Positions 1-60,990 of a stretch of DNA of 60,990 bases are shown here, piece by piece. The stretch is from Bacteroidota bacterium (GTDB taxonomy: Bacteria; Bacteroidota; Ignavibacteria; Palsa-1295). Within the stretch, counting starts at the first letter, position 1; each line of letters begins with the position of its first letter. The notes below the pieces were generated by a model that did no database searches, was not told the DNA's origin, and worked only from the letters and a program-made list of their open reading frames with translations. The stretch is from NCBI GenBank assembly GCA_021324685.1, contig JAJPIQ010000051.1, positions 1-60,990 of the forward strand, written 5' to 3'. The position numbers and the translations under genes were made by a program.

Positions 1-349
1 ATAAGACCGGCTTCAAAAATGGGTATCGCTCGCTATGCGATTCCGCGAGTGCCGTGAGCTGCTCGTGTAAGATCGGGATCGTCGCGCGGCAATAGCGGTG
101 ATGATTCTCGATGATGTACTCGATAAGAAATTCTTCGTCCCACAGGTCGCCGTGCAGGAAGCTATAGGGACGGCTCCGTTTTAATCCGTCGATCTCGCTT
201 AAGATCGTATGGAGGTCGAGGCCTTTTTTCTCGCAGGCCGATTCCAGCGTTTCCTCGCCGTGGCAGCAATAATCGATGCCATACCGCTCGAAGAGATGCG
301 CCAGGGCGCCTTCGGCGAGGACCAGATCCTTCAGGGGCTGCTGTTTCAT
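1..349 (-). CDS. ric: Iron-sulfur cluster repair di-iron protein (RIC/ScdA/YtfE family), 3' end outside window
   Basis: Reading the minus strand from the ATG at 347-349 gives an open frame of 116 codons that runs off the window start, so the C-terminal half is missing. The N-terminus carries the ScdA_N signature: an Ile-Asp-Tyr-Cys-Cys-His-Gly motif at residues 24-30 followed by a conserved Leu-Glu-x-Ala-Cys. The first hemerythrin-like histidines follow (Glu-Asn-His-His-Arg-Tyr near residue 87). Family members are di-iron proteins of the cytoplasm that help rebuild Fe-S clusters damaged by nitric oxide or oxidants; the full protein is usually about 220-240 residues. The upstream region holds several A/T-rich palindromic patches that could be operators. 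The family call is firm; the gene symbol is a family label. Confidence 0.85.
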   Translation of the reverse strand, partial: MKQQPLKDLVLAEGALAHLFERYGIDYCCHGEETLESACEKKGLDLHTILSEIDGLKRSRPYSFLHGDLWDEEFLIEYIIENHHRYCRATIPILHEQLTALAESHSERYPFLKPVL

Positions 350-411
350 GTTCGTAAAAAAATCCTACAGTGTCATTTTTCTTTATGCTTTGAAAACCTC
401 ATGGCCATGTC

Positions 412-426
412 GTAAAAAATTTTTAC
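412..426. promoter_or_regulatory. A/T-rich inverted repeat upstream of ric, candidate operator
   Basis: A 15-base perfect inverted repeat (GTAAAAA, central A, TTTTTAC) lies 63 bases upstream of the ric start codon. Related CGTAAA patches occur at 352 and 440, and a similar run ending in TTTTTACG lies near 920. Stress-inducible ric genes are often controlled by NO- or redox-sensing regulators, but this sequence does not match a consensus I know, and A/T runs can arise by chance. Confidence 0.25.
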
Positions 427-621
427 TGCCAGGGCTGAAATCGTAAAGCCTTTTGATTCAAATTTGGCTTTTTCTTCCATTTTCAGCGATTTTCAGAGTC
501 TATACTTCTCTGATCCTTTTATAGGGAAAAAGCTGTGCCGAAGCAAAATTCTCGTTCGTTGCGATTCCGGCTGTGGACGCTCAAAAATATTTCGGACCCG
601 AAAATCAGAAGGAGGTACCGG

Positions 622-700
622 GAAAAAATAGCGGGCTCGTGAAAATAAAATAGCGGTCACCTGAAAATAGAATGGCGGAACCGGAAAATAAAAAGGGCAG
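622..700 (-). repeat. Degenerate 19-22-base tandem repeats, possible IS21-type terminus remnant
   Basis: Four successive copies of a unit that on the minus strand reads roughly CTATTTTATTTTC followed by a G/C-rich spacer begin at plus positions 622, 641, 663 and 684. Multiple short G/C-spaced T-rich repeats are the kind of array found at the ends of IS21-family insertion sequences. No transposase gene or second end is present, so at best this is a solitary relic. The family assignment is a guess from pattern only. Confidence 0.35.
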
Positions 701-1120
701 TCTCGGTAATTACTCACCGGCTGCCCCTTTGTCGCCTTTTTCTTGTCGTCTTTAGGGAGGACCTGTCATCGGAATGCAATTCAACTCTAAGAATTTGCAG
801 TCCATCGATTGTACCCCGTTCCATTCGAAGTATTGTGCCATAACCCTGAAAACCGCTCTTTTCCGCGATTTTCGACCGGATAAGAATTTTTGCCGTAAAA
901 TATCCGGACGCCGTACAAAAAATTTTTACGCCTAAGTATTTTATGTGCGCAAGCCGCAATCTTTTTTGCGAGTCCCGATTTTCTATGTGCTCGATCTAGA
1001 CCCGTGGTGTTTGGACAAACGCCCCTGAAGACCCGGGAAGATAGCAAACCTGAAAGGCAGGTAAACGTCCAATTGCTCGAGGAAAAGACTCACCATAACT
1101 GTTCTCCCGTTGCATCTTCA

Positions 1121-1168
1121 AGAAGGGCAATTACACAAGCATTAAGAAGGGCAATTACACAAGCATTA
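1121..1168 (+). repeat. Perfect tandem duplication, 2 x 24 bases
   Basis: The 24-base unit beginning AGAAGGGCAATTACAC occupies 1121-1144 and is repeated without change at 1145-1168, directly after the 3' end of dcd on the opposite strand. Identity of the copies implies a recent duplication, for example by slippage. Confidence 0.9.
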
Positions 1169-1185
1169 TCTGGCACGAATCCCTC

Positions 1186-1743
1186 CTACTTCCAGCGACT
1201 GTTTTTTTCGTCCCAGTTTTTGAACATCATCGATTCGGTGGGGCGGGTGGTGCGGGCGGTGTATTTGGCGTCGGGGCGCGCGGCGTAGGAACGTTCCGGC
1301 GCGCCGCTGGTCTCGAAATAAATAAGCTGGCCGATCGGCATGCCACGATAGATGCGGACAGGCTGGCGGACGGAGATCTCGAGCGTCCAGGTATTCGCAA
1401 AGCCGACGTCGCCCTTGCCGGCGGTGGCGTGAATATCGATCCCCAGCCTTCCGACGCTCGATTTTCCTTCCAAAAATGGGACATGGCGGTGCGTTTCCGT
1501 GTATTCTTCGGTCACGCCAAGATAGAGCCGGTCGGGTTCGAGCACCATGCCCTCTTCCGGGATCTCGACAAACTCGACCTCATTGTGTTTTTTCGCATCG
1601 AGCACGCGGTCCCGGTAGACCGCGAGCGTAGCCGCGAGGTGGACGTCGTAACTATTCGTTCCCAGGCACTCGGACCGGAACGGCTCAATCACGATCGAAC
1701 CATCGACGATCGCCTGCTTGATATCATGATCGGAAAGTATCAT
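1186..1743 (-). CDS. dcd: dCTP deaminase
   Basis: 185 residues, close to the usual 175-195. The enzyme deaminates dCTP to dUTP in the cytoplasm, feeding dTTP synthesis. The start is placed at the ATG at 1741-1743 because the family begins Met-Ile-Leu-Ser-Asp; 35 more codons are open upstream but lack family resemblance. Visible signatures are an Asn-Ser-Tyr-Asp-Val-His strand near residue 30, the active-site stretch Glu-Gly-Lys-Ser-Ser-Val-Gly-Arg-Leu-Gly at about residues 92-101, and the Trp-Thr-Leu-Glu-Ile motif holding the catalytic Glu at about residue 119. It is divergent from the poxB-like gene, with about 200 bases between them. Confidence 0.92.
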   Translation of the reverse strand: MILSDHDIKQAIVDGSIVIEPFRSECLGTNSYDVHLAATLAVYRDRVLDAKKHNEVEFVEIPEEGMVLEPDRLYLGVTEEYTETHRHVPFLEGKSSVGRLGIDIHATAGKGDVGFANTWTLEISVRQPVRIYRGMPIGQLIYFETSGAPERSYAARPDAKYTARTTRPTESMMFKNWDEKNSRWK

Positions 1744-1941
1744 CTCTAATGGTCTGGCCCCGAGCCGCTCGCGAAGTTGTCCTTTCCTCTGCGGTCGGGG
1801 GCAAGGCTTTTCTCGGAATAGGAGTAACAGGCTCGCGGGCGCATTCATTTTCTTTTTCTTTAGGCGTGCGGCATGCTCCTATTTATTAGTAGGCGTGCTT
1901 TTTGCGAAAGATGAGGCTACCACTCTCCTAATCTCATCCGT

Positions 1942-3690
1942 ATGGCTCAAACAGCAAGCGATATTTTGGTACAGTGCCTCATCGACTGGGACGTCAAGGT
2001 AATTTTCGGGCTTCCGGGCGATGGCATCAACGGCATTATGGAAGCGCTCCGCAAGCAGCGCAAGAACATTCGGTTCGTACAGGTCCGGCACGAGGAAGCG
2101 GCCGCGTTCATGGCGTGCGGCTATGCGAAATGGACGGGCCGGCTCGGCGTCTGCCTGGGAACTTCCGGCCCGGGCGGCATCCACCTCCTGAACGGCCTCT
2201 ACGATGCGAAGCTCGACGGCGCGCCGGTCCTCGCGATCACCGGCATGCAGTACCATGACCTGATCGGAACGTTTACACAGCAGGACGTGGAACTCGATAA
2301 GCTCTATATGGACGTTGCAAAATACAATGCCCGCGTGATGGGCGCGGAGCACGTCGAAAACGTGATGGACCTCGCGATCCGGACGGCGCTGACGTACAAG
2401 GGCGTTTCGCACGTGACGGTGCCGATCGATATTCAGACGGCGGAAGTAAAAAAACGGAGCGAGCGGAACGTCCCGCACCATACCTCCGAAGTCTTTGCGC
2501 TGGGCGGCCGGACCCCGAACGAGCGGGACATTCAGCGCGCGGCGGAGATCGTCAACAGCGGAAAAAAAGTCGCGATCCTGGCGGGCGCCGGGGCGCTGCA
2601 TGCGACGCGGGAACTCGAAGCGCTGGCCGAAAAAGTGGCCGGGCCGATCGTGAAGCCGCTCCTCGGAAAAGCCTGCGTGCCGGACGACAGCCCGTATACC
2701 ACGGGCGGGATCGGCCTTCTGGGAACGAAGCCTTCGCAGGAAGCGCTCGAAGACTGCGATACGCTCGTGATGGTCGGCACGAGCTTCCCGTATATCGAAT
2801 TTTACCCGAAGCCCAAACAGGCGCGCGGCGTGCAGATCGAGCTCGACCCGATGCGGATCGGTCTCCGGTTCCCGGTCGAGGTCGGCATCGTGGGCGATGC
2901 GCGCATCTCCCTTAAGGAACTATTGCCGTTTATCGAATACAAAAAAGACCGCTCCTTCCTGGAAGATGCGCAGAAGGGGATGAAAGAATGGCGGAAGGTC
3001 GCGGACGTGAACGCGACCTACCGCGGCACGCCGATGAAGCCGCAGGTCGTCGCCTACGAACTCAGCAAGTTGCTGGAGAACGATGCGATCGTGGCCTCGG
3101 ACTCGGGGACGATCGCGACCTGGGCGGCGCGGTATATCGATATGAAAGACCGCCGGAAGTTCTCGCTTTCCGGGAACCTCGCGACGATGGCGAACGGGTT
3201 CCCGTATGCCATTGCCGCGCAGATCGCATTCCCCGAGCGGCAGTGCGTGGCCTTCGTCGGCGATGGGGGATTTTCGATGCTCATGGCCGAGATGGCGACG
3301 TGCGTGAAGTATCAACTGCCGGTCAAGGTCGTCGTCATCAAGAACGATGCGCTGGGCATGATCAAGTGGGAACAAATCGTGCTGCAGGGGAACCCGGAAT
3401 ACGAGATCGACCTGCAGCCGATCGACTTTGCGGCGTTTGCGCGGGCCTGCGGCGCGCAGGCCGTTACGATCACGGACCCGGCCCGCTGCAGCGCCCAGTT
3501 GGAAGAAGCGTTAGCCATCCCGGGACCGGTCCTCATCGAAGCGGTCGTCGATCCGTTCGAACCGCCGATCCCACCCAGGATCACGATGAAACAGGCGAGT
3601 CATTTTGCCGAAGCGCTCCTCAAAGGCGAACCCGATGGGACCGACATTGCGCTCACGATCGCGAGCGATAAAGTACGGGAGATGATCTGA
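1942..3690 (+). CDS. poxB: Thiamine-diphosphate enzyme, pyruvate dehydrogenase (quinone)/pyruvate oxidase type
   Basis: 582 residues with the three-domain plan of the acetolactate synthase/pyruvate oxidase family. The N-terminal Pyr domain has the catalytic Glu in the Arg-His-Glu-Glu-Ala-Ala-Ala stretch (about residues 49-55); the middle FAD/nucleotide domain has Gly-Ala-Gly-Ala (about 213); the C-terminal PP domain has the ThDP/Mg motif Gly-Asp-Gly-Gly-Phe near residue 439. PoxB oxidises pyruvate to acetate and CO2 and passes electrons to membrane quinone. The last residues lack a clear amphipathic membrane helix like that of E. coli PoxB, so a related ThDP oxidase or decarboxylase is possible. 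It appears monocistronic and ends within a 16-base repeat array. Confidence 0.75.
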   Translation: MAQTASDILVQCLIDWDVKVIFGLPGDGINGIMEALRKQRKNIRFVQVRHEEAAAFMACGYAKWTGRLGVCLGTSGPGGIHLLNGLYDAKLDGAPVLAITGMQYHDLIGTFTQQDVELDKLYMDVAKYNARVMGAEHVENVMDLAIRTALTYKGVSHVTVPIDIQTAEVKKRSERNVPHHTSEVFALGGRTPNERDIQRAAEIVNSGKKVAILAGAGALHATRELEALAEKVAGPIVKPLLGKACVPDDSPYTTGGIGLLGTKPSQEALEDCDTLVMVGTSFPYIEFYPKPKQARGVQIELDPMRIGLRFPVEVGIVGDARISLKELLPFIEYKKDRSFLEDAQKGMKEWRKVADVNATYRGTPMKPQVVAYELSKLLENDAIVASDSGTIATWAARYIDMKDRRKFSLSGNLATMANGFPYAIAAQIAFPERQCVAFVGDGGFSMLMAEMATCVKYQLPVKVVVIKNDALGMIKWEQIVLQGNPEYEIDLQPIDFAAFARACGAQAVTITDPARCSAQLEEALAIPGPVLIEAVVDPFEPPIPPRITMKQASHFAEALLKGEPDGTDIALTIASDKVREMI

Positions 3691-3739
3691 ACGCGAGATG
3701 GTCTGAACGGAAGATCGCCTGAACGCGAGATCGTCGAAC
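3679..3739 (+). repeat. 16-base degenerate tandem repeat over the poxB stop codon
   Basis: Units starting at 3679, 3695, 3711 and 3727 follow the pattern GAGATNNTCTGAACGC with one to four changes and a truncated last unit. The poxB stop codon (TGA at 3688-3690) is part of the first unit and the TGA is repeated in units two and three. The array fills the gap between the converging poxB and subtilase genes. Confidence 0.7.
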
Positions 3740-3773
3740 ATAGCATATCGAAGCTGCGGCGTGCCGCATCGGG

Positions 3774-6700
3774 TCACGGCGTTCCATCGTTCACGATGAC
3801 GAGCTTTGCCGCGGTGCCGGGGACGGGCTGCCCCGCGGCATTCGAGCCGGTGACCTCATAGAGGTATTCGCCGCTGGGAACGATGTTGCCGCGGTCGTCG
3901 CGCAGGTCCCACGGGACGCCGCCCAGCCCGCCGGTCTCGCTCAGTTCCCGAACGAAGCGCATGCCCATCGTATAGATCCGAATATCGGCCTGTTCGGTGA
4001 GCCGCGCGAACGTGAGCGTGCCGGCACTCGTCTTCGACGGGTTCGGATAGACCATCACGTGGGAGAGATCGGGTTCCGTGAGGGAAATGCCCGCGCAGTT
4101 TCCTTCGCCGGAAAGCGGGACATCGGTAACGCTCGAAATATTCGATACACAGAGGACGAAGGGAACCCCGAGCGCGGCGAGCGTCACGCCCTGCACGTCG
4201 ATAAATAACGCATTCGGGTCCGCGGTGTCCCGTTCGACACGCACTAACGTTCCATACGGCGTGAGCGTGTAATGGGTGACGCTCAGGGCGCTCGTGCCGG
4301 GTTCCTCATTGAAGACAACGTGAATGCGGAGCCCGCCGGGGCCCGGCTCGAAGGTCCAGCGGACGATATAAAATAACGCTTGCTGGGTGTCCGGGGGGAC
4401 CTGAAACGAAAGATCGTGGGCGGTGTCGAAAGGGGAATGATAAATATCGCGAAGATAGAAGGAGGTCATGCGCAGGCGGTGCGTTCCGGCCGCGAGCGGC
4501 GCGCGGAGTTCCAGCACCAGCGCCCTGTCGGAACTCATGGCGATGGCATCGGCAGCATCGCTGTCGTCGATCGCGATCGTTCCCGCATGGAGGCGGTCCG
4601 TTCGGGGCGGCTGGGACGTCCGTACCAGGACCGAGCGCGGCGCGCGCATCGCGGCGGCACTAAGGTGCGGCATGGGATGAACGCGGGCCGTATCGGGGAA
4701 CGCGGCAAGGCTCGCAGGGATCGAAAAATCGGGCGCATACGCCGCAACGGAATAGAGCCAGACGTCCCCATTGGTGACGGTCGTATCGGAGTAGGATGTC
4801 GAGGCGGTCGAGTCGATCGTGGTGAACGTCTGATCGCCCGGCGCGGCCCGGAGGATATAGTATTCGGACGCCGTGGGAACCGGCGCCCAGGAAAGATCGA
4901 CCCGGTCCGTATCGCGCGGAGTAACTTCGAAGCCCGCCGGCGCCGGCGTTTGCTCGACGTAACGGTCCGCATGCTCGAAAAAGTGAATAGAGTCGCCGGT
5001 AAAAAATCCGAACTCGCGCTTGCCGTTTTTATCGAAATCCCAGGCCAGCGCCCCACGCGGGCTCTGCGAGATTGGGAACCGCCAGACGGGGTGCATCCGC
5101 TGCGTGGCCGAATCGTACTCGATCAAATAAAAATTCGGGAAGAAGGAGACCGCAAGATCGTCCACCGCACGTCCTGTTACATTGGTGATGCGCCCGATGG
5201 AACCCGTGGCACTCGAAAGATAAAAATGGTCGTTCTGGCTGGCGCCGTAAAACCGGTCGATCGTGAGCGGGGTGAAGGTAAAATTCCCATTGTTGCGGAG
5301 CACGGTGAGCGTCCAGTAGGCCGGGTGGTAATCGTCGAGCGTGTCCTGCTCGAAGATGGGATGGTACGCGAACGCGATATCGGTGCGGCCATCGCCATCG
5401 AAATCGCCGGTCGTCAGCAGCGTGCCGCTCGAGACGGCATCGTTCGAGTCGATAAAGACGGCGCGGAACCCGCCGGGCGCGGTCGCGTCGCGGATAAAGA
5501 TCGTGAGGTCGGCATCATCATCGAGCGTAATAAGTTCCTGCTGGCCGTTGCCCAGCAGGTCGGCCGCCCGGACGTTCGGCCACGAGTAATTATTGTTCGC
5601 GTTGTAATAATCGGGCGGGCTGGGATTGACTCCGGTTCCCAACAGCCCGTACCGCCCGCCGGCAACGTCATAGGCCATCCATTCGCTGTCGATCACGCCG
5701 ACGATCGCCTGGCCCTTCGTCGTATCGAGCCGTGCGAAGGTGCTGGCGAACAACGTATCGTTCTGGAATGCGATCGTTCCCAGGACCGCATGGCCCGCGG
5801 AGGCCGTATAGATGCGCGTGACGCCGCAGAGCTGGCCGCCATGCCAGCCGCAGGAGTCGGCCGAAAGCACCAGGAGTTCCGGATGCCCGCCGCCCATCGA
5901 GTTCCCAATCGCCTGCGGCGTGGACCCGTCCAGGACCGAATCGGTGCGCCGAAAAAACGTTTTGCTCGGGTCGAGCGCGAACGTCGTGAGCAGGCCGGAC
6001 GTATAATCGCTTTCGATCACGTCGTCGCCCGAAGGCGTGGAAAGGACGCTATCGAGCGCAAAACCGGCCGGGAGCGAATAGGGTTTTTCCACAAAGCCGT
6101 CCTCGCGAATGGCGTCGTTAAGGAGCGTCGCGGTCGTGTGGAGCGTGGTCGAATCGCCGTTCGGCGTTCGCAGCGTAACGTCGAGCGCAAGGGGTACCGC
6201 CGTGGGCGCCTGGTCGCGAGTCATTACAATCGCATGCTCGAATCCGATCTTATCGTCCGCGATAAAGGAGGGATTCATTCCCGGAGGGCCATATCGGACT
6301 TCGAGTTGTGCGGGAAGATCGCTGGTCGCCTGGAGGAGGAGCCCGCGCTTGGTATTCACCCAGATCGTGTCGACCGAAAAGCGCACAAAGTTCGGGGGCC
6401 GCTGCGCGAGTAAAATGGTACGCCGCTCGTCCGTGATGCGGTTGTCGCTCGAAGCGACCGCAAGCCGCAGAGTGTAGGTCCCGGTATCGAGGCCATGCGT
6501 ATCGAGTTGGCCGAGCGGACCGTTCAATACCTGATCGGCGCTCGAATCGAACGTTCGGGTCACGACGCTGTCGTAGTAGAAAAGGGTTCGGTTCCCAAAT
6601 GCATCGAAGCCGAGCGAGTCCTTGCGGTAATCTTTCGTCCAGGAGAGCGTGTATCCGGTAAAGAGCGTCGAAGCCGCGCTGCCGGTGAGCCGAATCGTGT

Positions 6701-8186
6701 CGCCCATGTGGAATTCGTCCAGCGTCTGTGGCGACGCGAGTTTAATGGCCGCGGTCCCCGGATAGGTGAGCGCCGCATAGGCATCGACCTCGCCATTGCC
6801 GCTATGGGAACGATCGCCCACCGGGTGCGTGGTCGATTCGAGGATGCTGCGAAGTTCGATCGGGGTGAGCGTCGGATTTTTCGAGAGCAGGAGCGCCGCG
6901 ATCCCGGCCGCGATCGGGGAACTCGCGCTCGTGCCGTTCACCGAATCGTAGCCGCCGAAACGATTGCTCGAATAGACGTCCTGTCCCGGCGCGACGAGAT
7001 CGAGTTCCGGCCCGTGCGTCGTATAGATATACAGCCCCTGCGGTGCCGTCCCGCCAACAGAAACGACTTCGTCGAAGTCGGAAGGATAATTCGGACCCGT
7101 GGAACCGTCGTTGCCGCTCGAAGCGAAGACCGTGACGCCGTTGGCGATCGCATAGCGAATCGCGTCGCGCTGCAGCAGCGAAGGAATAATATCGCCGAAC
7201 GAGAGATTCAGGACCTGTACATGATTATCGGCAGCATAGACAATCGCCGAAGCAATATCGTCGTCTTCCCCGGTCCCGTTGGCATCGAAAGCGCGGAGCG
7301 CGACGAGTTTACACTTTGGGGCGATGCCGCTGATCCCGATATGATTGTCCTGCTGGGCCGCAAGAATGCCCGCAATATAGGTCCCATGGCCGTGTTCGTC
7401 CTGTGGAATGGGATCGCGTCCGGACCAATCGCCGGCGTTAGGCCATTCCTGATCGACGAAATCGTAACCGATGACGTCGTTCGCATAACCGTTCCCATCG
7501 TGGTCTTTGCCGTCCAAGTCTCCATAGACCGTATCGCCCCGCGCATCGACGCCGAGCGAGTCCGAAGGCCACGCGTCGAAGAGGCCGTTGTGGTTGAGGT
7601 CCTCGGCCGGATTGACGGCGAATTGGAACTTTAAATCGGGGATCAGCCAGTTGACGCCGGTATCGACGAAGCCGATGTGTACGGTGCTGTCGCCCTCGGT
7701 GATCTCCCAGGCCTGGGGTGCGTTCGCGCGCTGGAGCCACCACTCGGCTTCAAACAAAGGGTCGTTGGGAACGTGTTCGCCGGACTGGATCTGGTACCGA
7801 TAATTCGGTTCCACATATTCGAGCGCCTGTACGGACGAAAGTGCGCGGACCGCATCTTTTGCAGCCAGCCCGGTTTGGAGCGGGATCTGGACGATGCGGT
7901 CGAGCCCGATCGGATCGGCCTGGATCCCCTGCGAGGAATTTTTTTCGGACGGGCGATGAAACAGCGGACGGATAACATCCTGCGTAGCGCTCACCGAACG
8001 GAGCGCTGCGAGTACGTTCGGATCGCTCATCGCCGAGCGCGTGCGGAATTTTACGACGATCGATCGGATCGAATCTTCGGAACGGGTAATCGATGACCCT
8101 GGACCCTGCGGAGTACTGTTTTGCGCGATCGCAAGGGAAGTCAACGAAAAGACTGCGAGAACGAAAATCAGCGACCGCCTGAGCAT
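3774..8186 (-). CDS. Giant secreted subtilisin-like (S8) protease with T9SS sorting domain
   Basis: 1470 residues. A signal peptide covers about residues 1-21. An inhibitor-like propeptide is followed by an S8 catalytic domain with Asp175 (Val-Asp-Thr-Gly), His267 (His-Gly-Thr-Tyr-Ile-Ala-Gly) and Ser420 (Gly-Thr-Ser-Ala-Ser-Ser-Pro), so the triad is intact. Long beta-rich regions follow, with FG-GAP/VCBS-like Asp-Phe-Asp-Gly-Asp-Gly repeats around residue 927, a fibronectin III-like domain at about 1079-1162 and a PNP-type C-terminal sorting domain from about 1375 (Tyr-Pro-Asn-Pro). It should cross the inner membrane by Sec and the outer membrane by T9SS and digest proteins outside the cell. 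A ribosome binding site (AAGGAAA) precedes the ATG. It converges on poxB. Confidence 0.92.
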   Translation of the reverse strand: MLRRSLIFVLAVFSLTSLAIAQNSTPQGPGSSITRSEDSIRSIVVKFRTRSAMSDPNVLAALRSVSATQDVIRPLFHRPSEKNSSQGIQADPIGLDRIVQIPLQTGLAAKDAVRALSSVQALEYVEPNYRYQIQSGEHVPNDPLFEAEWWLQRANAPQAWEITEGDSTVHIGFVDTGVNWLIPDLKFQFAVNPAEDLNHNGLFDAWPSDSLGVDARGDTVYGDLDGKDHDGNGYANDVIGYDFVDQEWPNAGDWSGRDPIPQDEHGHGTYIAGILAAQQDNHIGISGIAPKCKLVALRAFDANGTGEDDDIASAIVYAADNHVQVLNLSFGDIIPSLLQRDAIRYAIANGVTVFASSGNDGSTGPNYPSDFDEVVSVGGTAPQGLYIYTTHGPELDLVAPGQDVYSSNRFGGYDSVNGTSASSPIAAGIAALLLSKNPTLTPIELRSILESTTHPVGDRSHSGNGEVDAYAALTYPGTAAIKLASPQTLDEFHMGDTIRLTGSAASTLFTGYTLSWTKDYRKDSLGFDAFGNRTLFYYDSVVTRTFDSSADQVLNGPLGQLDTHGLDTGTYTLRLAVASSDNRITDERRTILLAQRPPNFVRFSVDTIWVNTKRGLLLQATSDLPAQLEVRYGPPGMNPSFIADDKIGFEHAIVMTRDQAPTAVPLALDVTLRTPNGDSTTLHTTATLLNDAIREDGFVEKPYSLPAGFALDSVLSTPSGDDVIESDYTSGLLTTFALDPSKTFFRRTDSVLDGSTPQAIGNSMGGGHPELLVLSADSCGWHGGQLCGVTRIYTASAGHAVLGTIAFQNDTLFASTFARLDTTKGQAIVGVIDSEWMAYDVAGGRYGLLGTGVNPSPPDYYNANNNYSWPNVRAADLLGNGQQELITLDDDADLTIFIRDATAPGGFRAVFIDSNDAVSSGTLLTTGDFDGDGRTDIAFAYHPIFEQDTLDDYHPAYWTLTVLRNNGNFTFTPLTIDRFYGASQNDHFYLSSATGSIGRITNVTGRAVDDLAVSFFPNFYLIEYDSATQRMHPVWRFPISQSPRGALAWDFDKNGKREFGFFTGDSIHFFEHADRYVEQTPAPAGFEVTPRDTDRVDLSWAPVPTASEYYILRAAPGDQTFTTIDSTASTSYSDTTVTNGDVWLYSVAAYAPDFSIPASLAAFPDTARVHPMPHLSAAAMRAPRSVLVRTSQPPRTDRLHAGTIAIDDSDAADAIAMSSDRALVLELRAPLAAGTHRLRMTSFYLRDIYHSPFDTAHDLSFQVPPDTQQALFYIVRWTFEPGPGGLRIHVVFNEEPGTSALSVTHYTLTPYGTLVRVERDTADPNALFIDVQGVTLAALGVPFVLCVSNISSVTDVPLSGEGNCAGISLTEPDLSHVMVYPNPSKTSAGTLTFARLTEQADIRIYTMGMRFVRELSETGGLGGVPWDLRDDRGNIVPSGEYLYEVTGSNAAGQPVPGTAAKLVIVNDGTP

Positions 8187-8273
8187 GGCTTTCCTTAACG
8201 GAAGCTATGGGGACGGGGTTCGAAGAAGAAAGGCAATTTTTTGTCCCCGGATCCTTTAATAATCATTTGTCCG

Positions 8274-8318
8274 GATCAGCCTTTTAATCCCGTTGTGCAG
8301 ATCAGCCTTTTAATCCCG
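8274..8318 (+). repeat. 19-base direct repeat, copies 26 bases apart
   Basis: The sequence GATCAGCCTTTTAATCCCG is present at 8274-8292 and again at 8300-8318. It duplicates the 3' end of the small membrane-protein gene on the minus strand, so that two reading frames both end in Gly-Leu-Lys-Gly and a stop. Confidence 0.9.
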
Positions 8319-8512
8319 AGCGTGTAAGCGCGATCACGGCCGAAGCCTTTACTGCTTCCAGGACGGCCGGTTGGGAACTCGCCGGGAAGTCCACCATGCA
8401 TGGCGGGGGTGGCGTTCGATTGCTCTGAATAAAAAAGTAAATTCCGACGATCGCCAACAGGGCCGCCACCGAAAGGGCGGCCATTTTTTTTACGTTGGTT
8501 CGAAATCACCAT
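8302..8512 (-). CDS. Small single-pass membrane protein, apparently frameshifted at an A8 run
   Basis: The minus strand has AAAGGAGTG, a good ribosome binding site, 7-8 bases before an ATG at 8510-8512 that encodes Met-Val-Ile-Ser-Asn-Gln-Arg-Lys-Lys. At a run of eight A (8484-8491) this frame passes into unlikely sequence, while the +1 frame continues as a hydrophobic helix (Ala-Ala-Leu-Ser-Val-Ala-Ala-Leu-Leu-Ala-Ile-Val-Gly-Ile-Tyr) and a short Pro-rich tail ending at 8302. Joining the frames gives a basic N-terminus plus one membrane segment, a sensible protein of about 69 residues. Explanations are a sequencing indel, a true frameshift mutation, or slippage on the A8 run. An internal start at 8484 would avoid the shift but has no ribosome binding site. 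Function unknown. Confidence 0.5.
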
Positions 8513-8994
8513 CGCTCCACACTCCTTTGTCTATTTAGCCAAAGCCAGTCCTTTTAGTTGTGGACGACGGGCAAATAAAAGGAATATTTATTCATCGCAT
8601 ACCAGCGGAATCTTTCAAAACTCTGCTTAGTTTCCGTCACGCGCGAAAAAGGGGGGAGCGAATTAAAACAGTATCCGTCCCCAAAGCGCAGCAGAGGTTA
8701 TACGGACGATCGGTCATAAGGATGAGAATCCGCCATGGATCGGTTATCCCGGGCTTAAAGGCCGGGCCGCAAGGCCCAAACTGCCAAAAACCGTTTGTTT
8801 TGTCTGAATTCAGGCCGTGTTCGAAGTACGAATACCCAGCAGGAGTTCAGCGACAGACTAAACACGAACGACATTGATCCGACACATACCCCTCGGGACG
8901 GGCCGCGCTCGTCCATTCAACTCCTTTTCGCTCTTTTCCGCCGGCACCTATACGGCGACCCGTTCGCGAACGCCTCTGGTCCGAGGCAACCCCT

Positions 8995-9006
8995 ATACTA
9001 TAGTAT
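8995..9006. promoter_or_regulatory. 12-base perfect palindrome upstream of rpoB
   Basis: ATACTATAGTAT is fully self-complementary and contains TATACT/TATAGT hexamers that resemble -10 promoter elements on both strands. No good -35 element is visible at the right distance. It could be a promoter core or an operator. Confidence 0.3.
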
Positions 9007-9100
9007 CTCCTCCGGTCTTCTAAGATAGATTGCGGCGCCGGAAGGCACCCCGCAAAAGGCCATCGCTACTTGTCGCTGCGAATGGCTATGGCAATTATCG

Positions 9101-9138
9101 GCGCTTCCCCGTGGAAGTGCGGCGCTTCGAACAAGCGC
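9101..9138 (+). promoter_or_regulatory. Mutually exclusive hairpins in the rpoB leader
   Basis: GCGCTTCC at 9101-9108 pairs with GGAAGTGC at 9113-9120 around a four-base loop. GCGCTT recurs at 9122-9127 and pairs with AAGCGC at 9133-9138 around a five-base loop; the same AAGCGC could instead pair with the first GCGCTT. Thus two alternative folds are possible 60-95 bases before the rpoB start, followed by a run of six T at about 9171-9176. The layout is like an attenuator or autoregulatory leader, but this is only inferred from complementarity. Confidence 0.35.
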
Positions 9139-9196
9139 TACGCCGGTCGTACTAAAACAGGTTTTGTAGGTTTTTTAGGAATTTGAAGTAATATCT

Positions 9197-12100
9197 ATGG
9201 CACGAGCAACAAAGTCATCCAATGGGGCCCCGCTGCTTGGCGGCACGCATGTGACCGACAACGGGCGCATCTCTTTTTCTAAAATCCCCCGCGATTATGA
9301 CCTGCCCGATCTTCTCGACGTGCAGATCAAATCGTTCGAGGAGTTTTTGCAGGAAGGTATTCCGATCTCCGAACGTCAGGCGACGGGACTCGAAGCGGTC
9401 TTCCAACTGAATTTCCCGATCATCGACAGCCGCGAGACCTTCGTACTCGAATATCTCGACTATCGCCTTGAAAAGCCACGCTATAGCGTCCAGGAGTGCC
9501 AGGAGCGCGGACTGACCTATAGCGTACCGCTCAAGACCCGCCTCCGGCTCTCTTCCAAAAACCAGGAAGAGAAGACCGAGGACTTCGTCGAAACGGTCGA
9601 GCAGGAGGTCTTCCTCGGAAACCTCCCGATGATGACCGAGCGCGGTACGTTCATTATCAATGGCGCCGAGCGCGTCGTCGTTTCGCAGTTGCACCGCTCG
9701 CCGGGCGTGTTTTTCGCCGAGAGCCTGCATCCGAACGGCACGACGATCTTTTCCGGCCGTGTGATCCCGTTCCGCGGGAGCTGGGTCGAATTCACGACGG
9801 ACATCAATAACGTCCTCTGGGCCTATATCGACCGCAAGAAAAAATTTCCCGTGACGATGCTGCTCCGCGCGCTCGGATGGTCGAGCGATGAGGACATCCT
9901 CCAGTTGTTCGGTCTCGTGCAGGACGTCGACGTAAAGTCCGCCAATCTCGCCGAGCACGTCGGCAAGCTCGTGGCTTCGGACGTAATCGACATGAACACC
10001 GGCGAAATCTTTCTCTCGAAGGACTCGACCTTCCTCGAGGAGCACATCGAGCGCCTTCGTTCGAGCGGTGTCAAGAAGATCAAGTTCATGGACCTGGAAG
10101 ATACCGGCGGTTCGGTGATCCTGAACACGATCACGAAGGATACGTCGCGTTCGACGGACGATGCGTTCGAAGCGATCTATCGCGTCATGCGCTCATCGGA
10201 AGCGCCGGATATGGAAGCCGCGCGGAGCCTGCTCGAAAAGCTCTTCTTCAATCAGAAGCGCTACGACCTGGGCCTCGTCGGCCGCATTCGGCTGAACCAA
10301 AAGCTCCATGAAGGCAAGCCCGGGATCCCGAACGAGATCACGACGCTCACCAAGGAAGATATCATCGAGATCTTAAAGTATATCATTCGGCTCCAGCTCG
10401 GCAAAGCGGCGGTCGACGATATCGATCATCTTGGGAACCGCCGTGTCCGCACCGTAGGGGAACAGCTCGCGCAGCAGTTCAATATCGGTCTGGCGCGTAT
10501 GGCGCGTACCATTCGGGAGCGTATGTCGATCCACGATGAAAAAGTCGGCCCGGCCGACCTGGTCAATGCCCGGACCGTGACGAGCGTGGTCAATACGTTC
10601 TTCGGAACGAACCAGCTTTCGCAGTTCATGGACCAGACGAACCCGCTCGCGGAAATGACCCATAAGCGCCGGATGTCCGCACTCGGACCGGGCGGTCTTA
10701 CGCGCGAGCGCGCCGGCTTCGAAGTCCGCGACGTTCACTATACGCACTATGGCCGCCTCTGCCCGATCGAAACGCCGGAAGGTCCGAACATCGGTCTCAT
10801 CTCGTCGCTCGCGGTCTATTCGCGGGTGAACGAATTCGGATTTCTGGAGACGCCGTACCGTATCGTCAAGAACGGAAAAGTTACCAGTGAGATCACCTAT
10901 CTCACCGCGGACGACGAAGAAGACAAGGTCGTCGCGCAGGCGAACCAGCCGCTCGATGGCAACAGCCATTTTGTCGGCGATCGCATCAGCGCCCGGCAGT
11001 TCGGCGATTTTATCGTCGTCACGCCGGACAAGGTACAATTTATGGACGTCGCACCGTCGCAGATCGTCTCGGCGGCAGCGGCGCTGGTGCCCTTCCTCGA
11101 GCATGACGACGCCAACCGCGCGCTCATGGGCTCGAACATGCAACGCCAGGCCGTGCCGCTGCTCCGGCCCGACGCTCCGCTCGTCGCCACCGGCTTCGAA
11201 GGAACGATCGCGCGCGACAGCCGCGCCCTCATCCTCGCCGAGCGCGACGGCGTCGTCGAGTTCGTCGATGCCGAGCGCATTGTGATGGTCTATGACGACG
11301 AGGGAACTCGCGACGAGATCCTTGCGAGCTTCGACGACCGCCGCCATCGCGAGTACAAGCTCACGAAGTTCTTTCGTACGAACCAGGACACGTCGATCAC
11401 GCAGCGCCCGATCGTCCGGGAAGGTCAGCGCGTGAAGAAGGGACAGGTGCTCGCCGACTCGTCTTCGACCGAATTTGGCGAACTGGCGCTCGGGCGTAAT
11501 GTGCTCGTGGCGTTCATGCCATGGCGCGGATACAATTTCGAGGATGCCATCGTCATTTCGGAGCGCGTTGTTTCCGAAGATATTTATACTTCGATCCACA
11601 TCGAGGAGTTCGAACTCCACGTTCGCGATACGAAACGCGGCGAGGAGGAGCTCACGCGCGAAATCCCGAACGTCTCGGAAGAGGCGACCAAAGACCTGGA
11701 CGAGACCGGGGTCATCCGCATCGGTGCGGAAGTAAAAGAGGGCGATATCCTGATCGGAAAGATCACGCCGAAGGGCGAGACCGATCCGACGCCGGAAGAA
11801 AAACTCCTGCGCGCGATCTTCGGCGATAAGGCCGGCGACGTGAAAGATGCATCGATGAAAGCGCCGCCCGGAATCAAAGGCGTCGTGGTCGATACCAAAC
11901 TCTTTTCGCGCAAGGGCCTGAAAAAAGAGGGCGAAGAAAAACGCGAAGAAAAACGCCGGATCGACGCGATCGATAAACTGTATAAGGAGCAATTCGACGA
12001 TGCCAACCGTAAGCTCGCCGACAAGCTGTTGAAAGTGCTCGATGGCGAAACGTCGGTGGGCGTCCGGGACCTGGACGGCGCGACCGTCATTCGTTCCGGC

Positions 12101-13030
12101 GTCACGTTCAAGCCGGAAACATTCCATAGCCGCCTGGACGACCTTGAAAAACTTTCGGTGGGAACCGATTGGCTCGAAGACCGCCGCAAAATGAACCAGA
12201 TCCGCCGGATCTACGAAGGATACTGGGTCAAACGCGAGGACATCGATGCGGACGTTCGCCGCGAGCGTTCGAAAGTCGGCCTGGGCGACGAACTCCAGCC
12301 CGGCATTATGCAGATGGCAAAGGTCTATGTCGCCAAAAAGCGTAAGCTTTCAGTCGGCGATAAAATGGCCGGACGCCATGGTAATAAGGGTGTCGTGGCG
12401 AAGATCGTCCCCATGCAGGACATGCCGTTCCTCGCCGATGGGACTCCGGTCGATATCGTGCTCAACCCGCTCGGCGTACCGAGCCGTATGAATATCGGCC
12501 AGCTCTACGAGACGGCGCTCGGCTTTGCCGCCAAGAAACTCGGCGTCCGTTTCGAGACCCCGATCTTCGACGGCGCGCACTGGAACGATGTGCAGTCGTA
12601 CCTTTCGGAAGCCGCCCTGGATACGGACGGACGGACGGAACTGTACGACGGCCGCTCGGGAGAAAAATTTGATCAGCGCGTCACCGTCGGCGAGATCTAT
12701 ATGATGAAGCTCTCGCACCTGGTCGACGATAAGATCCACGCGCGTTCGATCGGACCGTACTCGCTCATCACGCAGCAGCCCCTGGGCGGTAAAGCCCAGT
12801 TCGGCGGCCAGCGCTTCGGTGAGATGGAAGTCTGGGCGCTCGAAGCGTACGGCGCCGCGCATGCACTGCAGGAAATCCTGACCGTGAAGTCGGACGACGT
12901 GCCGGGCCGCTCGAAGGTCTATGAGGCGATCGTCAAGGGCGAGAACATGCCCGAGCCGAGCGTTCCGGAATCCTTCAGCGTGCTCGTCCGCGAACTCCAG
13001 GGCCTCGGCCTCGAAGTGCGCATCGACTAA
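9197..13030 (+). CDS. rpoB: DNA-directed RNA polymerase subunit beta
   Basis: 1277 residues, full length. It forms one pincer and part of the active centre of RNA polymerase. Family landmarks run in order: the N-terminal lobe with Phe-Ser-Lys-Ile-Pro near residue 30; the rifampicin pocket at about residues 467-500, where the residues equivalent to E. coli Asp516, His526, Arg529 and Ser531 are all wild type; the Gly-Arg-His-Gly-Asn-Lys-Gly switch near 1055; and the C-terminal [12 protein letters not shown] stretch near 1205. A highly charged Lys/Glu insertion lies around 910-935. rpoC follows 90 bases downstream as the second gene of the operon. The genes for L11, L1, L10 and L7/L12, normally upstream, are absent here. 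Confidence 0.99.
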
Positions 13031-13120
13031 GCAGGAACGAACGGTCCGGTCGATCGATCGGGCCGTTCGACGACCACAGAGTAAAGATTTTTTTAGAGAT
13101 TAGTTTTTAGGAGAATAGAT

Positions 13121-17431
<4,311 letters not shown>

Positions 17432-17452
17432 GCGCTTTCCGCACACTCTTTC

Positions 17453-17490
17453 AATCCCCGGCTTCGAAAGGAGCTGGGGATTTTTTATTT
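17453..17490 (+). terminator. Intrinsic terminator of rpoB-rpoC
   Basis: ATCCCCGGCT (17454-17463) pairs with AGCTGGGGAT (17472-17481), one G-T wobble in ten pairs, around an eight-base loop, and is followed at once by a T-rich tract (TTTTTATTT). It begins 22 bases after the rpoC stop codon. Confidence 0.9.
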
Positions 17491-17537
17491 CATATGTTCG
17501 AAGGGCACTACAATTCCCGGCGGAAAGTTCAAAATGT

Positions 17538-17765
17538 ATGGACCGAGACTACGAATCGATCGCTTCCGAGGCGGAGCAATTAAGCGAGCCGGAGCGTCGC
17601 TTACTTGCCGAGCGACTCATGCGAAGTGTCAAGCCCTCCAAGGCTCATATGGATGCCTGGGCAGTAGAATCGCAACGCCGGGCGGAGGCGTATGACCGCG
17701 GCGAAATGAAGGCTTACGATGCGGATGAAGTAATGAGAGAATTGCGAAAAATTACTCGTACGTGA
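17538..17765 (+). CDS. Antitoxin of a type II addiction module (unstable antitoxin family)
   Basis: 75 residues starting at the ATG at 17538-17540. The sequence follows the addiction-module protein family typified by Pfam PF09720: an N-terminal Leu-Ser-Glu-Pro-Glu-Arg-Arg-Leu-Leu-Ala-Glu-Arg-Leu segment, then Trp-Ala-x-Glu-x-x-Arg-Arg-x-Glu-Ala-Tyr and a C-terminal Gly-Glu-Met-Lys-Ala-Tyr-Asp-Ala-Asp-Glu-Val segment. Family members neutralise a RelE/ParE-type toxin and repress their own operon. The stop codon overlaps the toxin start by four bases (GTGA), a coupling typical of such pairs. It lies just after the rpoC terminator, so it should have its own promoter. Confidence 0.85.
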   Translation: MDRDYESIASEAEQLSEPERRLLAERLMRSVKPSKAHMDAWAVESQRRAEAYDRGEMKAYDADEVMRELRKITRT

Positions 17766-18055
17766 AGGTAATCGTCTTGTCCCCAGCGAGGGAAGAATTG
17801 GTCGAATCCGCATATTTTTATCTCCAGGAAAGTCCTCCGGCTGCGCTAAATTTCGACAAGGAAATGAATGAGGCTTTCTCGATGATATCGAAGAATCCGT
17901 ATCGATATCGTGTTTATAGTGATGATATACGGGTAAAAGAACTCGATCGTTTTCCATTCAGTATCTATTATAGGATCAAAAATACAGAGGTCCATATACT
18001 TTCGATCGCACACAATTCCCGCATGCCGGATTTTTGGAAGGAACGAGCGGAATAA
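17762..18055 (+). CDS. RelE/ParE-family toxin
   Basis: 97 residues from a GTG start that overlaps the antitoxin stop. The pattern matches the RelE/ParE fold: Leu-Ser-Pro-Ala-Arg-Glu-Glu-Leu at the N-terminus, an Ala-x-x-Phe helix, Ile-Ser-Lys-Asn-Pro-Tyr-Arg-Tyr-Arg, Arg-Phe-Pro-Phe-Ser-Ile-Tyr-Tyr-Arg, and a final Ile-Leu-Ser-Ile-Ala-His-Asn-Ser-Arg-Met-Pro-Asp-Phe-Trp. RelE members cut ribosome-bound mRNA while ParE members poison gyrase; the sequence alone does not decide which. No truncation is evident. Confidence 0.87.
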   Translation: MKVIVLSPAREELVESAYFYLQESPPAALNFDKEMNEAFSMISKNPYRYRVYSDDIRVKELDRFPFSIYYRIKNTEVHILSIAHNSRMPDFWKERAE

Positions 18056-18100
18056 GCTGCCTCACATAGGATTGGCGCGATTTCCCTTCAGCCAGCGTTG

Positions 18101-18108
18101 TATCTTCG
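18101..18108 (+). promoter_or_regulatory. TAnnTTYG promoter-like element abutting the pheS start
   Basis: TATCTTCG ends one base before the pheS ATG. In Bacteroidota the main sigma factor recognises TAnnTTTG around -7; at this position transcription would begin at or inside the first codons. A clear -33 TTTG element is not seen, so the site may be fortuitous. Confidence 0.25.
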
Positions 18109-19161
18109 ATGACTTTGAACGAAATTTTTCTTGCGCGCGAGCGGCTCCTGGGCGAACTCGATACGATCGCGACCGCGCCCGAGCTCGAAGCCTTTAAACT
18201 TTCGCACCTTACGCGGAAGGGAACGATCGCGGCGATGTTCGACGATCTTCGCGCGGTCCCCAAAGAAGAGAAGCCCCAGGCCGGGAAAGAGCTGAACGTC
18301 TTACGCCAGCTCGTCGAAGAACGCTTTAAAGAAAAGGAGAGCGTTCTGGCCGCCGGGCCGGCCACGCCCCGTGGGAGCATCGACCTGACGATGCCGGCGA
18401 GAACGGTTCCCGTCCCGGAACCGGGTCACGAACACCCGCTCGCAAAAACGCTGAACGAAATGATCGCGATCTTCGAACGGCTCGGCTTCGCCGTCGAGTA
18501 CGGCCCGGAGATCGAAGACGACGAGCATAATTTCAGCAAGCTTAATTTTCCGCCGGACCATCCTGCGCGCGATATGCAGGACACGTTCTTTGTAAAGCCT
18601 TCGGTGGACTGGACCCATGCCGACTCGCTCCCGCTCGTGCTGCGGACGCATACATCGCCGGTGCAAATCCGTTTGATGGAGCGGCAAAAGCCACCGATCC
18701 GCGCGATCATGCCGGGACGAGCGTTTCGCAATGAAGCATCGAGCGCGCGGAGTGCCGTGGCGTTTTTCCAGCTCGAAGGCCTTGTTGTCGATCGCGGTGT
18801 ATCGATGGCCGATCTCAAGGGCGTGTTACTTTCCTTTGCGCGACAATTTTTCGGGAGCGACGTAAAGATACGCCTCCGGCCCAGCTTTTTTCCCTTCACC
18901 GAGCCGAGCGCGGAAGTGGACATTAGCTGCTATATTTGCGGCGGCAAGGGCTGCCGCGTGTGCAAAAATTCGGGATGGCTCGAAATTCTGGGATCTGGGA
19001 TGGTCCATCCGAACGTCCTTTCGGCCTGCGGGATCGATCCGGAAGTCTATACCGGGTATGCGTTCGGCATGGGCATCGACCGCACGGCGATGATGCGCTA
19101 CGGCATCAGCGATATTCGCGACTTTTTCGAGAACGATCTCCGATTTTTGGAGCAGTTCTGA
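18109..19161 (+). CDS. pheS: Phenylalanyl-tRNA synthetase alpha subunit
   Basis: 350 residues. It charges tRNA-Phe in an alpha2beta2 enzyme with PheT. A short N-terminal coiled coil is followed by the class II core: motif 2 with [10 protein letters not shown] (about residues 205-214) and motif 3 Gly-Met-Gly-Ile-Asp-Arg (about 321-326). A Cys-rich insertion (Cys-Tyr-Ile-Cys ... Cys-Arg-Val-Cys, about 269-282) is of the type found in Bacteroidota and relatives. The ATG directly follows TATCTTCG, which resembles the -7 element (TAnnTTTG) of Bacteroidota promoters. pheT is not adjacent; it lies 3.1 kb downstream. Confidence 0.97.
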
Positions 19162-19283
19162 CGGGAAACTTATCGCGCCGGTGACCGTTCATGATAAATC
19201 GGTCTCGAGTGTGTTTTATAGAAGATTGGAAGCAGACCACAGTTTATTGTACACTAAAGGTTTTAACATTTGTTACGTCCACT

Positions 19284-20648
19284 ATGCGCCAATTCTCGTT
19301 TCGGTCATTTCTTTTTGTTACGCCGGTCATTTTCGCAGTCCTCGTCAATAGTTGCAGCACCTCGACTGCGCCGCAATCAGGCGGAACAGCGAGTGGCGGG
19401 GGGCTCGTCGTTCCTTCCACGGTAAACTTCGGCGCCGTGTCGCTCGGCCAGACGAAGGACACCCTGCTCAGTATTTTCAATGAGAATGCGGACACCGTGA
19501 CGATCACCGGCGATGCGACGTCGACGGCGGCACTCGTCGATTCCAATTTCACACATTCGCTTTCGATCGCGGGCAATACGTACAAGAATATCGAGGTCGC
19601 GTTTACGCCGACCGCGCAGGCGCTCATGGCGACGGACTCGATCCAATATGAAAACAACGGGAAGCATTACGTCGCCGCGATGACCTTCGAATCGAACGGC
19701 AGCGGCACGACCGGCGGCGGGCCGAGCGCGATGCTCGTCGTTCCTGCGACCGTCGATTTCGGCTCGCTCCCGATCGGCCAGTGGAAAGATACTTCGATCA
19801 TTCTCGTGAACACCGGCGCCCTTACGATCACCTCGAGTTCGCTCTCGGGCACCGAGGCGAGGGACACGAATTTCAATCTTCCGGTCGTCCTTGCTTCGGC
19901 CGGGTATATCACGGTGCATATTCAATTCAATCCGTCCGCGGTGGGTCCCCGGAGCGTGAACGATACGATCCATTATACGAGCGGTGGAACGAAAAATACG
20001 GCAGTGATCGCGCTCGTGGCAACGGGTTCCCAAACGGTGACGACGCCCGGGCCGGGAAGTACCTATACGTATAGCGTCGATACCAATGGGACGGCGCTGC
20101 CGCCCTCGACGTACACGGTCGTAAGCAACACTCTCTCCTTCCAGGGTAAGACCAACGTGGTGGAAATTCGCGACGATACGGGAGGCCTGCAATATTATCA
20201 TGTCGAATCGAACGGCGACCTTTCAGTTTTTGTCGACTTCAATACGCTGGCGCCGTTGCCGCTCGGCCTGCCCACGGCATGGCTCACGATCCCGCTCGGA
20301 AGCCATCAGACGACGACCAATCTTTTGTACGACACGTCGATCACGTACAATAGTCTTCCGGTGACGATCCAGTTAGTCGATACGGGCCGCTATGTGGGTC
20401 CCTCGCAAGTCCCGGCGGCGAAGAAAGTGTTCCAGACAGACCAGGGATCGATTTCGGTCGCCCTCACCGCGTCCACCTTCGGCTTTGCAGTTGCCTCGGC
20501 CGAAACCGTCGTGAATATCTGGTATGCAAAGCAGATTGCGTTTTATCCGAAACGGAGGGATATCGCTGTGACCAATGCCGCGGCCCTGGGTATAGCGCCA
20601 TCGAACGTGACCACGAACTATCTGCTGACCTCGTACACCGTCCATTAA
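19284..20648 (+). CDS. Lipoprotein with two HYDIN/ASPM-like beta repeats
   Basis: 454 residues from the ATG at 19284, chosen because it starts a short lipoprotein signal peptide with Cys24 at the cleavage site; the frame is open further upstream without sense. Two Ig-like repeats of about 100 residues (about 45-140 and 148-245) each begin Val-Val-Pro-x-Thr-Val-x-Phe-Gly and carry Gly-Gln-x-Lys-Asp-Thr, the pattern of HYDIN/ASPM/'choice-of-anchor D' domains. The C-terminal 200 residues are beta-rich and unrecognised. It should be a periplasmic or surface lipoprotein with a structural or binding role. It sits between pheS and an opposing aminotransferase gene. Confidence 0.7.
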   Translation: MRQFSFRSFLFVTPVIFAVLVNSCSTSTAPQSGGTASGGGLVVPSTVNFGAVSLGQTKDTLLSIFNENADTVTITGDATSTAALVDSNFTHSLSIAGNTYKNIEVAFTPTAQALMATDSIQYENNGKHYVAAMTFESNGSGTTGGGPSAMLVVPATVDFGSLPIGQWKDTSIILVNTGALTITSSSLSGTEARDTNFNLPVVLASAGYITVHIQFNPSAVGPRSVNDTIHYTSGGTKNTAVIALVATGSQTVTTPGPGSTYTYSVDTNGTALPPSTYTVVSNTLSFQGKTNVVEIRDDTGGLQYYHVESNGDLSVFVDFNTLAPLPLGLPTAWLTIPLGSHQTTTNLLYDTSITYNSLPVTIQLVDTGRYVGPSQVPAAKKVFQTDQGSISVALTASTFGFAVASAETVVNIWYAKQIAFYPKRRDIAVTNAAALGIAPSNVTTNYLLTSYTVH

Positions 20649-20740
20649 GGGCCGACCATCCATTAATGGGTTAACTTCCATGGAGGGTTGAGGCCCATTA
20701 AAGAGCCGGGCTCAGCGCCTATCCATTCGTCGACCCTGCA

Positions 20741-22147
20741 TTAACTGGTCGCGAGGACGGCGTGGCTGGAAGGATTTTTGGCATAGATCCCTTCCCGTAC
20801 GATCTTATCGAGAATATGGGCGACGGTCTCGACCTCTTCGATCGTATTATAAAGATAAAAACTGACGCGGCAGCTTGCAGGGATCAGGAGTTCACCATGT
20901 GCAAGGTCGGCGCAATGGCATCCCGCGCGTGATTCGACGCCAAATTCATTCAGGGCATCGGCAAGCCCGTGCGGACTGCGGCCTTCGACGTTAAAGGCTA
21001 CCAGCGAGGTCCGTTTTGCTGCATCGCGCGGGCCGTATATTTTAATTCCCGGGATTTCCGAGATCAATTCCAGTGCCCGGGCCGTCAGGGAACGGTTATA
21101 TGCCGTGACGCGGTCCATGGCTTCTTTCACGGCGCTCGGCTCGATCTCTTTTTCGGTCATGAAGTAGCGCCCTTCCGAGGGAGACAGCGCAAGGTCGAGC
21201 AGCATGCGGAAAGCCTGCGCGCTCACGATGGCGCCAAGGATATTTGGGGTGCCGGCGCTGAATTTCCAGGGAAGTTCATTGTAACGGACGAGGGTCGGCG
21301 ACACGCGCCCCGAGGCGACCATGTCCCCGCCATAGAGGAAAGGCCGCATCGAGCCGAGCAACGCTTCTTTGCCATAGAGTGCCCCGACCCCAAACGGGGC
21401 CAGCACTTTGTGGAACGAAAAAGAAAGGAAATCGACGTCCAGCGCCTGTACGTTGACGTAGGTGCTCGGAACGAGTTGGGCCGCATCGATCAACAGGTAG
21501 GAGCGGCGCTCGCCGGTCGGTTGTTCGTAGCCGCTCGCATGGGCGATCTCCCGAATTTTGGAGATCGGGTTTTTCGTTCCGAAGAAATTCGAAGCGCCGC
21601 TGGCCGCCACGAGTTTGGTCCGGTGGTCGACGAGCGATGCGAAACGATCGAGATCGAGTTCTCCGGTGTTGGGATCGAACGGGGCGATCCGGTACTCGAC
21701 GTGGATCCCGAATTTCGGCAGGATTTCGCGCGAGAGGGCATACCAGGGAACGTAATTCGAGTTGTGCTCCATCATCGTGCAGACGATGTTGTCGCCGTCC
21801 CGGAATTCGGTCATGAGCGAGTACATAATCGCGTTGTGCGCCTCGGTCGTATTGCGAAAGAGTGCAATAGTCTTTGCCGAGGGCGCTCCGATAAACGCGG
21901 CGATCGTATCGTAGGAAGATTCGAACAACGTCGTCATGGCCTTCGAGGCATCGGACTGGCCGCGGTGGACATTCTCGTAATCGGGGGAAAGCTCGCGATA
22001 GAGCTCCGCTAACTCTTTCGGGGCCTGGGTGCTGGCGGCATTATTGGTGACGATCCGTCCCTTGGAAATCGAGGGAAAATGTTTTCTGATGGCCTGGACG
22101 TCCAGGGCGGGGGACTCGAACTCCGTTCTACATTCGGTTTCCAGCAT
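20741..22147 (-). CDS. Class V aminotransferase, SufS/cysteine desulfurase-like
   Basis: 468 residues. A PLP-dependent fold type I enzyme. His128 in Met-Glu-His-Asn-Ser-Asn, Asp221 in Ile-Asp-Ala-Ala-Gln and Lys247 in Ser-Phe-His-Lys match the PLP-binding residues of the SufS/CsdA group, and Cys412 in Ala-Gly-Cys-His-Cys-Ala sits at the position of the SufS catalytic Cys. It may mobilise sulfur from cysteine, but no suf genes are near, it has an extra Cys two residues before the catalytic one, and it is about 60 residues longer than SufS, so a different substrate is possible. It is transcribed divergently from pheT with about 100 bases between starts. Confidence 0.8.
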   Translation of the reverse strand: MLETECRTEFESPALDVQAIRKHFPSISKGRIVTNNAASTQAPKELAELYRELSPDYENVHRGQSDASKAMTTLFESSYDTIAAFIGAPSAKTIALFRNTTEAHNAIMYSLMTEFRDGDNIVCTMMEHNSNYVPWYALSREILPKFGIHVEYRIAPFDPNTGELDLDRFASLVDHRTKLVAASGASNFFGTKNPISKIREIAHASGYEQPTGERRSYLLIDAAQLVPSTYVNVQALDVDFLSFSFHKVLAPFGVGALYGKEALLGSMRPFLYGGDMVASGRVSPTLVRYNELPWKFSAGTPNILGAIVSAQAFRMLLDLALSPSEGRYFMTEKEIEPSAVKEAMDRVTAYNRSLTARALELISEIPGIKIYGPRDAAKRTSLVAFNVEGRSPHGLADALNEFGVESRAGCHCADLAHGELLIPASCRVSFYLYNTIEEVETVAHILDKIVREGIYAKNPSSHAVLATS

Positions 22148-22251
22148 GGCAACAGCGATAAAAATAATGAGTGCCGGCTATCAATATTGAGTGCAGAATT
22201 AAGTTTTCGGGGAGCGCAAACGTTCCGCTTCCCGTTTGGATAACTGAATTT

Positions 22252-24684
22252 ATGCGTATTTCCCTCAACTGGCTTTCGGAATATATTTCAATTCCGTTTT
22301 CTCCCGAGGAGTTGGCTCACCGGCTGACGATGCTCGGCCTCGAAATCGAAGCGATCGAGCACGTGGGGGGGCGATGGGATAAGGTCCTCGTGGGCGAAGT
22401 CCTTGAAGTGACTCCGCACCCGAATGCCGATAAACTGCGGCTCGCGCGGGTCTCGATCGGCAATGGAGAACCGCTCGGTATTGTCTGCGGCGCCCCGAAC
22501 GTGCGGCCCGGCCTGAAGGTCGCCGTGGCAACGGTGGGCGCCGATCTGGGCGAAGGGCTGGTCATCAAGCAAGCGAAAATCCGCGGGGCGTCGAGCGAGG
22601 GAATGATCTGTTCGGAACGGGAACTCGGTGTTTCGGAACGCCACGAAGGCATTTGGGAACTTCCGGGCACCGTGTCCGTCGGCGTCCCTCTTGCGGACGC
22701 GCTCCACCTGCGGGACACGGTCTTCGAGGTGGGCATCACGCCGAACCGCGCCGATTGCTTAAGCCATATCGGCGTTGCCCGCGAAGTGCGTGCCCTGACC
22801 GGAGAAAAAATTCGCTTCCCCGATATTTCGATTTCGAACACCGGCGGGGAAATTACACAGCACGTAAAGATTTCGCTCCCACAGCCGGACCTATGCCCGC
22901 GCTATGTCGCGAAATTAGTGCGAAATGTGACCGTACGTCCTTCGCCCGACTGGCTCAGGAGAAAACTGGAAGCCGTCGGTCTGCGGCCGATTAACAATGT
23001 GGTCGATGTCACGAATTTCGTTCTGATGGAGTGCGGCCATCCGTTGCACGCCTTCGATTTCGATGTCGTGGAAGGTGGCGAGATCGTCGTCCGTACCGCC
23101 GGTGGCTTTGCCGAAGAGTACGTCACGCTCGACAGCAAGAAGCGAAAACTCCCGGCCGATGCGCTCCTGATTACCGACGGTAAAACGCCGCTCGGGATTG
23201 CCGGCATCATGGGCGGGGAAAATTCCGAGATTCGGGAGACGACCCGAAACGTCCTCATCGAATCGGCCTATTTCCTTCCCTCATCCATCCGGCGTACCGC
23301 AAAAACGCTTGCGCTCTCGACCGATGCTTCCTACCGTTTCGAGCGTGGAACGAATTTCGATGTGCTTCCCGGTGCGGCCACGCGCGCGGCGGAACTCATC
23401 GCGGACCTTGCCGGCGGGGAGATCGTGGACGGCATGATCGACGCCTACCCGGACCCCTTGCCGCATCTCGACGTCCGTTTTCGTCCACAACGCGTCCATG
23501 CCGTTCTCGGGATGGACATCCCGGCCTCGCGCATGGAGGAGATCATGAAGCGGCTCGATTTCGAAGTGGAACGAAACGATGCCGGAGCGATCGCCGTCCG
23601 CGTTCCGAGCTATCGCGTCGACATCGAACGCGAAGAGGACATTATCGAGGAGATCGCGCGCGTGATCGGATACGAGGAGATCCCGACGAGTCCGTTCGAG
23701 CGTGCGCCGCTCACCGGCCGCAGGGAAGCGCTTCGCCCGCGGGAGTTCGATCTGGCGCTCCGCACCACGCTCCTTTCGGTCGGGGCCACGGAGTGCATTT
23801 CGAATCCGCTGGTGAGTAAAAAACACGCGCACGCGTTCCGCCCGGACCCGGTGGAACTTATCAATCCATTGAACACCGAGCGCGACCGGATGCGCACGAG
23901 TGTCGCGATCAATCTCCTCGAAGCGGCGCGCGTGAACGAGCGCTTCGGAAGTCCCGGCCAGCGGTTGTTCGAACTGGGGAATGTGTTTCATTACACCGGC
24001 CATCCCGAGCAACTGGGCCATGTTCGGGAATCAACCGAACTCGGCATACTGCTTTCCGGGATTCAGGAACCAAAAACGGCGTATAACACCGAGGCGGTCA
24101 AAGCCGATATTTTTTTATTGCGGGGGATGGTCGAGTCGGTCCTTGGGCGTTTAGGCATTCGCGATGCGCAGGTCGAACAGGCGAGCGCCCCCCTGTTCCT
24201 CGACCCTTCGGAACAGCTTGCATCTTCCTCGAACGGACGAACGCTCGTTCGATTCGGACGCCTGGCGCACTCGATCCAAAAAGAATTCGACCTTCGTAAT
24301 CCGGTCTGGATCGCGCTCTTCGATCATGGTGCGCTATACGATATCGCTCGTCATCTTACGGAACATCCAAAACCCGTCGCGCCATTGCCTAAATACCCGG
24401 CGGTCGAGCGGGACCTGGCGATTGTCCTCGCGAGCGATATTGCCGCCGCTACGGCAGAAAAAACGATTCGATCTGCGGCGTTGCGCAGCGGCCTGCTACA
24501 GGAGGTGCGTATTTTCGATCTGTTCCAACCGAAAGAAATGAAAGCTGCCGGCGAACGAAGTCTGGCATTCCACCTCGTTTTTCGGTCCGATTCGAAGACG
24601 CTGGAGGAGCAGGAAGTCGATATTCTCATGCAACGGATAATTAAGCATGTGGAAGGAGAACTTCATGCGCGGCTTCGCGCTTAA
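22252..24684 (+). CDS. pheT: Phenylalanyl-tRNA synthetase beta subunit
   Basis: 810 residues from the ATG at 22252, the family's usual Met-Arg-Ile-Ser-Leu-Asn-Trp-Leu start; 27 upstream codons are open but unrelated. In order: N-terminal helix, EMAP/OB tRNA-binding domain (about 40-150), the B3/B4 editing domain that hydrolyses Tyr-tRNA-Phe (about 215-390), the B5 DNA-binding-like domain (about 400-475), the inactive synthetase-like core, and the C-terminal FDX-ACB anticodon-binding domain (about 715-808). It is the first gene of a set with a coiled-coil gene and zapA, a division link common in Bacteroidota. Confidence 0.97.
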   Translation: MRISLNWLSEYISIPFSPEELAHRLTMLGLEIEAIEHVGGRWDKVLVGEVLEVTPHPNADKLRLARVSIGNGEPLGIVCGAPNVRPGLKVAVATVGADLGEGLVIKQAKIRGASSEGMICSERELGVSERHEGIWELPGTVSVGVPLADALHLRDTVFEVGITPNRADCLSHIGVAREVRALTGEKIRFPDISISNTGGEITQHVKISLPQPDLCPRYVAKLVRNVTVRPSPDWLRRKLEAVGLRPINNVVDVTNFVLMECGHPLHAFDFDVVEGGEIVVRTAGGFAEEYVTLDSKKRKLPADALLITDGKTPLGIAGIMGGENSEIRETTRNVLIESAYFLPSSIRRTAKTLALSTDASYRFERGTNFDVLPGAATRAAELIADLAGGEIVDGMIDAYPDPLPHLDVRFRPQRVHAVLGMDIPASRMEEIMKRLDFEVERNDAGAIAVRVPSYRVDIEREEDIIEEIARVIGYEEIPTSPFERAPLTGRREALRPREFDLALRTTLLSVGATECISNPLVSKKHAHAFRPDPVELINPLNTERDRMRTSVAINLLEAARVNERFGSPGQRLFELGNVFHYTGHPEQLGHVRESTELGILLSGIQEPKTAYNTEAVKADIFLLRGMVESVLGRLGIRDAQVEQASAPLFLDPSEQLASSSNGRTLVRFGRLAHSIQKEFDLRNPVWIALFDHGALYDIARHLTEHPKPVAPLPKYPAVERDLAIVLASDIAAATAEKTIRSAALRSGLLQEVRIFDLFQPKEMKAAGERSLAFHLVFRSDSKTLEEQEVDILMQRIIKHVEGELHARLRA

Positions 24685-24728
24685 AAGAGACGGAGCAGTT
24701 TTCCCTTCATTCTTCATACTTTATTGAC

Positions 24729-25355
24729 GTGACCCCGACCGAATCCCGTGAAGTAGTATTGGGCTTGAGCCGCGAACGGCTTGCTCGAGCCACGGCCCGT
24801 TTGGAGCGCGTAGCGCGCGATGCCGTTGAACGCATCCATCATTTCAAGCACGAAAAGCAAGCGCTCGAACGCCGGCTCGCCGACCTGGAAACGCTGTTTA
24901 CACAGGAACGGCAGAATTTCGAGCAACGCGCGGCGCTGCTTTCGAGCATGACCAGCGAAACGACCGAGCGTTCGAAGGCTTTCGAGGACCTGACCGCTCG
25001 TTTGAACGAGCAGGAGCGCCTCGTTTCAGAACAAATGGAAACGATCGCCGCACTGAACTCCGAACTTGCGCAACAGACCGAAAAACTTCGCGAACAGGAA
25101 TCGCAGGGCGCCGGGTCCAGGAACGAAATTACCGAGTGGCGGACCAAAGCAGAGGAACTCGAACGCCGGCTCCAGAAAGCGACCGGCGAGCGGGAAGCAC
25201 TGAAATCGAAACTCTATGAAGACGAGCGGCAGGCCGCACAGTTTGTGTTGCACCTGACGGCTGACGATCGCGATCGTGCGGCGAAAGCGATCGACTCCCT
25301 CATCGACCAGCTATCCGCGATCGAAAACCGGACCTTTGCACTCGAAGAAAAATAA
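24729..25355 (+). CDS. Coiled-coil protein preceding zapA, candidate division factor
   Basis: 208 residues from a GTG start. Nearly the whole chain from about residue 10 to 180 is Glu/Arg/Leu/Gln-rich with heptad-like spacing and no Pro, predicting a long cytoplasmic coiled coil; there is no signal peptide or membrane segment. It lies 44 bases after pheT and ends five bases before zapA, so all three are likely co-transcribed. The ZapA partner in gamma-proteobacteria, ZapB, is also a coiled coil, though only about 80 residues. A role as a ZapA-linked Z-ring scaffold is a reasonable guess from context; the sequence itself shows no named domain. Confidence 0.7.
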   Translation: MTPTESREVVLGLSRERLARATARLERVARDAVERIHHFKHEKQALERRLADLETLFTQERQNFEQRAALLSSMTSETTERSKAFEDLTARLNEQERLVSEQMETIAALNSELAQQTEKLREQESQGAGSRNEITEWRTKAEELERRLQKATGEREALKSKLYEDERQAAQFVLHLTADDRDRAAKAIDSLIDQLSAIENRTFALEEK

Positions 25356-25360
25356 TTCCT

Positions 25361-25639
25361 ATGGCCCAGACCGTGAACGTTAGTATCCTTGGGATCGAGT
25401 ATCCGCTCCGTTCGAACGACGAAGCGCTGACCCTGCAGCTTGCGCAGGAAGTCGATGCCCAGCTCCGCGAGCTTCAGGAAAAGTTACCGGCGCAATCGAC
25501 AACGACGCTGGCCGTGCTCTCGGCCCTCAATTTCGCCGAGCAGGAAGCGCACACCAAAGAAAACGAACGCCGGGAATTGGACCGTATTGCGCTCGATCTC
25601 GAAACGCTAGCCGGTTCGCTCGAGCAGGCGATGGAATAA
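25361..25639 (+). CDS. zapA: Cell division protein ZapA
   Basis: 92 residues, typical for the family. It begins with the globular head pattern Val-Asn-Val-Ser-Ile-Leu-Gly-Ile-Glu-Tyr-Pro-Leu-Arg and an Ala-x-x-Val-Asp-Ala-Gln-Leu-Arg-Glu-Leu helix, and ends in a C-terminal coiled coil. ZapA tetramers crosslink FtsZ filaments at the division site in the cytoplasm. The start is five bases after the coiled-coil gene stop, indicating translational coupling. It converges on the minus-strand gene that ends at 25663. Confidence 0.9.
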   Translation: MAQTVNVSILGIEYPLRSNDEALTLQLAQEVDAQLRELQEKLPAQSTTTLAVLSALNFAEQEAHTKENERRELDRIALDLETLAGSLEQAME

Positions 25640-25662
25640 TCCCGGTCCGGCCTTCTAACCGT

Positions 25663-26670
25663 TCACCACGCAAAGCCAAGTCCGGCTTCCACGGCAAACG
25701 CGCGTTCCGGCGACTGCCGCGGAGCGTAGAGCTGATCGCTCCTCGCTGCGAGATCGAATAAGAGTGGGGAAGAGACCGCATAACGAACGCCAATACTTTC
25801 GGAACTAAGCACGCGGGAAACGCTTCCGCCCATCAGCACTTCAACGAACGGGGAGAACGCCCTTTCGGCTGAGAAGTCGAACCGGTAACCGAAGTCAAGC
25901 GACAGAACGGAGGAAGTCGAAAGAGTGGTTGCGGGCGAAACCGTCCCGATCGCGTTATGAAGTGTTTGCCCATCGAGTGAGGTCGTCGTATCGACTATGG
26001 ACGAAACAAGACCTGTTCGGTTCACAATAAAGGCGTTTCTTCGCAGCTCGAACACGAGAGAAGAAGCCGAATTCAATCGGTATTCGATTCCGGCTGACGC
26101 GCCAAAGGAAATACTCCGGGCGACAAGCGGCGAACCGGAAAGGAATGCCGTCCACGTTTTTGTCTCCGCCGCCGATCGAGTTTCAGTGACCAAACTTTTA
26201 AGACTGGACGGTATAATTTCAGCGGTAAGAGCTTGTGGATCGGAAGGAATTCTATCATTCCCAGCGTTTGCAGCGGCAGCAGGAGGATCGTTTTGTACAG
26301 CGGTGCCGGAATTCATACGCCGGACTTTATCCTGCAACGCGCCGCTTTGACGGTCCTCCGTTTTTCGGTGCGACACTCGGACCGCTTTCGGAATCGATGC
26401 CGATAAACGGTCGGGAACGGATGATATCATAGGACCTCTGATTCCCATACCGTGCGGGAATGGTTTGGTCGGGGGTGTCATGTGCCAGAGTGCGGCGATG
26501 GCGAGTAACGCCACGAGGGCGCTTTCGATCAGCGGTCGTGCAAAGAGCGCGAAGCGGCGCGCGGGGGGATCGTGCAGGAGCACGAGTTCTTCGATCGAGG
26601 CGAACGAAGGATAGATATCGTTCTCGCGAAGAACGTCTAAATAAGGTTCCGAATTTTCGTTAAAGCGCAT
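25663..26670 (-). CDS. Membrane protein with barrel-like C-terminus paired with an ECF sigma factor (anti-sigma candidate)
   Basis: 335 residues from the ATG at 26668-26670, which overlaps the 3' end of the sigma-factor gene (stop at 26660-26662). About 45 cytoplasmic residues precede one membrane segment (about 46-63). A Pro/Ser-rich linker of about 100 residues follows. The last 170 residues alternate polar and hydrophobic residues with Gly and aromatic positions and end in Gly-Leu-Gly-Phe-Ala-Trp, as in outer-membrane beta-barrel domains. Sigma-linked proteins that join a short cytoplasmic part, a membrane helix and a barrel-like domain are known from Bacteroidota genomes as 'outer membrane beta-barrel proteins' of unclear role. 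The overlap with the sigma gene suggests an anti-sigma or sensor role; there is no recognised zinc anti-sigma motif. Confidence 0.6.
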   Translation of the reverse strand: MRFNENSEPYLDVLRENDIYPSFASIEELVLLHDPPARRFALFARPLIESALVALLAIAALWHMTPPTKPFPHGMGIRGPMISSVPDRLSASIPKAVRVSHRKTEDRQSGALQDKVRRMNSGTAVQNDPPAAAANAGNDRIPSDPQALTAEIIPSSLKSLVTETRSAAETKTWTAFLSGSPLVARSISFGASAGIEYRLNSASSLVFELRRNAFIVNRTGLVSSIVDTTTSLDGQTLHNAIGTVSPATTLSTSSVLSLDFGYRFDFSAERAFSPFVEVLMGGSVSRVLSSESIGVRYAVSSPLLFDLAARSDQLYAPRQSPERAFAVEAGLGFAW

Positions 26671-27220
26671 AGCGTTCCTCACATTCCAACATCATTGTTT
26701 TCGGCTCGGCCCCTCGGAGCCGTATCGTTTCGATCCCCAGAATTCTGCGCAAGGTCTCGTGCCCGCGCCGGAGACGGCTCTTCACCCCCGAGAGCGTCCC
26801 GCCCTGAATCTCGCGGACCGCTTCGAGCGGAAGGTCCGCCACATCGAACAGAAGGACGGTCTCTTTGACTTTCAGCGGTAACTGTTCCAGTGCGGCCATA
26901 ACCACGGCTATTTCAGCGGCACGATCGGGAGCGATTCCCGGGTCCTCGATCGCATTCGCTTTCGTTGCATTGAACGGGGACCTCTTCCGTTCGCGATATT
27001 GCCTATGCCGGTGCGTTCGCAGCACGATCCGAAATAGAAATCCGGCAAATCCCTCTTCGCTTCGGATCGTATCGAACCGTTCGAGCGCAATGAGCACGGC
27101 TTCGCTTACGAGGTCCTTCGCTTCCTCCCGATTTCGTGTGATGGCGAGCGCATACCGCGAAAGCCTCGGATAGACCGGCTCCAGCAATACCAAAAATCGT
27201 TGTTTGTGCTCGATATCCAA
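26660..27220 (-). CDS. ECF-type RNA polymerase sigma factor
   Basis: 186 residues. Sigma region 2 spans about residues 12-75 (Arg-Asn-Arg-Glu-Glu-Ala-Lys-Asp-Leu-Val-Ser-Glu-Ala and a Phe-Leu-Phe-Arg-Ile-Val segment) and region 4 about 108-165 (Leu-Pro-Leu-Lys-Val-Lys-Glu-Thr-Val-Leu-Leu and Gly-Thr-Leu-Ser-Gly-Val-Lys-Ser-Arg-Leu-Arg-Arg-Gly). It would direct RNA polymerase to a small envelope-related regulon when released from its inhibitor. It starts six bases after the lipoprotein gene upstream and overlaps the membrane-protein gene downstream, so the three form one unit. The C-terminal 20 residues, including two Met-Met and Cys, extend beyond the usual fold. Confidence 0.92.
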   Translation of the reverse strand: MDIEHKQRFLVLLEPVYPRLSRYALAITRNREEAKDLVSEAVLIALERFDTIRSEEGFAGFLFRIVLRTHRHRQYRERKRSPFNATKANAIEDPGIAPDRAAEIAVVMAALEQLPLKVKETVLLFDVADLPLEAVREIQGGTLSGVKSRLRRGHETLRRILGIETIRLRGAEPKTMMLECEERYAL

Positions 27221-27226
27221 CGGTGC

Positions 27227-28138
27227 TTACGGAACGACAAATTTAAATCTTACCGCCTGCGGCCCAAAGGGCGTCGTGGCGTAATGCTGGTACTCTCCGT
27301 TTGTCGAAGGAAGTCCCGTCGTGTTCGAATGTCCGACCACATAGACATAGACGACTTCACCCGGCGGCAGCGAATAGGGGACCAGCGTCCGCACGTCGCG
27401 GGCCAGTGTATCGTTGAACGCTCCGCCAATAAGTTTCGGCGTTTGAAACGCGAAATGATACGCCGTGTCTGAACGCTTCGTAGCAAGCCACGCATCTTCG
27501 CTTAGTCCGGGCGATTGCGGGCTCGGCACGGCGGGGAATAACGTGCTGTCGAGCGAACTATAGACAAAAAGGTTATCGGGGGGTAGATCGCCCAGCAGCC
27601 TTCCGCTCACAATGAGAGCATTGGCATTTTGTACGGTGTCGTAGGTGATGACCGTCGAGTCGTGCTGGAGCACCGTCGTATCGAGTTTTCCGCCAACGTT
27701 TGTAATTGTTGTATCGATCACAAGCACCAGTTTCGAAACGCTGACCGTGAAAACATAAGCCGGCGCGTTCAATTCGATCGAATCGGACGATTCCTGCACA
27801 ATGTAGGCATCATTGATGATGTCGGTCCCGACGCCGATCACATGGTGCACCGGATAGACCATGGAATCGAAGCCGGGTTTAGAGAAGATAATGTTGTACA
27901 CGCCGGCGGGAATGTTTTCTATCCTGAAATGGCCGCCGGTGTCCGTAACGGCCTCGAACGGTGTATTCTGGATCGTGACGTGAACGGCGGCGGCAGACAT
28001 GGTGGCTCCGGACGTCGCCCCGAAGACCTGCACGGTCCCCAAGAGTGTTTCGCCTGTCGCTGTCGATGATGGAGGGTCCGTCGAATTCGAGCATCCATAG
28101 AGTGCACACGCGATGAGGCAAATGGTCAGAATTTTCAT
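27227..28138 (-). CDS. Lipoprotein with carboxypeptidase-regulatory-like domain
   Basis: 303 residues. A lipoprotein signal peptide ends at Leu-Tyr-Gly-Cys (Cys16). Residues about 30-105 form a carboxypeptidase-regulatory-like (CarboxypepD_reg) beta sandwich with the usual Val-Thr-Asp-Thr-Gly-Gly-His-Phe-Arg-Ile-x-Asn-Ile-Pro-Ala-Gly-Val-Tyr motif. The C-terminal 200 residues are beta-rich and unrecognised. Its stop lies six bases before the sigma-factor start, placing it first in the sigma operon and hinting at a sensory or regulon role at the cell surface. Confidence 0.75.
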   Translation of the reverse strand: MKILTICLIACALYGCSNSTDPPSSTATGETLLGTVQVFGATSGATMSAAAVHVTIQNTPFEAVTDTGGHFRIENIPAGVYNIIFSKPGFDSMVYPVHHVIGVGTDIINDAYIVQESSDSIELNAPAYVFTVSVSKLVLVIDTTITNVGGKLDTTVLQHDSTVITYDTVQNANALIVSGRLLGDLPPDNLFVYSSLDSTLFPAVPSPQSPGLSEDAWLATKRSDTAYHFAFQTPKLIGGAFNDTLARDVRTLVPYSLPPGEVVYVYVVGHSNTTGLPSTNGEYQHYATTPFGPQAVRFKFVVP

Positions 28139-28243
28139 TTCTCAGTTTCGTCATTCTCCCGAACGTGGGAATCCAGGCAGTGATGCTGGATTCCCTTCGC
28201 ACGATCGATCATGCCCGTTTCGCGGAATAACGCTAATCTCCGG

Positions 28244-29554
28244 CTATTCTTTAATTATCTTTTTCGTTATCACACTGCCATTGGAGGCAATCCGAATATA
28301 ATAGGTCCCGGCGGCTTCCTTCGAAAGATCGAGCGTGAGGTTCGAAGTATTCACGGCTTTGATCTCTTCCACAGATAAACCCAAAACATTGACCTCGGTT
28401 ACAGTCGCTTTTGCGGGGATATTATCCAGCGTGATTAAGCCGCTCGTCGGATTTGGCGAAACCTGGACCGGAGCCGAAATGTCCGCCGGCGCGACCGCTT
28501 CGTTATCGTTAATGTGCATGACCACATTCGGCGGAGCCGTCGTGTAATCGAAGGACAGGGACGAGCATTTAAAGGCTCCCGGTTGTTTTGGTACGTTTGC
28601 AGAATCGGCATAGATTATTATAGGGACGGTATTCATCTCGGAGCCAAAGTTGATAACGGAACCCTGCTTCGCATAAATAACAGTACCGTTTCCAGAGCCT
28701 GTCACGTTTGCGCCCGGCTCGACATAGATCGTATCGTAGTCGGCTTGCACGAACGTACAGGAGACGCCAGGATCTATCCAATAAGAGTGAGGCTCCATCA
28801 AGTACTCCGGTGGATTTGGAATATCGACAACGATCGCCGAATGGGGTATGGAGGGTGTCGTACAATCGAAGACGCGGAAGGTATCTCGATATACCGCGGC
28901 GCTCGGGCATCCGACCGCACGGCTCACGTTTATAGTCATGACCTTAACGCCGCCGGTTGCGTAGGTCACGGAGTCCACAAACCATCCAATGTGATGCGCT
29001 GTCGAAGGCGTGGCGTCGGCTCCAAAATCGACGTTGAGGGTATCTGCATTCGATGCCGGCTTGAATTGAATCGCCAAGGGTTCTTCGGCGAGGCCGGCGG
29101 CCGTCCCTGACATCGGCAAGCCGAATGCATCGGAGCCTTTTAGGTTCATTTGAACGTAGGGACCTGCAACGAGTGGACTAATGGAGATATCGGTGCCGTT
29201 ATCCGAACTCGTCGAATAAGGGTTGGCTGCGATCACGCGAATACGATAATGCGTCGAAGTGGAGACGCTCGGAATGGACGTTTGAATCGTGAAGGTTCCG
29301 GCAATCGTATCTAACAACGAACCAAGATTGCTAAAACCAGTCTCGAAGCTTCCGCTCGCGTCCGATAATTGTACGGTGAAAGCATTTTTATGCCCCCAGA
29401 CCCCGGTGGCCGTAAATGTGACAGATACCGGATCGCCGGTACAGAACGTGGACGCCGAGAGGGAATCGAGTGTGATCGTCTGCGACCGCGCCGCGGCGTA
29501 AAAAGTCAGAAGCAACACTGTCGCCGATAACGAGATGGTAGGTATTCGTTTCAT
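28244..29554 (-). CDS. Secreted protein with T9SS C-terminal sorting domain
   Basis: 436 residues. The signal peptide covers about residues 1-24 (ends Ala-Arg-Ser-Gln). The body has an Ig-like part beginning with a Phe-Cys-Thr-Gly-Asp-Pro-Val-Ser-Val motif, typical of adhesive extracellular proteins in this phylum, and a middle section with paired Cys. The final 74 residues (from about 363, Val-Ser-Pro-Asn-Pro-Thr-Ser-Gly) form the T9SS type A sorting domain ending Lys-Lys-Ile-Ile-Lys-Glu. Function beyond export and possible surface attachment cannot be read. It is 105 bases upstream of the sigma-operon lipoprotein on the same strand. Confidence 0.8.
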   Translation of the reverse strand: MKRIPTISLSATVLLLTFYAAARSQTITLDSLSASTFCTGDPVSVTFTATGVWGHKNAFTVQLSDASGSFETGFSNLGSLLDTIAGTFTIQTSIPSVSTSTHYRIRVIAANPYSTSSDNGTDISISPLVAGPYVQMNLKGSDAFGLPMSGTAAGLAEEPLAIQFKPASNADTLNVDFGADATPSTAHHIGWFVDSVTYATGGVKVMTINVSRAVGCPSAAVYRDTFRVFDCTTPSIPHSAIVVDIPNPPEYLMEPHSYWIDPGVSCTFVQADYDTIYVEPGANVTGSGNGTVIYAKQGSVINFGSEMNTVPIIIYADSANVPKQPGAFKCSSLSFDYTTAPPNVVMHINDNEAVAPADISAPVQVSPNPTSGLITLDNIPAKATVTEVNVLGLSVEEIKAVNTSNLTLDLSKEAAGTYYIRIASNGSVITKKIIKE

Positions 29555-29735
29555 CGAGTAGGAAAAAAAGTGGAATGATTAAAGTGAATGCAGCGCCACA
29601 CAATCATAACGTGGGACGAGCGCGCCGGAAAGTTTCATCGTACGGGACAATATTCGAGTTTGCCGTTTTCGCGACGCGGCCTTGCGGATTTAGACTCGTC
29701 TAAAAAACGGGCGTTCGAAAAACACGCTCGATTTT

Positions 29736-30587
29736 TTATCCGACCTTCGCCGTCAGGGGACCACGCACGCCTTCGTACTTAACAAGTTTGGCTTCGATCT
29801 CGCCGATGAGGATCTTGGAGGACATTTTGACCGGAATGTGATTGTTGTCATCGGTCAGCCAGATTTTGATCGAGCCTTCGCTTTTGAAGAGTCCGCCCTG
29901 AACGACCATCGGCTCGATGACGGAGCACTCGAACGTTCCGGCATCGGTCTCGACCTGCTGGTGTCCCAGGACACGGACGTCGAGCGGATGGGTCTGGCCG
30001 TCGAAGAAATTTTCCAGGTGGATCACATCGCCACGCCGGGAATGAGTGAGGTCGAGCGTGCGTACGTAATAAAACGCGCTTACGATATCGTGGACATATT
30101 GCGGTGTTTTGTACTGGTGTCCATCGCTCGTTTCGGCGGTCTCGGTTTGGGGATCGAAAAACGCATCGTAATCGCGCGAGTAACTTCCTTCGCGTATATG
30201 CTGCTCGAAACGCCAGGGAAAGATTCCATCGGCGTCCATAAAGGTTTCATACCGGTCACGGACTTTAAAGACCCAGTCGAAGGTCGGGGTCGAGAGCGCC
30301 TCGACGCGCGTTTCCATCGTCTTCCGCCCGTTGACATAACGGTAGTCTGGAATCGACATGACCGCCTGCCCAGCGGTAACAAAACCGTAACTGATGTCGA
30401 ACGTTAGCTTTTCGCCGACGGTAAACGCATTGTTATCGAGGTGACGAAACGAGGTTTGGTCGGGGTCCTGAGCAGTGGAAGTCGGCGCGTCCTTCCAAAC
30501 GGCGCGAGATGAAACGGTGCTCGCTTCGTCCGTCCACTGCGGCGAGAGAAAAAAAGCCGCGATTGCCGCCAAAAAGTAACGTTTCAT
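29736..30587 (-). CDS. DUF3108-domain exported protein
   Basis: 283 residues with an N-terminal signal-like segment. The core from about residue 55 has the DUF3108 pattern: Val-Gly-Glu-Lys-Leu-Thr-Phe-Asp-Ile-Ser-Tyr-Gly-Phe-Val-Thr-Ala-Gly, a Phe-Lys-Val-Arg-Asp-Arg-Tyr-Glu-Thr-Phe segment and a late Ile-Lys-Ile-Trp-Leu-Thr-Asp-Asp. This family of periplasmic beta-sandwich proteins has no settled function; many sit near envelope genes. Here it is downstream of a GT9 glycosyltransferase on the same strand, which fits an envelope role. Confidence 0.85.
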   Translation of the reverse strand: MKRYFLAAIAAFFLSPQWTDEASTVSSRAVWKDAPTSTAQDPDQTSFRHLDNNAFTVGEKLTFDISYGFVTAGQAVMSIPDYRYVNGRKTMETRVEALSTPTFDWVFKVRDRYETFMDADGIFPWRFEQHIREGSYSRDYDAFFDPQTETAETSDGHQYKTPQYVHDIVSAFYYVRTLDLTHSRRGDVIHLENFFDGQTHPLDVRVLGHQQVETDAGTFECSVIEPMVVQGGLFKSEGSIKIWLTDDNNHIPVKMSSKILIGEIEAKLVKYEGVRGPLTAKVG

Positions 30588-30653
30588 TTAGATAAAATAC
30601 CTCGGGCGAAGTTTTTCAACATTTGAAATGCCACGGAGTGCCATGAAAACCAT

Positions 30654-31667
30654 TTAAGAGATGGCTGGCGACCGCTCGGCAACATCCGCTGGAATGTGAC
30701 GTACTACGGTTTCTACGGTCAAACGTTCCATGCACGTGCAATGCTCGCAATTTGGACAGGAGCGGAGTGGCTCGGGCGAAAGATTGGTTGCTCGCGGTCC
30801 ACGAAAACCCCATCGCTCTTTGCTTAGGACCCTGCGGAGCGGAAAAAGCCCAATCGAAGGAGTCCCAAGTGCGGCTGCAAGGTGGCCCGGCCCGGTGCTC
30901 GAGGAGACAACGAGAGAAGCTTGTTTCAACAGCGCGGCCAGTTCGGGGAGCGGATGGTCTATAAAAAGATGGGCTCCCGGCAGTGACTTTTGAACGGCGT
31001 CGAGCCTCTCTCGTTCGACATTCATGCCCGTTAGTACGATTTCCAGCACTTTCGGAAGTCGTTTCGCCAGTTCAATAAAATGCGCCGCCGGCCATTCCAT
31101 CGCCGAGCCGCCGCTGCCGATATGAAGGACGGCATACCGAGCATGCTCCTGTAACTCCCTTCGAAGCCAGGATCGAACGGCGGCTTCTTCAGAAGATAAC
31201 AGCGTAAGCGATGGGAATGTTTTTAGGTCTGCCGCAAAGCCGATGTTCGAGAGCATCCTCATGTTGTATTCGGCTTCATGCCGTTCGGCCGTTTTCCGGT
31301 GATCCTTTATCCTCACGTTGAAAAGAAAAGAATACCATCGGTATGCCGTGCCCACGCGTTTGGGAACCCGCGCCAGGAACGCGGCAAGCGCCAATCGAAA
31401 TCGCGGACTCGGGAAAAAGACGGCGTCCGCCCTGGCCCCTCGAAATAATCCTATTTGCTCCACAATACTTTTCGTTGCGTCGAGCGTCATAATGGAATCC
31501 ACATCGGGACATCGTTCGACGATCGGGCGAGTATAGTTTCGGACCAGAAAGAGGACGTGAGCGGAGGGGAACTGCTCTTTAATAACGCGGGCCATCGGGA
31601 GCGTAAGGACCACATCTCCCAGGCGATCGGTACGAACGATGAGGAACCGGCTTCCTTCATCCTTCAT
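30654..31667 (-). CDS. Glycosyltransferase family 9 (heptosyltransferase-like)
   Basis: 337 residues from the ATG at 31665-31667; an upstream ATG (31671-31673) and a GTG at 31682 are also in frame, but the latter would start only three bases from the tRNA. The Rossmann start Phe-Leu-Ile-Val-Arg-Thr-Asp-Arg-Leu-Gly-Asp-Val-Val-Leu-Thr-Leu-Pro is typical of GT9, as is Ser-Thr-Gly-Pro-Gly-His-Leu-Ala-Ala-Ala-Leu-Gly-Thr-Pro near residue 265. GT9 enzymes transfer heptose (or similar sugars) from ADP-heptose onto the LPS inner core at the cytoplasmic face. A cluster of Cys at the C-terminus (Cys-Pro-Asn-Cys-Glu-His-Cys) is unusual but seen in some relatives. Confidence 0.88.
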   Translation of the reverse strand: MKDEGSRFLIVRTDRLGDVVLTLPMARVIKEQFPSAHVLFLVRNYTRPIVERCPDVDSIMTLDATKSIVEQIGLFRGARADAVFFPSPRFRLALAAFLARVPKRVGTAYRWYSFLFNVRIKDHRKTAERHEAEYNMRMLSNIGFAADLKTFPSLTLLSSEEAAVRSWLRRELQEHARYAVLHIGSGGSAMEWPAAHFIELAKRLPKVLEIVLTGMNVERERLDAVQKSLPGAHLFIDHPLPELAALLKQASLVVSSSTGPGHLAAALGTPSIGLFPLRRVLSKERWGFRGPRATNLSPEPLRSCPNCEHCTCMERLTVETVVRHIPADVAERSPAIS

Positions 31668-31684
31668 CTGCATCCTTGTCACAG

Positions 31685-31756
<72 letters not shown>

Positions 31757-31801
31757 AGCGTGCGCCGGTGCGATCTCAAGCCCATGGCGCGGCACTAAAA
31801 G

Positions 31802-31844
31802 CCAGCTATCAGGAGAATTGTTTCCAGCTATCAGGAGAATTGTT
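31802..31844 (+). repeat. 21-base direct repeat in tandem, period 22
   Basis: A 21-base unit starting CCAGCTATCAGGAGAATTG is found at 31802-31822 and again, unchanged, at 31824-31844. The copies lie between the tRNA 5' end and the phosphatase gene stop. A duplication of recent origin; no gene overlaps it. Confidence 0.9.
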
Positions 31845-31874
31845 ACCAGAATTCGAACAAGAGAGCAAGGCCCA

Positions 31875-31897
31875 GACGCGTGGCTCAACGAGCCACG
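31875..31897. terminator. Perfect 10-base-pair hairpin downstream of the phosphatase gene
   Basis: CGCGTGGCTC (31875-31884) and GAGCCACGCG (31888-31897) form an uninterrupted stem with a three-base loop, 31 bases past the stop codon of the minus-strand phosphatase gene. There is no T-tract on either side, so factor-independent termination is not assured; transcript 3' end protection is an alternative. Confidence 0.5.
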
Positions 31898-31928
31898 CGA
31901 TACGAAAAATGACCTGCGCCCGGGCCGC

Positions 31929-32456
31929 TTATTTTACTTTCGTAAGGGAGGCCTGAACCGTTCCCGAAGCGGTCGTGTCCTTTATCCCCAATGCGGTCCG
32001 TACGGCGACCATCCGGTGCTCGCCCAAATAACAGTGCAGATACGTTTTATCCCCCTGTGCGTCGTGCTCGAGTGAGTCGATCGTATGCGCGGCTCCCTGA
32101 ACGTGCGCATCGTAATAAGACCCGAAGCGCTGCCCCATGATGCTCGCGACCGGAAAATCGAGGAATCGGATCCCGACTCGCTTTGCATTCGCTTCTTCGC
32201 GGTTGAGAAGGATCCGTTCATACGGGATCTTTGGATCGAGCAGACTGATGTCTGTGGTCACACCTTGTGCCTTAAGCTCATCGAAATTGGCAGCCGTGGG
32301 GTACGGCCCGGTGAGGATCCGTTCGTTTAATTGCTTGACCGGCGCCCGGTAGAGCTTCGTCAGCGGATTATCGGGTGTAATAAGCACCCATCCGATAAAG
32401 AATGTGAGAAATGCCCAGCCGGCGATACCGGCCCATAAGAATTTTTTGCGTCCCAT
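31929..32456 (-). CDS. Membrane-anchored Cys-based phosphatase (PTP/DSP-like)
   Basis: 175 residues from the ATG at 32454-32456; a GTG nine codons earlier is in frame but less likely. One membrane segment (about residues 8-26) with a basic start suggests an inner-membrane anchor with the catalytic part outside the cytoplasm. The soluble part has the Ile-Leu-Thr-Gly-Pro-Tyr-Pro-Thr start of prokaryotic dual-specificity-like phosphatases, and the P-loop His-Cys-Tyr-Leu-Gly-Glu-His-Arg (HCX5R) with nucleophile Cys142 and Arg148. The general acid Asp is probably in the Phe-Leu-Asp-Phe-Pro segment near residue 100. Substrate unknown: a phosphoprotein, phospholipid or sugar phosphate is possible. 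Confidence 0.72.
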   Translation of the reverse strand: MGRKKFLWAGIAGWAFLTFFIGWVLITPDNPLTKLYRAPVKQLNERILTGPYPTAANFDELKAQGVTTDISLLDPKIPYERILLNREEANAKRVGIRFLDFPVASIMGQRFGSYYDAHVQGAAHTIDSLEHDAQGDKTYLHCYLGEHRMVAVRTALGIKDTTASGTVQASLTKVK

Positions 32457-32547
32457 AGCAAAGCCTATCGACAAGGACCGCACCAGTCGAGCTACATAAA
32501 TTTTTCATAATGGCTTTCGATGGAAAAGACCCGGGAAAGGCTCTTCC

Positions 32548-33168
32548 TTACCCCAAAAACTTATTCTGTTCCTTTTGGAGCTCTTTGATGAGATATTTCA
32601 GGCGAGGATTATGGGAACCGCTGGCGAGGGGAAAGTAATGTTCCTGGGTCTCCATGATGTATTTGATGGGATTCTTTTTTACGTTGAATTCGAGGCAGCG
32701 GTACGTATCGAGCCGGTCGGCCAGCTTGAGCATGCGGGCGTCCTCGCTGGCGGCCTGGAGTTTTTCGATATATTCTTTTTCGACCCATTCTTTCATCGGG
32801 CCTTCGGCCTTGATGTCCTTCGTCAGTTTCTGGACCAGGTAACTGGTGTAGGAACCGAAATTCAGTTCCAGGATTTCGGGAGTGAGCACATGGGAATCTT
32901 CGAGCGTATCGTGGAGCAAGGCCGCGCAGAGGATATTCGGGTCGGTATGGTTCAATTCGATGAGCATGATCCTCGCCACGCGGCTCGGATGCCAGAAGTA
33001 CGGGGTCCCATCGAGACGTTTTTGGAACTCATGAACCGACTCGGCCATATCGTACGCATCGAGCACGCGCCCCACTCCGACCGGATCGATATCCCGGTCG
33101 CGCAACAGCCGTTCGAGCTCGTTGCGGCTGAAATAGGTCTCGTTATATTTTGAGTGCGGTATCTCCAT
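32548..33168 (-). CDS. HD-domain protein like the (p)ppGpp hydrolase part of RelA/SpoT
   Basis: 206 residues. The HD motifs match stand-alone alarmone hydrolases (MESH1-like): Tyr-Phe-Trp-His-Pro (His60), Leu-Leu-His-Asp-Thr-Leu-Glu-Asp (His86, Asp87, Glu90, Asp91) and Lys-Leu-Ala-Asp-Arg (Asp151). No synthetase or TGS domain follows, so it would only break down ppGpp to GDP or GTP and pyrophosphate, if that is its substrate. The helix after Asp151 differs from the usual Arg-Leu-His-Asn-Met pattern (Arg-Leu-Asp-Thr-Tyr), leaving room for another nucleotide substrate. It lies 50 bases after ychF on the same strand. Confidence 0.75.
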   Translation of the reverse strand: MEIPHSKYNETYFSRNELERLLRDRDIDPVGVGRVLDAYDMAESVHEFQKRLDGTPYFWHPSRVARIMLIELNHTDPNILCAALLHDTLEDSHVLTPEILELNFGSYTSYLVQKLTKDIKAEGPMKEWVEKEYIEKLQAASEDARMLKLADRLDTYRCLEFNVKKNPIKYIMETQEHYFPLASGSHNPRLKYLIKELQKEQNKFLG

Positions 33169-33218
33169 GATCGATTCCCACGACGTGAAGAGTCGGGGAA
33201 AATCCTGTACGTTAAAGT

Positions 33219-34319
33219 CTATACGTTAAAGCGAAAATGCATCACGTCCCCATCCTCAACAACATATTCTCGGCCTTCGCTTCGCAAAAGTCCGGCCTCG
33301 CGGACGGCAGCTTCGGATTTTAGCTGAATAAAATCGCGGAATTTCATCACTTCCGCGCGAATGAAGCCTTTTTCGAAATCGGTGTGGATCACACCGGCCG
33401 CCTCCGGAGCTTTTGCGCCTTTGCGCACGGTCCATGCCCGGACCTCCTTCGGTCCCGCGGTAAAGTATGTTTGAAGCCCGAGCAGGTCGTACGCGGCGCG
33501 AACGAGCGCGTGGAGTCCCGGCTCGTTCAAGCCAAGATCGCGAAGGAAGTGGGCGCGTTCTTCTTCGGGCAGTTCGATCAGTTCCATCTCGATCTTGGCG
33601 CAAATGGGAACCATGCGCGCGCCCTCTTTTTCAGCGATCGCGCGGACCGTGGCGATATACGCATTGCCATGAATGACGCCGTTCTCGTCCGAGTTCGCGA
33701 CATAGAGCACCGGTTTTGCGGTGAGCAGGTGCATATCGCGGAGCCAGAGTTCTTCCTCTTCGTTCGTCCGCGGAAAATATCTCGCGAGGCGGCCCTGGGT
33801 CAGGTGTTCGCGCAGGTGGACGTAAAAATCGGCTTCGGCGCGCGCTTTGGCGTCGCCCGTCTTTCCTTTGCGCTGGGCCGCATCGAGCTTTTTATCGAGC
33901 GTTTCGAGGTCCTTTAATATAAGTTCCGTTTCGATCACTTCGATATCGCGCCTGGGATCGACCGTGCCGTCGACATGGATCACGTTCGGATCGTCGAAGC
34001 ACCGCACGACATGGGCGATCGCATCGACGTCGCGAATGTGCGCAAGAAATTGGTTACCAAGTCCCTCGCCCTGCGCGGCGCCTTTGACCAGGCCCGCGAT
34101 ATCGACGAATTCGATCGTCGCCGGGACCTCGCGCGCCGGATTTACGATGGACGTTAGTTGTTTGACGCGCTCGTCCGGTACGGGGACGATGCCCGTGTTC
34201 GGTTCGATCGTACAAAAGGGATAATTTTCGGCCGCCGCCTGGCTGCTGGCCGTGATCGCATTAAAAAGCGTCGATTTGCCGACGTTTGGAAGTCCTACAA
34301 TACCACACCGAATTCCCAT
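33219..34319 (-). CDS. ychF: Obg-like ATPase YchF
   Basis: 366 residues, the standard length. A universally conserved P-loop ATPase that binds ribosomes and affects stress responses. Walker A is Gly-Leu-Pro-Asn-Val-Gly-Lys-Ser-Thr (about 9-17), followed by [10 protein letters not shown] and Asp-Ile-Ala-Gly-Leu-Val-Lys-Gly-Ala. The nucleotide-specifying motif is Asn-Ser-Asp-Glu instead of the GTPase Asn-Lys-x-Asp, as expected for an ATP-binding member. The C-terminal TGS domain ends [11 protein letters not shown]. It is followed by an alarmone hydrolase-like gene. Confidence 0.97.
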
Positions 34320-34375
34320 ATCGTTTTTATCTGCTCAGAATTGGCCCCGAAAGGGTAAGACAGGGCGATTCGTTC

Positions 34376-34918
34376 CTATTTTCCCGCTTTCGGCACTCGG
34401 ACCGGGTCCGGACCCGGCGTTGACATAGGATGCGGTGCGGTAAGGTTGATACTGTAGAGCCGGCCGCGGTCGGTCGTCGTGAGCGTTAATTCTTCACTTC
34501 CGGAATCCCATGTAACGATGCGATAGACGTTGTGATACTGGTCGCTCGGTTTGCCAAGCAGCGTTGTAATGCTCGCAATCATTTTTTGGACGATGCGGTC
34601 ATTCTCCTCCGGGGTTCGCTCCTCCGAGACAAAACTGATTTGCGTAACCGTATTCTGATTTACATTGACTTTGACCTGGCCGGAATCGGACAAATAGGCA
34701 CCGCGAAACGCGATGATATTCGCTCCGTCTTCGCCATTCCAGAGCACGGTATCGAGCGGCGCGTGCGAATGGAGAATGATCTCTCGTGTAATCATTCCCG
34801 GTTGCAGTCCGTGAATATCCAGCGGTTTTTTTTGCTGAGCGTGCAGAGTCGGAACCATCGCTGCGACCAACGTCGCAATGAAAAAGCCCTTAAATAAAAA
34901 TTTCAAACCTTTTATCAT
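34376..34918 (-). CDS. Exported protein of unknown function
   Basis: 180 residues. A clear signal peptide (about residues 1-28, ending Leu-His-Ala-Gln) predicts a periplasmic or outer-membrane-associated protein. The mature part is beta-rich with no domain I recognise; it has no Cys and ends in a Pro-rich tail (Ser-Thr-Pro-Gly-Pro-Asp-Pro-Val-Arg-Val-Pro). It starts 21 bases after the stop of the next upstream minus-strand gene, so they are probably co-transcribed, and is 56 bases ahead of ychF. Confidence 0.7.
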   Translation of the reverse strand: MIKGLKFLFKGFFIATLVAAMVPTLHAQQKKPLDIHGLQPGMITREIILHSHAPLDTVLWNGEDGANIIAFRGAYLSDSGQVKVNVNQNTVTQISFVSEERTPEENDRIVQKMIASITTLLGKPSDQYHNVYRIVTWDSGSEELTLTTTDRGRLYSINLTAPHPMSTPGPDPVRVPKAGK

Positions 34919-34939
34919 TCTATTTTATCGTCCTGTTCC

Positions 34940-35941
34940 TTAGGGTTCAGACAATTTAAAGCTTCTCGCGATGGCCTGATAATATTGGAATTGCAGTTGC
35001 TGGTTCGGTTCGTCGAGCGGAGCGAGCATGAGGAGGATGGCGCGGGGAGTGAGGAATGCCGCCACGTAATCGAGCGAGCTGTCCGCATTTTTCGAAACGA
35101 ATTCATATCCCGCCCGGATATACCGGCGCGTCGACGTATCGGCCATCTGAAAATCGCCGATGCTCCGCGTCGCAATCCCATGGGAACCGAAGGCCATCTC
35201 CGCTTTCTGCTTAAAATTCTTCCAGGAGGCGGAGTCGATCACACCGACCATTGCTGGTCGCATCGTGAGCGACATTGCGAGCGTTCCGGGGTGCGAAGGA
35301 TCGCGAAAGACAAGGGCATACGTCATGCTCGAGTCGAGCGTTTCCGTCGACGCCCAACCGGGGTTCGTTTCCAGGGAGAAGGGAAGGAGCGATGGGGAAA
35401 ATCTCCGGCGTAAGGTCGGATTCGACATACCGGCGGTCGGGTCGTGGACGTACGTGAGTTTTGCCGGTTTGTAGCCAGCGACATTCATGTCGTAAGCGAG
35501 CGGTCGCGAATCGAGAAGCTTCCTGCCTTTTTTCGACCACACGTCGACGAACACGAAATACTCGGTCTTTGGGAACGTAAGCATGAAGAGCGGCTCCGGA
35601 GATTCGTATCCTAAGAGCGAATCGCCGGCCGAGAACGTCGGTCCGTCCACGGTATCTTCTTTAATTCCCAGCATGCCGAGTTCCGGAAATCGGACGACGA
35701 TCCGGACGCGCGTGGTATCGCGGACCTGAAGGATCACGGTCGGATAGGGAAACGTGTTGGAGCTATCGCCTTCCGAACTGCCGAGCCCCGCGATGCGGTA
35801 ATACGCGGTCGCCGCGAGCGCAGCCGTATCGGTCGTCGGCTTTTTTTTCGAATGCTTTGCGTGCGTTTGTGCGTGCGCCGCATAGGGAAAAACAAAGACG
35901 AAGGAAAGGAGGAGAAAAGCGCTCCAAAAAGCATTTTTCAT
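34940..35941 (-). CDS. Exported protein of unknown function
   Basis: 333 residues from the ATG at 35939-35941 (a second ATG three codons upstream is equally possible). The signal peptide ends Ala-Ala-His-Ala-Gln near residue 24, followed by a Lys/Thr-rich spacer. The first half has beta-sandwich character; the C-terminal third, ending Tyr-Gln-Ala-Ile-Ala-Arg-Ser-Phe-Lys-Leu, resembles PsbP/DcrB-like folds in which a final Phe-x-Leu strand follows a helix, but similarity is weak. It is divergent from the 1069-residue T9SS protein, with about 170 bases between starts. First gene of the minus-strand set that leads to ychF. Confidence 0.7.
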   Translation of the reverse strand: MKNAFWSAFLLLSFVFVFPYAAHAQTHAKHSKKKPTTDTAALAATAYYRIAGLGSSEGDSSNTFPYPTVILQVRDTTRVRIVVRFPELGMLGIKEDTVDGPTFSAGDSLLGYESPEPLFMLTFPKTEYFVFVDVWSKKGRKLLDSRPLAYDMNVAGYKPAKLTYVHDPTAGMSNPTLRRRFSPSLLPFSLETNPGWASTETLDSSMTYALVFRDPSHPGTLAMSLTMRPAMVGVIDSASWKNFKQKAEMAFGSHGIATRSIGDFQMADTSTRRYIRAGYEFVSKNADSSLDYVAAFLTPRAILLMLAPLDEPNQQLQFQYYQAIARSFKLSEP

Positions 35942-36013
35942 GTGTGGCATGCCGGTTCTTGCAACGCGCGGCTCGGCGCGAGGTTCCTAAGGAAAGCAGG
36001 TGCTATGCCAGAA

Positions 36014-36029
36014 ATGAACGATAGTTCAT
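36014..36029. promoter_or_regulatory. Inverted repeat between divergent genes, candidate operator
   Basis: ATGAAC (36014-36019), four bases, GTTCAT (36024-36029) form a 16-base dyad in the divergent promoter region between the exported-protein gene and the large T9SS gene. Half-sites and spacing are like those of many helix-turn-helix dimers, but no regulator gene is adjacent. Confidence 0.35.
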
Positions 36030-36110
36030 GCTGCCATGTAACGTTATCGAGCTATTTTATTTGTGAGGTTGCCGGTCCTGCGGCGTTTTATAGGTGCGCC
36101 ACGATTCATT

Positions 36111-39100
36111 ATGCGATTCCCCACCGCCAGGCAGAAGACTCTCGTTATAAGTACCATGGTGCTTGCGATGGCAACGTTGGCATCGCAGGCGATTGCAACC
36201 TGGAAGATCGTGTACACGCAGCCCTCTGGCCATGGGTTCCGAGCGTGCTTTTTCTTTAACGAATCGACCGGTTTTGCGGCAGGGGAACTTGCCGATGGCG
36301 TTTATAAGACCACCGATGGCGGGATGACCTGGACGCCGACAAAACTACCTCCGTATCCGGACGGTGTACAGCCCACAGAGCACATTACGCAAATCCTGAT
36401 GACCGATGCCACGCATGGCTGGCTGACCTGCGAACCGCTCTATCATTCGATCAATGGAAAGCTCGCCAGTATTGCATTGTACCGAACGACCGATGCAGGC
36501 GCTTCCTGGCAACCGGTCCTGGCCGATAGTGGATTTGCAGACGTCTATCAATCGCCGACGGCTCTTATCCTGTCCAGCCGAGAACTAAATTCAACTGGCT
36601 TCGTCTCGTACGATAACGGTACAACATTTTCTCGCGCGATTCCCGTGACCAACGGACTCGATTTTTCCGATAACCTGCACGGTGTGGCGACCGGTTTTGT
36701 CGAGCAGGACTGGTATCGAACGGCAGACGGTGGCCAGACATGGCTGCCAGTGAACCCGCTTGAAACAGTGGAGGCCTGGAGCGTCTATGCGGTCAAAGGA
36801 ACGGCAAACTTTTTCGCGGCCCCCGAAGGAGATTTTGTGAACCTGCCGCAGTCGGCCACGACCGTGTTGCGTTCTGCCGATTATGGGGCAACCTGGACAC
36901 GAATATTAAACCTTCCTTTTATGACGACCGGCCATCTGGCGGGTTTTGGCACTACCCTCTACGTCCAGGTCAATGACGATCCCGCGGAAGCAAAGACGAA
37001 CGCCGGATATACCGGAATGTACCGTTCGAAAGATGGCGGTCTTACCTGGGCAAAGATCGGAGGGCCTGCAAACTTATATGACACCCGCTTTGCCGTACTT
37101 GGGTGCCGCGGTGAAGTTATTTACGCATTCGATGATAACGGGCACATCTGGAAAACCACGGATGGCGGCGATGGCTCGCTGCCGCAATTTACGTTGCCGG
37201 CCGCCGTTCTAAATATTGATTCGATCGATATTTGCCGCCCGCGCGATACCGTCGTCCTGCTCAAGAACTTAGGATGCGATACGGTCCTCGTCGACAATGC
37301 GATCGTTCCCGTTTCGCCATCGCTCACGGTCGTGGATCCGGCGACCGGGGAGACTCCCGTCTATCCGATTACAATTCCGCCCGACTCGAACGGGAAGCTC
37401 GAGCTTATTCTTACATCGACACAGGCCGGGCCGTATGCGACGCATATCGTGCTGCAGGTCGAGCGCGAGGGAATTATAAGTTACGATACGATCGCGGTCA
37501 ATTCCGCGCTCCGGCTTTATGATCCACTCCGAGCCGAATCGGGTTTGTCCTACGATTCGACGTCGCTGTGTGCCAGCCGCGATACGACGTTCACACTCGT
37601 GAACGATAGCTGTTTTACCGTGCAAATCGTGAGTTCTCAACTGAAGAGCGGCTCGAATTTTCTGATCGATACGCCCTGGAAGAACGATTCGATCCCGGCC
37701 TACGCGAAAAAATCGATCTCGATTCTTTTCGCTCCGAACCAGACGGGGAAGATCTCGGACTCGCTCGTGCTGAACGTCCTCATCCTGGGGGAACCGATGC
37801 GTCTGACGTTCCCGCTCAATGGCATCGGCCGGCCGGACAGCCCGCAGCTTGTGATGGCGGATCGGTTCGGAATGCCGCTGCCGAGCAAGATCGAGTTCGA
37901 TACCATGACCCGCTGCCAGGACTCCATCTTCGCCTTTACCATCTTCGAACGCGGCTGCGATTCGCTCTATTCGGAATTCGAATGGCTCGATTCCACACAA
38001 AAGGCATTGCCTCCGACTTCCGAATTCAAATGGTTCACCCCGTTCACGCGATGGCTTACGCAAAATGCAACGCCGGTGGACGCCGGTATCGAAGTGATTC
38101 CCACCACCGCAGAAGGCGATTACACGGGATACCTTCGGATCAGCGACAGCGTAAAAGGAAGCATTGCGAAATTCGTGCGAATGATCCCGTATCACGTCTT
38201 CATCAAACCGGGCTCGAAACGGCTTTTGCTCGATTCGTCGCTCCGCAATTTCGATACGATTGCGTTTTGCGACGCTCGGGACACGATCATCGAACTGAAA
38301 AATCTGGGCTGCGATACACTCCATTTCTGGAATGCCAGTTTTTCCGGAACGAATTTTATATTCCCCAATGGGTTAAAATTGCCGTTTGTTATTACCCCGT
38401 ACGATTCTGTTCCGATCGAGATTGAATATCTTCCCAACGTAAGCCGGGGCGTGTTCGATACGCTTACATTTTTCTCGGACGACGATTCCGAGCAGATCCG
38501 AACGGTCCCGCTCACGGGATATGCGACGCCGACCGATACGGTCCGTTTTCGCGTCGTCGCCTCCAATATTTCGGTGGCGCCCGGCGATACTTCGACGGTG
38601 ATCATCTATTCGAGCGGGAGTTTTAACGCTCCGGGCCTGACATCGATCGGGATCGAACTGGCGTATAATGCGGACGTGATGGAACCTTTCAATATGACCG
38701 GTGCCCATTCTGGAATTGCGGGTGCGGCCGTCATTCCGGCGGCTGAAATTCCGACGGGAAGTAAAACACACTATTGGCCGCTCACCATCACGGGGGCCAA
38801 TATGAACTTCGATTCCACGGTCGCATTGCTTTCGGCACAGTTTCGAATTATGCTGTCCGATTCGCTCTCGACCGATTTTAGGATCCAGAGCATTACGCTG
38901 AATAACAGTAATATTCAGTTCAATAAATGCCTATTGGGAGCCGTGTCGGACTCCGGGACGATCGGCCTGAAACTCTATTGCGGAGATTCGCTGATGTACG
39001 AGGTCATGCGGTTTGGAAAAGTGTTTTCACCTTCGGACGGCATTGCACCGGAACCCATTTCGGCCCATCCTAATCCGCTCATGAACGGCTCACCGCTCAC

Positions 39101-39320
39101 GATCCCATTTCGCGCATTGCGTCCCGCCCAGATCGAACTCGACATCACGGACGTCACCGGTCGCACGGTCTATTCGAGCCTTCAGGAAGTGACCGAGGCA
39201 GGGGAGTCCGCTTTTTCTGTTCCCGCACCATCGCTGGCCAGCGGAGCGTATCATTATCGTATTTATACGGTCGATGGCGGGCGCGCTGCGATCGCCGGCA
39301 ACTTCGTGGTGCTGAATTAG
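36111..39320 (+). CDS. Large secreted protein: Asp-box propeller, four paired-Cys repeats, cohesin-like and T9SS domains
   Basis: 1069 residues from the ATG at 36111, which opens a signal peptide. Residues about 25-350 contain several Thr-Asp-Gly-Gly-x-Thr-Trp motifs, the Asp-box/Ycf48-like signature of a beta propeller. From about 372 to 800 come four Ig-like repeats of 111-118 residues, each with a Cys-x-x-Arg-Asp-Thr-like motif and a second Cys in Leu-Gly-Cys-Asp-Thr-Leu or a variant. A cohesin-like region (about 810-960, Ala-Pro-Gly-Asp-Thr) and a PNP-type T9SS sorting domain (from about 983) finish the protein. Likely a surface or secreted binding protein; the ligand is unknown. Confidence 0.85.
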   Translation: MRFPTARQKTLVISTMVLAMATLASQAIATWKIVYTQPSGHGFRACFFFNESTGFAAGELADGVYKTTDGGMTWTPTKLPPYPDGVQPTEHITQILMTDATHGWLTCEPLYHSINGKLASIALYRTTDAGASWQPVLADSGFADVYQSPTALILSSRELNSTGFVSYDNGTTFSRAIPVTNGLDFSDNLHGVATGFVEQDWYRTADGGQTWLPVNPLETVEAWSVYAVKGTANFFAAPEGDFVNLPQSATTVLRSADYGATWTRILNLPFMTTGHLAGFGTTLYVQVNDDPAEAKTNAGYTGMYRSKDGGLTWAKIGGPANLYDTRFAVLGCRGEVIYAFDDNGHIWKTTDGGDGSLPQFTLPAAVLNIDSIDICRPRDTVVLLKNLGCDTVLVDNAIVPVSPSLTVVDPATGETPVYPITIPPDSNGKLELILTSTQAGPYATHIVLQVEREGIISYDTIAVNSALRLYDPLRAESGLSYDSTSLCASRDTTFTLVNDSCFTVQIVSSQLKSGSNFLIDTPWKNDSIPAYAKKSISILFAPNQTGKISDSLVLNVLILGEPMRLTFPLNGIGRPDSPQLVMADRFGMPLPSKIEFDTMTRCQDSIFAFTIFERGCDSLYSEFEWLDSTQKALPPTSEFKWFTPFTRWLTQNATPVDAGIEVIPTTAEGDYTGYLRISDSVKGSIAKFVRMIPYHVFIKPGSKRLLLDSSLRNFDTIAFCDARDTIIELKNLGCDTLHFWNASFSGTNFIFPNGLKLPFVITPYDSVPIEIEYLPNVSRGVFDTLTFFSDDDSEQIRTVPLTGYATPTDTVRFRVVASNISVAPGDTSTVIIYSSGSFNAPGLTSIGIELAYNADVMEPFNMTGAHSGIAGAAVIPAAEIPTGSKTHYWPLTITGANMNFDSTVALLSAQFRIMLSDSLSTDFRIQSITLNNSNIQFNKCLLGAVSDSGTIGLKLYCGDSLMYEVMRFGKVFSPSDGIAPEPISAHPNPLMNGSPLTIPFRALRPAQIELDITDVTGRTVYSSLQEVTEAGESAFSVPAPSLASGAYHYRIYTVDGGRAAIAGNFVVLN

Positions 39321-39346
39321 TGCACGGCAAATTTGGGGGCGGTGAA

Positions 39347-39955
39347 TTAACGCGCCGCCGCTCGCGCATCGGTCAGGACCGCAGCTTCGTTCCCTTCGCC
39401 GACCGCCTCGTATTTGATGTATCCGTTCGGGGCAATAAAATAACTGACAGGAATTTCGAGCGGCTTCCAGAGCCAATATTGCTCATAGAGTCTCGAAAGA
39501 GAATCCACTGCGATTTGATAATTAATATTATTGTTCGAGATATAATTCTGAACGGTCGCAAAGGGGCTGCATTGGTCCACGGCCACTCCGATAACGAACA
39601 GTGAATCGCCCATTTGCTGCTGGGCAGCCTGGATCGCCGGCATTTCTGCTTTGCAGGGACCGCACCACGAAGCCCAGAAATTGAGCAGAATGACTTGGCC
39701 TTTATGTCCGCTCAGGGAATCGAGCGAACCATCGCTGCGGTGCCAGCGGAAATCGGGAGCGTAAGCATCGCTGTCGGATGCACGCGCCGCACCGACCGGC
39801 CACACGACGGTTGAGACATTCCCAGAAACCTGCTGGCTGTAGCTGAACGTGCAGGTATCGTTCGAATTACTGCATGCTTCGATCGAAACACCCACGATCG
39901 CGATAGCCGCGACAATGAGACCGAAAAAAGCGCCTTTCGATAACCCTGCTTTCAT
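39347..39955 (-). CDS. TlpA/ResA-like membrane-anchored thioredoxin
   Basis: 202 residues. One N-terminal hydrophobic segment (about 9-25) followed by Cys28 acts as an anchor or signal. The redoxin domain starts near residue 64 (Ala-Pro-Asp-Phe) and holds Phe-Trp-Ala-Ser-Trp-Cys-Gly-Pro-Cys with Cys98 and Cys101, and the cis-Pro site in Glu-Ile-Pro-Val-Ser-Tyr. Such proteins reduce disulfides outside the cytoplasm, for example in cytochrome c maturation. Three more Cys (28, 35 and one near 129) are unusual. It converges with the T9SS protein gene (26 bases apart) and is divergent from the small lipoprotein gene. Confidence 0.85.
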   Translation of the reverse strand: MKAGLSKGAFFGLIVAAIAIVGVSIEACSNSNDTCTFSYSQQVSGNVSTVVWPVGAARASDSDAYAPDFRWHRSDGSLDSLSGHKGQVILLNFWASWCGPCKAEMPAIQAAQQQMGDSLFVIGVAVDQCSPFATVQNYISNNNINYQIAVDSLSRLYEQYWLWKPLEIPVSYFIAPNGYIKYEAVGEGNEAAVLTDARAAAR

Positions 39956-40121
39956 CCTACTTCAATAACCCCTCGTTTCAACATTCGTTACCGAAAGAAA
40001 GACATATTTCGGGCCCGCTTTTTCATACAACATTGCTTTAAAATTCATACACTGCGTCTCAAGAAAGGCATAGAATTCGTAAATACCTAAAGCCTTAAGC
40101 CTTCTCAGGAAAGGAATCGGT

Positions 40122-40604
40122 ATGCGTCTTTCAATTCCACTTCGGCTCTCCATTCCAGTTCGAATTGCTATTGGTGCAAATATCTTTCTTCTGGCAGCCT
40201 GTGCTCCGGCCGGACACTTGCCGACGATTACCGGTGGGCCGCAGGTCGCCGTGCATTCCACCGATTGGAAAAACGCCGTCGCCGCTATTGCCGACTATAA
40301 TTTTTCCAAAGGCCGCAAGCTGGACTACTTTCGCTCCGATGAGTTGGCGCTTTACGAAGCCGTCCCTTCGACGGGTGGCACCGAAGAGGTGACGAGCAAG
40401 ACCGTCTATCATTACACGGTTTCAAACGACAGCCTCATTATCTGGAGCGAACGCTACAGGACCGACGATCTCGACGATGAGTCTGCCTCCGTAGCCGACG
40501 ATCAGGCCACGCTCGATGCCGAACAGCAGGAACTCCACGAAATTGCTCTGAAAATCGACCGGGTATCGGCCGAAAATTTAGCTGCTCCCCAGCCGACCAG
40601 GTAA
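40122..40604 (+). CDS. Small lipoprotein of unknown function
   Basis: 160 residues. A ribosome binding site (AGGAAAGG) precedes the ATG. The signal peptide ends at the lipobox Leu-Ala-Ala-Cys (Cys27), so it is probably acylated. The mature part is mixed alpha/beta and acidic in its last third, with a predicted helix (Ala-Thr-Leu-Asp-Ala-Glu-Gln-Gln-Glu-Leu). The start contains an imperfect duplication (Leu-Ser-Ile-Pro twice). No domain recognised. The methyltransferase gene follows 45 bases downstream. Confidence 0.7.
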   Translation: MRLSIPLRLSIPVRIAIGANIFLLAACAPAGHLPTITGGPQVAVHSTDWKNAVAAIADYNFSKGRKLDYFRSDELALYEAVPSTGGTEEVTSKTVYHYTVSNDSLIIWSERYRTDDLDDESASVADDQATLDAEQQELHEIALKIDRVSAENLAAPQPTR

Positions 40605-40626
40605 ACCTCACGATTGCAGCCTCTTT

Positions 40627-40650
40627 TGCATTCCTGGTGTTAGGAATGCA
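40627..40650 (+). promoter_or_regulatory. Hairpin that would mask the ribosome binding site and start codon of the SpoU methyltransferase
   Basis: TGCATTCCT (40627-40635) is perfectly complementary to AGGAATGCA (40642-40650) around a six-base loop. The 3' arm contains the only Shine-Dalgarno-like sequence (AGGA, 40642-40645) and the A of the ATG. Folding would block translation, so this may be a thermosensor-like or protein-controlled switch. It could also be a weak terminator of the upstream lipoprotein gene, but no T-tract follows. Confidence 0.5.
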
Positions 40651-41456
40651 TGAGCTATCGTATCCACTACGATTATCCGGCCGAAGCGGTCCAATATTTT
40701 CGTTCTCTGAAAGGCAAAGGCGGACTTTCGGAACAAGGGCTCTTTATCGCGGAGGGTGAAAAGATCGCTCGGAAAGTTTTGGGACATCAACTCGAGATCG
40801 CCGCCGCCTACCTGACCGAGGAACGGTTCCAAATTTTAAAACCCCTGTTCGAGGATCGCTCGGGACCGACAGATATTTTTTTAGCGCCAAAAGAGGAAAT
40901 GGAGCGGGTGGTTGGCTATCCGCTTCATCAGGGAATTATGCTGGCGGCCCGAATTCCGATCCGCCGCACGCTCGAAGAAGCGATGAGCGACTGGCGCTCG
41001 CCGTGGATGGCCGTGGCACTCGACTCGATTGCCGATGCGGAGAACATGGGTGGCATTATCCGCAATGCTGCGGCCTTCGGCGCAAAGGCCGTCATTGTGG
41101 ACGACCAAAGTTGCGATCCCTGGCTCCGCCGTTCGGTCCGCGTTTCGATGGGAACGATCGTGGATGTGGAAATCATACGCGTGGACGATTTGCCATTAGC
41201 ATTGGAAACCCTTGGTCGAACCGGATTCATCCGGAGGATCGGGGCCTCGTTGTCTGAAACGAGTGTGGCCCTGAATGAAGTGGACTGGGAAGGAGATGCG
41301 ATCTTCGTCTTCGGCTCGGAAGGCTGGGGCCTTCGCCCCGCCGTTGCGGAAGCCTGCGACTGGCTTGCAAAAATTCCCATAGCCCCCCAGGTCGATTCGC
41401 TGAACGTCGGAGTTGCAAGCGGGATCTTTATGAACTGGTTTCGGAGACTGCATTGA
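40650..41456 (+). CDS. SpoU/TrmH-family RNA 2'-O-methyltransferase
   Basis: 268 residues. It should transfer a methyl group from SAM to a ribose 2'-OH of tRNA or rRNA in the cytoplasm. The SPOUT signature is complete: motif 1 Ala-Glu-Asn-Met-Gly-Gly-Ile-Ile-Arg-Asn (Asn132 to Arg138), motif 2 Phe-Val-Phe-Gly-Ser-Glu-Gly-Trp-Gly-Leu (219-228) and motif 3 Ile-Pro-Ile-Ala-Pro-Gln-Val-Asp-Ser-Leu-Asn-Val (242-253). An N-terminal substrate-binding domain (about 1-110) with Phe-Ile-Ala-Glu-Gly resembles the L30e-like part of RlmB-type enzymes. The exact target cannot be told. A hairpin covers its start. Confidence 0.9.
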   Translation: MSYRIHYDYPAEAVQYFRSLKGKGGLSEQGLFIAEGEKIARKVLGHQLEIAAAYLTEERFQILKPLFEDRSGPTDIFLAPKEEMERVVGYPLHQGIMLAARIPIRRTLEEAMSDWRSPWMAVALDSIADAENMGGIIRNAAAFGAKAVIVDDQSCDPWLRRSVRVSMGTIVDVEIIRVDDLPLALETLGRTGFIRRIGASLSETSVALNEVDWEGDAIFVFGSEGWGLRPAVAEACDWLAKIPIAPQVDSLNVGVASGIFMNWFRRLH

Positions 41457-41465
41457 ATTCCCCGT

Positions 41466-41492
41466 GGTGTGGGGCGAAATGCTATTTCGCCC
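41466..41492 (+). repeat. REP copy 1 (left end)
   Basis: GGTGT tag followed by a hairpin: GGGCGAAAT, loop GCT, ATTTCGCCC; the stem has nine base pairs plus a possible G-T pair. The whole 27-base sequence recurs inverted at 42168-42194. Confidence 0.9.
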
Positions 41493-41510
41493 TTTTCTGT
41501 TATCAAAAGA

Positions 41511-41532
41511 GGGCGAAATACCATTTCGCTCC
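41511..41532 (+). repeat. REP copy 2 (variant)
   Basis: GGGCGAAAT, loop ACC, ATTTCGCTCC: same stem core as copies 1 and 3 with two changes in the 3' arm. It lies in the leader of the transposase gene, 22 bases before its ATG, so it could also influence its expression. Confidence 0.75.
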
Positions 41533-41554
41533 ATACAGAGCACAGGTTGTTTTC

Positions 41555-42160
41555 ATGGAGCGTAAAAAATGTTACAGACGCGATCTTCCACATTTGCTTC
41601 CCAACGACGAACCTTATTTCATTACGTTCCGTCTCGCCCACACACTTCCTCGTAAAATTCTCGAAGAGCGCGCGCGGAAAGTGCAGAAGGGAGTTGTTGG
41701 CATGAGCTTTACGCAATTAGATAGCTATCTCGATCAGGGATACGGCTCGCTTTGGCTGAAGGAACCGGCTATCGCCGAGGTCGTCAAAGAGGCATTGCAC
41801 TATCGCGATGGGAAGGAATATGAGCTCCATGCCTATACCATCATGCCAAATCACGTCCACATGGTCATCACACTTGGTAATCAACTCAACCTGTTTGATG
41901 TTCTCCAATCGCTCAAACGACACACCGCACGGCAGTGTAATAAGATCCTGGCTCGGAGCGGCGCTTTCTGGCAGCACGAGAGCTACGATCACGTTATCCG
42001 AGATGGTGAATTTGGGCGAATTATTTTTTACATCCTCCGAAATCCCGTTAAGGCTGGTTTAGTGAGCACATTCAAGGAATGGCCTTATAGTTATGTAAGT
42101 CCTGAACTCGATGGGTTCGATGAAACGGAGTCTGAACAAACTCATTTCTCTCACCTCTAA
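41555..42160 (+). CDS. REP-associated tyrosine transposase (RAYT, IS200-like Y1 family)
   Basis: 201 residues from the ATG at 41555; the frame is open upstream through a REP sequence but that part has no family resemblance. The HUH metal motif is His100-Val-His102 in Met-Pro-Asn-His-Val-His-Met-Val, and the presumed catalytic tyrosine is Tyr159 in Phe-Tyr-Ile-Leu-Arg-Asn-Pro-Val-Lys-Ala-Gly. The start Pro-Tyr-Phe-Ile-Thr-Phe-Arg-Leu is characteristic of RAYTs. RAYTs nick single-stranded REP hairpins; they spread REP sequences but rarely move themselves. The frame and catalytic residues are intact, so the enzyme may be active. Confidence 0.92.
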   Translation: MERKKCYRRDLPHLLPNDEPYFITFRLAHTLPRKILEERARKVQKGVVGMSFTQLDSYLDQGYGSLWLKEPAIAEVVKEALHYRDGKEYELHAYTIMPNHVHMVITLGNQLNLFDVLQSLKRHTARQCNKILARSGAFWQHESYDHVIRDGEFGRIIFYILRNPVKAGLVSTFKEWPYSYVSPELDGFDETESEQTHFSHL

Positions 42161-42166
42161 AACAAA

Positions 42167-42194
42167 GGGGCGAAATAGCATTTCGCCCCACACC
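42167..42194 (-). repeat. REP copy 3 (right end, inverted)
   Basis: On the minus strand this is the same GGTGT tag and hairpin as copy 1; on the plus strand it reads GGGGCGAAAT, loop AGC, ATTTCGCCCC with ten perfect pairs, then ACACC. It lies seven bases after the transposase stop. Confidence 0.9.
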
Positions 42195-42207
42195 GACAAA
42201 ATTCAGT

Positions 42208-43659
42208 ATGCCTTTCGAACAGTTATCGATTATCCCGCCGATCCTTCGCGCGCTTCATGACGAAGGATACCGCACTCCCACGCCGATTCAGCAGCAAGCT
42301 ATTCCCATTGTCCTCGAGGGAAAGGACCTGCTCGGTGTCGCACAAACGGGGACCGGAAAGACGGCCGCGTTCGCAGTCCCGATCCTCCAGATCCTGGAAT
42401 CCCATAAAACACACGGGAAAAGAAAGCATATTCGCTGCCTGATCCTCACGCCGACGCGCGAGTTGGCGGTCCAGATCGAAGAAAGCTTCAAAGCATACGG
42501 GCGGTATTTGGGAATGAAAAGCGTGGTCATCTTCGGCGGCGTAAAACAGGGCGCGCAGACGCGATCGCTCCATCAGGGGGTCGATATTGTCGTTGCCACG
42601 CCGGGGCGTTTGCTCGATCTGATGGACCAGGGACACGTCGATCTGCAGCACATCGAAATTTTTGTGCTCGACGAAGCCGACCGTATGCTCGACATGGGTT
42701 TTGTCCGCGATGTGAAGGATATAATCACGGAATTGCCCGATCAGCGGCAATCGCTGTTCTTCTCTGCCACGATGCCGCCAGCGATCGTTTCGCTCGCGAA
42801 CGATATTCTCGATCATCCTGTGAAGATCGCGGTCACGCCGCCGGCAACGACCGTCGATATGATTCGGCAGGAACTCTATTATGTCGATAAGTCACAGAAG
42901 CCCGATCTTCTGCTCGATATTTTGGAGGATACGCGCATCCGTCACGCATTAGTGTTCACTCGCACGAAACGTGGAGCGGACGTCGTAGCAAGGACACTGG
43001 AACGAAATCGTATCAGCGCCGAAGCGATCCACGGCAACAAAGCGCAAAATGCGCGTCAGCGCTCGCTCAATAATTTTAAGTCGCAGAAAATTCGCGTACT
43101 CGTCGCGACCGACATCGCCGCGCGCGGAATCGATGTGGACGATCTCGAATACGTTATCAATTATGAGATCCCGAACGTACCCGAGACCTACGTTCACCGC
43201 ATTGGCCGCACCGGACGTGCGGGAGCGTCCGGTAATGCTATTTCCTTCTGCGCACCGGACGAGAAACCGTTCGTTCGTGACATCGAAAAGCTGATCGGCA
43301 AAAAAATTCCGGTCGCCCATGACCATGCTTTTGCACAAAGCGATCGGTCAAGCGCTCGTGAAACTCCGGCTCTTGTACGTAAGGAGGGGCCATCGAACAA
43401 TCGTCCTGCCCATCGAAATGATCGCCCCGACAATAGGAATGATCGGTCGCCAAGGAAAAATGACCGTTCTCAATCCCGGAATGATCGCTCGCCATCTCGG
43501 AATGACCGTTCGCCAGCCAGGCACAGAGAACCTCAGCAGGAGCCGCGCCGGCAGGATGGGAAACCTTCCCAACATCCCCAAAAGCCCGCTTCCAACTCCG
43601 GCCAAAAGCCGAAAGCGCAACATGGAAGACGGAGAAAGCGATGGCCGGGGCAGCGGTGA
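42208..43659 (+). CDS. rhlE: DEAD-box RNA helicase, RhlE type
   Basis: 483 residues. An ATP-dependent RNA helicase for ribosome assembly or RNA decay. Motifs in order: Q motif Pro-Thr-Pro-Ile-Gln (24-28), Walker A Ala-Gln-Thr-Gly-Thr-Gly-Lys-Thr (45-52), Pro-Thr-Arg-Glu-Leu-Ala (82-87), Asp-Glu-Ala-Asp (155-158), Ser-Ala-Thr (186-188), and near 330 His-Arg-Ile-Gly-Arg-Thr-Gly-Arg. The basic C-terminal tail (about 380-483) is low-complexity with several copies of a seven-residue Arg-Asn-Asp-Arg-Ser-Pro-x repeat, probably a disordered RNA-binding extension. The start is 14 bases after a REP sequence. Confidence 0.93.
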   Translation: MPFEQLSIIPPILRALHDEGYRTPTPIQQQAIPIVLEGKDLLGVAQTGTGKTAAFAVPILQILESHKTHGKRKHIRCLILTPTRELAVQIEESFKAYGRYLGMKSVVIFGGVKQGAQTRSLHQGVDIVVATPGRLLDLMDQGHVDLQHIEIFVLDEADRMLDMGFVRDVKDIITELPDQRQSLFFSATMPPAIVSLANDILDHPVKIAVTPPATTVDMIRQELYYVDKSQKPDLLLDILEDTRIRHALVFTRTKRGADVVARTLERNRISAEAIHGNKAQNARQRSLNNFKSQKIRVLVATDIAARGIDVDDLEYVINYEIPNVPETYVHRIGRTGRAGASGNAISFCAPDEKPFVRDIEKLIGKKIPVAHDHAFAQSDRSSARETPALVRKEGPSNNRPAHRNDRPDNRNDRSPRKNDRSQSRNDRSPSRNDRSPARHREPQQEPRRQDGKPSQHPQKPASNSGQKPKAQHGRRRKRWPGQR

Positions 43660-43773
43660 GATTCAAGCTGCAACGCTTTCCATCTTATTCATTGCAAATT
43701 TTAAGTCTCGGTCCCAGTTGAAACCCGGAAGCATTACGCTCGTTTTAGCGTTTGAGGTGGGTTCAGTTGGATA

Positions 43774-43810
43774 AGGGACGGCCACTTGGCCTACGTCCCT
43801 TTTTCTTTCA
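43774..43810 (+). terminator. Intrinsic terminator downstream of rhlE
   Basis: AGGGACG (43774-43780) pairs with CGTCCCT (43794-43800), with an inner GCC/GGC pairing, and TTTTCTTT follows. It is 115 bases after the rhlE stop codon and would separate rhlE from secA transcription. Confidence 0.8.
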
Positions 43811-43884
43811 CTGAAATATTTCGAAAAAACAAAAATTTTCGGAACTCGCCGTTGCAGCAAAAAAATACCGTAAAGAACGGCGTA

Positions 43885-43913
43885 TTCATGAATTATTAAT
43901 GTAAGTTCATGAA
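43885..43913. promoter_or_regulatory. Twin TTCATGAA palindromes 21 bases apart, upstream of secA
   Basis: TTCATGAA occurs at 43885-43892 and 43906-43913. The 21-base spacing is two helical turns, so both sites face the same side of the DNA, and they end 30 bases before a promoter-like TTGACA. This is the layout of an activator or cooperative repressor site. No matching regulator is known to me. Confidence 0.4.
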
Positions 43914-43942
43914 ATTGGAATGCGCACGCGCTTCAAACATTT

Positions 43943-43970
43943 TTGACATTTGCCGAAATTAGCTTAAAAA
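43943..43970 (+). promoter_or_regulatory. Candidate secA promoter
   Basis: TTGACA (43943-43948), a 16-base spacer and TAAAAA (43965-43970) lie 27 bases before the secA ATG. The -35-like box is perfect for a sigma-70 consensus, the -10-like box only partial, and Bacteroidota promoters often use a different consensus, so this remains a candidate. Confidence 0.35.
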
Positions 43971-43996
43971 GGCGCTGTCAAGCAGAAACGTAATAC

Positions 43997-46900
43997 ATGC
44001 TAAAGCTTTTAGAAAATATTTTTGGCTCCAAGAAGGAAAAAGACGTCGAGGAGCTGCTTCCGGTCGTTGACGAGATCAACGAAATTTACGAGGGACTCGC
44101 GAGCCTGTCCGACGAAGAACTTCGTGGCAAGACCGTTGAATTTCGCGCGAGGATCCATGACGTGATCGGCGACCTCGAAGCCGAATCGAAAGAACTCAAA
44201 GAGCGGCTCAAAGAGGACGTTCCGCACGAGGAGCGCGAGCAGATTCTGGACCGCCTTACGGAGATCGGCAAGGAACTCGACGAGCAAACGAAGGCGGTCC
44301 TCGATGAATTGCTTCCCGAAGCGTTTGCGGTCGTCAAAGATGCCTGCCGAAGACTAGTCGGGCAAACATTTACCGTGGCCGGCCAGCAGACCAAGTGGGA
44401 TATGATTCCCTTCGACGTGCAGTTGATCGGGGGAATCGTCCTGCATCAGGGAAAGATCGCCGAGATGGCAACGGGCGAAGGGAAGACGCTGGTCGCGACG
44501 ATGCCGGTCTATCTCAATGCCCTTGCCGGGCGCGGAGTGCACCTGGTGACGGTCAACGATTACCTCGCCATGCGGGACTCGCAATGGATGGGGAAAGTGT
44601 ATGAGTTCCTCGGTCTTACCGTCGGGGTGATCCTGCAGACGATGCAGCCGTGGGAACGGAAACCAGCGTACAACGCCGATATTACGTACGGAACGAATAA
44701 TGAGTTCGGCTTCGATTATCTGCGCGACAACATGGTGCAGAATGCCGAAGAGATGGTCCAGCGCCCCCATTTTTATGCGGTCGTCGATGAAGTCGATTCG
44801 GTCCTGATCGACGAAGCACGCACACCGCTCATTATTTCCGGTCCGGTCGAAAGCACCGAGCATAAGTTCGATGAGATGAAGCCGATCGTCGACCGGGTGG
44901 TCAATGCCCAGAAGTCGCTTGCCGCGACGTTCATGACCGAGGCGGAGGAACTTCTGAAATCCGGCGACGAAGCAAAGAAAAAGCAGGCCGGAGAGCAATT
45001 AGTCCGGGTCCATCACGGCATGCCGAAGAACAAGCGTCTGCTCAAGCTGCTTGCCGATGGCGACATGCTAAAGCTCATGCAGCAAACCGAGATGGACTTT
45101 ATGCGGGACCAGTCCCGCAATATGCACCTGATCGACGATCCCCTCTATTTTATTGTCGAGGAGAAGAACCACAATATCGACCTTACCGACAAAGGGCGGG
45201 AATTCTTGGCGGGCGGTGGAGATAAAGACCTCTTCATTTTACCCGATATTGCGACCGAGCTTTCGCAGCTGGAAGATCTCTCCGAGGAAGAGAAGCGCAA
45301 ACGCAAAGATGAAATTCATCTTCTGTATGCGGACCGTTCCGACCGGCTGCACACGATCTCTCAGTTGCTCCGGGCGTACACCCTCTATGAGAAGGACGTC
45401 GATTATGTCGTGCAGGAGGGAAAAGTTCTCATCGTCGATGAGTTTACCGGCCGTATCCTTGCCGGGCGACGGTATTCGGAAGGACTGCACCAGGCGATCG
45501 AAGCGAAAGAGAATGTCACCGTCGAACGAGACACGCAGACGCTCGCGACGATCACGCTGCAGAACTACTTCCGGCTCTATAAGAAACTCGCCGGCATGAC
45601 CGGAACGGCGGAGACCGAGGCCGGGGAGTTCTTCGAGATCTATAAGCTCGATGTGGTCGTGATCCCGACGAACGTTCCGGTGGTCCGCGACGATCGCGAC
45701 GATATGGTCTATCGTACGAAGCGCGAGAAGTTGAATGCTGTGATCGAGGAAATTCAGGAACTTCGCAAACAGGGCCGCCCGGTGCTCGTGGGAACCACCA
45801 GCGTCGAAGTCTCGGAGACGATTTCGAAGTTGCTCAAGCGGGCCGGTGTTCCGCACAATGTTTTGAATGCCAAACAGCATGCCCGCGAGGCGGAGATCGT
45901 CTCGAATGCCGGACTGTCCGGAGCGGTCACGATCGCGACGAACATGGCCGGTCGTGGGACCGATATCAAGCTCGGTCCGGGCGTTCGGGAGTCCGGCGGA
46001 CTCCATATTCTTGGAACGGAACGTCACGAATCGCGCCGCATCGACCGCCAGTTGCGCGGCCGCGCCGGTCGCCAGGGCGATCCGGGTTCCAGCCAGTTCT
46101 ATCTTTCACTCGAGGACGACCTCATGCGGCTGTTCGGTTCCGATCGCATCGCCGGGATCATGCAGAAGCTGGGCCTGCAGGAAGGCGAGGTCATCAAGCA
46201 CTCGATGATCACGAAGTCCGTCGAACGTGCACAGAAAAAGGTCGAGGAAAACAACTTCGCGACTCGTAAGCGGCTGCTCGAATACGACAACGTCATGAAC
46301 GCCCAGCGCGAAGTCATCTACGAACGCCGGCGAGAAGCGTTGTTCGGGGAGCGATTGAAAGACGAGATCCTGGAATATCTTAGAGAAGCGGTTACGGAAC
46401 TTACTTCGACCTATTACCACACGGGCGAAATGGAGAAGCTCCAGGATGAAGTCCGCACGCGCTTTATGGTCGATGCGCAAATGACGCGCGAGGAGTTCGC
46501 GCAGATCGGCGAGGACGGCGTTGCGCAAAAACTGATCGACGAAGCCTATGCCTTCTACCAGCGCAAAGAAGAGCAGTTGGGAACGGAAAATCTGGCGCAG
46601 CTCGAGCGCTTTGCTTCGCTGCGGGTCATCGACGATAAATGGCGCGATCATCTCCGCGAAATGGACGAGCTCAAAGAAGGGATCGGGCTCCGCGCCTACG
46701 GACAAAAGGACCCGCTGGTCGAATATAAGCAGGAAGGGTACCGGATGTTCCAGGAACTCCTTGTCCTCGTCCGGGACGGCGTCCTGGAACTCGCGTTCAA
46801 GCTGTATCCGATGGTACAGGACCCGCGCACGGGCCAAATGGTCCCCGCGCAACCCGGGGGCCGAAGAATGCTTCCTAATCAACCGGCACGGAGGAGCCAG

Positions 46901-47083
46901 GGTGTGGCGACCAAAGCGGCGGCCGGTTCGAGCTTCCAGGGCAATGGGCAGGCCGATCCGGAAGTTCCCGCCCCGCGGCCGGTCCCCCAGACCGTTCGTA
47001 GCGGCCCCAAAGTCGGCCGGAACGATCCGTGTCCCTGCGGTTCCGGAAAGAAGTATAAGAACTGCCACGGGGCCGGAGTTTAA
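43997..47083 (+). CDS. secA: Preprotein translocase ATPase SecA
   Basis: 1028 residues, in the long range of Bacteroidota/Chlorobi SecA. It drives Sec-dependent export through SecYEG at the inner membrane, the first step for all signal-peptide proteins in this window. Walker A Met-Ala-Thr-Gly-Glu-Gly-Lys-Thr is near residue 155, Asp-Glu-Val-Asp-Ser (Walker B) near 265, Thr-Asn-Met-Ala-Gly-Arg-Gly-Thr-Asp near 650, [10 protein letters not shown] near 685. The extra length lies between about 295 and 450, a Lys/Glu-rich insertion in the first nucleotide domain. The C-terminal zinc site Cys-Pro-Cys-Gly-Ser-Gly-Lys ... Cys-His is intact. First gene of a long plus-strand run; mpl starts 12 bases after it. 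Confidence 0.98.
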
Positions 47084-47095
47084 TCTCGTTTCGCC

Positions 47096-48526
47096 GTGAA
47101 GCTTTATTTTATCGGCATTTGCGGATCGGCCATGGGGAATGCCGCGCTGCTGATGCGCGCCTTAGGCCACGATGTTTCCGGCTCGGACGATAATATCTAT
47201 CCTCCGATGTCGGTCCTGCTGGCCGAACGAGGCGTTCCGATTCTTCCGGGATACCGCAGTACAAATTTAGATCGTTTCGACGGTACGGTCGTGATCGGCA
47301 ACGCGATGTCTCGAGGGAACGAAGAAGTAGAGACCGTGCTCGAGCGGCGTCTGCCGTTCGTTTCCATGGCGGAACTTCTCGAGCGGCAGGTGGTCCAGGG
47401 GAAAACATCGATCGTCGTCAGCGGTACGCATGGAAAATCGACCACGTCCTCGCTCATGGCGTGGACGCTCGAGTCGAGCGGCCGTGAACCATCGTTCCTC
47501 ATAGGCGGTGTGCCGGAGAATTTCGGAGCGGGTTTTCAGGCCCGCCCGCAGAGCGAATTCGTGGTGCTGGAAGGCGATGAATACGATACCGCGTTTTTCG
47601 ATAAGCGGTCGAAATTCCTCCATTACCTTCCTTCGACGCTCATTATCAACAATATCGAATTCGACCACGCCGATATTTTTTCTTCGATCGATGAGATCAC
47701 TCTGGCTTTTAAACGGCTGACCTTACTGGTGCCGCGAAACGGCCTCATTGTTGCAAATGCCGACGATGCAAATGTTATGAACGTGACACGAGGATCGTTT
47801 GCACCTCTGACGACTTTTGGCATTTCGGAACAGTCCGATGTGCGCGCGGACGATATTCGTTACACCGAGCAGAGTACCAGTTTTTCCGTCCGCATGTCTG
47901 GCCGGTTGGAATCGGAACTTACGATCCCCCTCCTCGGAGAGTTCAATATTCGCAATGCACTGGCAGTAATCGCGGCTGCGCGTCACCACGGAATTTCCTA
48001 CGAGGAAATTCAGCGAGCGTTCTCGTCGTTCAAAAGTATTAAACGACGGCTCGAATTCAAAGGCGATTTTTTCCCTTCCTCGTTTGCAAAAATGGGAAAA
48101 GTGGGTGGCGGAATAAAAGTATACGATGATTTTGCGCATCACCCCACGGCAATCCGCGAAACGCTGCGCGCGCTGAGGCAAAAGCATCCGACGGAACGAG
48201 TCATAGCGATCTTCGAGCCGCGCTCGAATACGACACGCCGCAATATCTTTCAAAAAGAGCTTGCCGAATGCTTCGATGCAGCCAACGTTGTATTTATTTC
48301 GCAAATTGCCCGACTGCATTTGCTCGATCCCCATGAGCGGTTGAATCCGGAACAAGTGATGGACGATCTGCGCGCGCGGGGCAAAGAAGCATATTATTTA
48401 CCGGATGCCGAATCGATTTCGCAAAAAGTCGCCGATGTTGCAAAGCCGGGAGACGTCGTTATCGTGATGAGTAACGGCAGCTTCGGCGGAATACACGATC
48501 TCCTGAAAAAAGAACTTTCAAAATAA
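47096..48526 (+). CDS. mpl: UDP-N-acetylmuramate:tripeptide ligase (murein recycling)
   Basis: 476 residues from a GTG start 12 bases after secA. Mpl attaches the recovered L-Ala-D-Glu-meso-DAP tripeptide to UDP-MurNAc in the cytoplasm. It starts with the Mur-ligase Rossmann pattern Phe-Ile-Gly-Ile-Cys-Gly-Ser-Ala-Met-Gly, has the ATP loop Gly-Thr-His-Gly-Lys-Ser-Thr (110-116), Leu-Glu-Gly-Asp-Glu-Tyr-Asp-Thr-Ala-Phe-Phe-Asp (about 158-169), which distinguishes Mpl from MurC, and Asp-Asp-Phe-Ala-His-His-Pro-Thr-Ala near 345. Presence of mpl implies DAP-type peptidoglycan and recycling. Its stop codon abuts the next start (TAAATG). Confidence 0.92.
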   Translation: MKLYFIGICGSAMGNAALLMRALGHDVSGSDDNIYPPMSVLLAERGVPILPGYRSTNLDRFDGTVVIGNAMSRGNEEVETVLERRLPFVSMAELLERQVVQGKTSIVVSGTHGKSTTSSLMAWTLESSGREPSFLIGGVPENFGAGFQARPQSEFVVLEGDEYDTAFFDKRSKFLHYLPSTLIINNIEFDHADIFSSIDEITLAFKRLTLLVPRNGLIVANADDANVMNVTRGSFAPLTTFGISEQSDVRADDIRYTEQSTSFSVRMSGRLESELTIPLLGEFNIRNALAVIAAARHHGISYEEIQRAFSSFKSIKRRLEFKGDFFPSSFAKMGKVGGGIKVYDDFAHHPTAIRETLRALRQKHPTERVIAIFEPRSNTTRRNIFQKELAECFDAANVVFISQIARLHLLDPHERLNPEQVMDDLRARGKEAYYLPDAESISQKVADVAKPGDVVIVMSNGSFGGIHDLLKKELSK

Positions 48527-49237
48527 ATGACCATTACGACTGAAATCCAGACCTTGAAATCCGGTGGAAGCGATATGAACATCTACATCGCGCGCCCGGA
48601 ATCGGGGCGGACGCCGGCGCTCATTGTATTGCAGGAAGCCTTTGGCGTCACGGATCATATTAAGGACATCACGCAACGCTTTGCGGAACAAGGTTACCTT
48701 GCGATCGCGCCGGAACTCTTCCATCGGACGGCTCCCGCCGGGTTTACCGCTCCTTATGGAGGCGATTTTTCCGCGCTTGCGCCACACTTCCAGGCCGCCA
48801 CTCCGGAGCACATTGCGGAGGATACGAAGGCCGTCTTCAACTGGGTCTCGAACGATAAGCAGTTCGATAAAACGCATATTGGCGCTATTGGATTTTGTTT
48901 GGGAGGCCGCGCGGCAGTAATCTCGAACGCGAAGCTGCCGCTCAAGGCTGCCGTCTCGTTTTATGGTGGCGCTCCGCCACAGGCGGAAGATGTCGCACGG
49001 GAGCAGCATGGCCCGGTCCTCTTCTTCTGGGGGGAACTCGATACGCATTTGGTCCCCGCGCAGCGCGATGCCATGATCGGTGCGATGCGCCAGGCGGGCA
49101 AACAATATATTACGGTCGATATCTCGAACGCGGGGCATGGATTTTTCCGAGATGTCGGCTCGACCTATAATCCCAATGCGGCACGTCAGGCGTGGGCCAT
49201 GACGCTATCGTTCCTGGCGACCTATCTGAAGCCCTAA
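48527..49237 (+). CDS. Dienelactone hydrolase-family protein
   Basis: 236 residues of the alpha/beta hydrolase fold. The nucleophile is Cys124 in Gly-Phe-Cys-Leu-Gly-Gly; Asp172 (Trp-Gly-Glu-Leu-Asp) and His204 (Ala-Gly-His-Gly-Phe) complete the triad, and Glu37 in Leu-Gln-Glu-Ala-Phe-Gly matches the conserved Glu of dienelactone hydrolases. The family opens lactones or esters in aromatic degradation, but lone copies like this one often have unknown substrates. It is directly abutting mpl before and kdoO after, so it belongs to the same transcript. No signal peptide: cytoplasmic. Confidence 0.88.
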   Translation: MTITTEIQTLKSGGSDMNIYIARPESGRTPALIVLQEAFGVTDHIKDITQRFAEQGYLAIAPELFHRTAPAGFTAPYGGDFSALAPHFQAATPEHIAEDTKAVFNWVSNDKQFDKTHIGAIGFCLGGRAAVISNAKLPLKAAVSFYGGAPPQAEDVAREQHGPVLFFWGELDTHLVPAQRDAMIGAMRQAGKQYITVDISNAGHGFFRDVGSTYNPNAARQAWAMTLSFLATYLKP

Positions 49238-50143
49238 ATGATCTCGACATTTTCGTTAGCCGACCTTCCGAGTGCGAGTCCTCGTACGCTTTCGGACACC
49301 CTCGAAAAAGGAACGATCGCCTTTTTTCCGGACGTACCGATCGGTTTGCCGGCGGCGGACGAACTCGAGTTCCTTCGGAACGAAATGCCGCGGCTCATCG
49401 AGAGCAAGAATGTCAGTTATCATCCCGAAACGAAGCACATCACGGGAATCGACGCCGCATCCAAAGCGGGGAAGCGCGCCGAGGGAATTTTACGCGCTCA
49501 CAGCGAACGGGTCCAATCGTTCCTTCGGGCAGCGATGCCGGAACTGACCGAAGGTTGGACGGTCGGCACATCGAGCTTTCGACCGCTGGAAGAAAAGGGG
49601 AGGGGTTTGGGTCCGCATGCGTCCAACGAACTGGTGCATGTCGATGCCGGTGCTTACGGGGCGACGCACGGCGATCGGATCCTTCGATTTTTCATCAATA
49701 TCAATCCGGATCGCGACCGGGTCTGGACGACCAAAGGAATATTCCCGGAACTCTACGAGCGATTTGGGCGGGCGGCCGGTATCGCAAGTGAAAAAAGCCG
49801 CTCTCTTGAGCGTGGACCCTGGAACGCCATGTATTCCGGTATCTTAAAGACATTTAAGAAGGGAAGGTTGATCGATACGTCACCCTACGATCGGCTCATG
49901 CGCCAATTCCATAACTACATGAAGGATACGCCGGAATTTCAAAATGATTCCCACGGACATCGGGAATTTCGGTTTCCTCCGTTTAGTGCCTGGATGGTCT
50001 TTACGGACATGGTGAGCCATGCCTGTATCGAGGGCCAGTATGCGCTCGTCGATACGTTCGTCATTCCCCTTCGGAATTGCCGCCTGCCGGAACTCGCTCC
50101 CTTTCACATCCTTCGCGGTTCCCACCGCGCGATCTCGCATTGA
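49238..50143 (+). CDS. kdoO: Kdo 3-hydroxylase-like Fe(II)/2-oxoglutarate dioxygenase
   Basis: 301 residues. Matches the Kdo hydroxylase family known from Burkholderia and Yersinia, which hydroxylates the outer Kdo sugar of LPS using Fe(II), O2 and 2-oxoglutarate. The iron triad is visible as His134-Val-Asp136 in Leu-Val-His-Val-Asp-Ala and His261 in Asp-Met-Val-Ser-His-Ala; the family-typical Thr-Ser-Ser-Phe-Arg-Pro (111-116), Thr-His-Gly-Asp-Arg-Ile-Leu-Arg (143-150), Ser-Pro-Tyr-Asp-Arg-Leu-Met (215-221) and Phe-Pro-Pro-Phe-Ser-Ala-Trp are also present. It starts directly after the hydrolase stop and overlaps a GT9 gene, linking it to LPS core assembly. The symbol is a family-based assignment. 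Confidence 0.82.
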   Translation: MISTFSLADLPSASPRTLSDTLEKGTIAFFPDVPIGLPAADELEFLRNEMPRLIESKNVSYHPETKHITGIDAASKAGKRAEGILRAHSERVQSFLRAAMPELTEGWTVGTSSFRPLEEKGRGLGPHASNELVHVDAGAYGATHGDRILRFFININPDRDRVWTTKGIFPELYERFGRAAGIASEKSRSLERGPWNAMYSGILKTFKKGRLIDTSPYDRLMRQFHNYMKDTPEFQNDSHGHREFRFPPFSAWMVFTDMVSHACIEGQYALVDTFVIPLRNCRLPELAPFHILRGSHRAISH

Positions 50144-51183
50144 GTGCCGAGTTCGATCGCATTCTTATCGTCCGCTTAGGAGGCATCGGGGATGTCGTCT
50201 GTACGCTTCCGGCTCTCGAAGCCATTCGAGCCGGCCATCCGAAGGCCTTCATCGGCTATGCCGTCGAAGAACGGGCGTTCGACCTTGTCCATGGTCATCC
50301 GGCGATCGACCATGTCCATCGGTTCCCACGACGAGAGATTGTTCGAGACCTGAAAAACCCATTCCGTTGGAAGCACTCCATCGAAAAAACTCGGGATTAT
50401 ATTCGTTCGCTCAACGCCCGGCATTACAGTACGGTGTTGGACTTTCAACGAAATTTGAAGGGTGCCATCCATTCCAGGCTGAGCGGTGCGCACCGATCGA
50501 TCGGGTTTACTTCCCCGACGGCCCGCGAATTCAACCATTGGTTTCACCGGGAGCAGGTAGATCCCGGGCCCGAACCGATGCACTGGGTCGATAAATTTTT
50601 AGCCATGGCAAAGGTCATCGGTGGCGATCCCGCCGCTGCTCGATATCGATTGCCCGATGCTCCGAAGAGCAAACAGACCGTCGAGCACTTTTTGCAATCG
50701 AAGAACCTCTCTCGTTTTGTCGTGCTACATCCGGGGACGAGCGGCTTCGACATGGCCCGTCGATGGGAACCGGCACGGTTCGGAGAACTTTCGACGAGAA
50801 TCAAAAAAAGAGCCGGTATCCCTTCGATCGTCACCTGGGGTCCTGGCGAACGGTCATTGGCCGAAGCGGTCGTGAGTTCGAGTAACGGGGCCGCGATACT
50901 TAGTTTTGAAAGTAGGTCCCTCCTCGATCTTGCTGAACTCTATCGACGGGCAGCGATCTACATCGGTGGCGATACCGGACCCATGCATATCGCTACGGCA
51001 GTCGGTCTTCCAAGCGTGGTCTTATTCGGCTCGGGAAATCCGGAAGCGTACGGTCCGAGAAGTACGGGAAGCCGAGTCGTCGCCCGAAGATCGAACGGCC
51101 GGCTCCTTCCCATCTCGGATCTTTCGGTCGAAGACGTCTTGGAAAATGCCGTAGAAACTCTGACAACGGTTTCTGAGCGGTGA
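50140..51183 (+). CDS. Glycosyltransferase family 9 (heptosyltransferase-like)
   Basis: 347 residues from a TTG start overlapping the kdoO stop (TTGA); the frame is open 21 codons further up inside kdoO, without resemblance to GT9. It begins Arg-Ile-Leu-Ile-Val-Arg-Leu-Gly-Gly-Ile-Gly-Asp-Val-Val, the GT9 nucleotide-sugar fold, and has His-Pro-Gly-Thr-Ser (about 209-213) and Gly-Gly-Asp-Thr-Gly-Pro-Met-His-Ile-Ala near residue 285, hallmarks of heptosyltransferases I/II. With kdoO it suggests LPS inner-core synthesis at the inner membrane. It is a paralogue of the GT9 gene at 30654-31667, but lacks that one's Cys cluster. Confidence 0.9.
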   Translation: MSAEFDRILIVRLGGIGDVVCTLPALEAIRAGHPKAFIGYAVEERAFDLVHGHPAIDHVHRFPRREIVRDLKNPFRWKHSIEKTRDYIRSLNARHYSTVLDFQRNLKGAIHSRLSGAHRSIGFTSPTAREFNHWFHREQVDPGPEPMHWVDKFLAMAKVIGGDPAAARYRLPDAPKSKQTVEHFLQSKNLSRFVVLHPGTSGFDMARRWEPARFGELSTRIKKRAGIPSIVTWGPGERSLAEAVVSSSNGAAILSFESRSLLDLAELYRRAAIYIGGDTGPMHIATAVGLPSVVLFGSGNPEAYGPRSTGSRVVARRSNGRLLPISDLSVEDVLENAVETLTTVSER

Positions 51184-51225
51184 TGAAGGAATTCGTTCAT
51201 CGGCGGTCGCTGTTGCCTTGAGTAC

Positions 51226-52821
51226 ATGAACACACCCGCTACCCTGGGCGAACTTCGCGCGATCGGATATTCGGTGCTTCCCGTGAAGGAAGAACTGCGT
51301 CGGAACCTTATTGAAAAATTACGGCGCAAGGAACCGATTTTTCCTGGAATTATCGGATATGAAGACACCGTCATCCCCCAGATCGTCAATGCGGTCCTCG
51401 CGAAGCACGATATTATTTTGCTGGGCCTTCGAGGCCAGGCCAAAACGCGCATTGCACGCGCGCTGATAGAACTCCTCGACGAATGGGTCCCAATCGTGAA
51501 AGGCAGTGAGATCAATGACGACCCGTTTCGTCCGATTTCCTATGCTGCCGTCCAGACCGTTCGAGAAATGGGCGATGCCACGCCGCTCGAGTGGGTGCAT
51601 CGGTCCGAACGGTATGGAGAAAAACTCGCAACGCCGGACGTGACGATCGCGGATATCATTGGCGATATCGACCCCCTCAAAGCGGCGCACCAGCGGCTTC
51701 ATTATTCCCACGAAGGCGCGATCCATTTTGGAATCGTTCCTCGCACGAACCGCGGCATTTTTACGATTAACGAATTACCCGATCTTCAGCCGCGGATTCA
51801 GGTGGGGCTGTTCAACTTGCTCGAAGAGCGCGACATTCAGATCCGCGGATTTAACATTCGCATTCCGCTCGATGTGATGATGGTCTTCACTGCGAATCCG
51901 GAAGACTACACGAACCGAGGCAATATCGTCACTCCGCTCAAGGACCGCATTGCGTCGCAGATCTTAACGCATTACCCGCTTACGATGGAGCACGCGATCG
52001 CCATCACAGAACAGGAAGCGTGGACCGGTCGCGGTTCCCAGCGTTTTGGCGAGGAGGGAATCGTTATTCCGCACTATTTCAAGGAAATCATCGAACAAAT
52101 CGCGTTCGAAGCTCGCAAGTCCGAATTTATCGATCAGAAATCTGGGGTTTCCGCGCGGCTTTCGACGAGCGCCATGGAAGCGCTCATTTCGAATGCCGAA
52201 CGCCGTTCGATCGTAAACGACGATGAGATCATTTTGCCTCGCATGACCGACCTTGTCTTTGTGACGACCGGAGTAACGGGTAAGGTAGAACTGGTCTTCG
52301 AAGGCGAGCAGGAGGGGATGGCGAAAGTCGCCCGCGCGCTGATCGGTCGGGCGGTAAAAGAAATTTTCAAGAAATATTTTCCCGATCCGCTGGCCCGAGA
52401 ACGGATGAAATCGGCGCTCGACCGGTATGAAGATCGGTATAAAAAATCGGAAGCTCCGCAAGCGCCGCCGACCCCCAGGAAAGAAGGCGAGTACGACGGC
52501 CTCCTCGATTGGTTCGCGCAGGGAAACACGATCTCCCTCACGGATACGATGAAATTCAACGATTATTATCGAGAGCTTTCGCGAGTTCCGCGGCTGAGGG
52601 AACTCACATTGCGCCACATGAAGATCCAGGAAGCGAATCGGTTCGAGGTCGCGAGCGCGATGGAATTCGTGCTCGATGGCCTGCACCAGCATTCGAAACT
52701 GGCCAAGGAAGAAGAATTCGGCGCGCCGGAAGTGACCTATCGGGATATGGTCGGAAGTATTTTTTCGAGACCGAAAACCCTTCCGGAAGCAGAGGATGAC
52801 GACGAATCCCTCCGGTTCTAA
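51226..52821 (+). CDS. MoxR/Mg-chelatase-like AAA+ ATPase
   Basis: 531 residues. The Walker A is Gly-Leu-Arg-Gly-Gln-Ala-Lys-Thr (67-74), the Walker B region reads Gly-Ile-Phe-Thr-Ile-Asn-Glu-Leu-Pro-Asp-Leu (177-187), with Asn-Glu replacing the usual Asp-Glu as in this particular subgroup, and sensor 1 is Thr-Ala-Asn-Pro-Glu-Asp-Tyr (222-228). A C-terminal helical part of about 170 residues ends in an acidic tail. Relatives of the MoxR group act as chaperones with a von Willebrand factor A partner, but no VWA gene is adjacent here, so its partner must lie elsewhere. It is inside the secA-to-ABC run, four bases ahead of thpR. Confidence 0.85.
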   Translation: MNTPATLGELRAIGYSVLPVKEELRRNLIEKLRRKEPIFPGIIGYEDTVIPQIVNAVLAKHDIILLGLRGQAKTRIARALIELLDEWVPIVKGSEINDDPFRPISYAAVQTVREMGDATPLEWVHRSERYGEKLATPDVTIADIIGDIDPLKAAHQRLHYSHEGAIHFGIVPRTNRGIFTINELPDLQPRIQVGLFNLLEERDIQIRGFNIRIPLDVMMVFTANPEDYTNRGNIVTPLKDRIASQILTHYPLTMEHAIAITEQEAWTGRGSQRFGEEGIVIPHYFKEIIEQIAFEARKSEFIDQKSGVSARLSTSAMEALISNAERRSIVNDDEIILPRMTDLVFVTTGVTGKVELVFEGEQEGMAKVARALIGRAVKEIFKKYFPDPLARERMKSALDRYEDRYKKSEAPQAPPTPRKEGEYDGLLDWFAQGNTISLTDTMKFNDYYRELSRVPRLRELTLRHMKIQEANRFEVASAMEFVLDGLHQHSKLAKEEEFGAPEVTYRDMVGSIFSRPKTLPEAEDDDESLRF

Positions 52822-52824
52822 GTC

Positions 52825-53397
52825 ATGCCGCGCCTTTTCTTTGCAATCGAAACGGCCCCGGAGCTCAAGAACATTTTAGTCGGCCTGCAGGATACGCTTG
52901 GCCGTGCATTTCGCTCGCTGCCCTCGGTCCCGGATTTAAAACCGGAACGCATAATGAATTCCCATTGCACGGTCCGGTTCCTGGGGAATGTCGAGACAAA
53001 AAAAATCGAACCGCTGGTAACCGAAACGAAGCGTGCGATCGATCGAGCCTCCCTCCCTAAATTCCACTGCCGTTTGGCAACCGTGGGAGTCTTTCCGGAC
53101 CTTAAACAGGCACGAGTTCTTTGGATCGGACTCGTTCCGGAAGAGCCATTTCGGCGGATCCAGCATTCGATCGATGAAGCGCTCTCGGAAACCGGGATCA
53201 CGATAGAAGACGGGCACCGTTTCCATCCACATTTAACCTTATTCCGATTTCGGCAATCGTTTCGATTCCCACCGGAATTCATATTTCCGGCCGTGGAACC
53301 TTCGGACGCGCTCGTTTCGGAAGTTACTTTGATGGAGAGTCAAACATTACCCGCAGGTCCGATTCACACGGTGCGTGCGCGATTCGAATTCGTTTGA
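52825..53397 (+). CDS. thpR: RNA 2',3'-cyclic phosphodiesterase (2H family)
   Basis: 190 residues. Two HxTx motifs define the family: His47-Cys-Thr-Val and His136-Leu-Thr-Leu. The enzyme opens 2',3'-cyclic phosphates at RNA ends to 2'-phosphate; LigT members were first seen as weak tRNA ligases. The start Met-Pro-Arg-Leu-Phe-Phe-Ala-Ile-Glu is typical. It starts three bases after the AAA gene stop and ends 20 bases ahead of maf. Cytoplasmic. Confidence 0.88.
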   Translation: MPRLFFAIETAPELKNILVGLQDTLGRAFRSLPSVPDLKPERIMNSHCTVRFLGNVETKKIEPLVTETKRAIDRASLPKFHCRLATVGVFPDLKQARVLWIGLVPEEPFRRIQHSIDEALSETGITIEDGHRFHPHLTLFRFRQSFRFPPEFIFPAVEPSDALVSEVTLMESQTLPAGPIHTVRARFEFV

Positions 53398-53404
53398 ACG
53401 GTCG

Positions 53405-53412
53405 TATTTTTG
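53405..53412 (+). promoter_or_regulatory. TAnnTTTG promoter-like element before maf
   Basis: TATTTTTG lies five bases before the maf ATG. If it is a -7 element, transcription would begin almost at the start codon, giving a leaderless message. No TTTG at the proper -33 distance is visible. Confidence 0.25.
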
Positions 53413-53417
53413 TACCA

Positions 53418-54008
53418 ATGTCGCGAACCCTTTTTCTCGCATCGCAATCGCCGCGCAGGGCATCGCTCGTTCGATTGCTTGGGATCGAACGAATTGCTGT
53501 TTATCCGGCAAACCTGCCCGAGCAGATGGATCCCACGCTCAGCCCTGCGGAAAATGTGGAACGCCTGGCGCAGCATAAAGCTCGGCATATTTCTGAAGCG
53601 CTTGCCGGCAAGCACGGAATGGTGCTCGGTGCAGATACCACGGTAGCGATCGGCGGCGAAGTGTTAGAAAAACCGACAGATGCCATCGATGCGGAGCGAA
53701 TGCTCGTTCGGCTCAGCGGAGAAACGCATACGGTCTATACGGGCGTTGCGGTGGTCGATCTTCAGTCGAAAAAAGAACGGTCGTTCGTGGAAGCGACCGA
53801 CGTTACCTTTCGCCCGCTTTCCATACAAGAAATTCGGTCGTATATTGCGACCGGCTCGCCAATGGACAAAGCGGGGGCCTATGGCATTCAGGAGGATTTC
53901 GGCGCGGTCTTTGTCCGTCGCATCGAAGGAGATTATTATAATGTTGTGGGTTTGCCGGTTTCGAGGCTATATGTTTTGCTCAAGGAGTTTGCGCCAGACC
54001 TTTTTTGA
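53418..54008 (+). CDS. maf: Maf-type nucleotide pyrophosphatase
   Basis: 196 residues from the ATG at 53418; a TTG start overlapping the thpR stop is also possible. Maf enzymes cleave nucleoside triphosphates, probably dTTP/UTP or modified forms, to the monophosphate. Ser-Gln-Ser-Pro-Arg-Arg (9-14), the catalytic Asp73 in Gly-Ala-Asp-Thr-Thr-Val, and Lys-Ala-Gly-Ala-Tyr-Gly-Ile-Gln (151-158) fit the dTTP/UTP subfamily. TATTTTTG, a match to the Bacteroidota TAnnTTTG promoter element, ends six bases before the ATG, so maf may also be transcribed on its own. Confidence 0.92.
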   Translation: MSRTLFLASQSPRRASLVRLLGIERIAVYPANLPEQMDPTLSPAENVERLAQHKARHISEALAGKHGMVLGADTTVAIGGEVLEKPTDAIDAERMLVRLSGETHTVYTGVAVVDLQSKKERSFVEATDVTFRPLSIQEIRSYIATGSPMDKAGAYGIQEDFGAVFVRRIEGDYYNVVGLPVSRLYVLLKEFAPDLF

Positions 54009-54052
54009 ACTTCGAGGACACGGATATTAACTTTTTCTGATCTCAACCAAAC

Positions 54053-54949
54053 ATGGCCAACGCTATGGTGAACGTTTCACATCGGAAAAATCAGCATAAC
54101 GCCGGGACCTGGATCCTTCTTTCGCCGTGGATTCTTACACTCCTCTTGTTCTGGGCGTGGCCGCTGCTCTATGCGCTGTATCTCTCCTTTACCAAATATT
54201 ATACGCTCACGAACCGCTCGGTCTGGATCGGGTTCGATAATTATGTAAAACTGTTTCACGATCCGGCGTTCTGGCAAGCGCTCTGGAACACCGTCGTTTT
54301 TGTGGTCGGAACGATCCCATTCACGATGTTCTTCGCGCTCTTTTTCGCTGCGGTGCTCGTCCGCGTCGAGCGGTTTCAGCACCTCTATCGTTCCGCACTA
54401 TTTTTGCCAAGCGTTACCTCTCTGGTCGTGATCGCGCTCATTTATACCAATCTCTATGCTCCGGGCGGATACATTAATACCTTACTCCGGTTAGCGCACC
54501 TTTCCTTCCCAAAACAAGGATGGCTGCTCACGCCTTCGCTGGCACTTCCGGCGATCATGGCAATGGATATCTGGATCTCGATCGGATATTATGCCGTGCT
54601 TTTCCTTGCTGCAATGCAAAATGTCCCTCAGGATTATTATGAGGTCGCAGAGCTGGAAGGGACTTCGAAATGGAGCCAATTTTTTACCATCACCTTGCCG
54701 GTCATTAAGCCGACCTTGCTGTTCGCCCTCGTGCTCAATACGATCAAAAGCTTTCAGGTCTTTACCGAAATTTATGTGATGACGCGCGGAGGCCCCCTGG
54801 GTCACACGAGCACGCTGGTCTATCAGGTCTATTCGAATGCATTCGAATCGGCCGATACGATGGGATACGCTTGTGCGATCGCGTATGTGCTTTTTTTCAT
54901 CATTGCCGTGTTCTCGGTCGTGGAAAGCAAATTGATCCGGGAAACATAG
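54053..54949 (+). CDS. ABC transporter permease, carbohydrate (MalF/UgpA) type
   Basis: 298 residues with six predicted membrane helices starting at about residues 20, 78, 112, 160, 214 and 267. The EAA loop is visible as Glu-Val-Ala-Glu-Leu-Glu-Gly-Thr-Ser-Lys-Trp-Ser-Gln-Phe-Phe ... Leu-Pro-Val-Ile-Lys-Pro-Thr (about 197-222), the contact point for the ATPase. Similar permeases import sugars or glycerol phosphate with a second permease and a binding protein. Here neither is adjacent; only one permease gene is present, followed by an ATPase of a different transporter type. Confidence 0.87.
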   Translation: MANAMVNVSHRKNQHNAGTWILLSPWILTLLLFWAWPLLYALYLSFTKYYTLTNRSVWIGFDNYVKLFHDPAFWQALWNTVVFVVGTIPFTMFFALFFAAVLVRVERFQHLYRSALFLPSVTSLVVIALIYTNLYAPGGYINTLLRLAHLSFPKQGWLLTPSLALPAIMAMDIWISIGYYAVLFLAAMQNVPQDYYEVAELEGTSKWSQFFTITLPVIKPTLLFALVLNTIKSFQVFTEIYVMTRGGPLGHTSTLVYQVYSNAFESADTMGYACAIAYVLFFIIAVFSVVESKLIRET

Positions 54950-54970
54950 ACCTAACATCCGAGAACGAGA

Positions 54971-56320
54971 ATGGCTTTTGCTCCAATCGCAACCCGCGCT
55001 CCGCGCACGGTATCGCCACAGGCGGCGTCTCCCACGATGGGAAAAGAGATGATCGAACTGGGAGATATCGGGATGACCTTCGTCACTCCGAATGGCAAGC
55101 CGTTGCCGGTACTGGAGCACATCAATCTTACGGTTGCCGAAAACGAATTTCTCTGTATCCTGGGCGCCTCCGGTTCCGGGAAATCGACAATCCTGAGGAT
55201 CATGACGGGTCTCCTCAAGCCGACGATCGGCACGGTGAACGTCGATGGTAAACCGCTTCGGGGAAATAACCCGTATACCGCGATCGTCTTTCAGTCCTTC
55301 GCGCTGTTGCCCTGGCTGACCGTCGAAGAAAATATCGGGTTGGGCCTCGACGCGCTCCACGCCCCGCACGAAGAAGTGAAAACCAAAGTCAAGCGCGCGA
55401 TCGACAGCGTTGGCTTGGAAGGATTCGAGGAAGCGTATCCCAAGGAACTTTCCGGAGGCATGAAACAGCGTGTCGGAATTGCGCGCGCGCTGGTCGTCGA
55501 ACCTCGGATCCTCTGTATGGACGAGCCCTTTAGCGCGCTCGATGCCCTCACGGCCGAGAACCTGCGTTCCGAAGTGCTCGATCTTTTTCACACCAACAGC
55601 AGCACGCTCCGATCGGTCGTCATGGTGACGCATTCGATCGATGAGGCCGTCGAAATGGCTTCTCGTATCGTCGTGCTCGATGCGCATCCGGGCCGCATCA
55701 AGGCGGAGTTTTCGAACCCGATGCCCTATCCGCGAGATATGCGCTCGCAGGAATATCTCGAGCTTTCGAACCGTATTCACGCCCTCATTACGAACACCGT
55801 CCTTCCCTTTGTCGAAGAACCAAAAGCGGTTTCAAAAACGGAGATCATTCCCGCGGCGAACATCGAAGAAATTCTCGGTCTGCTCGAGGTCCTGGCCACC
55901 GAAGGCCGGCAGGGGATCGGCGATCTCGCGGAAGCCGCCAGCCGCCGGTTCGACGAAACGCTCCAGATCGTCAAGGCGGCCGAACTTCTCGGATTTGCCG
56001 AAACGCCCGGACAGGACGTCCTCATTACGCCGCTTGGGAAGGAATTCGTCGAGGCGGATATTAACGACCAGAAGAAATTGCTCAATAAGCAACTCCGCGG
56101 TTTACGGACGTTCCAACTCCTCCTCGATACATTGCAGCAAAACGAGGGCGAAGTGCCGTATGAAGTACTCATCGAGGACTACGCCACTCGCATGCCCTAC
56201 GAAGAGCCGGTCCAATTGCTCGATACGGTTATCGACTGGGGCCGGTTTGCGGAGCTTATTGGCTACCGCCCCAAAGAGGATGTCGTCTATCTCGATATTG
56301 GCGAGCCGACAAGCGAGTAA
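54971..56320 (+). CDS. ABC transporter ATPase, nitrate/sulfonate type with AAA-associated C-terminal domain
   Basis: 449 residues. The ATPase domain (about 28-270) has Walker A Gly-Ala-Ser-Gly-Ser-Gly-Lys-Ser-Thr (65-73), Q-loop Gln108, signature Leu-Ser-Gly-Gly-Met-Lys-Gln-Arg (160-167), Walker B with Glu185 and H-loop His221. Its Leu-Pro-Trp-Leu-Thr-Val motif after the Q-loop places it with TauB/SsuB/NrtD importers. The last 170 residues match the AAA-associated C-terminal winged-helix-like domain found in some of these ATPases. It is 21 bases downstream of a sugar-type permease gene, an unusual pair. Last gene of the secA run. Confidence 0.88.
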   Translation: MAFAPIATRAPRTVSPQAASPTMGKEMIELGDIGMTFVTPNGKPLPVLEHINLTVAENEFLCILGASGSGKSTILRIMTGLLKPTIGTVNVDGKPLRGNNPYTAIVFQSFALLPWLTVEENIGLGLDALHAPHEEVKTKVKRAIDSVGLEGFEEAYPKELSGGMKQRVGIARALVVEPRILCMDEPFSALDALTAENLRSEVLDLFHTNSSTLRSVVMVTHSIDEAVEMASRIVVLDAHPGRIKAEFSNPMPYPRDMRSQEYLELSNRIHALITNTVLPFVEEPKAVSKTEIIPAANIEEILGLLEVLATEGRQGIGDLAEAASRRFDETLQIVKAAELLGFAETPGQDVLITPLGKEFVEADINDQKKLLNKQLRGLRTFQLLLDTLQQNEGEVPYEVLIEDYATRMPYEEPVQLLDTVIDWGRFAELIGYRPKEDVVYLDIGEPTSE

Positions 56321-56356
56321 AGGTGAAAAAATTCGAATTTTACTCGTTCCCGCCAA

Positions 56357-56364
56357 TATTTTTG
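56357..56364 (+). promoter_or_regulatory. TAnnTTTG promoter-like element upstream of the 635-residue T9SS gene
   Basis: TATTTTTG fits the -7 element of Bacteroidota promoters and lies in an A/T-rich patch 83 bases before the start codon, after the ABC ATPase gene. No distinct -33 element is seen. Confidence 0.35.
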
Positions 56365-56447
56365 TAAATTTAGATGCTGGCGTTCATTCCGCAGGTCTTC
56401 ATTCGGGCGGAGTGCCAGGCTCGTAGTTCAATTTTTTCCAATCAAAA

Positions 56448-58355
56448 ATGAGACAATCCTTTCAATGTGCTTTTTTCGTGCTGATGCTGGGAATTTCAGT
56501 CTTCTCCCCTGCCACGGCACAAACGACCATTCGCCGAACCGCGGTCGCCTTCGTTGAAGCCGATCGAAGCAATCTGTATATTAAGCAGCCCGATTCGGCG
56601 GTCCAAGTATTCGATCTTGCCGCAATTTTCAATCAAGCGGTTCAAAATGCATTCGAGATCGATTCAATACGGCATTTGTCGATTATTGGAATGACTCCTG
56701 ACGGCAGCCATTTCGTTCTTGGCGGCTCGATTTATTTTATCGATCCGTCCAATACAACGGCGTCGAGCTTTACTGGTCTATTTCGAATTCCGTGGCCTCT
56801 CACCGCAGCAAACATTTTAGCGGATCCGTTTTTTTCTAATGGGAAATTTCCCTGGTTTTTGCTTCCATCAAGAAATGCTGTGCAACTTCGACCCCTTGGT
56901 GTCCTCTCTCCCGATGGAACAGAGTGGTGGGCTGTGCTGAAAAGCGTTTCGGATGGCATTGATTCGCTGGTTTTTTATCACGGCCGGACGGATGGTTCCG
57001 GGACAATCGATTCCAGCGTCGTCTCGGGAACTGTAACTGGAACGGTAGCCCTTCAGGACGGCTATCACATGTCGAATATTGCAATTGACAAAAGCAATAA
57101 AATTATGCTTGCGACATCCTTCGACGCGCTCAATTCCGATCAATTGCAAAGTGGTCGGTTCCTTTTTTATCGCTGGAACGCTGGACACGGAGATGTATCG
57201 GCTACGAATTTTACTGGCAGCGCAAAGACGTTGTATAAAGTCGCAAATGGCGACCAAATCGATAGCGTCTTCGGACTTACAGTGATTCCGGAAAATGATG
57301 GCACGAATGTTTTAATCGGTATGACCGGACAGTCCAATAATACGATAAGTCTTTACCAAGTCCCTTATAATTCGGGTAGTATAAGCCTCGGCTCGCCCGT
57401 TGCATCGATTCCGAGAAGTGCCATCCCATCTACACAAAACTTTTTTGCCGGCAGGAATTGTGGCCTATACAAAGAAGACGCATCCGGAGCGGAAAATGGG
57501 CAGCCTGGCAATGGTGGGGATGTGACCACAAATTATGCAGCGGATTCTGTTCTGTTTATTACTCATGAATCACCTTTCAATTGTACTGTGCGAGACCAGA
57601 ATTCAGGCGTTTGGATTTATGATCGAAATTCCGGTACTGCGAGCTTAGTTTATAACGATCCCAATGGGCAGGAACTCCAGCCGGTCTTCATTACCACTCC
57701 TTATGTCGTTCCTGCACCGACGCAATATCCCGGCATTGCGTGGCAGACGAATTATTCCGGAAATTTTGGGACAGTGGATGCGGGCAAAACGTTATCCAGC
57801 ACTTTCATAGTCATAGACACGGCCAAAGTTTCTACGGTCATTGATTCTGTGCGCATAACGGGACCGAATGCGAATCAATTTACAGTTGCACCGCTTTCGT
57901 ACCCGATTACACTTTCGCCCGAGCAAACGCAGTCCTTCAATATTACTTTTAAGCCGATTGCCCCTAATGGCTCTCGGAGTGCTCAACTAACGGTCTTTTT
58001 TGAAGGACAAACTCCGATAATGCAACTGACACAATCGCTCTCGGGGACAGCGAATGTTCCTGTTAATTTAGTAGAAGACCCATCCCTTGCCCAGGCTGTT
58101 GCGATTGATCCAAATCCATTTAATTCGATTGCTCACATCCAACTAACGGCGCAAAACGCTGGCGCTCTTGGAATTATTGTGCACGATGCATTAGGTCACG
58201 AAGTTTATGCGTCGCCCATGCAGCATGTTGGGGCTGGAGCAAGCACAAATTTCGATTTTAATCCAATTGAGCTCTCGTTGCCGAATGGAATTTATTATGT
58301 AAGCGCGATATTCGGCAATCGCCAGGTTTCAAAGCAAATTATCTTCATTCGATAA
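56448..58355 (+). CDS. Secreted protein with HYDIN-like repeat and T9SS sorting domain
   Basis: 635 residues. The signal peptide ends at about residue 25 (Ala-Thr-Ala-Gln). The first 400 residues are beta-rich and may form a propeller, with no named motif. A HYDIN/ASPM-like domain follows at about 431-535 (Phe-Gly-Thr-Val-Asp-Ala-Gly-Lys-Thr), then a T9SS type A sorting domain from about 549 (Asp-Pro-Asn-Pro-Phe-Asn) ending Lys-Gln-Ile-Ile-Phe-Ile-Arg. It is noticeably A/T-richer than the genes before it. It converges with the repeat protein gene; two hairpins separate them. Confidence 0.83.
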   Translation: MRQSFQCAFFVLMLGISVFSPATAQTTIRRTAVAFVEADRSNLYIKQPDSAVQVFDLAAIFNQAVQNAFEIDSIRHLSIIGMTPDGSHFVLGGSIYFIDPSNTTASSFTGLFRIPWPLTAANILADPFFSNGKFPWFLLPSRNAVQLRPLGVLSPDGTEWWAVLKSVSDGIDSLVFYHGRTDGSGTIDSSVVSGTVTGTVALQDGYHMSNIAIDKSNKIMLATSFDALNSDQLQSGRFLFYRWNAGHGDVSATNFTGSAKTLYKVANGDQIDSVFGLTVIPENDGTNVLIGMTGQSNNTISLYQVPYNSGSISLGSPVASIPRSAIPSTQNFFAGRNCGLYKEDASGAENGQPGNGGDVTTNYAADSVLFITHESPFNCTVRDQNSGVWIYDRNSGTASLVYNDPNGQELQPVFITTPYVVPAPTQYPGIAWQTNYSGNFGTVDAGKTLSSTFIVIDTAKVSTVIDSVRITGPNANQFTVAPLSYPITLSPEQTQSFNITFKPIAPNGSRSAQLTVFFEGQTPIMQLTQSLSGTANVPVNLVEDPSLAQAVAIDPNPFNSIAHIQLTAQNAGALGIIVHDALGHEVYASPMQHVGAGASTNFDFNPIELSLPNGIYYVSAIFGNRQVSKQIIFIR

Positions 58356-58364
58356 AGCTATGAG

Positions 58365-58396
58365 TATAGGGACAAGCCTTTGCTTGTCCCTATACA
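58365..58396. terminator. 14-base-pair perfect hairpin between convergent genes
   Basis: GTATAGGGACAAGC (58365-58378), loop CTTT, GCTTGTCCCTATAC (58383-58396): a flawless stem nine bases after the stop codon of the 635-residue gene. A short A/T stretch, not a T-run, follows. Its position between facing genes suits a bidirectional terminator. Confidence 0.75.
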
Positions 58397-58406
58397 TTTA
58401 TCGGCC

Positions 58407-58431
58407 TTCGGAGACTTTTGGTCTTCGAAGT
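58407..58431. terminator. Second hairpin between the convergent genes
   Basis: CTTCGGAGAC (58407-58416) pairs with GTCTTCGAAG (58422-58431), one wobble pair, around a five-base loop. It lies eight bases past the stop of the repeat-protein gene when read on the minus strand and may end that transcript. Confidence 0.55.
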
Positions 58432-58439
58432 TGAAAATG

Positions 58440-60990
58440 TCAATGCACTACAATGTAATTGAATACCGCGGATGTTTGGGCCGTAGTTGCGGTAAAATTG
58501 ATAGTGAAGTTTGACGCGGTTGAAGTCACATAATACGTACCTGACGATACTGAAAGAGCATTTGCTGTTCCTGGAGCTATTACGACGATGGGAGCAGTGC
58601 CATAAGTTGTTCCAAACGCAATGGTAGCGGTGCCAGCGCCGCCGGTTGCTGCCGAGCTTAGAGTAACTGTTCCGGCGACATCGGAACCCGCTGCCGTGGC
58701 AGAAGTAATGTTCGTTCCATCGGCTGTGGCCGTGCCAATCGTGCTTTGTGTAACAAGGTGCCCGTACGTACTTATGGAGGTCACATTAGCATTCCCAAGC
58801 TCGATCGTATTGCTGAAACTCACTGTGGCACCGTTTCCGAAAGCAGAGGCATTAGAGGTGTTAGTACTTGCGTCGGCTTGGTAACCCACGAACGTGTTGT
58901 TTGAACCGGTCGTAATAGTCTGTCCGGCATCATAACCAAGTGCGGTATTATCACCTCCGGTGGTATTCCATCCGAGCGCCTGGGTACCGCTGGCGGTATT
59001 ATTGCTTCCCGTTGTGTTCTGCGCAAGCGCCGAGTAGCCGTCTGCGATATTGTCAAATCCGGTCGATTCGTAGAGGGCATAGAAACCTGTGGCCGTGTTA
59101 GCGTTCCCGATTGTATTCCAATATAGTGCTTGATAGCCGCTTGCTACATTATTGTGTCCTGTTGTATTGCTATAAAGCGCGCCAGAGCCGCTGGCCATAT
59201 TTTCGTATCCAGTCGTATTGCTATAGAGCGCTTGATTGCCGTCTGCGGTATTGTCATCTCCAGTGCTACTGAAAAGCGCCTCGAACCCGCTGGCGGTGTT
59301 ATCGGATGCTGTGGTATTGCTATAGAGCGACTGATATCCGCTGGCCGTATTTGCTGTCCCAGTCGTATTTTCAGAGAGCGCTCCGTAACCGCTGGCGGTA
59401 TTATCTGATGCCGTGGTGTTATTACCGAGCGCCACGAACCCGATTGCCGTATTATTCATCCCGGTAGTGTTGCTCCCGAGCGCATTGGTACCGATACCCG
59501 TATTATTGGATGCAGTGGTATTTTCATACATTGCGCCCCATCCGGTGGCAGTATTATTTTCTCCTGTGGAGTTGTAAAATAAGGCCTCATATCCGGTAGC
59601 GGTATTATAATATCCAGTCGTATTGCTTGGTAGTGCCAGATAGCCGACCGCAGTATTATTTGAACCGGTCGTGTTGCTATAAAGCGCCTCGTAACCGCTG
59701 GCGGTATTATAGGTTCCAGTCGTGTTGGTGTAGAGAGCCAGAGACCCACAAGCGGTATTTTCGCTTGCGATGTTGTTATAGAGTGCGTCGTATCCGCTGG
59801 CAGTATTATCATTTCCGGTCTGATTAAAATAGAGCGCTCGAAAGCCAGTGGCTGTATTATCGTATCCTGTCGTATTAACCTGGAGCGCGGACGCCCCATC
59901 AGCAGTATTTTCGCTTGCAGTGTTATCTGAGAGAGCGTCGACTCCAGTGGCGGTATTCCAATCTCCAGAAGAAGAGCCCAAAGTCCCACTCATTGTTCCC
60001 CAGCCAGTAGCAGTATTGCCCCTTCCCGTCGTACTGTACTCAAGCGCACAGGCGCCGGTGGCAGTATTTTTATTCCCGGTCGTATTCTTCCAGAGTGCCC
60101 AGTAGCCGGTACCGGTATTCATAAATGCATTGGCCGTGATAGAAGCGAGGGCTTGGTAGCCAATTCCAGTGTTTTGGACACTAGAGCTAGACATAGTCAA
60201 ATTTCCTGCTTGGATACCGGCAAAAAAATTTGTCGGATCGTTGAAGCTGTGGATATATGTTTGGGTAGTGCTGCCTTGAAAAATTACCCCGATTCCAGAC
60301 GCCGCAGATGCCGGGATAAGGAGACCACCGCTGATAGCTGGCGTGCCAACGGGATTACCGATCATCGTCATCTGAATGGTTGAATTTGTTTCCATAAGAA
60401 CGTCTGTTTTATTGCAGGTACCGAACTCATTGTCGGGATTAGGCGAGTTTAGCAAAGTGACCCATGGATCGGATTGATAACATGCTGGAGAATTGCCTAT
60501 TCCTTGTACCGTTGCACTACCTCCTTTACCTCCATCGGTATTGCCTTTCCCTCCATTAGAGAAGGAAAGACTATTCGTGGTTTCATCATAAAGCAAAGAG
60601 GTACCAGGCCCATCAATTAAGTTAAGGATTGTTCCTTTGCCTGTGATCTGTTTTCCGTTGACGCTAATTGCCCCTACGTAATCGACCGCCATTTTGTCTT
60701 GGGTCACGGAACTATCGGGGATCGAAATAGAGAACGGCGATCCAATAAGCTGCGTCAAAGGTTTTAACTCTTGGCCCCCGTCTATCTTAACTCCGATCCA
60801 GAGCGGCTTCGAAAAATCCTGAGTAGCCGGAAATGGATAAGCCCCACTGCCGAGAAGCACGTTAATGACGCCTCCTGTTATCGTCGTTTTGTACGTCCCG
60901 CTCCAGACGGCCAATGTGCCATGGGGATCCGAGTAGAGCGTTGTTATGATGAGATGATCTCCCGTTACCGGACTGCCGCTATTTGTTGTA
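58440..60990 (-). CDS. Surface protein with 26 NTA-type repeats, 5' end outside window
   Basis: At least 849 codons; the frame stays open to the window edge, so the true N-terminus is missing. The visible N-terminal part (Leu-Tyr-Ser-Asp-Pro ... Leu-Trp-Ile-Gly-Val-Lys-Ile-Asp-Gly-Gly-Gln-Glu-Leu) matches a beta domain common at the start of secreted Bacteroidota repeat proteins. It is followed by 26 repeats of 16 or so residues of the form Asn-Thr-Ala-x-Gly-x-x-Ala-Leu-Tyr-x-Asn-Thr-Thr-Gly. The last 110 residues form a Thr/Ala-rich beta domain ending Phe-Asn-Tyr-Ile-Val-Val-His. The repeats resemble YadA-type head repeats, so a fibre or adhesin is likely. No T9SS sorting domain at the C-terminus. 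Confidence 0.78.
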   Translation of the reverse strand, partial: TTNSGSPVTGDHLIITTLYSDPHGTLAVWSGTYKTTITGGVINVLLGSGAYPFPATQDFSKPLWIGVKIDGGQELKPLTQLIGSPFSISIPDSSVTQDKMAVDYVGAISVNGKQITGKGTILNLIDGPGTSLLYDETTNSLSFSNGGKGNTDGGKGGSATVQGIGNSPACYQSDPWVTLLNSPNPDNEFGTCNKTDVLMETNSTIQMTMIGNPVGTPAISGGLLIPASAASGIGVIFQGSTTQTYIHSFNDPTNFFAGIQAGNLTMSSSSVQNTGIGYQALASITANAFMNTGTGYWALWKNTTGNKNTATGACALEYSTTGRGNTATGWGTMSGTLGSSSGDWNTATGVDALSDNTASENTADGASALQVNTTGYDNTATGFRALYFNQTGNDNTASGYDALYNNIASENTACGSLALYTNTTGTYNTASGYEALYSNTTGSNNTAVGYLALPSNTTGYYNTATGYEALFYNSTGENNTATGWGAMYENTTASNNTGIGTNALGSNTTGMNNTAIGFVALGNNTTASDNTASGYGALSENTTGTANTASGYQSLYSNTTASDNTASGFEALFSSTGDDNTADGNQALYSNTTGYENMASGSGALYSNTTGHNNVASGYQALYWNTIGNANTATGFYALYESTGFDNIADGYSALAQNTTGSNNTASGTQALGWNTTGGDNTALGYDAGQTITTGSNNTFVGYQADASTNTSNASAFGNGATVSFSNTIELGNANVTSISTYGHLVTQSTIGTATADGTNITSATAAGSDVAGTVTLSSAATGGAGTATIAFGTTYGTAPIVVIAPGTANALSVSSGTYYVTSTASNFTINFTATTAQTSAVFNYIVVH
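58872..60173 (-). repeat. 26-copy array of about 48-base coding repeats
   Basis: Units of about 48 bases encode Asn-Thr-Ala-x-Gly-x-x-Ala-Leu repeats in the surface-protein gene. Copies are diverged at both DNA and protein levels (Asn-Thr-Ala replaced by Asn-Thr-Gly, Asn-Val-Ala, Asn-Met-Ala, Asn-Ile-Ala and Asn-Thr-Phe in places), and some are shorter by two residues. The array can change length by recombination. Confidence 0.85.

Follow-up and report, generated by a model that had tools for sequence, protein, structure and literature searches.

The window, by which we mean the whole 60,990-nt stretch of an Ignavibacteria-type Bacteroidota genome analysed here, contains a RAYT gene set between inverted palindromes in the gap between two housekeeping genes, and the question it raises is whether this unit is a REPtron, a transposon of another kind or a transposase settled into a host role. 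The initial annotation had described two identical inverted REPs, and the 27-mers at 41466-41492 and 42168-42194 (the latter as reverse complement) were indeed the same sequence, GGTGTGGGGCGAAATGCTATTTCGCCC. No inverted match between the RAYT flanks exceeded these 27 nt, and the longest in 300 shuffles was 9 nt. Folded as single strands, the flank on the left, with its doublet, reached -25.8 kcal/mol (z -6.4) and that on the right -11.6 kcal/mol (z -5.4). The tag originally given as GGTGT is more aptly written GTGTGG and then falls within the known GT[AG]G type of foot; it lay 5' of the palindrome and faced outward at both ends of the unit. A third REP was present in the leader as claimed, but instead of a loose variant it paired in inverted orientation with the left REP, had one mismatch in the core and an outward foot of its own, and the two formed a REPIN-like doublet with a spacer of ~17 nt. 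From the REP foot at ~41464 to the end of the right REP, the unit occupied the gap between the neighbouring genes, as had been proposed (Table 1).

Table 1. Features of the REP/RAYT unit and its neighbours, in window positions.
Feature	Position	Strand	Details
Left neighbour, outside unit	40650..41456	+	SpoU/TrmH-type RNA methylase gene (PF00588)
Left REP	41464..41492	+	Foot GTGGTGTGG, perfect 9-bp stem GGGCGAAAT, loop GCT
Inner (leader) REP	41510..41537	-	Reads CTGTATGGAGCGAAATGGTATTTCGCCCT on - strand; tag GTATGG
RAYT / TnpAREP gene	41555..42160	+	201 aa; HUH His100-Val-His102, W139-Q140, Tyr159 in YILRNP
Right REP	42167..42194	-	Perfect 10-bp stem; 27 nt identical to left REP; tag outward
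Right neighbour, outside unit	42208..43659	+	RhlE-like DEAD-box helicase gene (PF00270, PF00271)

The RAYT reading frame was open throughout and retained its catalytic residues, as first reported, with both histidines and the tyrosine conserved in 97, 97 and 94% of 116 aligned homologues. The protein scored 85.4 bits against the NCBIfam profile REP_Tyr_transpos (NF047646, cutoff 80), and the nearest solved structure by sequence match was TnpAREP 4er8 (E 1.2e-7). When aligned to 4er8, W139, Q140, H146 and R149 matched the E. coli foot-contacting residues W94, Q95, H101 and R104 (residue list from PMC6006769), with D145 in place of E100, as in subclasses 2.5 and 2.7 (PMC6006769). The intact RAYT, the RAYT profiles, the 4er8 match and the cognate inverted REPs all bear out the identification as a REPtron: the earlier observation was real and correctly named, and the unit is a REPtron of the ordinary kind with few REP copies. 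Among described TnpAREP proteins it most resembled subclass 2.7 (and 2.4) of Quentin et al. 2018 (PMC6006769), sharing NHVH, WQ, Y---NP and a length of ~200 aa; these subclasses likewise have long REPs and a GT[AG]G foot and are patchily distributed in several phyla. The likeness is one of motifs, not of their profiles, with YILRNP one residue off the printed motif YI[LR][NQ]NP, and the gene lacked the internal REP insertion typical of subclass 2.4. REPtron Ec of E. coli (4er8) has the same HUH-Y1 enzyme and inverted REPs around the gene, whereas the window stem is perfect, without the E. coli bulge, its foot is GTGTGG instead of GTAG and its genomic copies are few. REPtron Sm of Stenotrophomonas (group 3, PMC8266576) shares the short perfect stem and 3-nt GCT loop but has a GTAG foot, and its likeness is confined to the hairpin and does not extend to the protein.

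Taken as a whole, the locus is very probably a REPtron, a single-gene RAYT with cognate REPs at both ends that spreads REPs by nicking hairpins. TnpAREP is known to bind folded single-stranded REPs, cut at CT or CA and transfer strands, with the GTAG foot helping in recognition and site choice (PMC8266576). By analogy, a single-stranded REP would fold into a perfect hairpin, the RAYT would bind this hairpin together with the GTGTGG foot, and Tyr159 would nick nearby with a metal held by His100/His102, after which rejoining of strands would occasionally copy REPs or REP doublets elsewhere. That the window enzyme binds single-stranded DNA, cuts at CT-like sites and transfers strands is presumed from its counterparts in E. 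coli, Stenotrophomonas and Marinomonas (PMC8266576), and we infer in the same way that it would recognize its GTGTGG foot.

The initial annotation had looked to many paired copies genome-wide as support for an active system. We evaluated REP copy number in the 3.47-Mb genome by pattern searches allowing up to 3 mismatches. With at most 2 mismatches the REP core was found at 5 sites, comprising the 3 in the window unit, 1 at C44 and 1 at C66; allowing a third mismatch brought in the other half of the doublet at C66, along with one match at C38:41438 that may be due to chance, and the reversed-pattern control returned 0 matches. Copies outside the window do exist, therefore, and include one doublet, but they amount to three palindromes in two places (C44:28984 and C66:17331/17363), both between larger predicted ORFs. 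The many dispersed extragenic copies usual for REPs were absent for the window REP beyond these three palindromes. Since only two other places carry it, the pattern scans up to 3 mismatches ruled out that this genome has a large active family of the window REP, and copies this few suggest that its spread is weak or already over. The pair at 41464-41537, the one at C66 and one in the congener G004 have the outward-tagged inverted arrangement of a REPIN (PMC3116915) but are too few for a population, the window type numbering two or three and not hundreds.

Seven RAYT-like genes were found in the genome, most with private REPs. Palindromes of their own lay on both sides of most of the other RAYTs (C74:43780, C74:17109, C12, C2 and C74:19167), as read by eye from the sequence and partly picked up by script scans, with pairing less clear at the C16 RAYT than at the other paralogues. 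The C74:43780 REP had 24 matches at up to 3 mismatches and that of C74:17109 occurred in four places, so REP family sizes differ within the genome and that of the window is among the small ones. The C74:43780 unit (L008) constitutes a second REPtron, each end of which has a REP doublet, and a nearly identical REP was seen in a named Bacteroidetes MAG (L174).

Whether the unit arrived in its present gap by a clean insertion, as had been suggested, was assessed in six congeners (G001-G006). In none of them were trmH and rhlE adjacent, trmH being followed directly by secA in G005, and no empty trmH/rhlE site was found among the six; nor was the transposase seen at this place in the gene order of every relative, a result that would argue against mobility. 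RAYT orthologues with 51-55% identity were encoded by four of the six (G001, G002, G005 and G006), and the window RAYT clustered with them at a support of 88/28 in one tree and 100/94 in another sample. Flanks of these orthologues shared little DNA beyond the unit, namely REPs and short pieces. As they do not match each other, the unit has occupied different sites, though rearrangement of the host genomes may be another source of the differing flanks. Two REPtrons of the same REP type, 78% identical in DNA, were found at different sites in G001 (L273, L274). Stems of the orthologue REPs differed (GGAAGC..., GGGAAGG..., CGGAAC...) and the feet stayed close to one form (GTGTGG, GTGTG or GTGTAG); this pattern of steady foot and changing stem agrees with the coevolution described for RAYTs and REPs (PMC2817692, PMC6006769) and makes the genus useful for the question of how enzyme and hairpin coevolve. 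REPs of G003 and G004 shared the window core and tag, and included a complete solo doublet in G004. Separately, a decayed REP, GGGATCGAATGGTATTTCGTCC, was present in the leader upstream of the G004 rhlE gene (L236), a place without any RAYT match.

These comparisons bear on the alternative that fares best, that the RAYT has become chiefly a domesticated gene, inherited vertically, with a non-mobile role such as hairpin processing, its REPs being relics. This would differ from the REPtron explanation in present role and not in family. Such a role is possible, if doubtful: REP copies are few, orthologues persist in four of six congeners and RAYTs have been published as single-copy domesticated genes (PMC8049555), whereas the genomic site differs in each congener, enzyme and REP stems change together and G001 has two copies. 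A conventional IS200/IS605 element that transposes itself as a single-stranded circle is very improbable. The Y1_Tnp domain (PF01797) and the hairpins at the flanks would suit it, but the tyrosine motif is Y---NP without Y---Q, the IS200 equivalog (NF033573) scored 27.6 against a cutoff of 55, and the best paralogue is 44% identical, near-identical copies being absent from the genome; IS200/IS605 membership was rejected on all three counts of motif, profile and copy number. We give least credence of all to the hairpins being mere terminators or mRNA elements of neighbouring genes that happen to match around the RAYT, since their stable, intergenic folds would agree with this but the inverted 27-nt identity, the conserved tag and the copies at unrelated loci do not.

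The REPtron is set within a class in which RAYTs are common, not rare, with a match in 142 of 245 genomes. The class includes Ignavibacteria, as four of its RAYTs in the tree had the same sequence as records named Ignavibacteria or Melioribacter. Of 110 homologue loci, 56 had outward GT[AG]G-tagged palindromes upstream, 48 downstream and 28 on both sides, compared to 0.8 per side in mononucleotide shuffles. Inward tags were also common (51 upstream and 38 downstream at the same loci), as is expected of doublets. A conserved first loop base (G) was sought across the tagged REPs and gave no clear signal, partly because palindromes tagged on two sides count in both orientations. A literature search found no study of REPtrons in Ignavibacteria-type bacteria, to which the window unit adds a well-formed example from a class rich in RAYTs. 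Another genome (G097; L080, L145-L152) had one and the same palindrome core in 118 copies, several with GTAG feet; it was rated 100% complete, and protein, PF01797 and NF047646 searches found no RAYT in it.

Some RAYT matches outside the window sat in ORFs of 500-1550 aa, and these are more surprising than the window unit, which is a free-standing member of the family. In the long ORFs we examined, the RAYT domain and REP-like flanks lay in-frame within a host protein (L286, L278, L280, L281, L282, L283, L284, L279, L285, L287, L288-L291, L293 and L294). Among the hosts were enzymes of restriction type IIG (with Eco57I and TaqI_C from Pfam; PADLOC REase_MTase_IIG, E 8e-237), DUF1156 methylases, one of which matched HmaB, HsdR-like proteins (L289-L291) and, truncated at the contig start, a RecG-like ORF (L287); the HsdR-like, RecG-like and L293/L294 hosts were named from sequence reading alone. 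With the insert removed, host halves aligned through each other's junctions, for example between G088 and G150, where the insert sites differ, and nearly all embedded RAYTs retained the HUH and Y---NP motifs. Two of the genomes (G037 and G150) are single contigs, which argues against misassembly. On the tree the embedded label required 5 changes compared to 14 in shuffles, and since at least 3 of these changes are separated by well supported branches, embedding had several origins. A clade of six embedded RAYTs (100/96, a bootstrap not fully settled) was associated with type IIG genes. REPs lying in-frame in genes have been described before, as have REPs within RAYT genes (PMC3733652, PMC6006769); our literature searches turned up no paper describing a whole REPtron within a restriction gene, which speaks weakly for novelty. 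We lean slightly towards the view that lineages of this RAYT family in the same phylum lie in-frame inside genes, above all those of restriction-modification, with the whole REPtron putatively read as an internal domain and one lineage tied to type IIG genes, mostly at one site. If this is true and the embedded proteins are made, they would be either passengers resembling inteins, for which no splicing is known, or functional fusions in which a REP endonuclease is joined to a defence enzyme, and the persistence of a domesticated transposase in defence genes could be tested on them. The RAYT genes at L264-L270 had extra REP-like DNA in-frame right after the HUH motif, an insert of the kind described for subclass 2.4 (PMC6006769).
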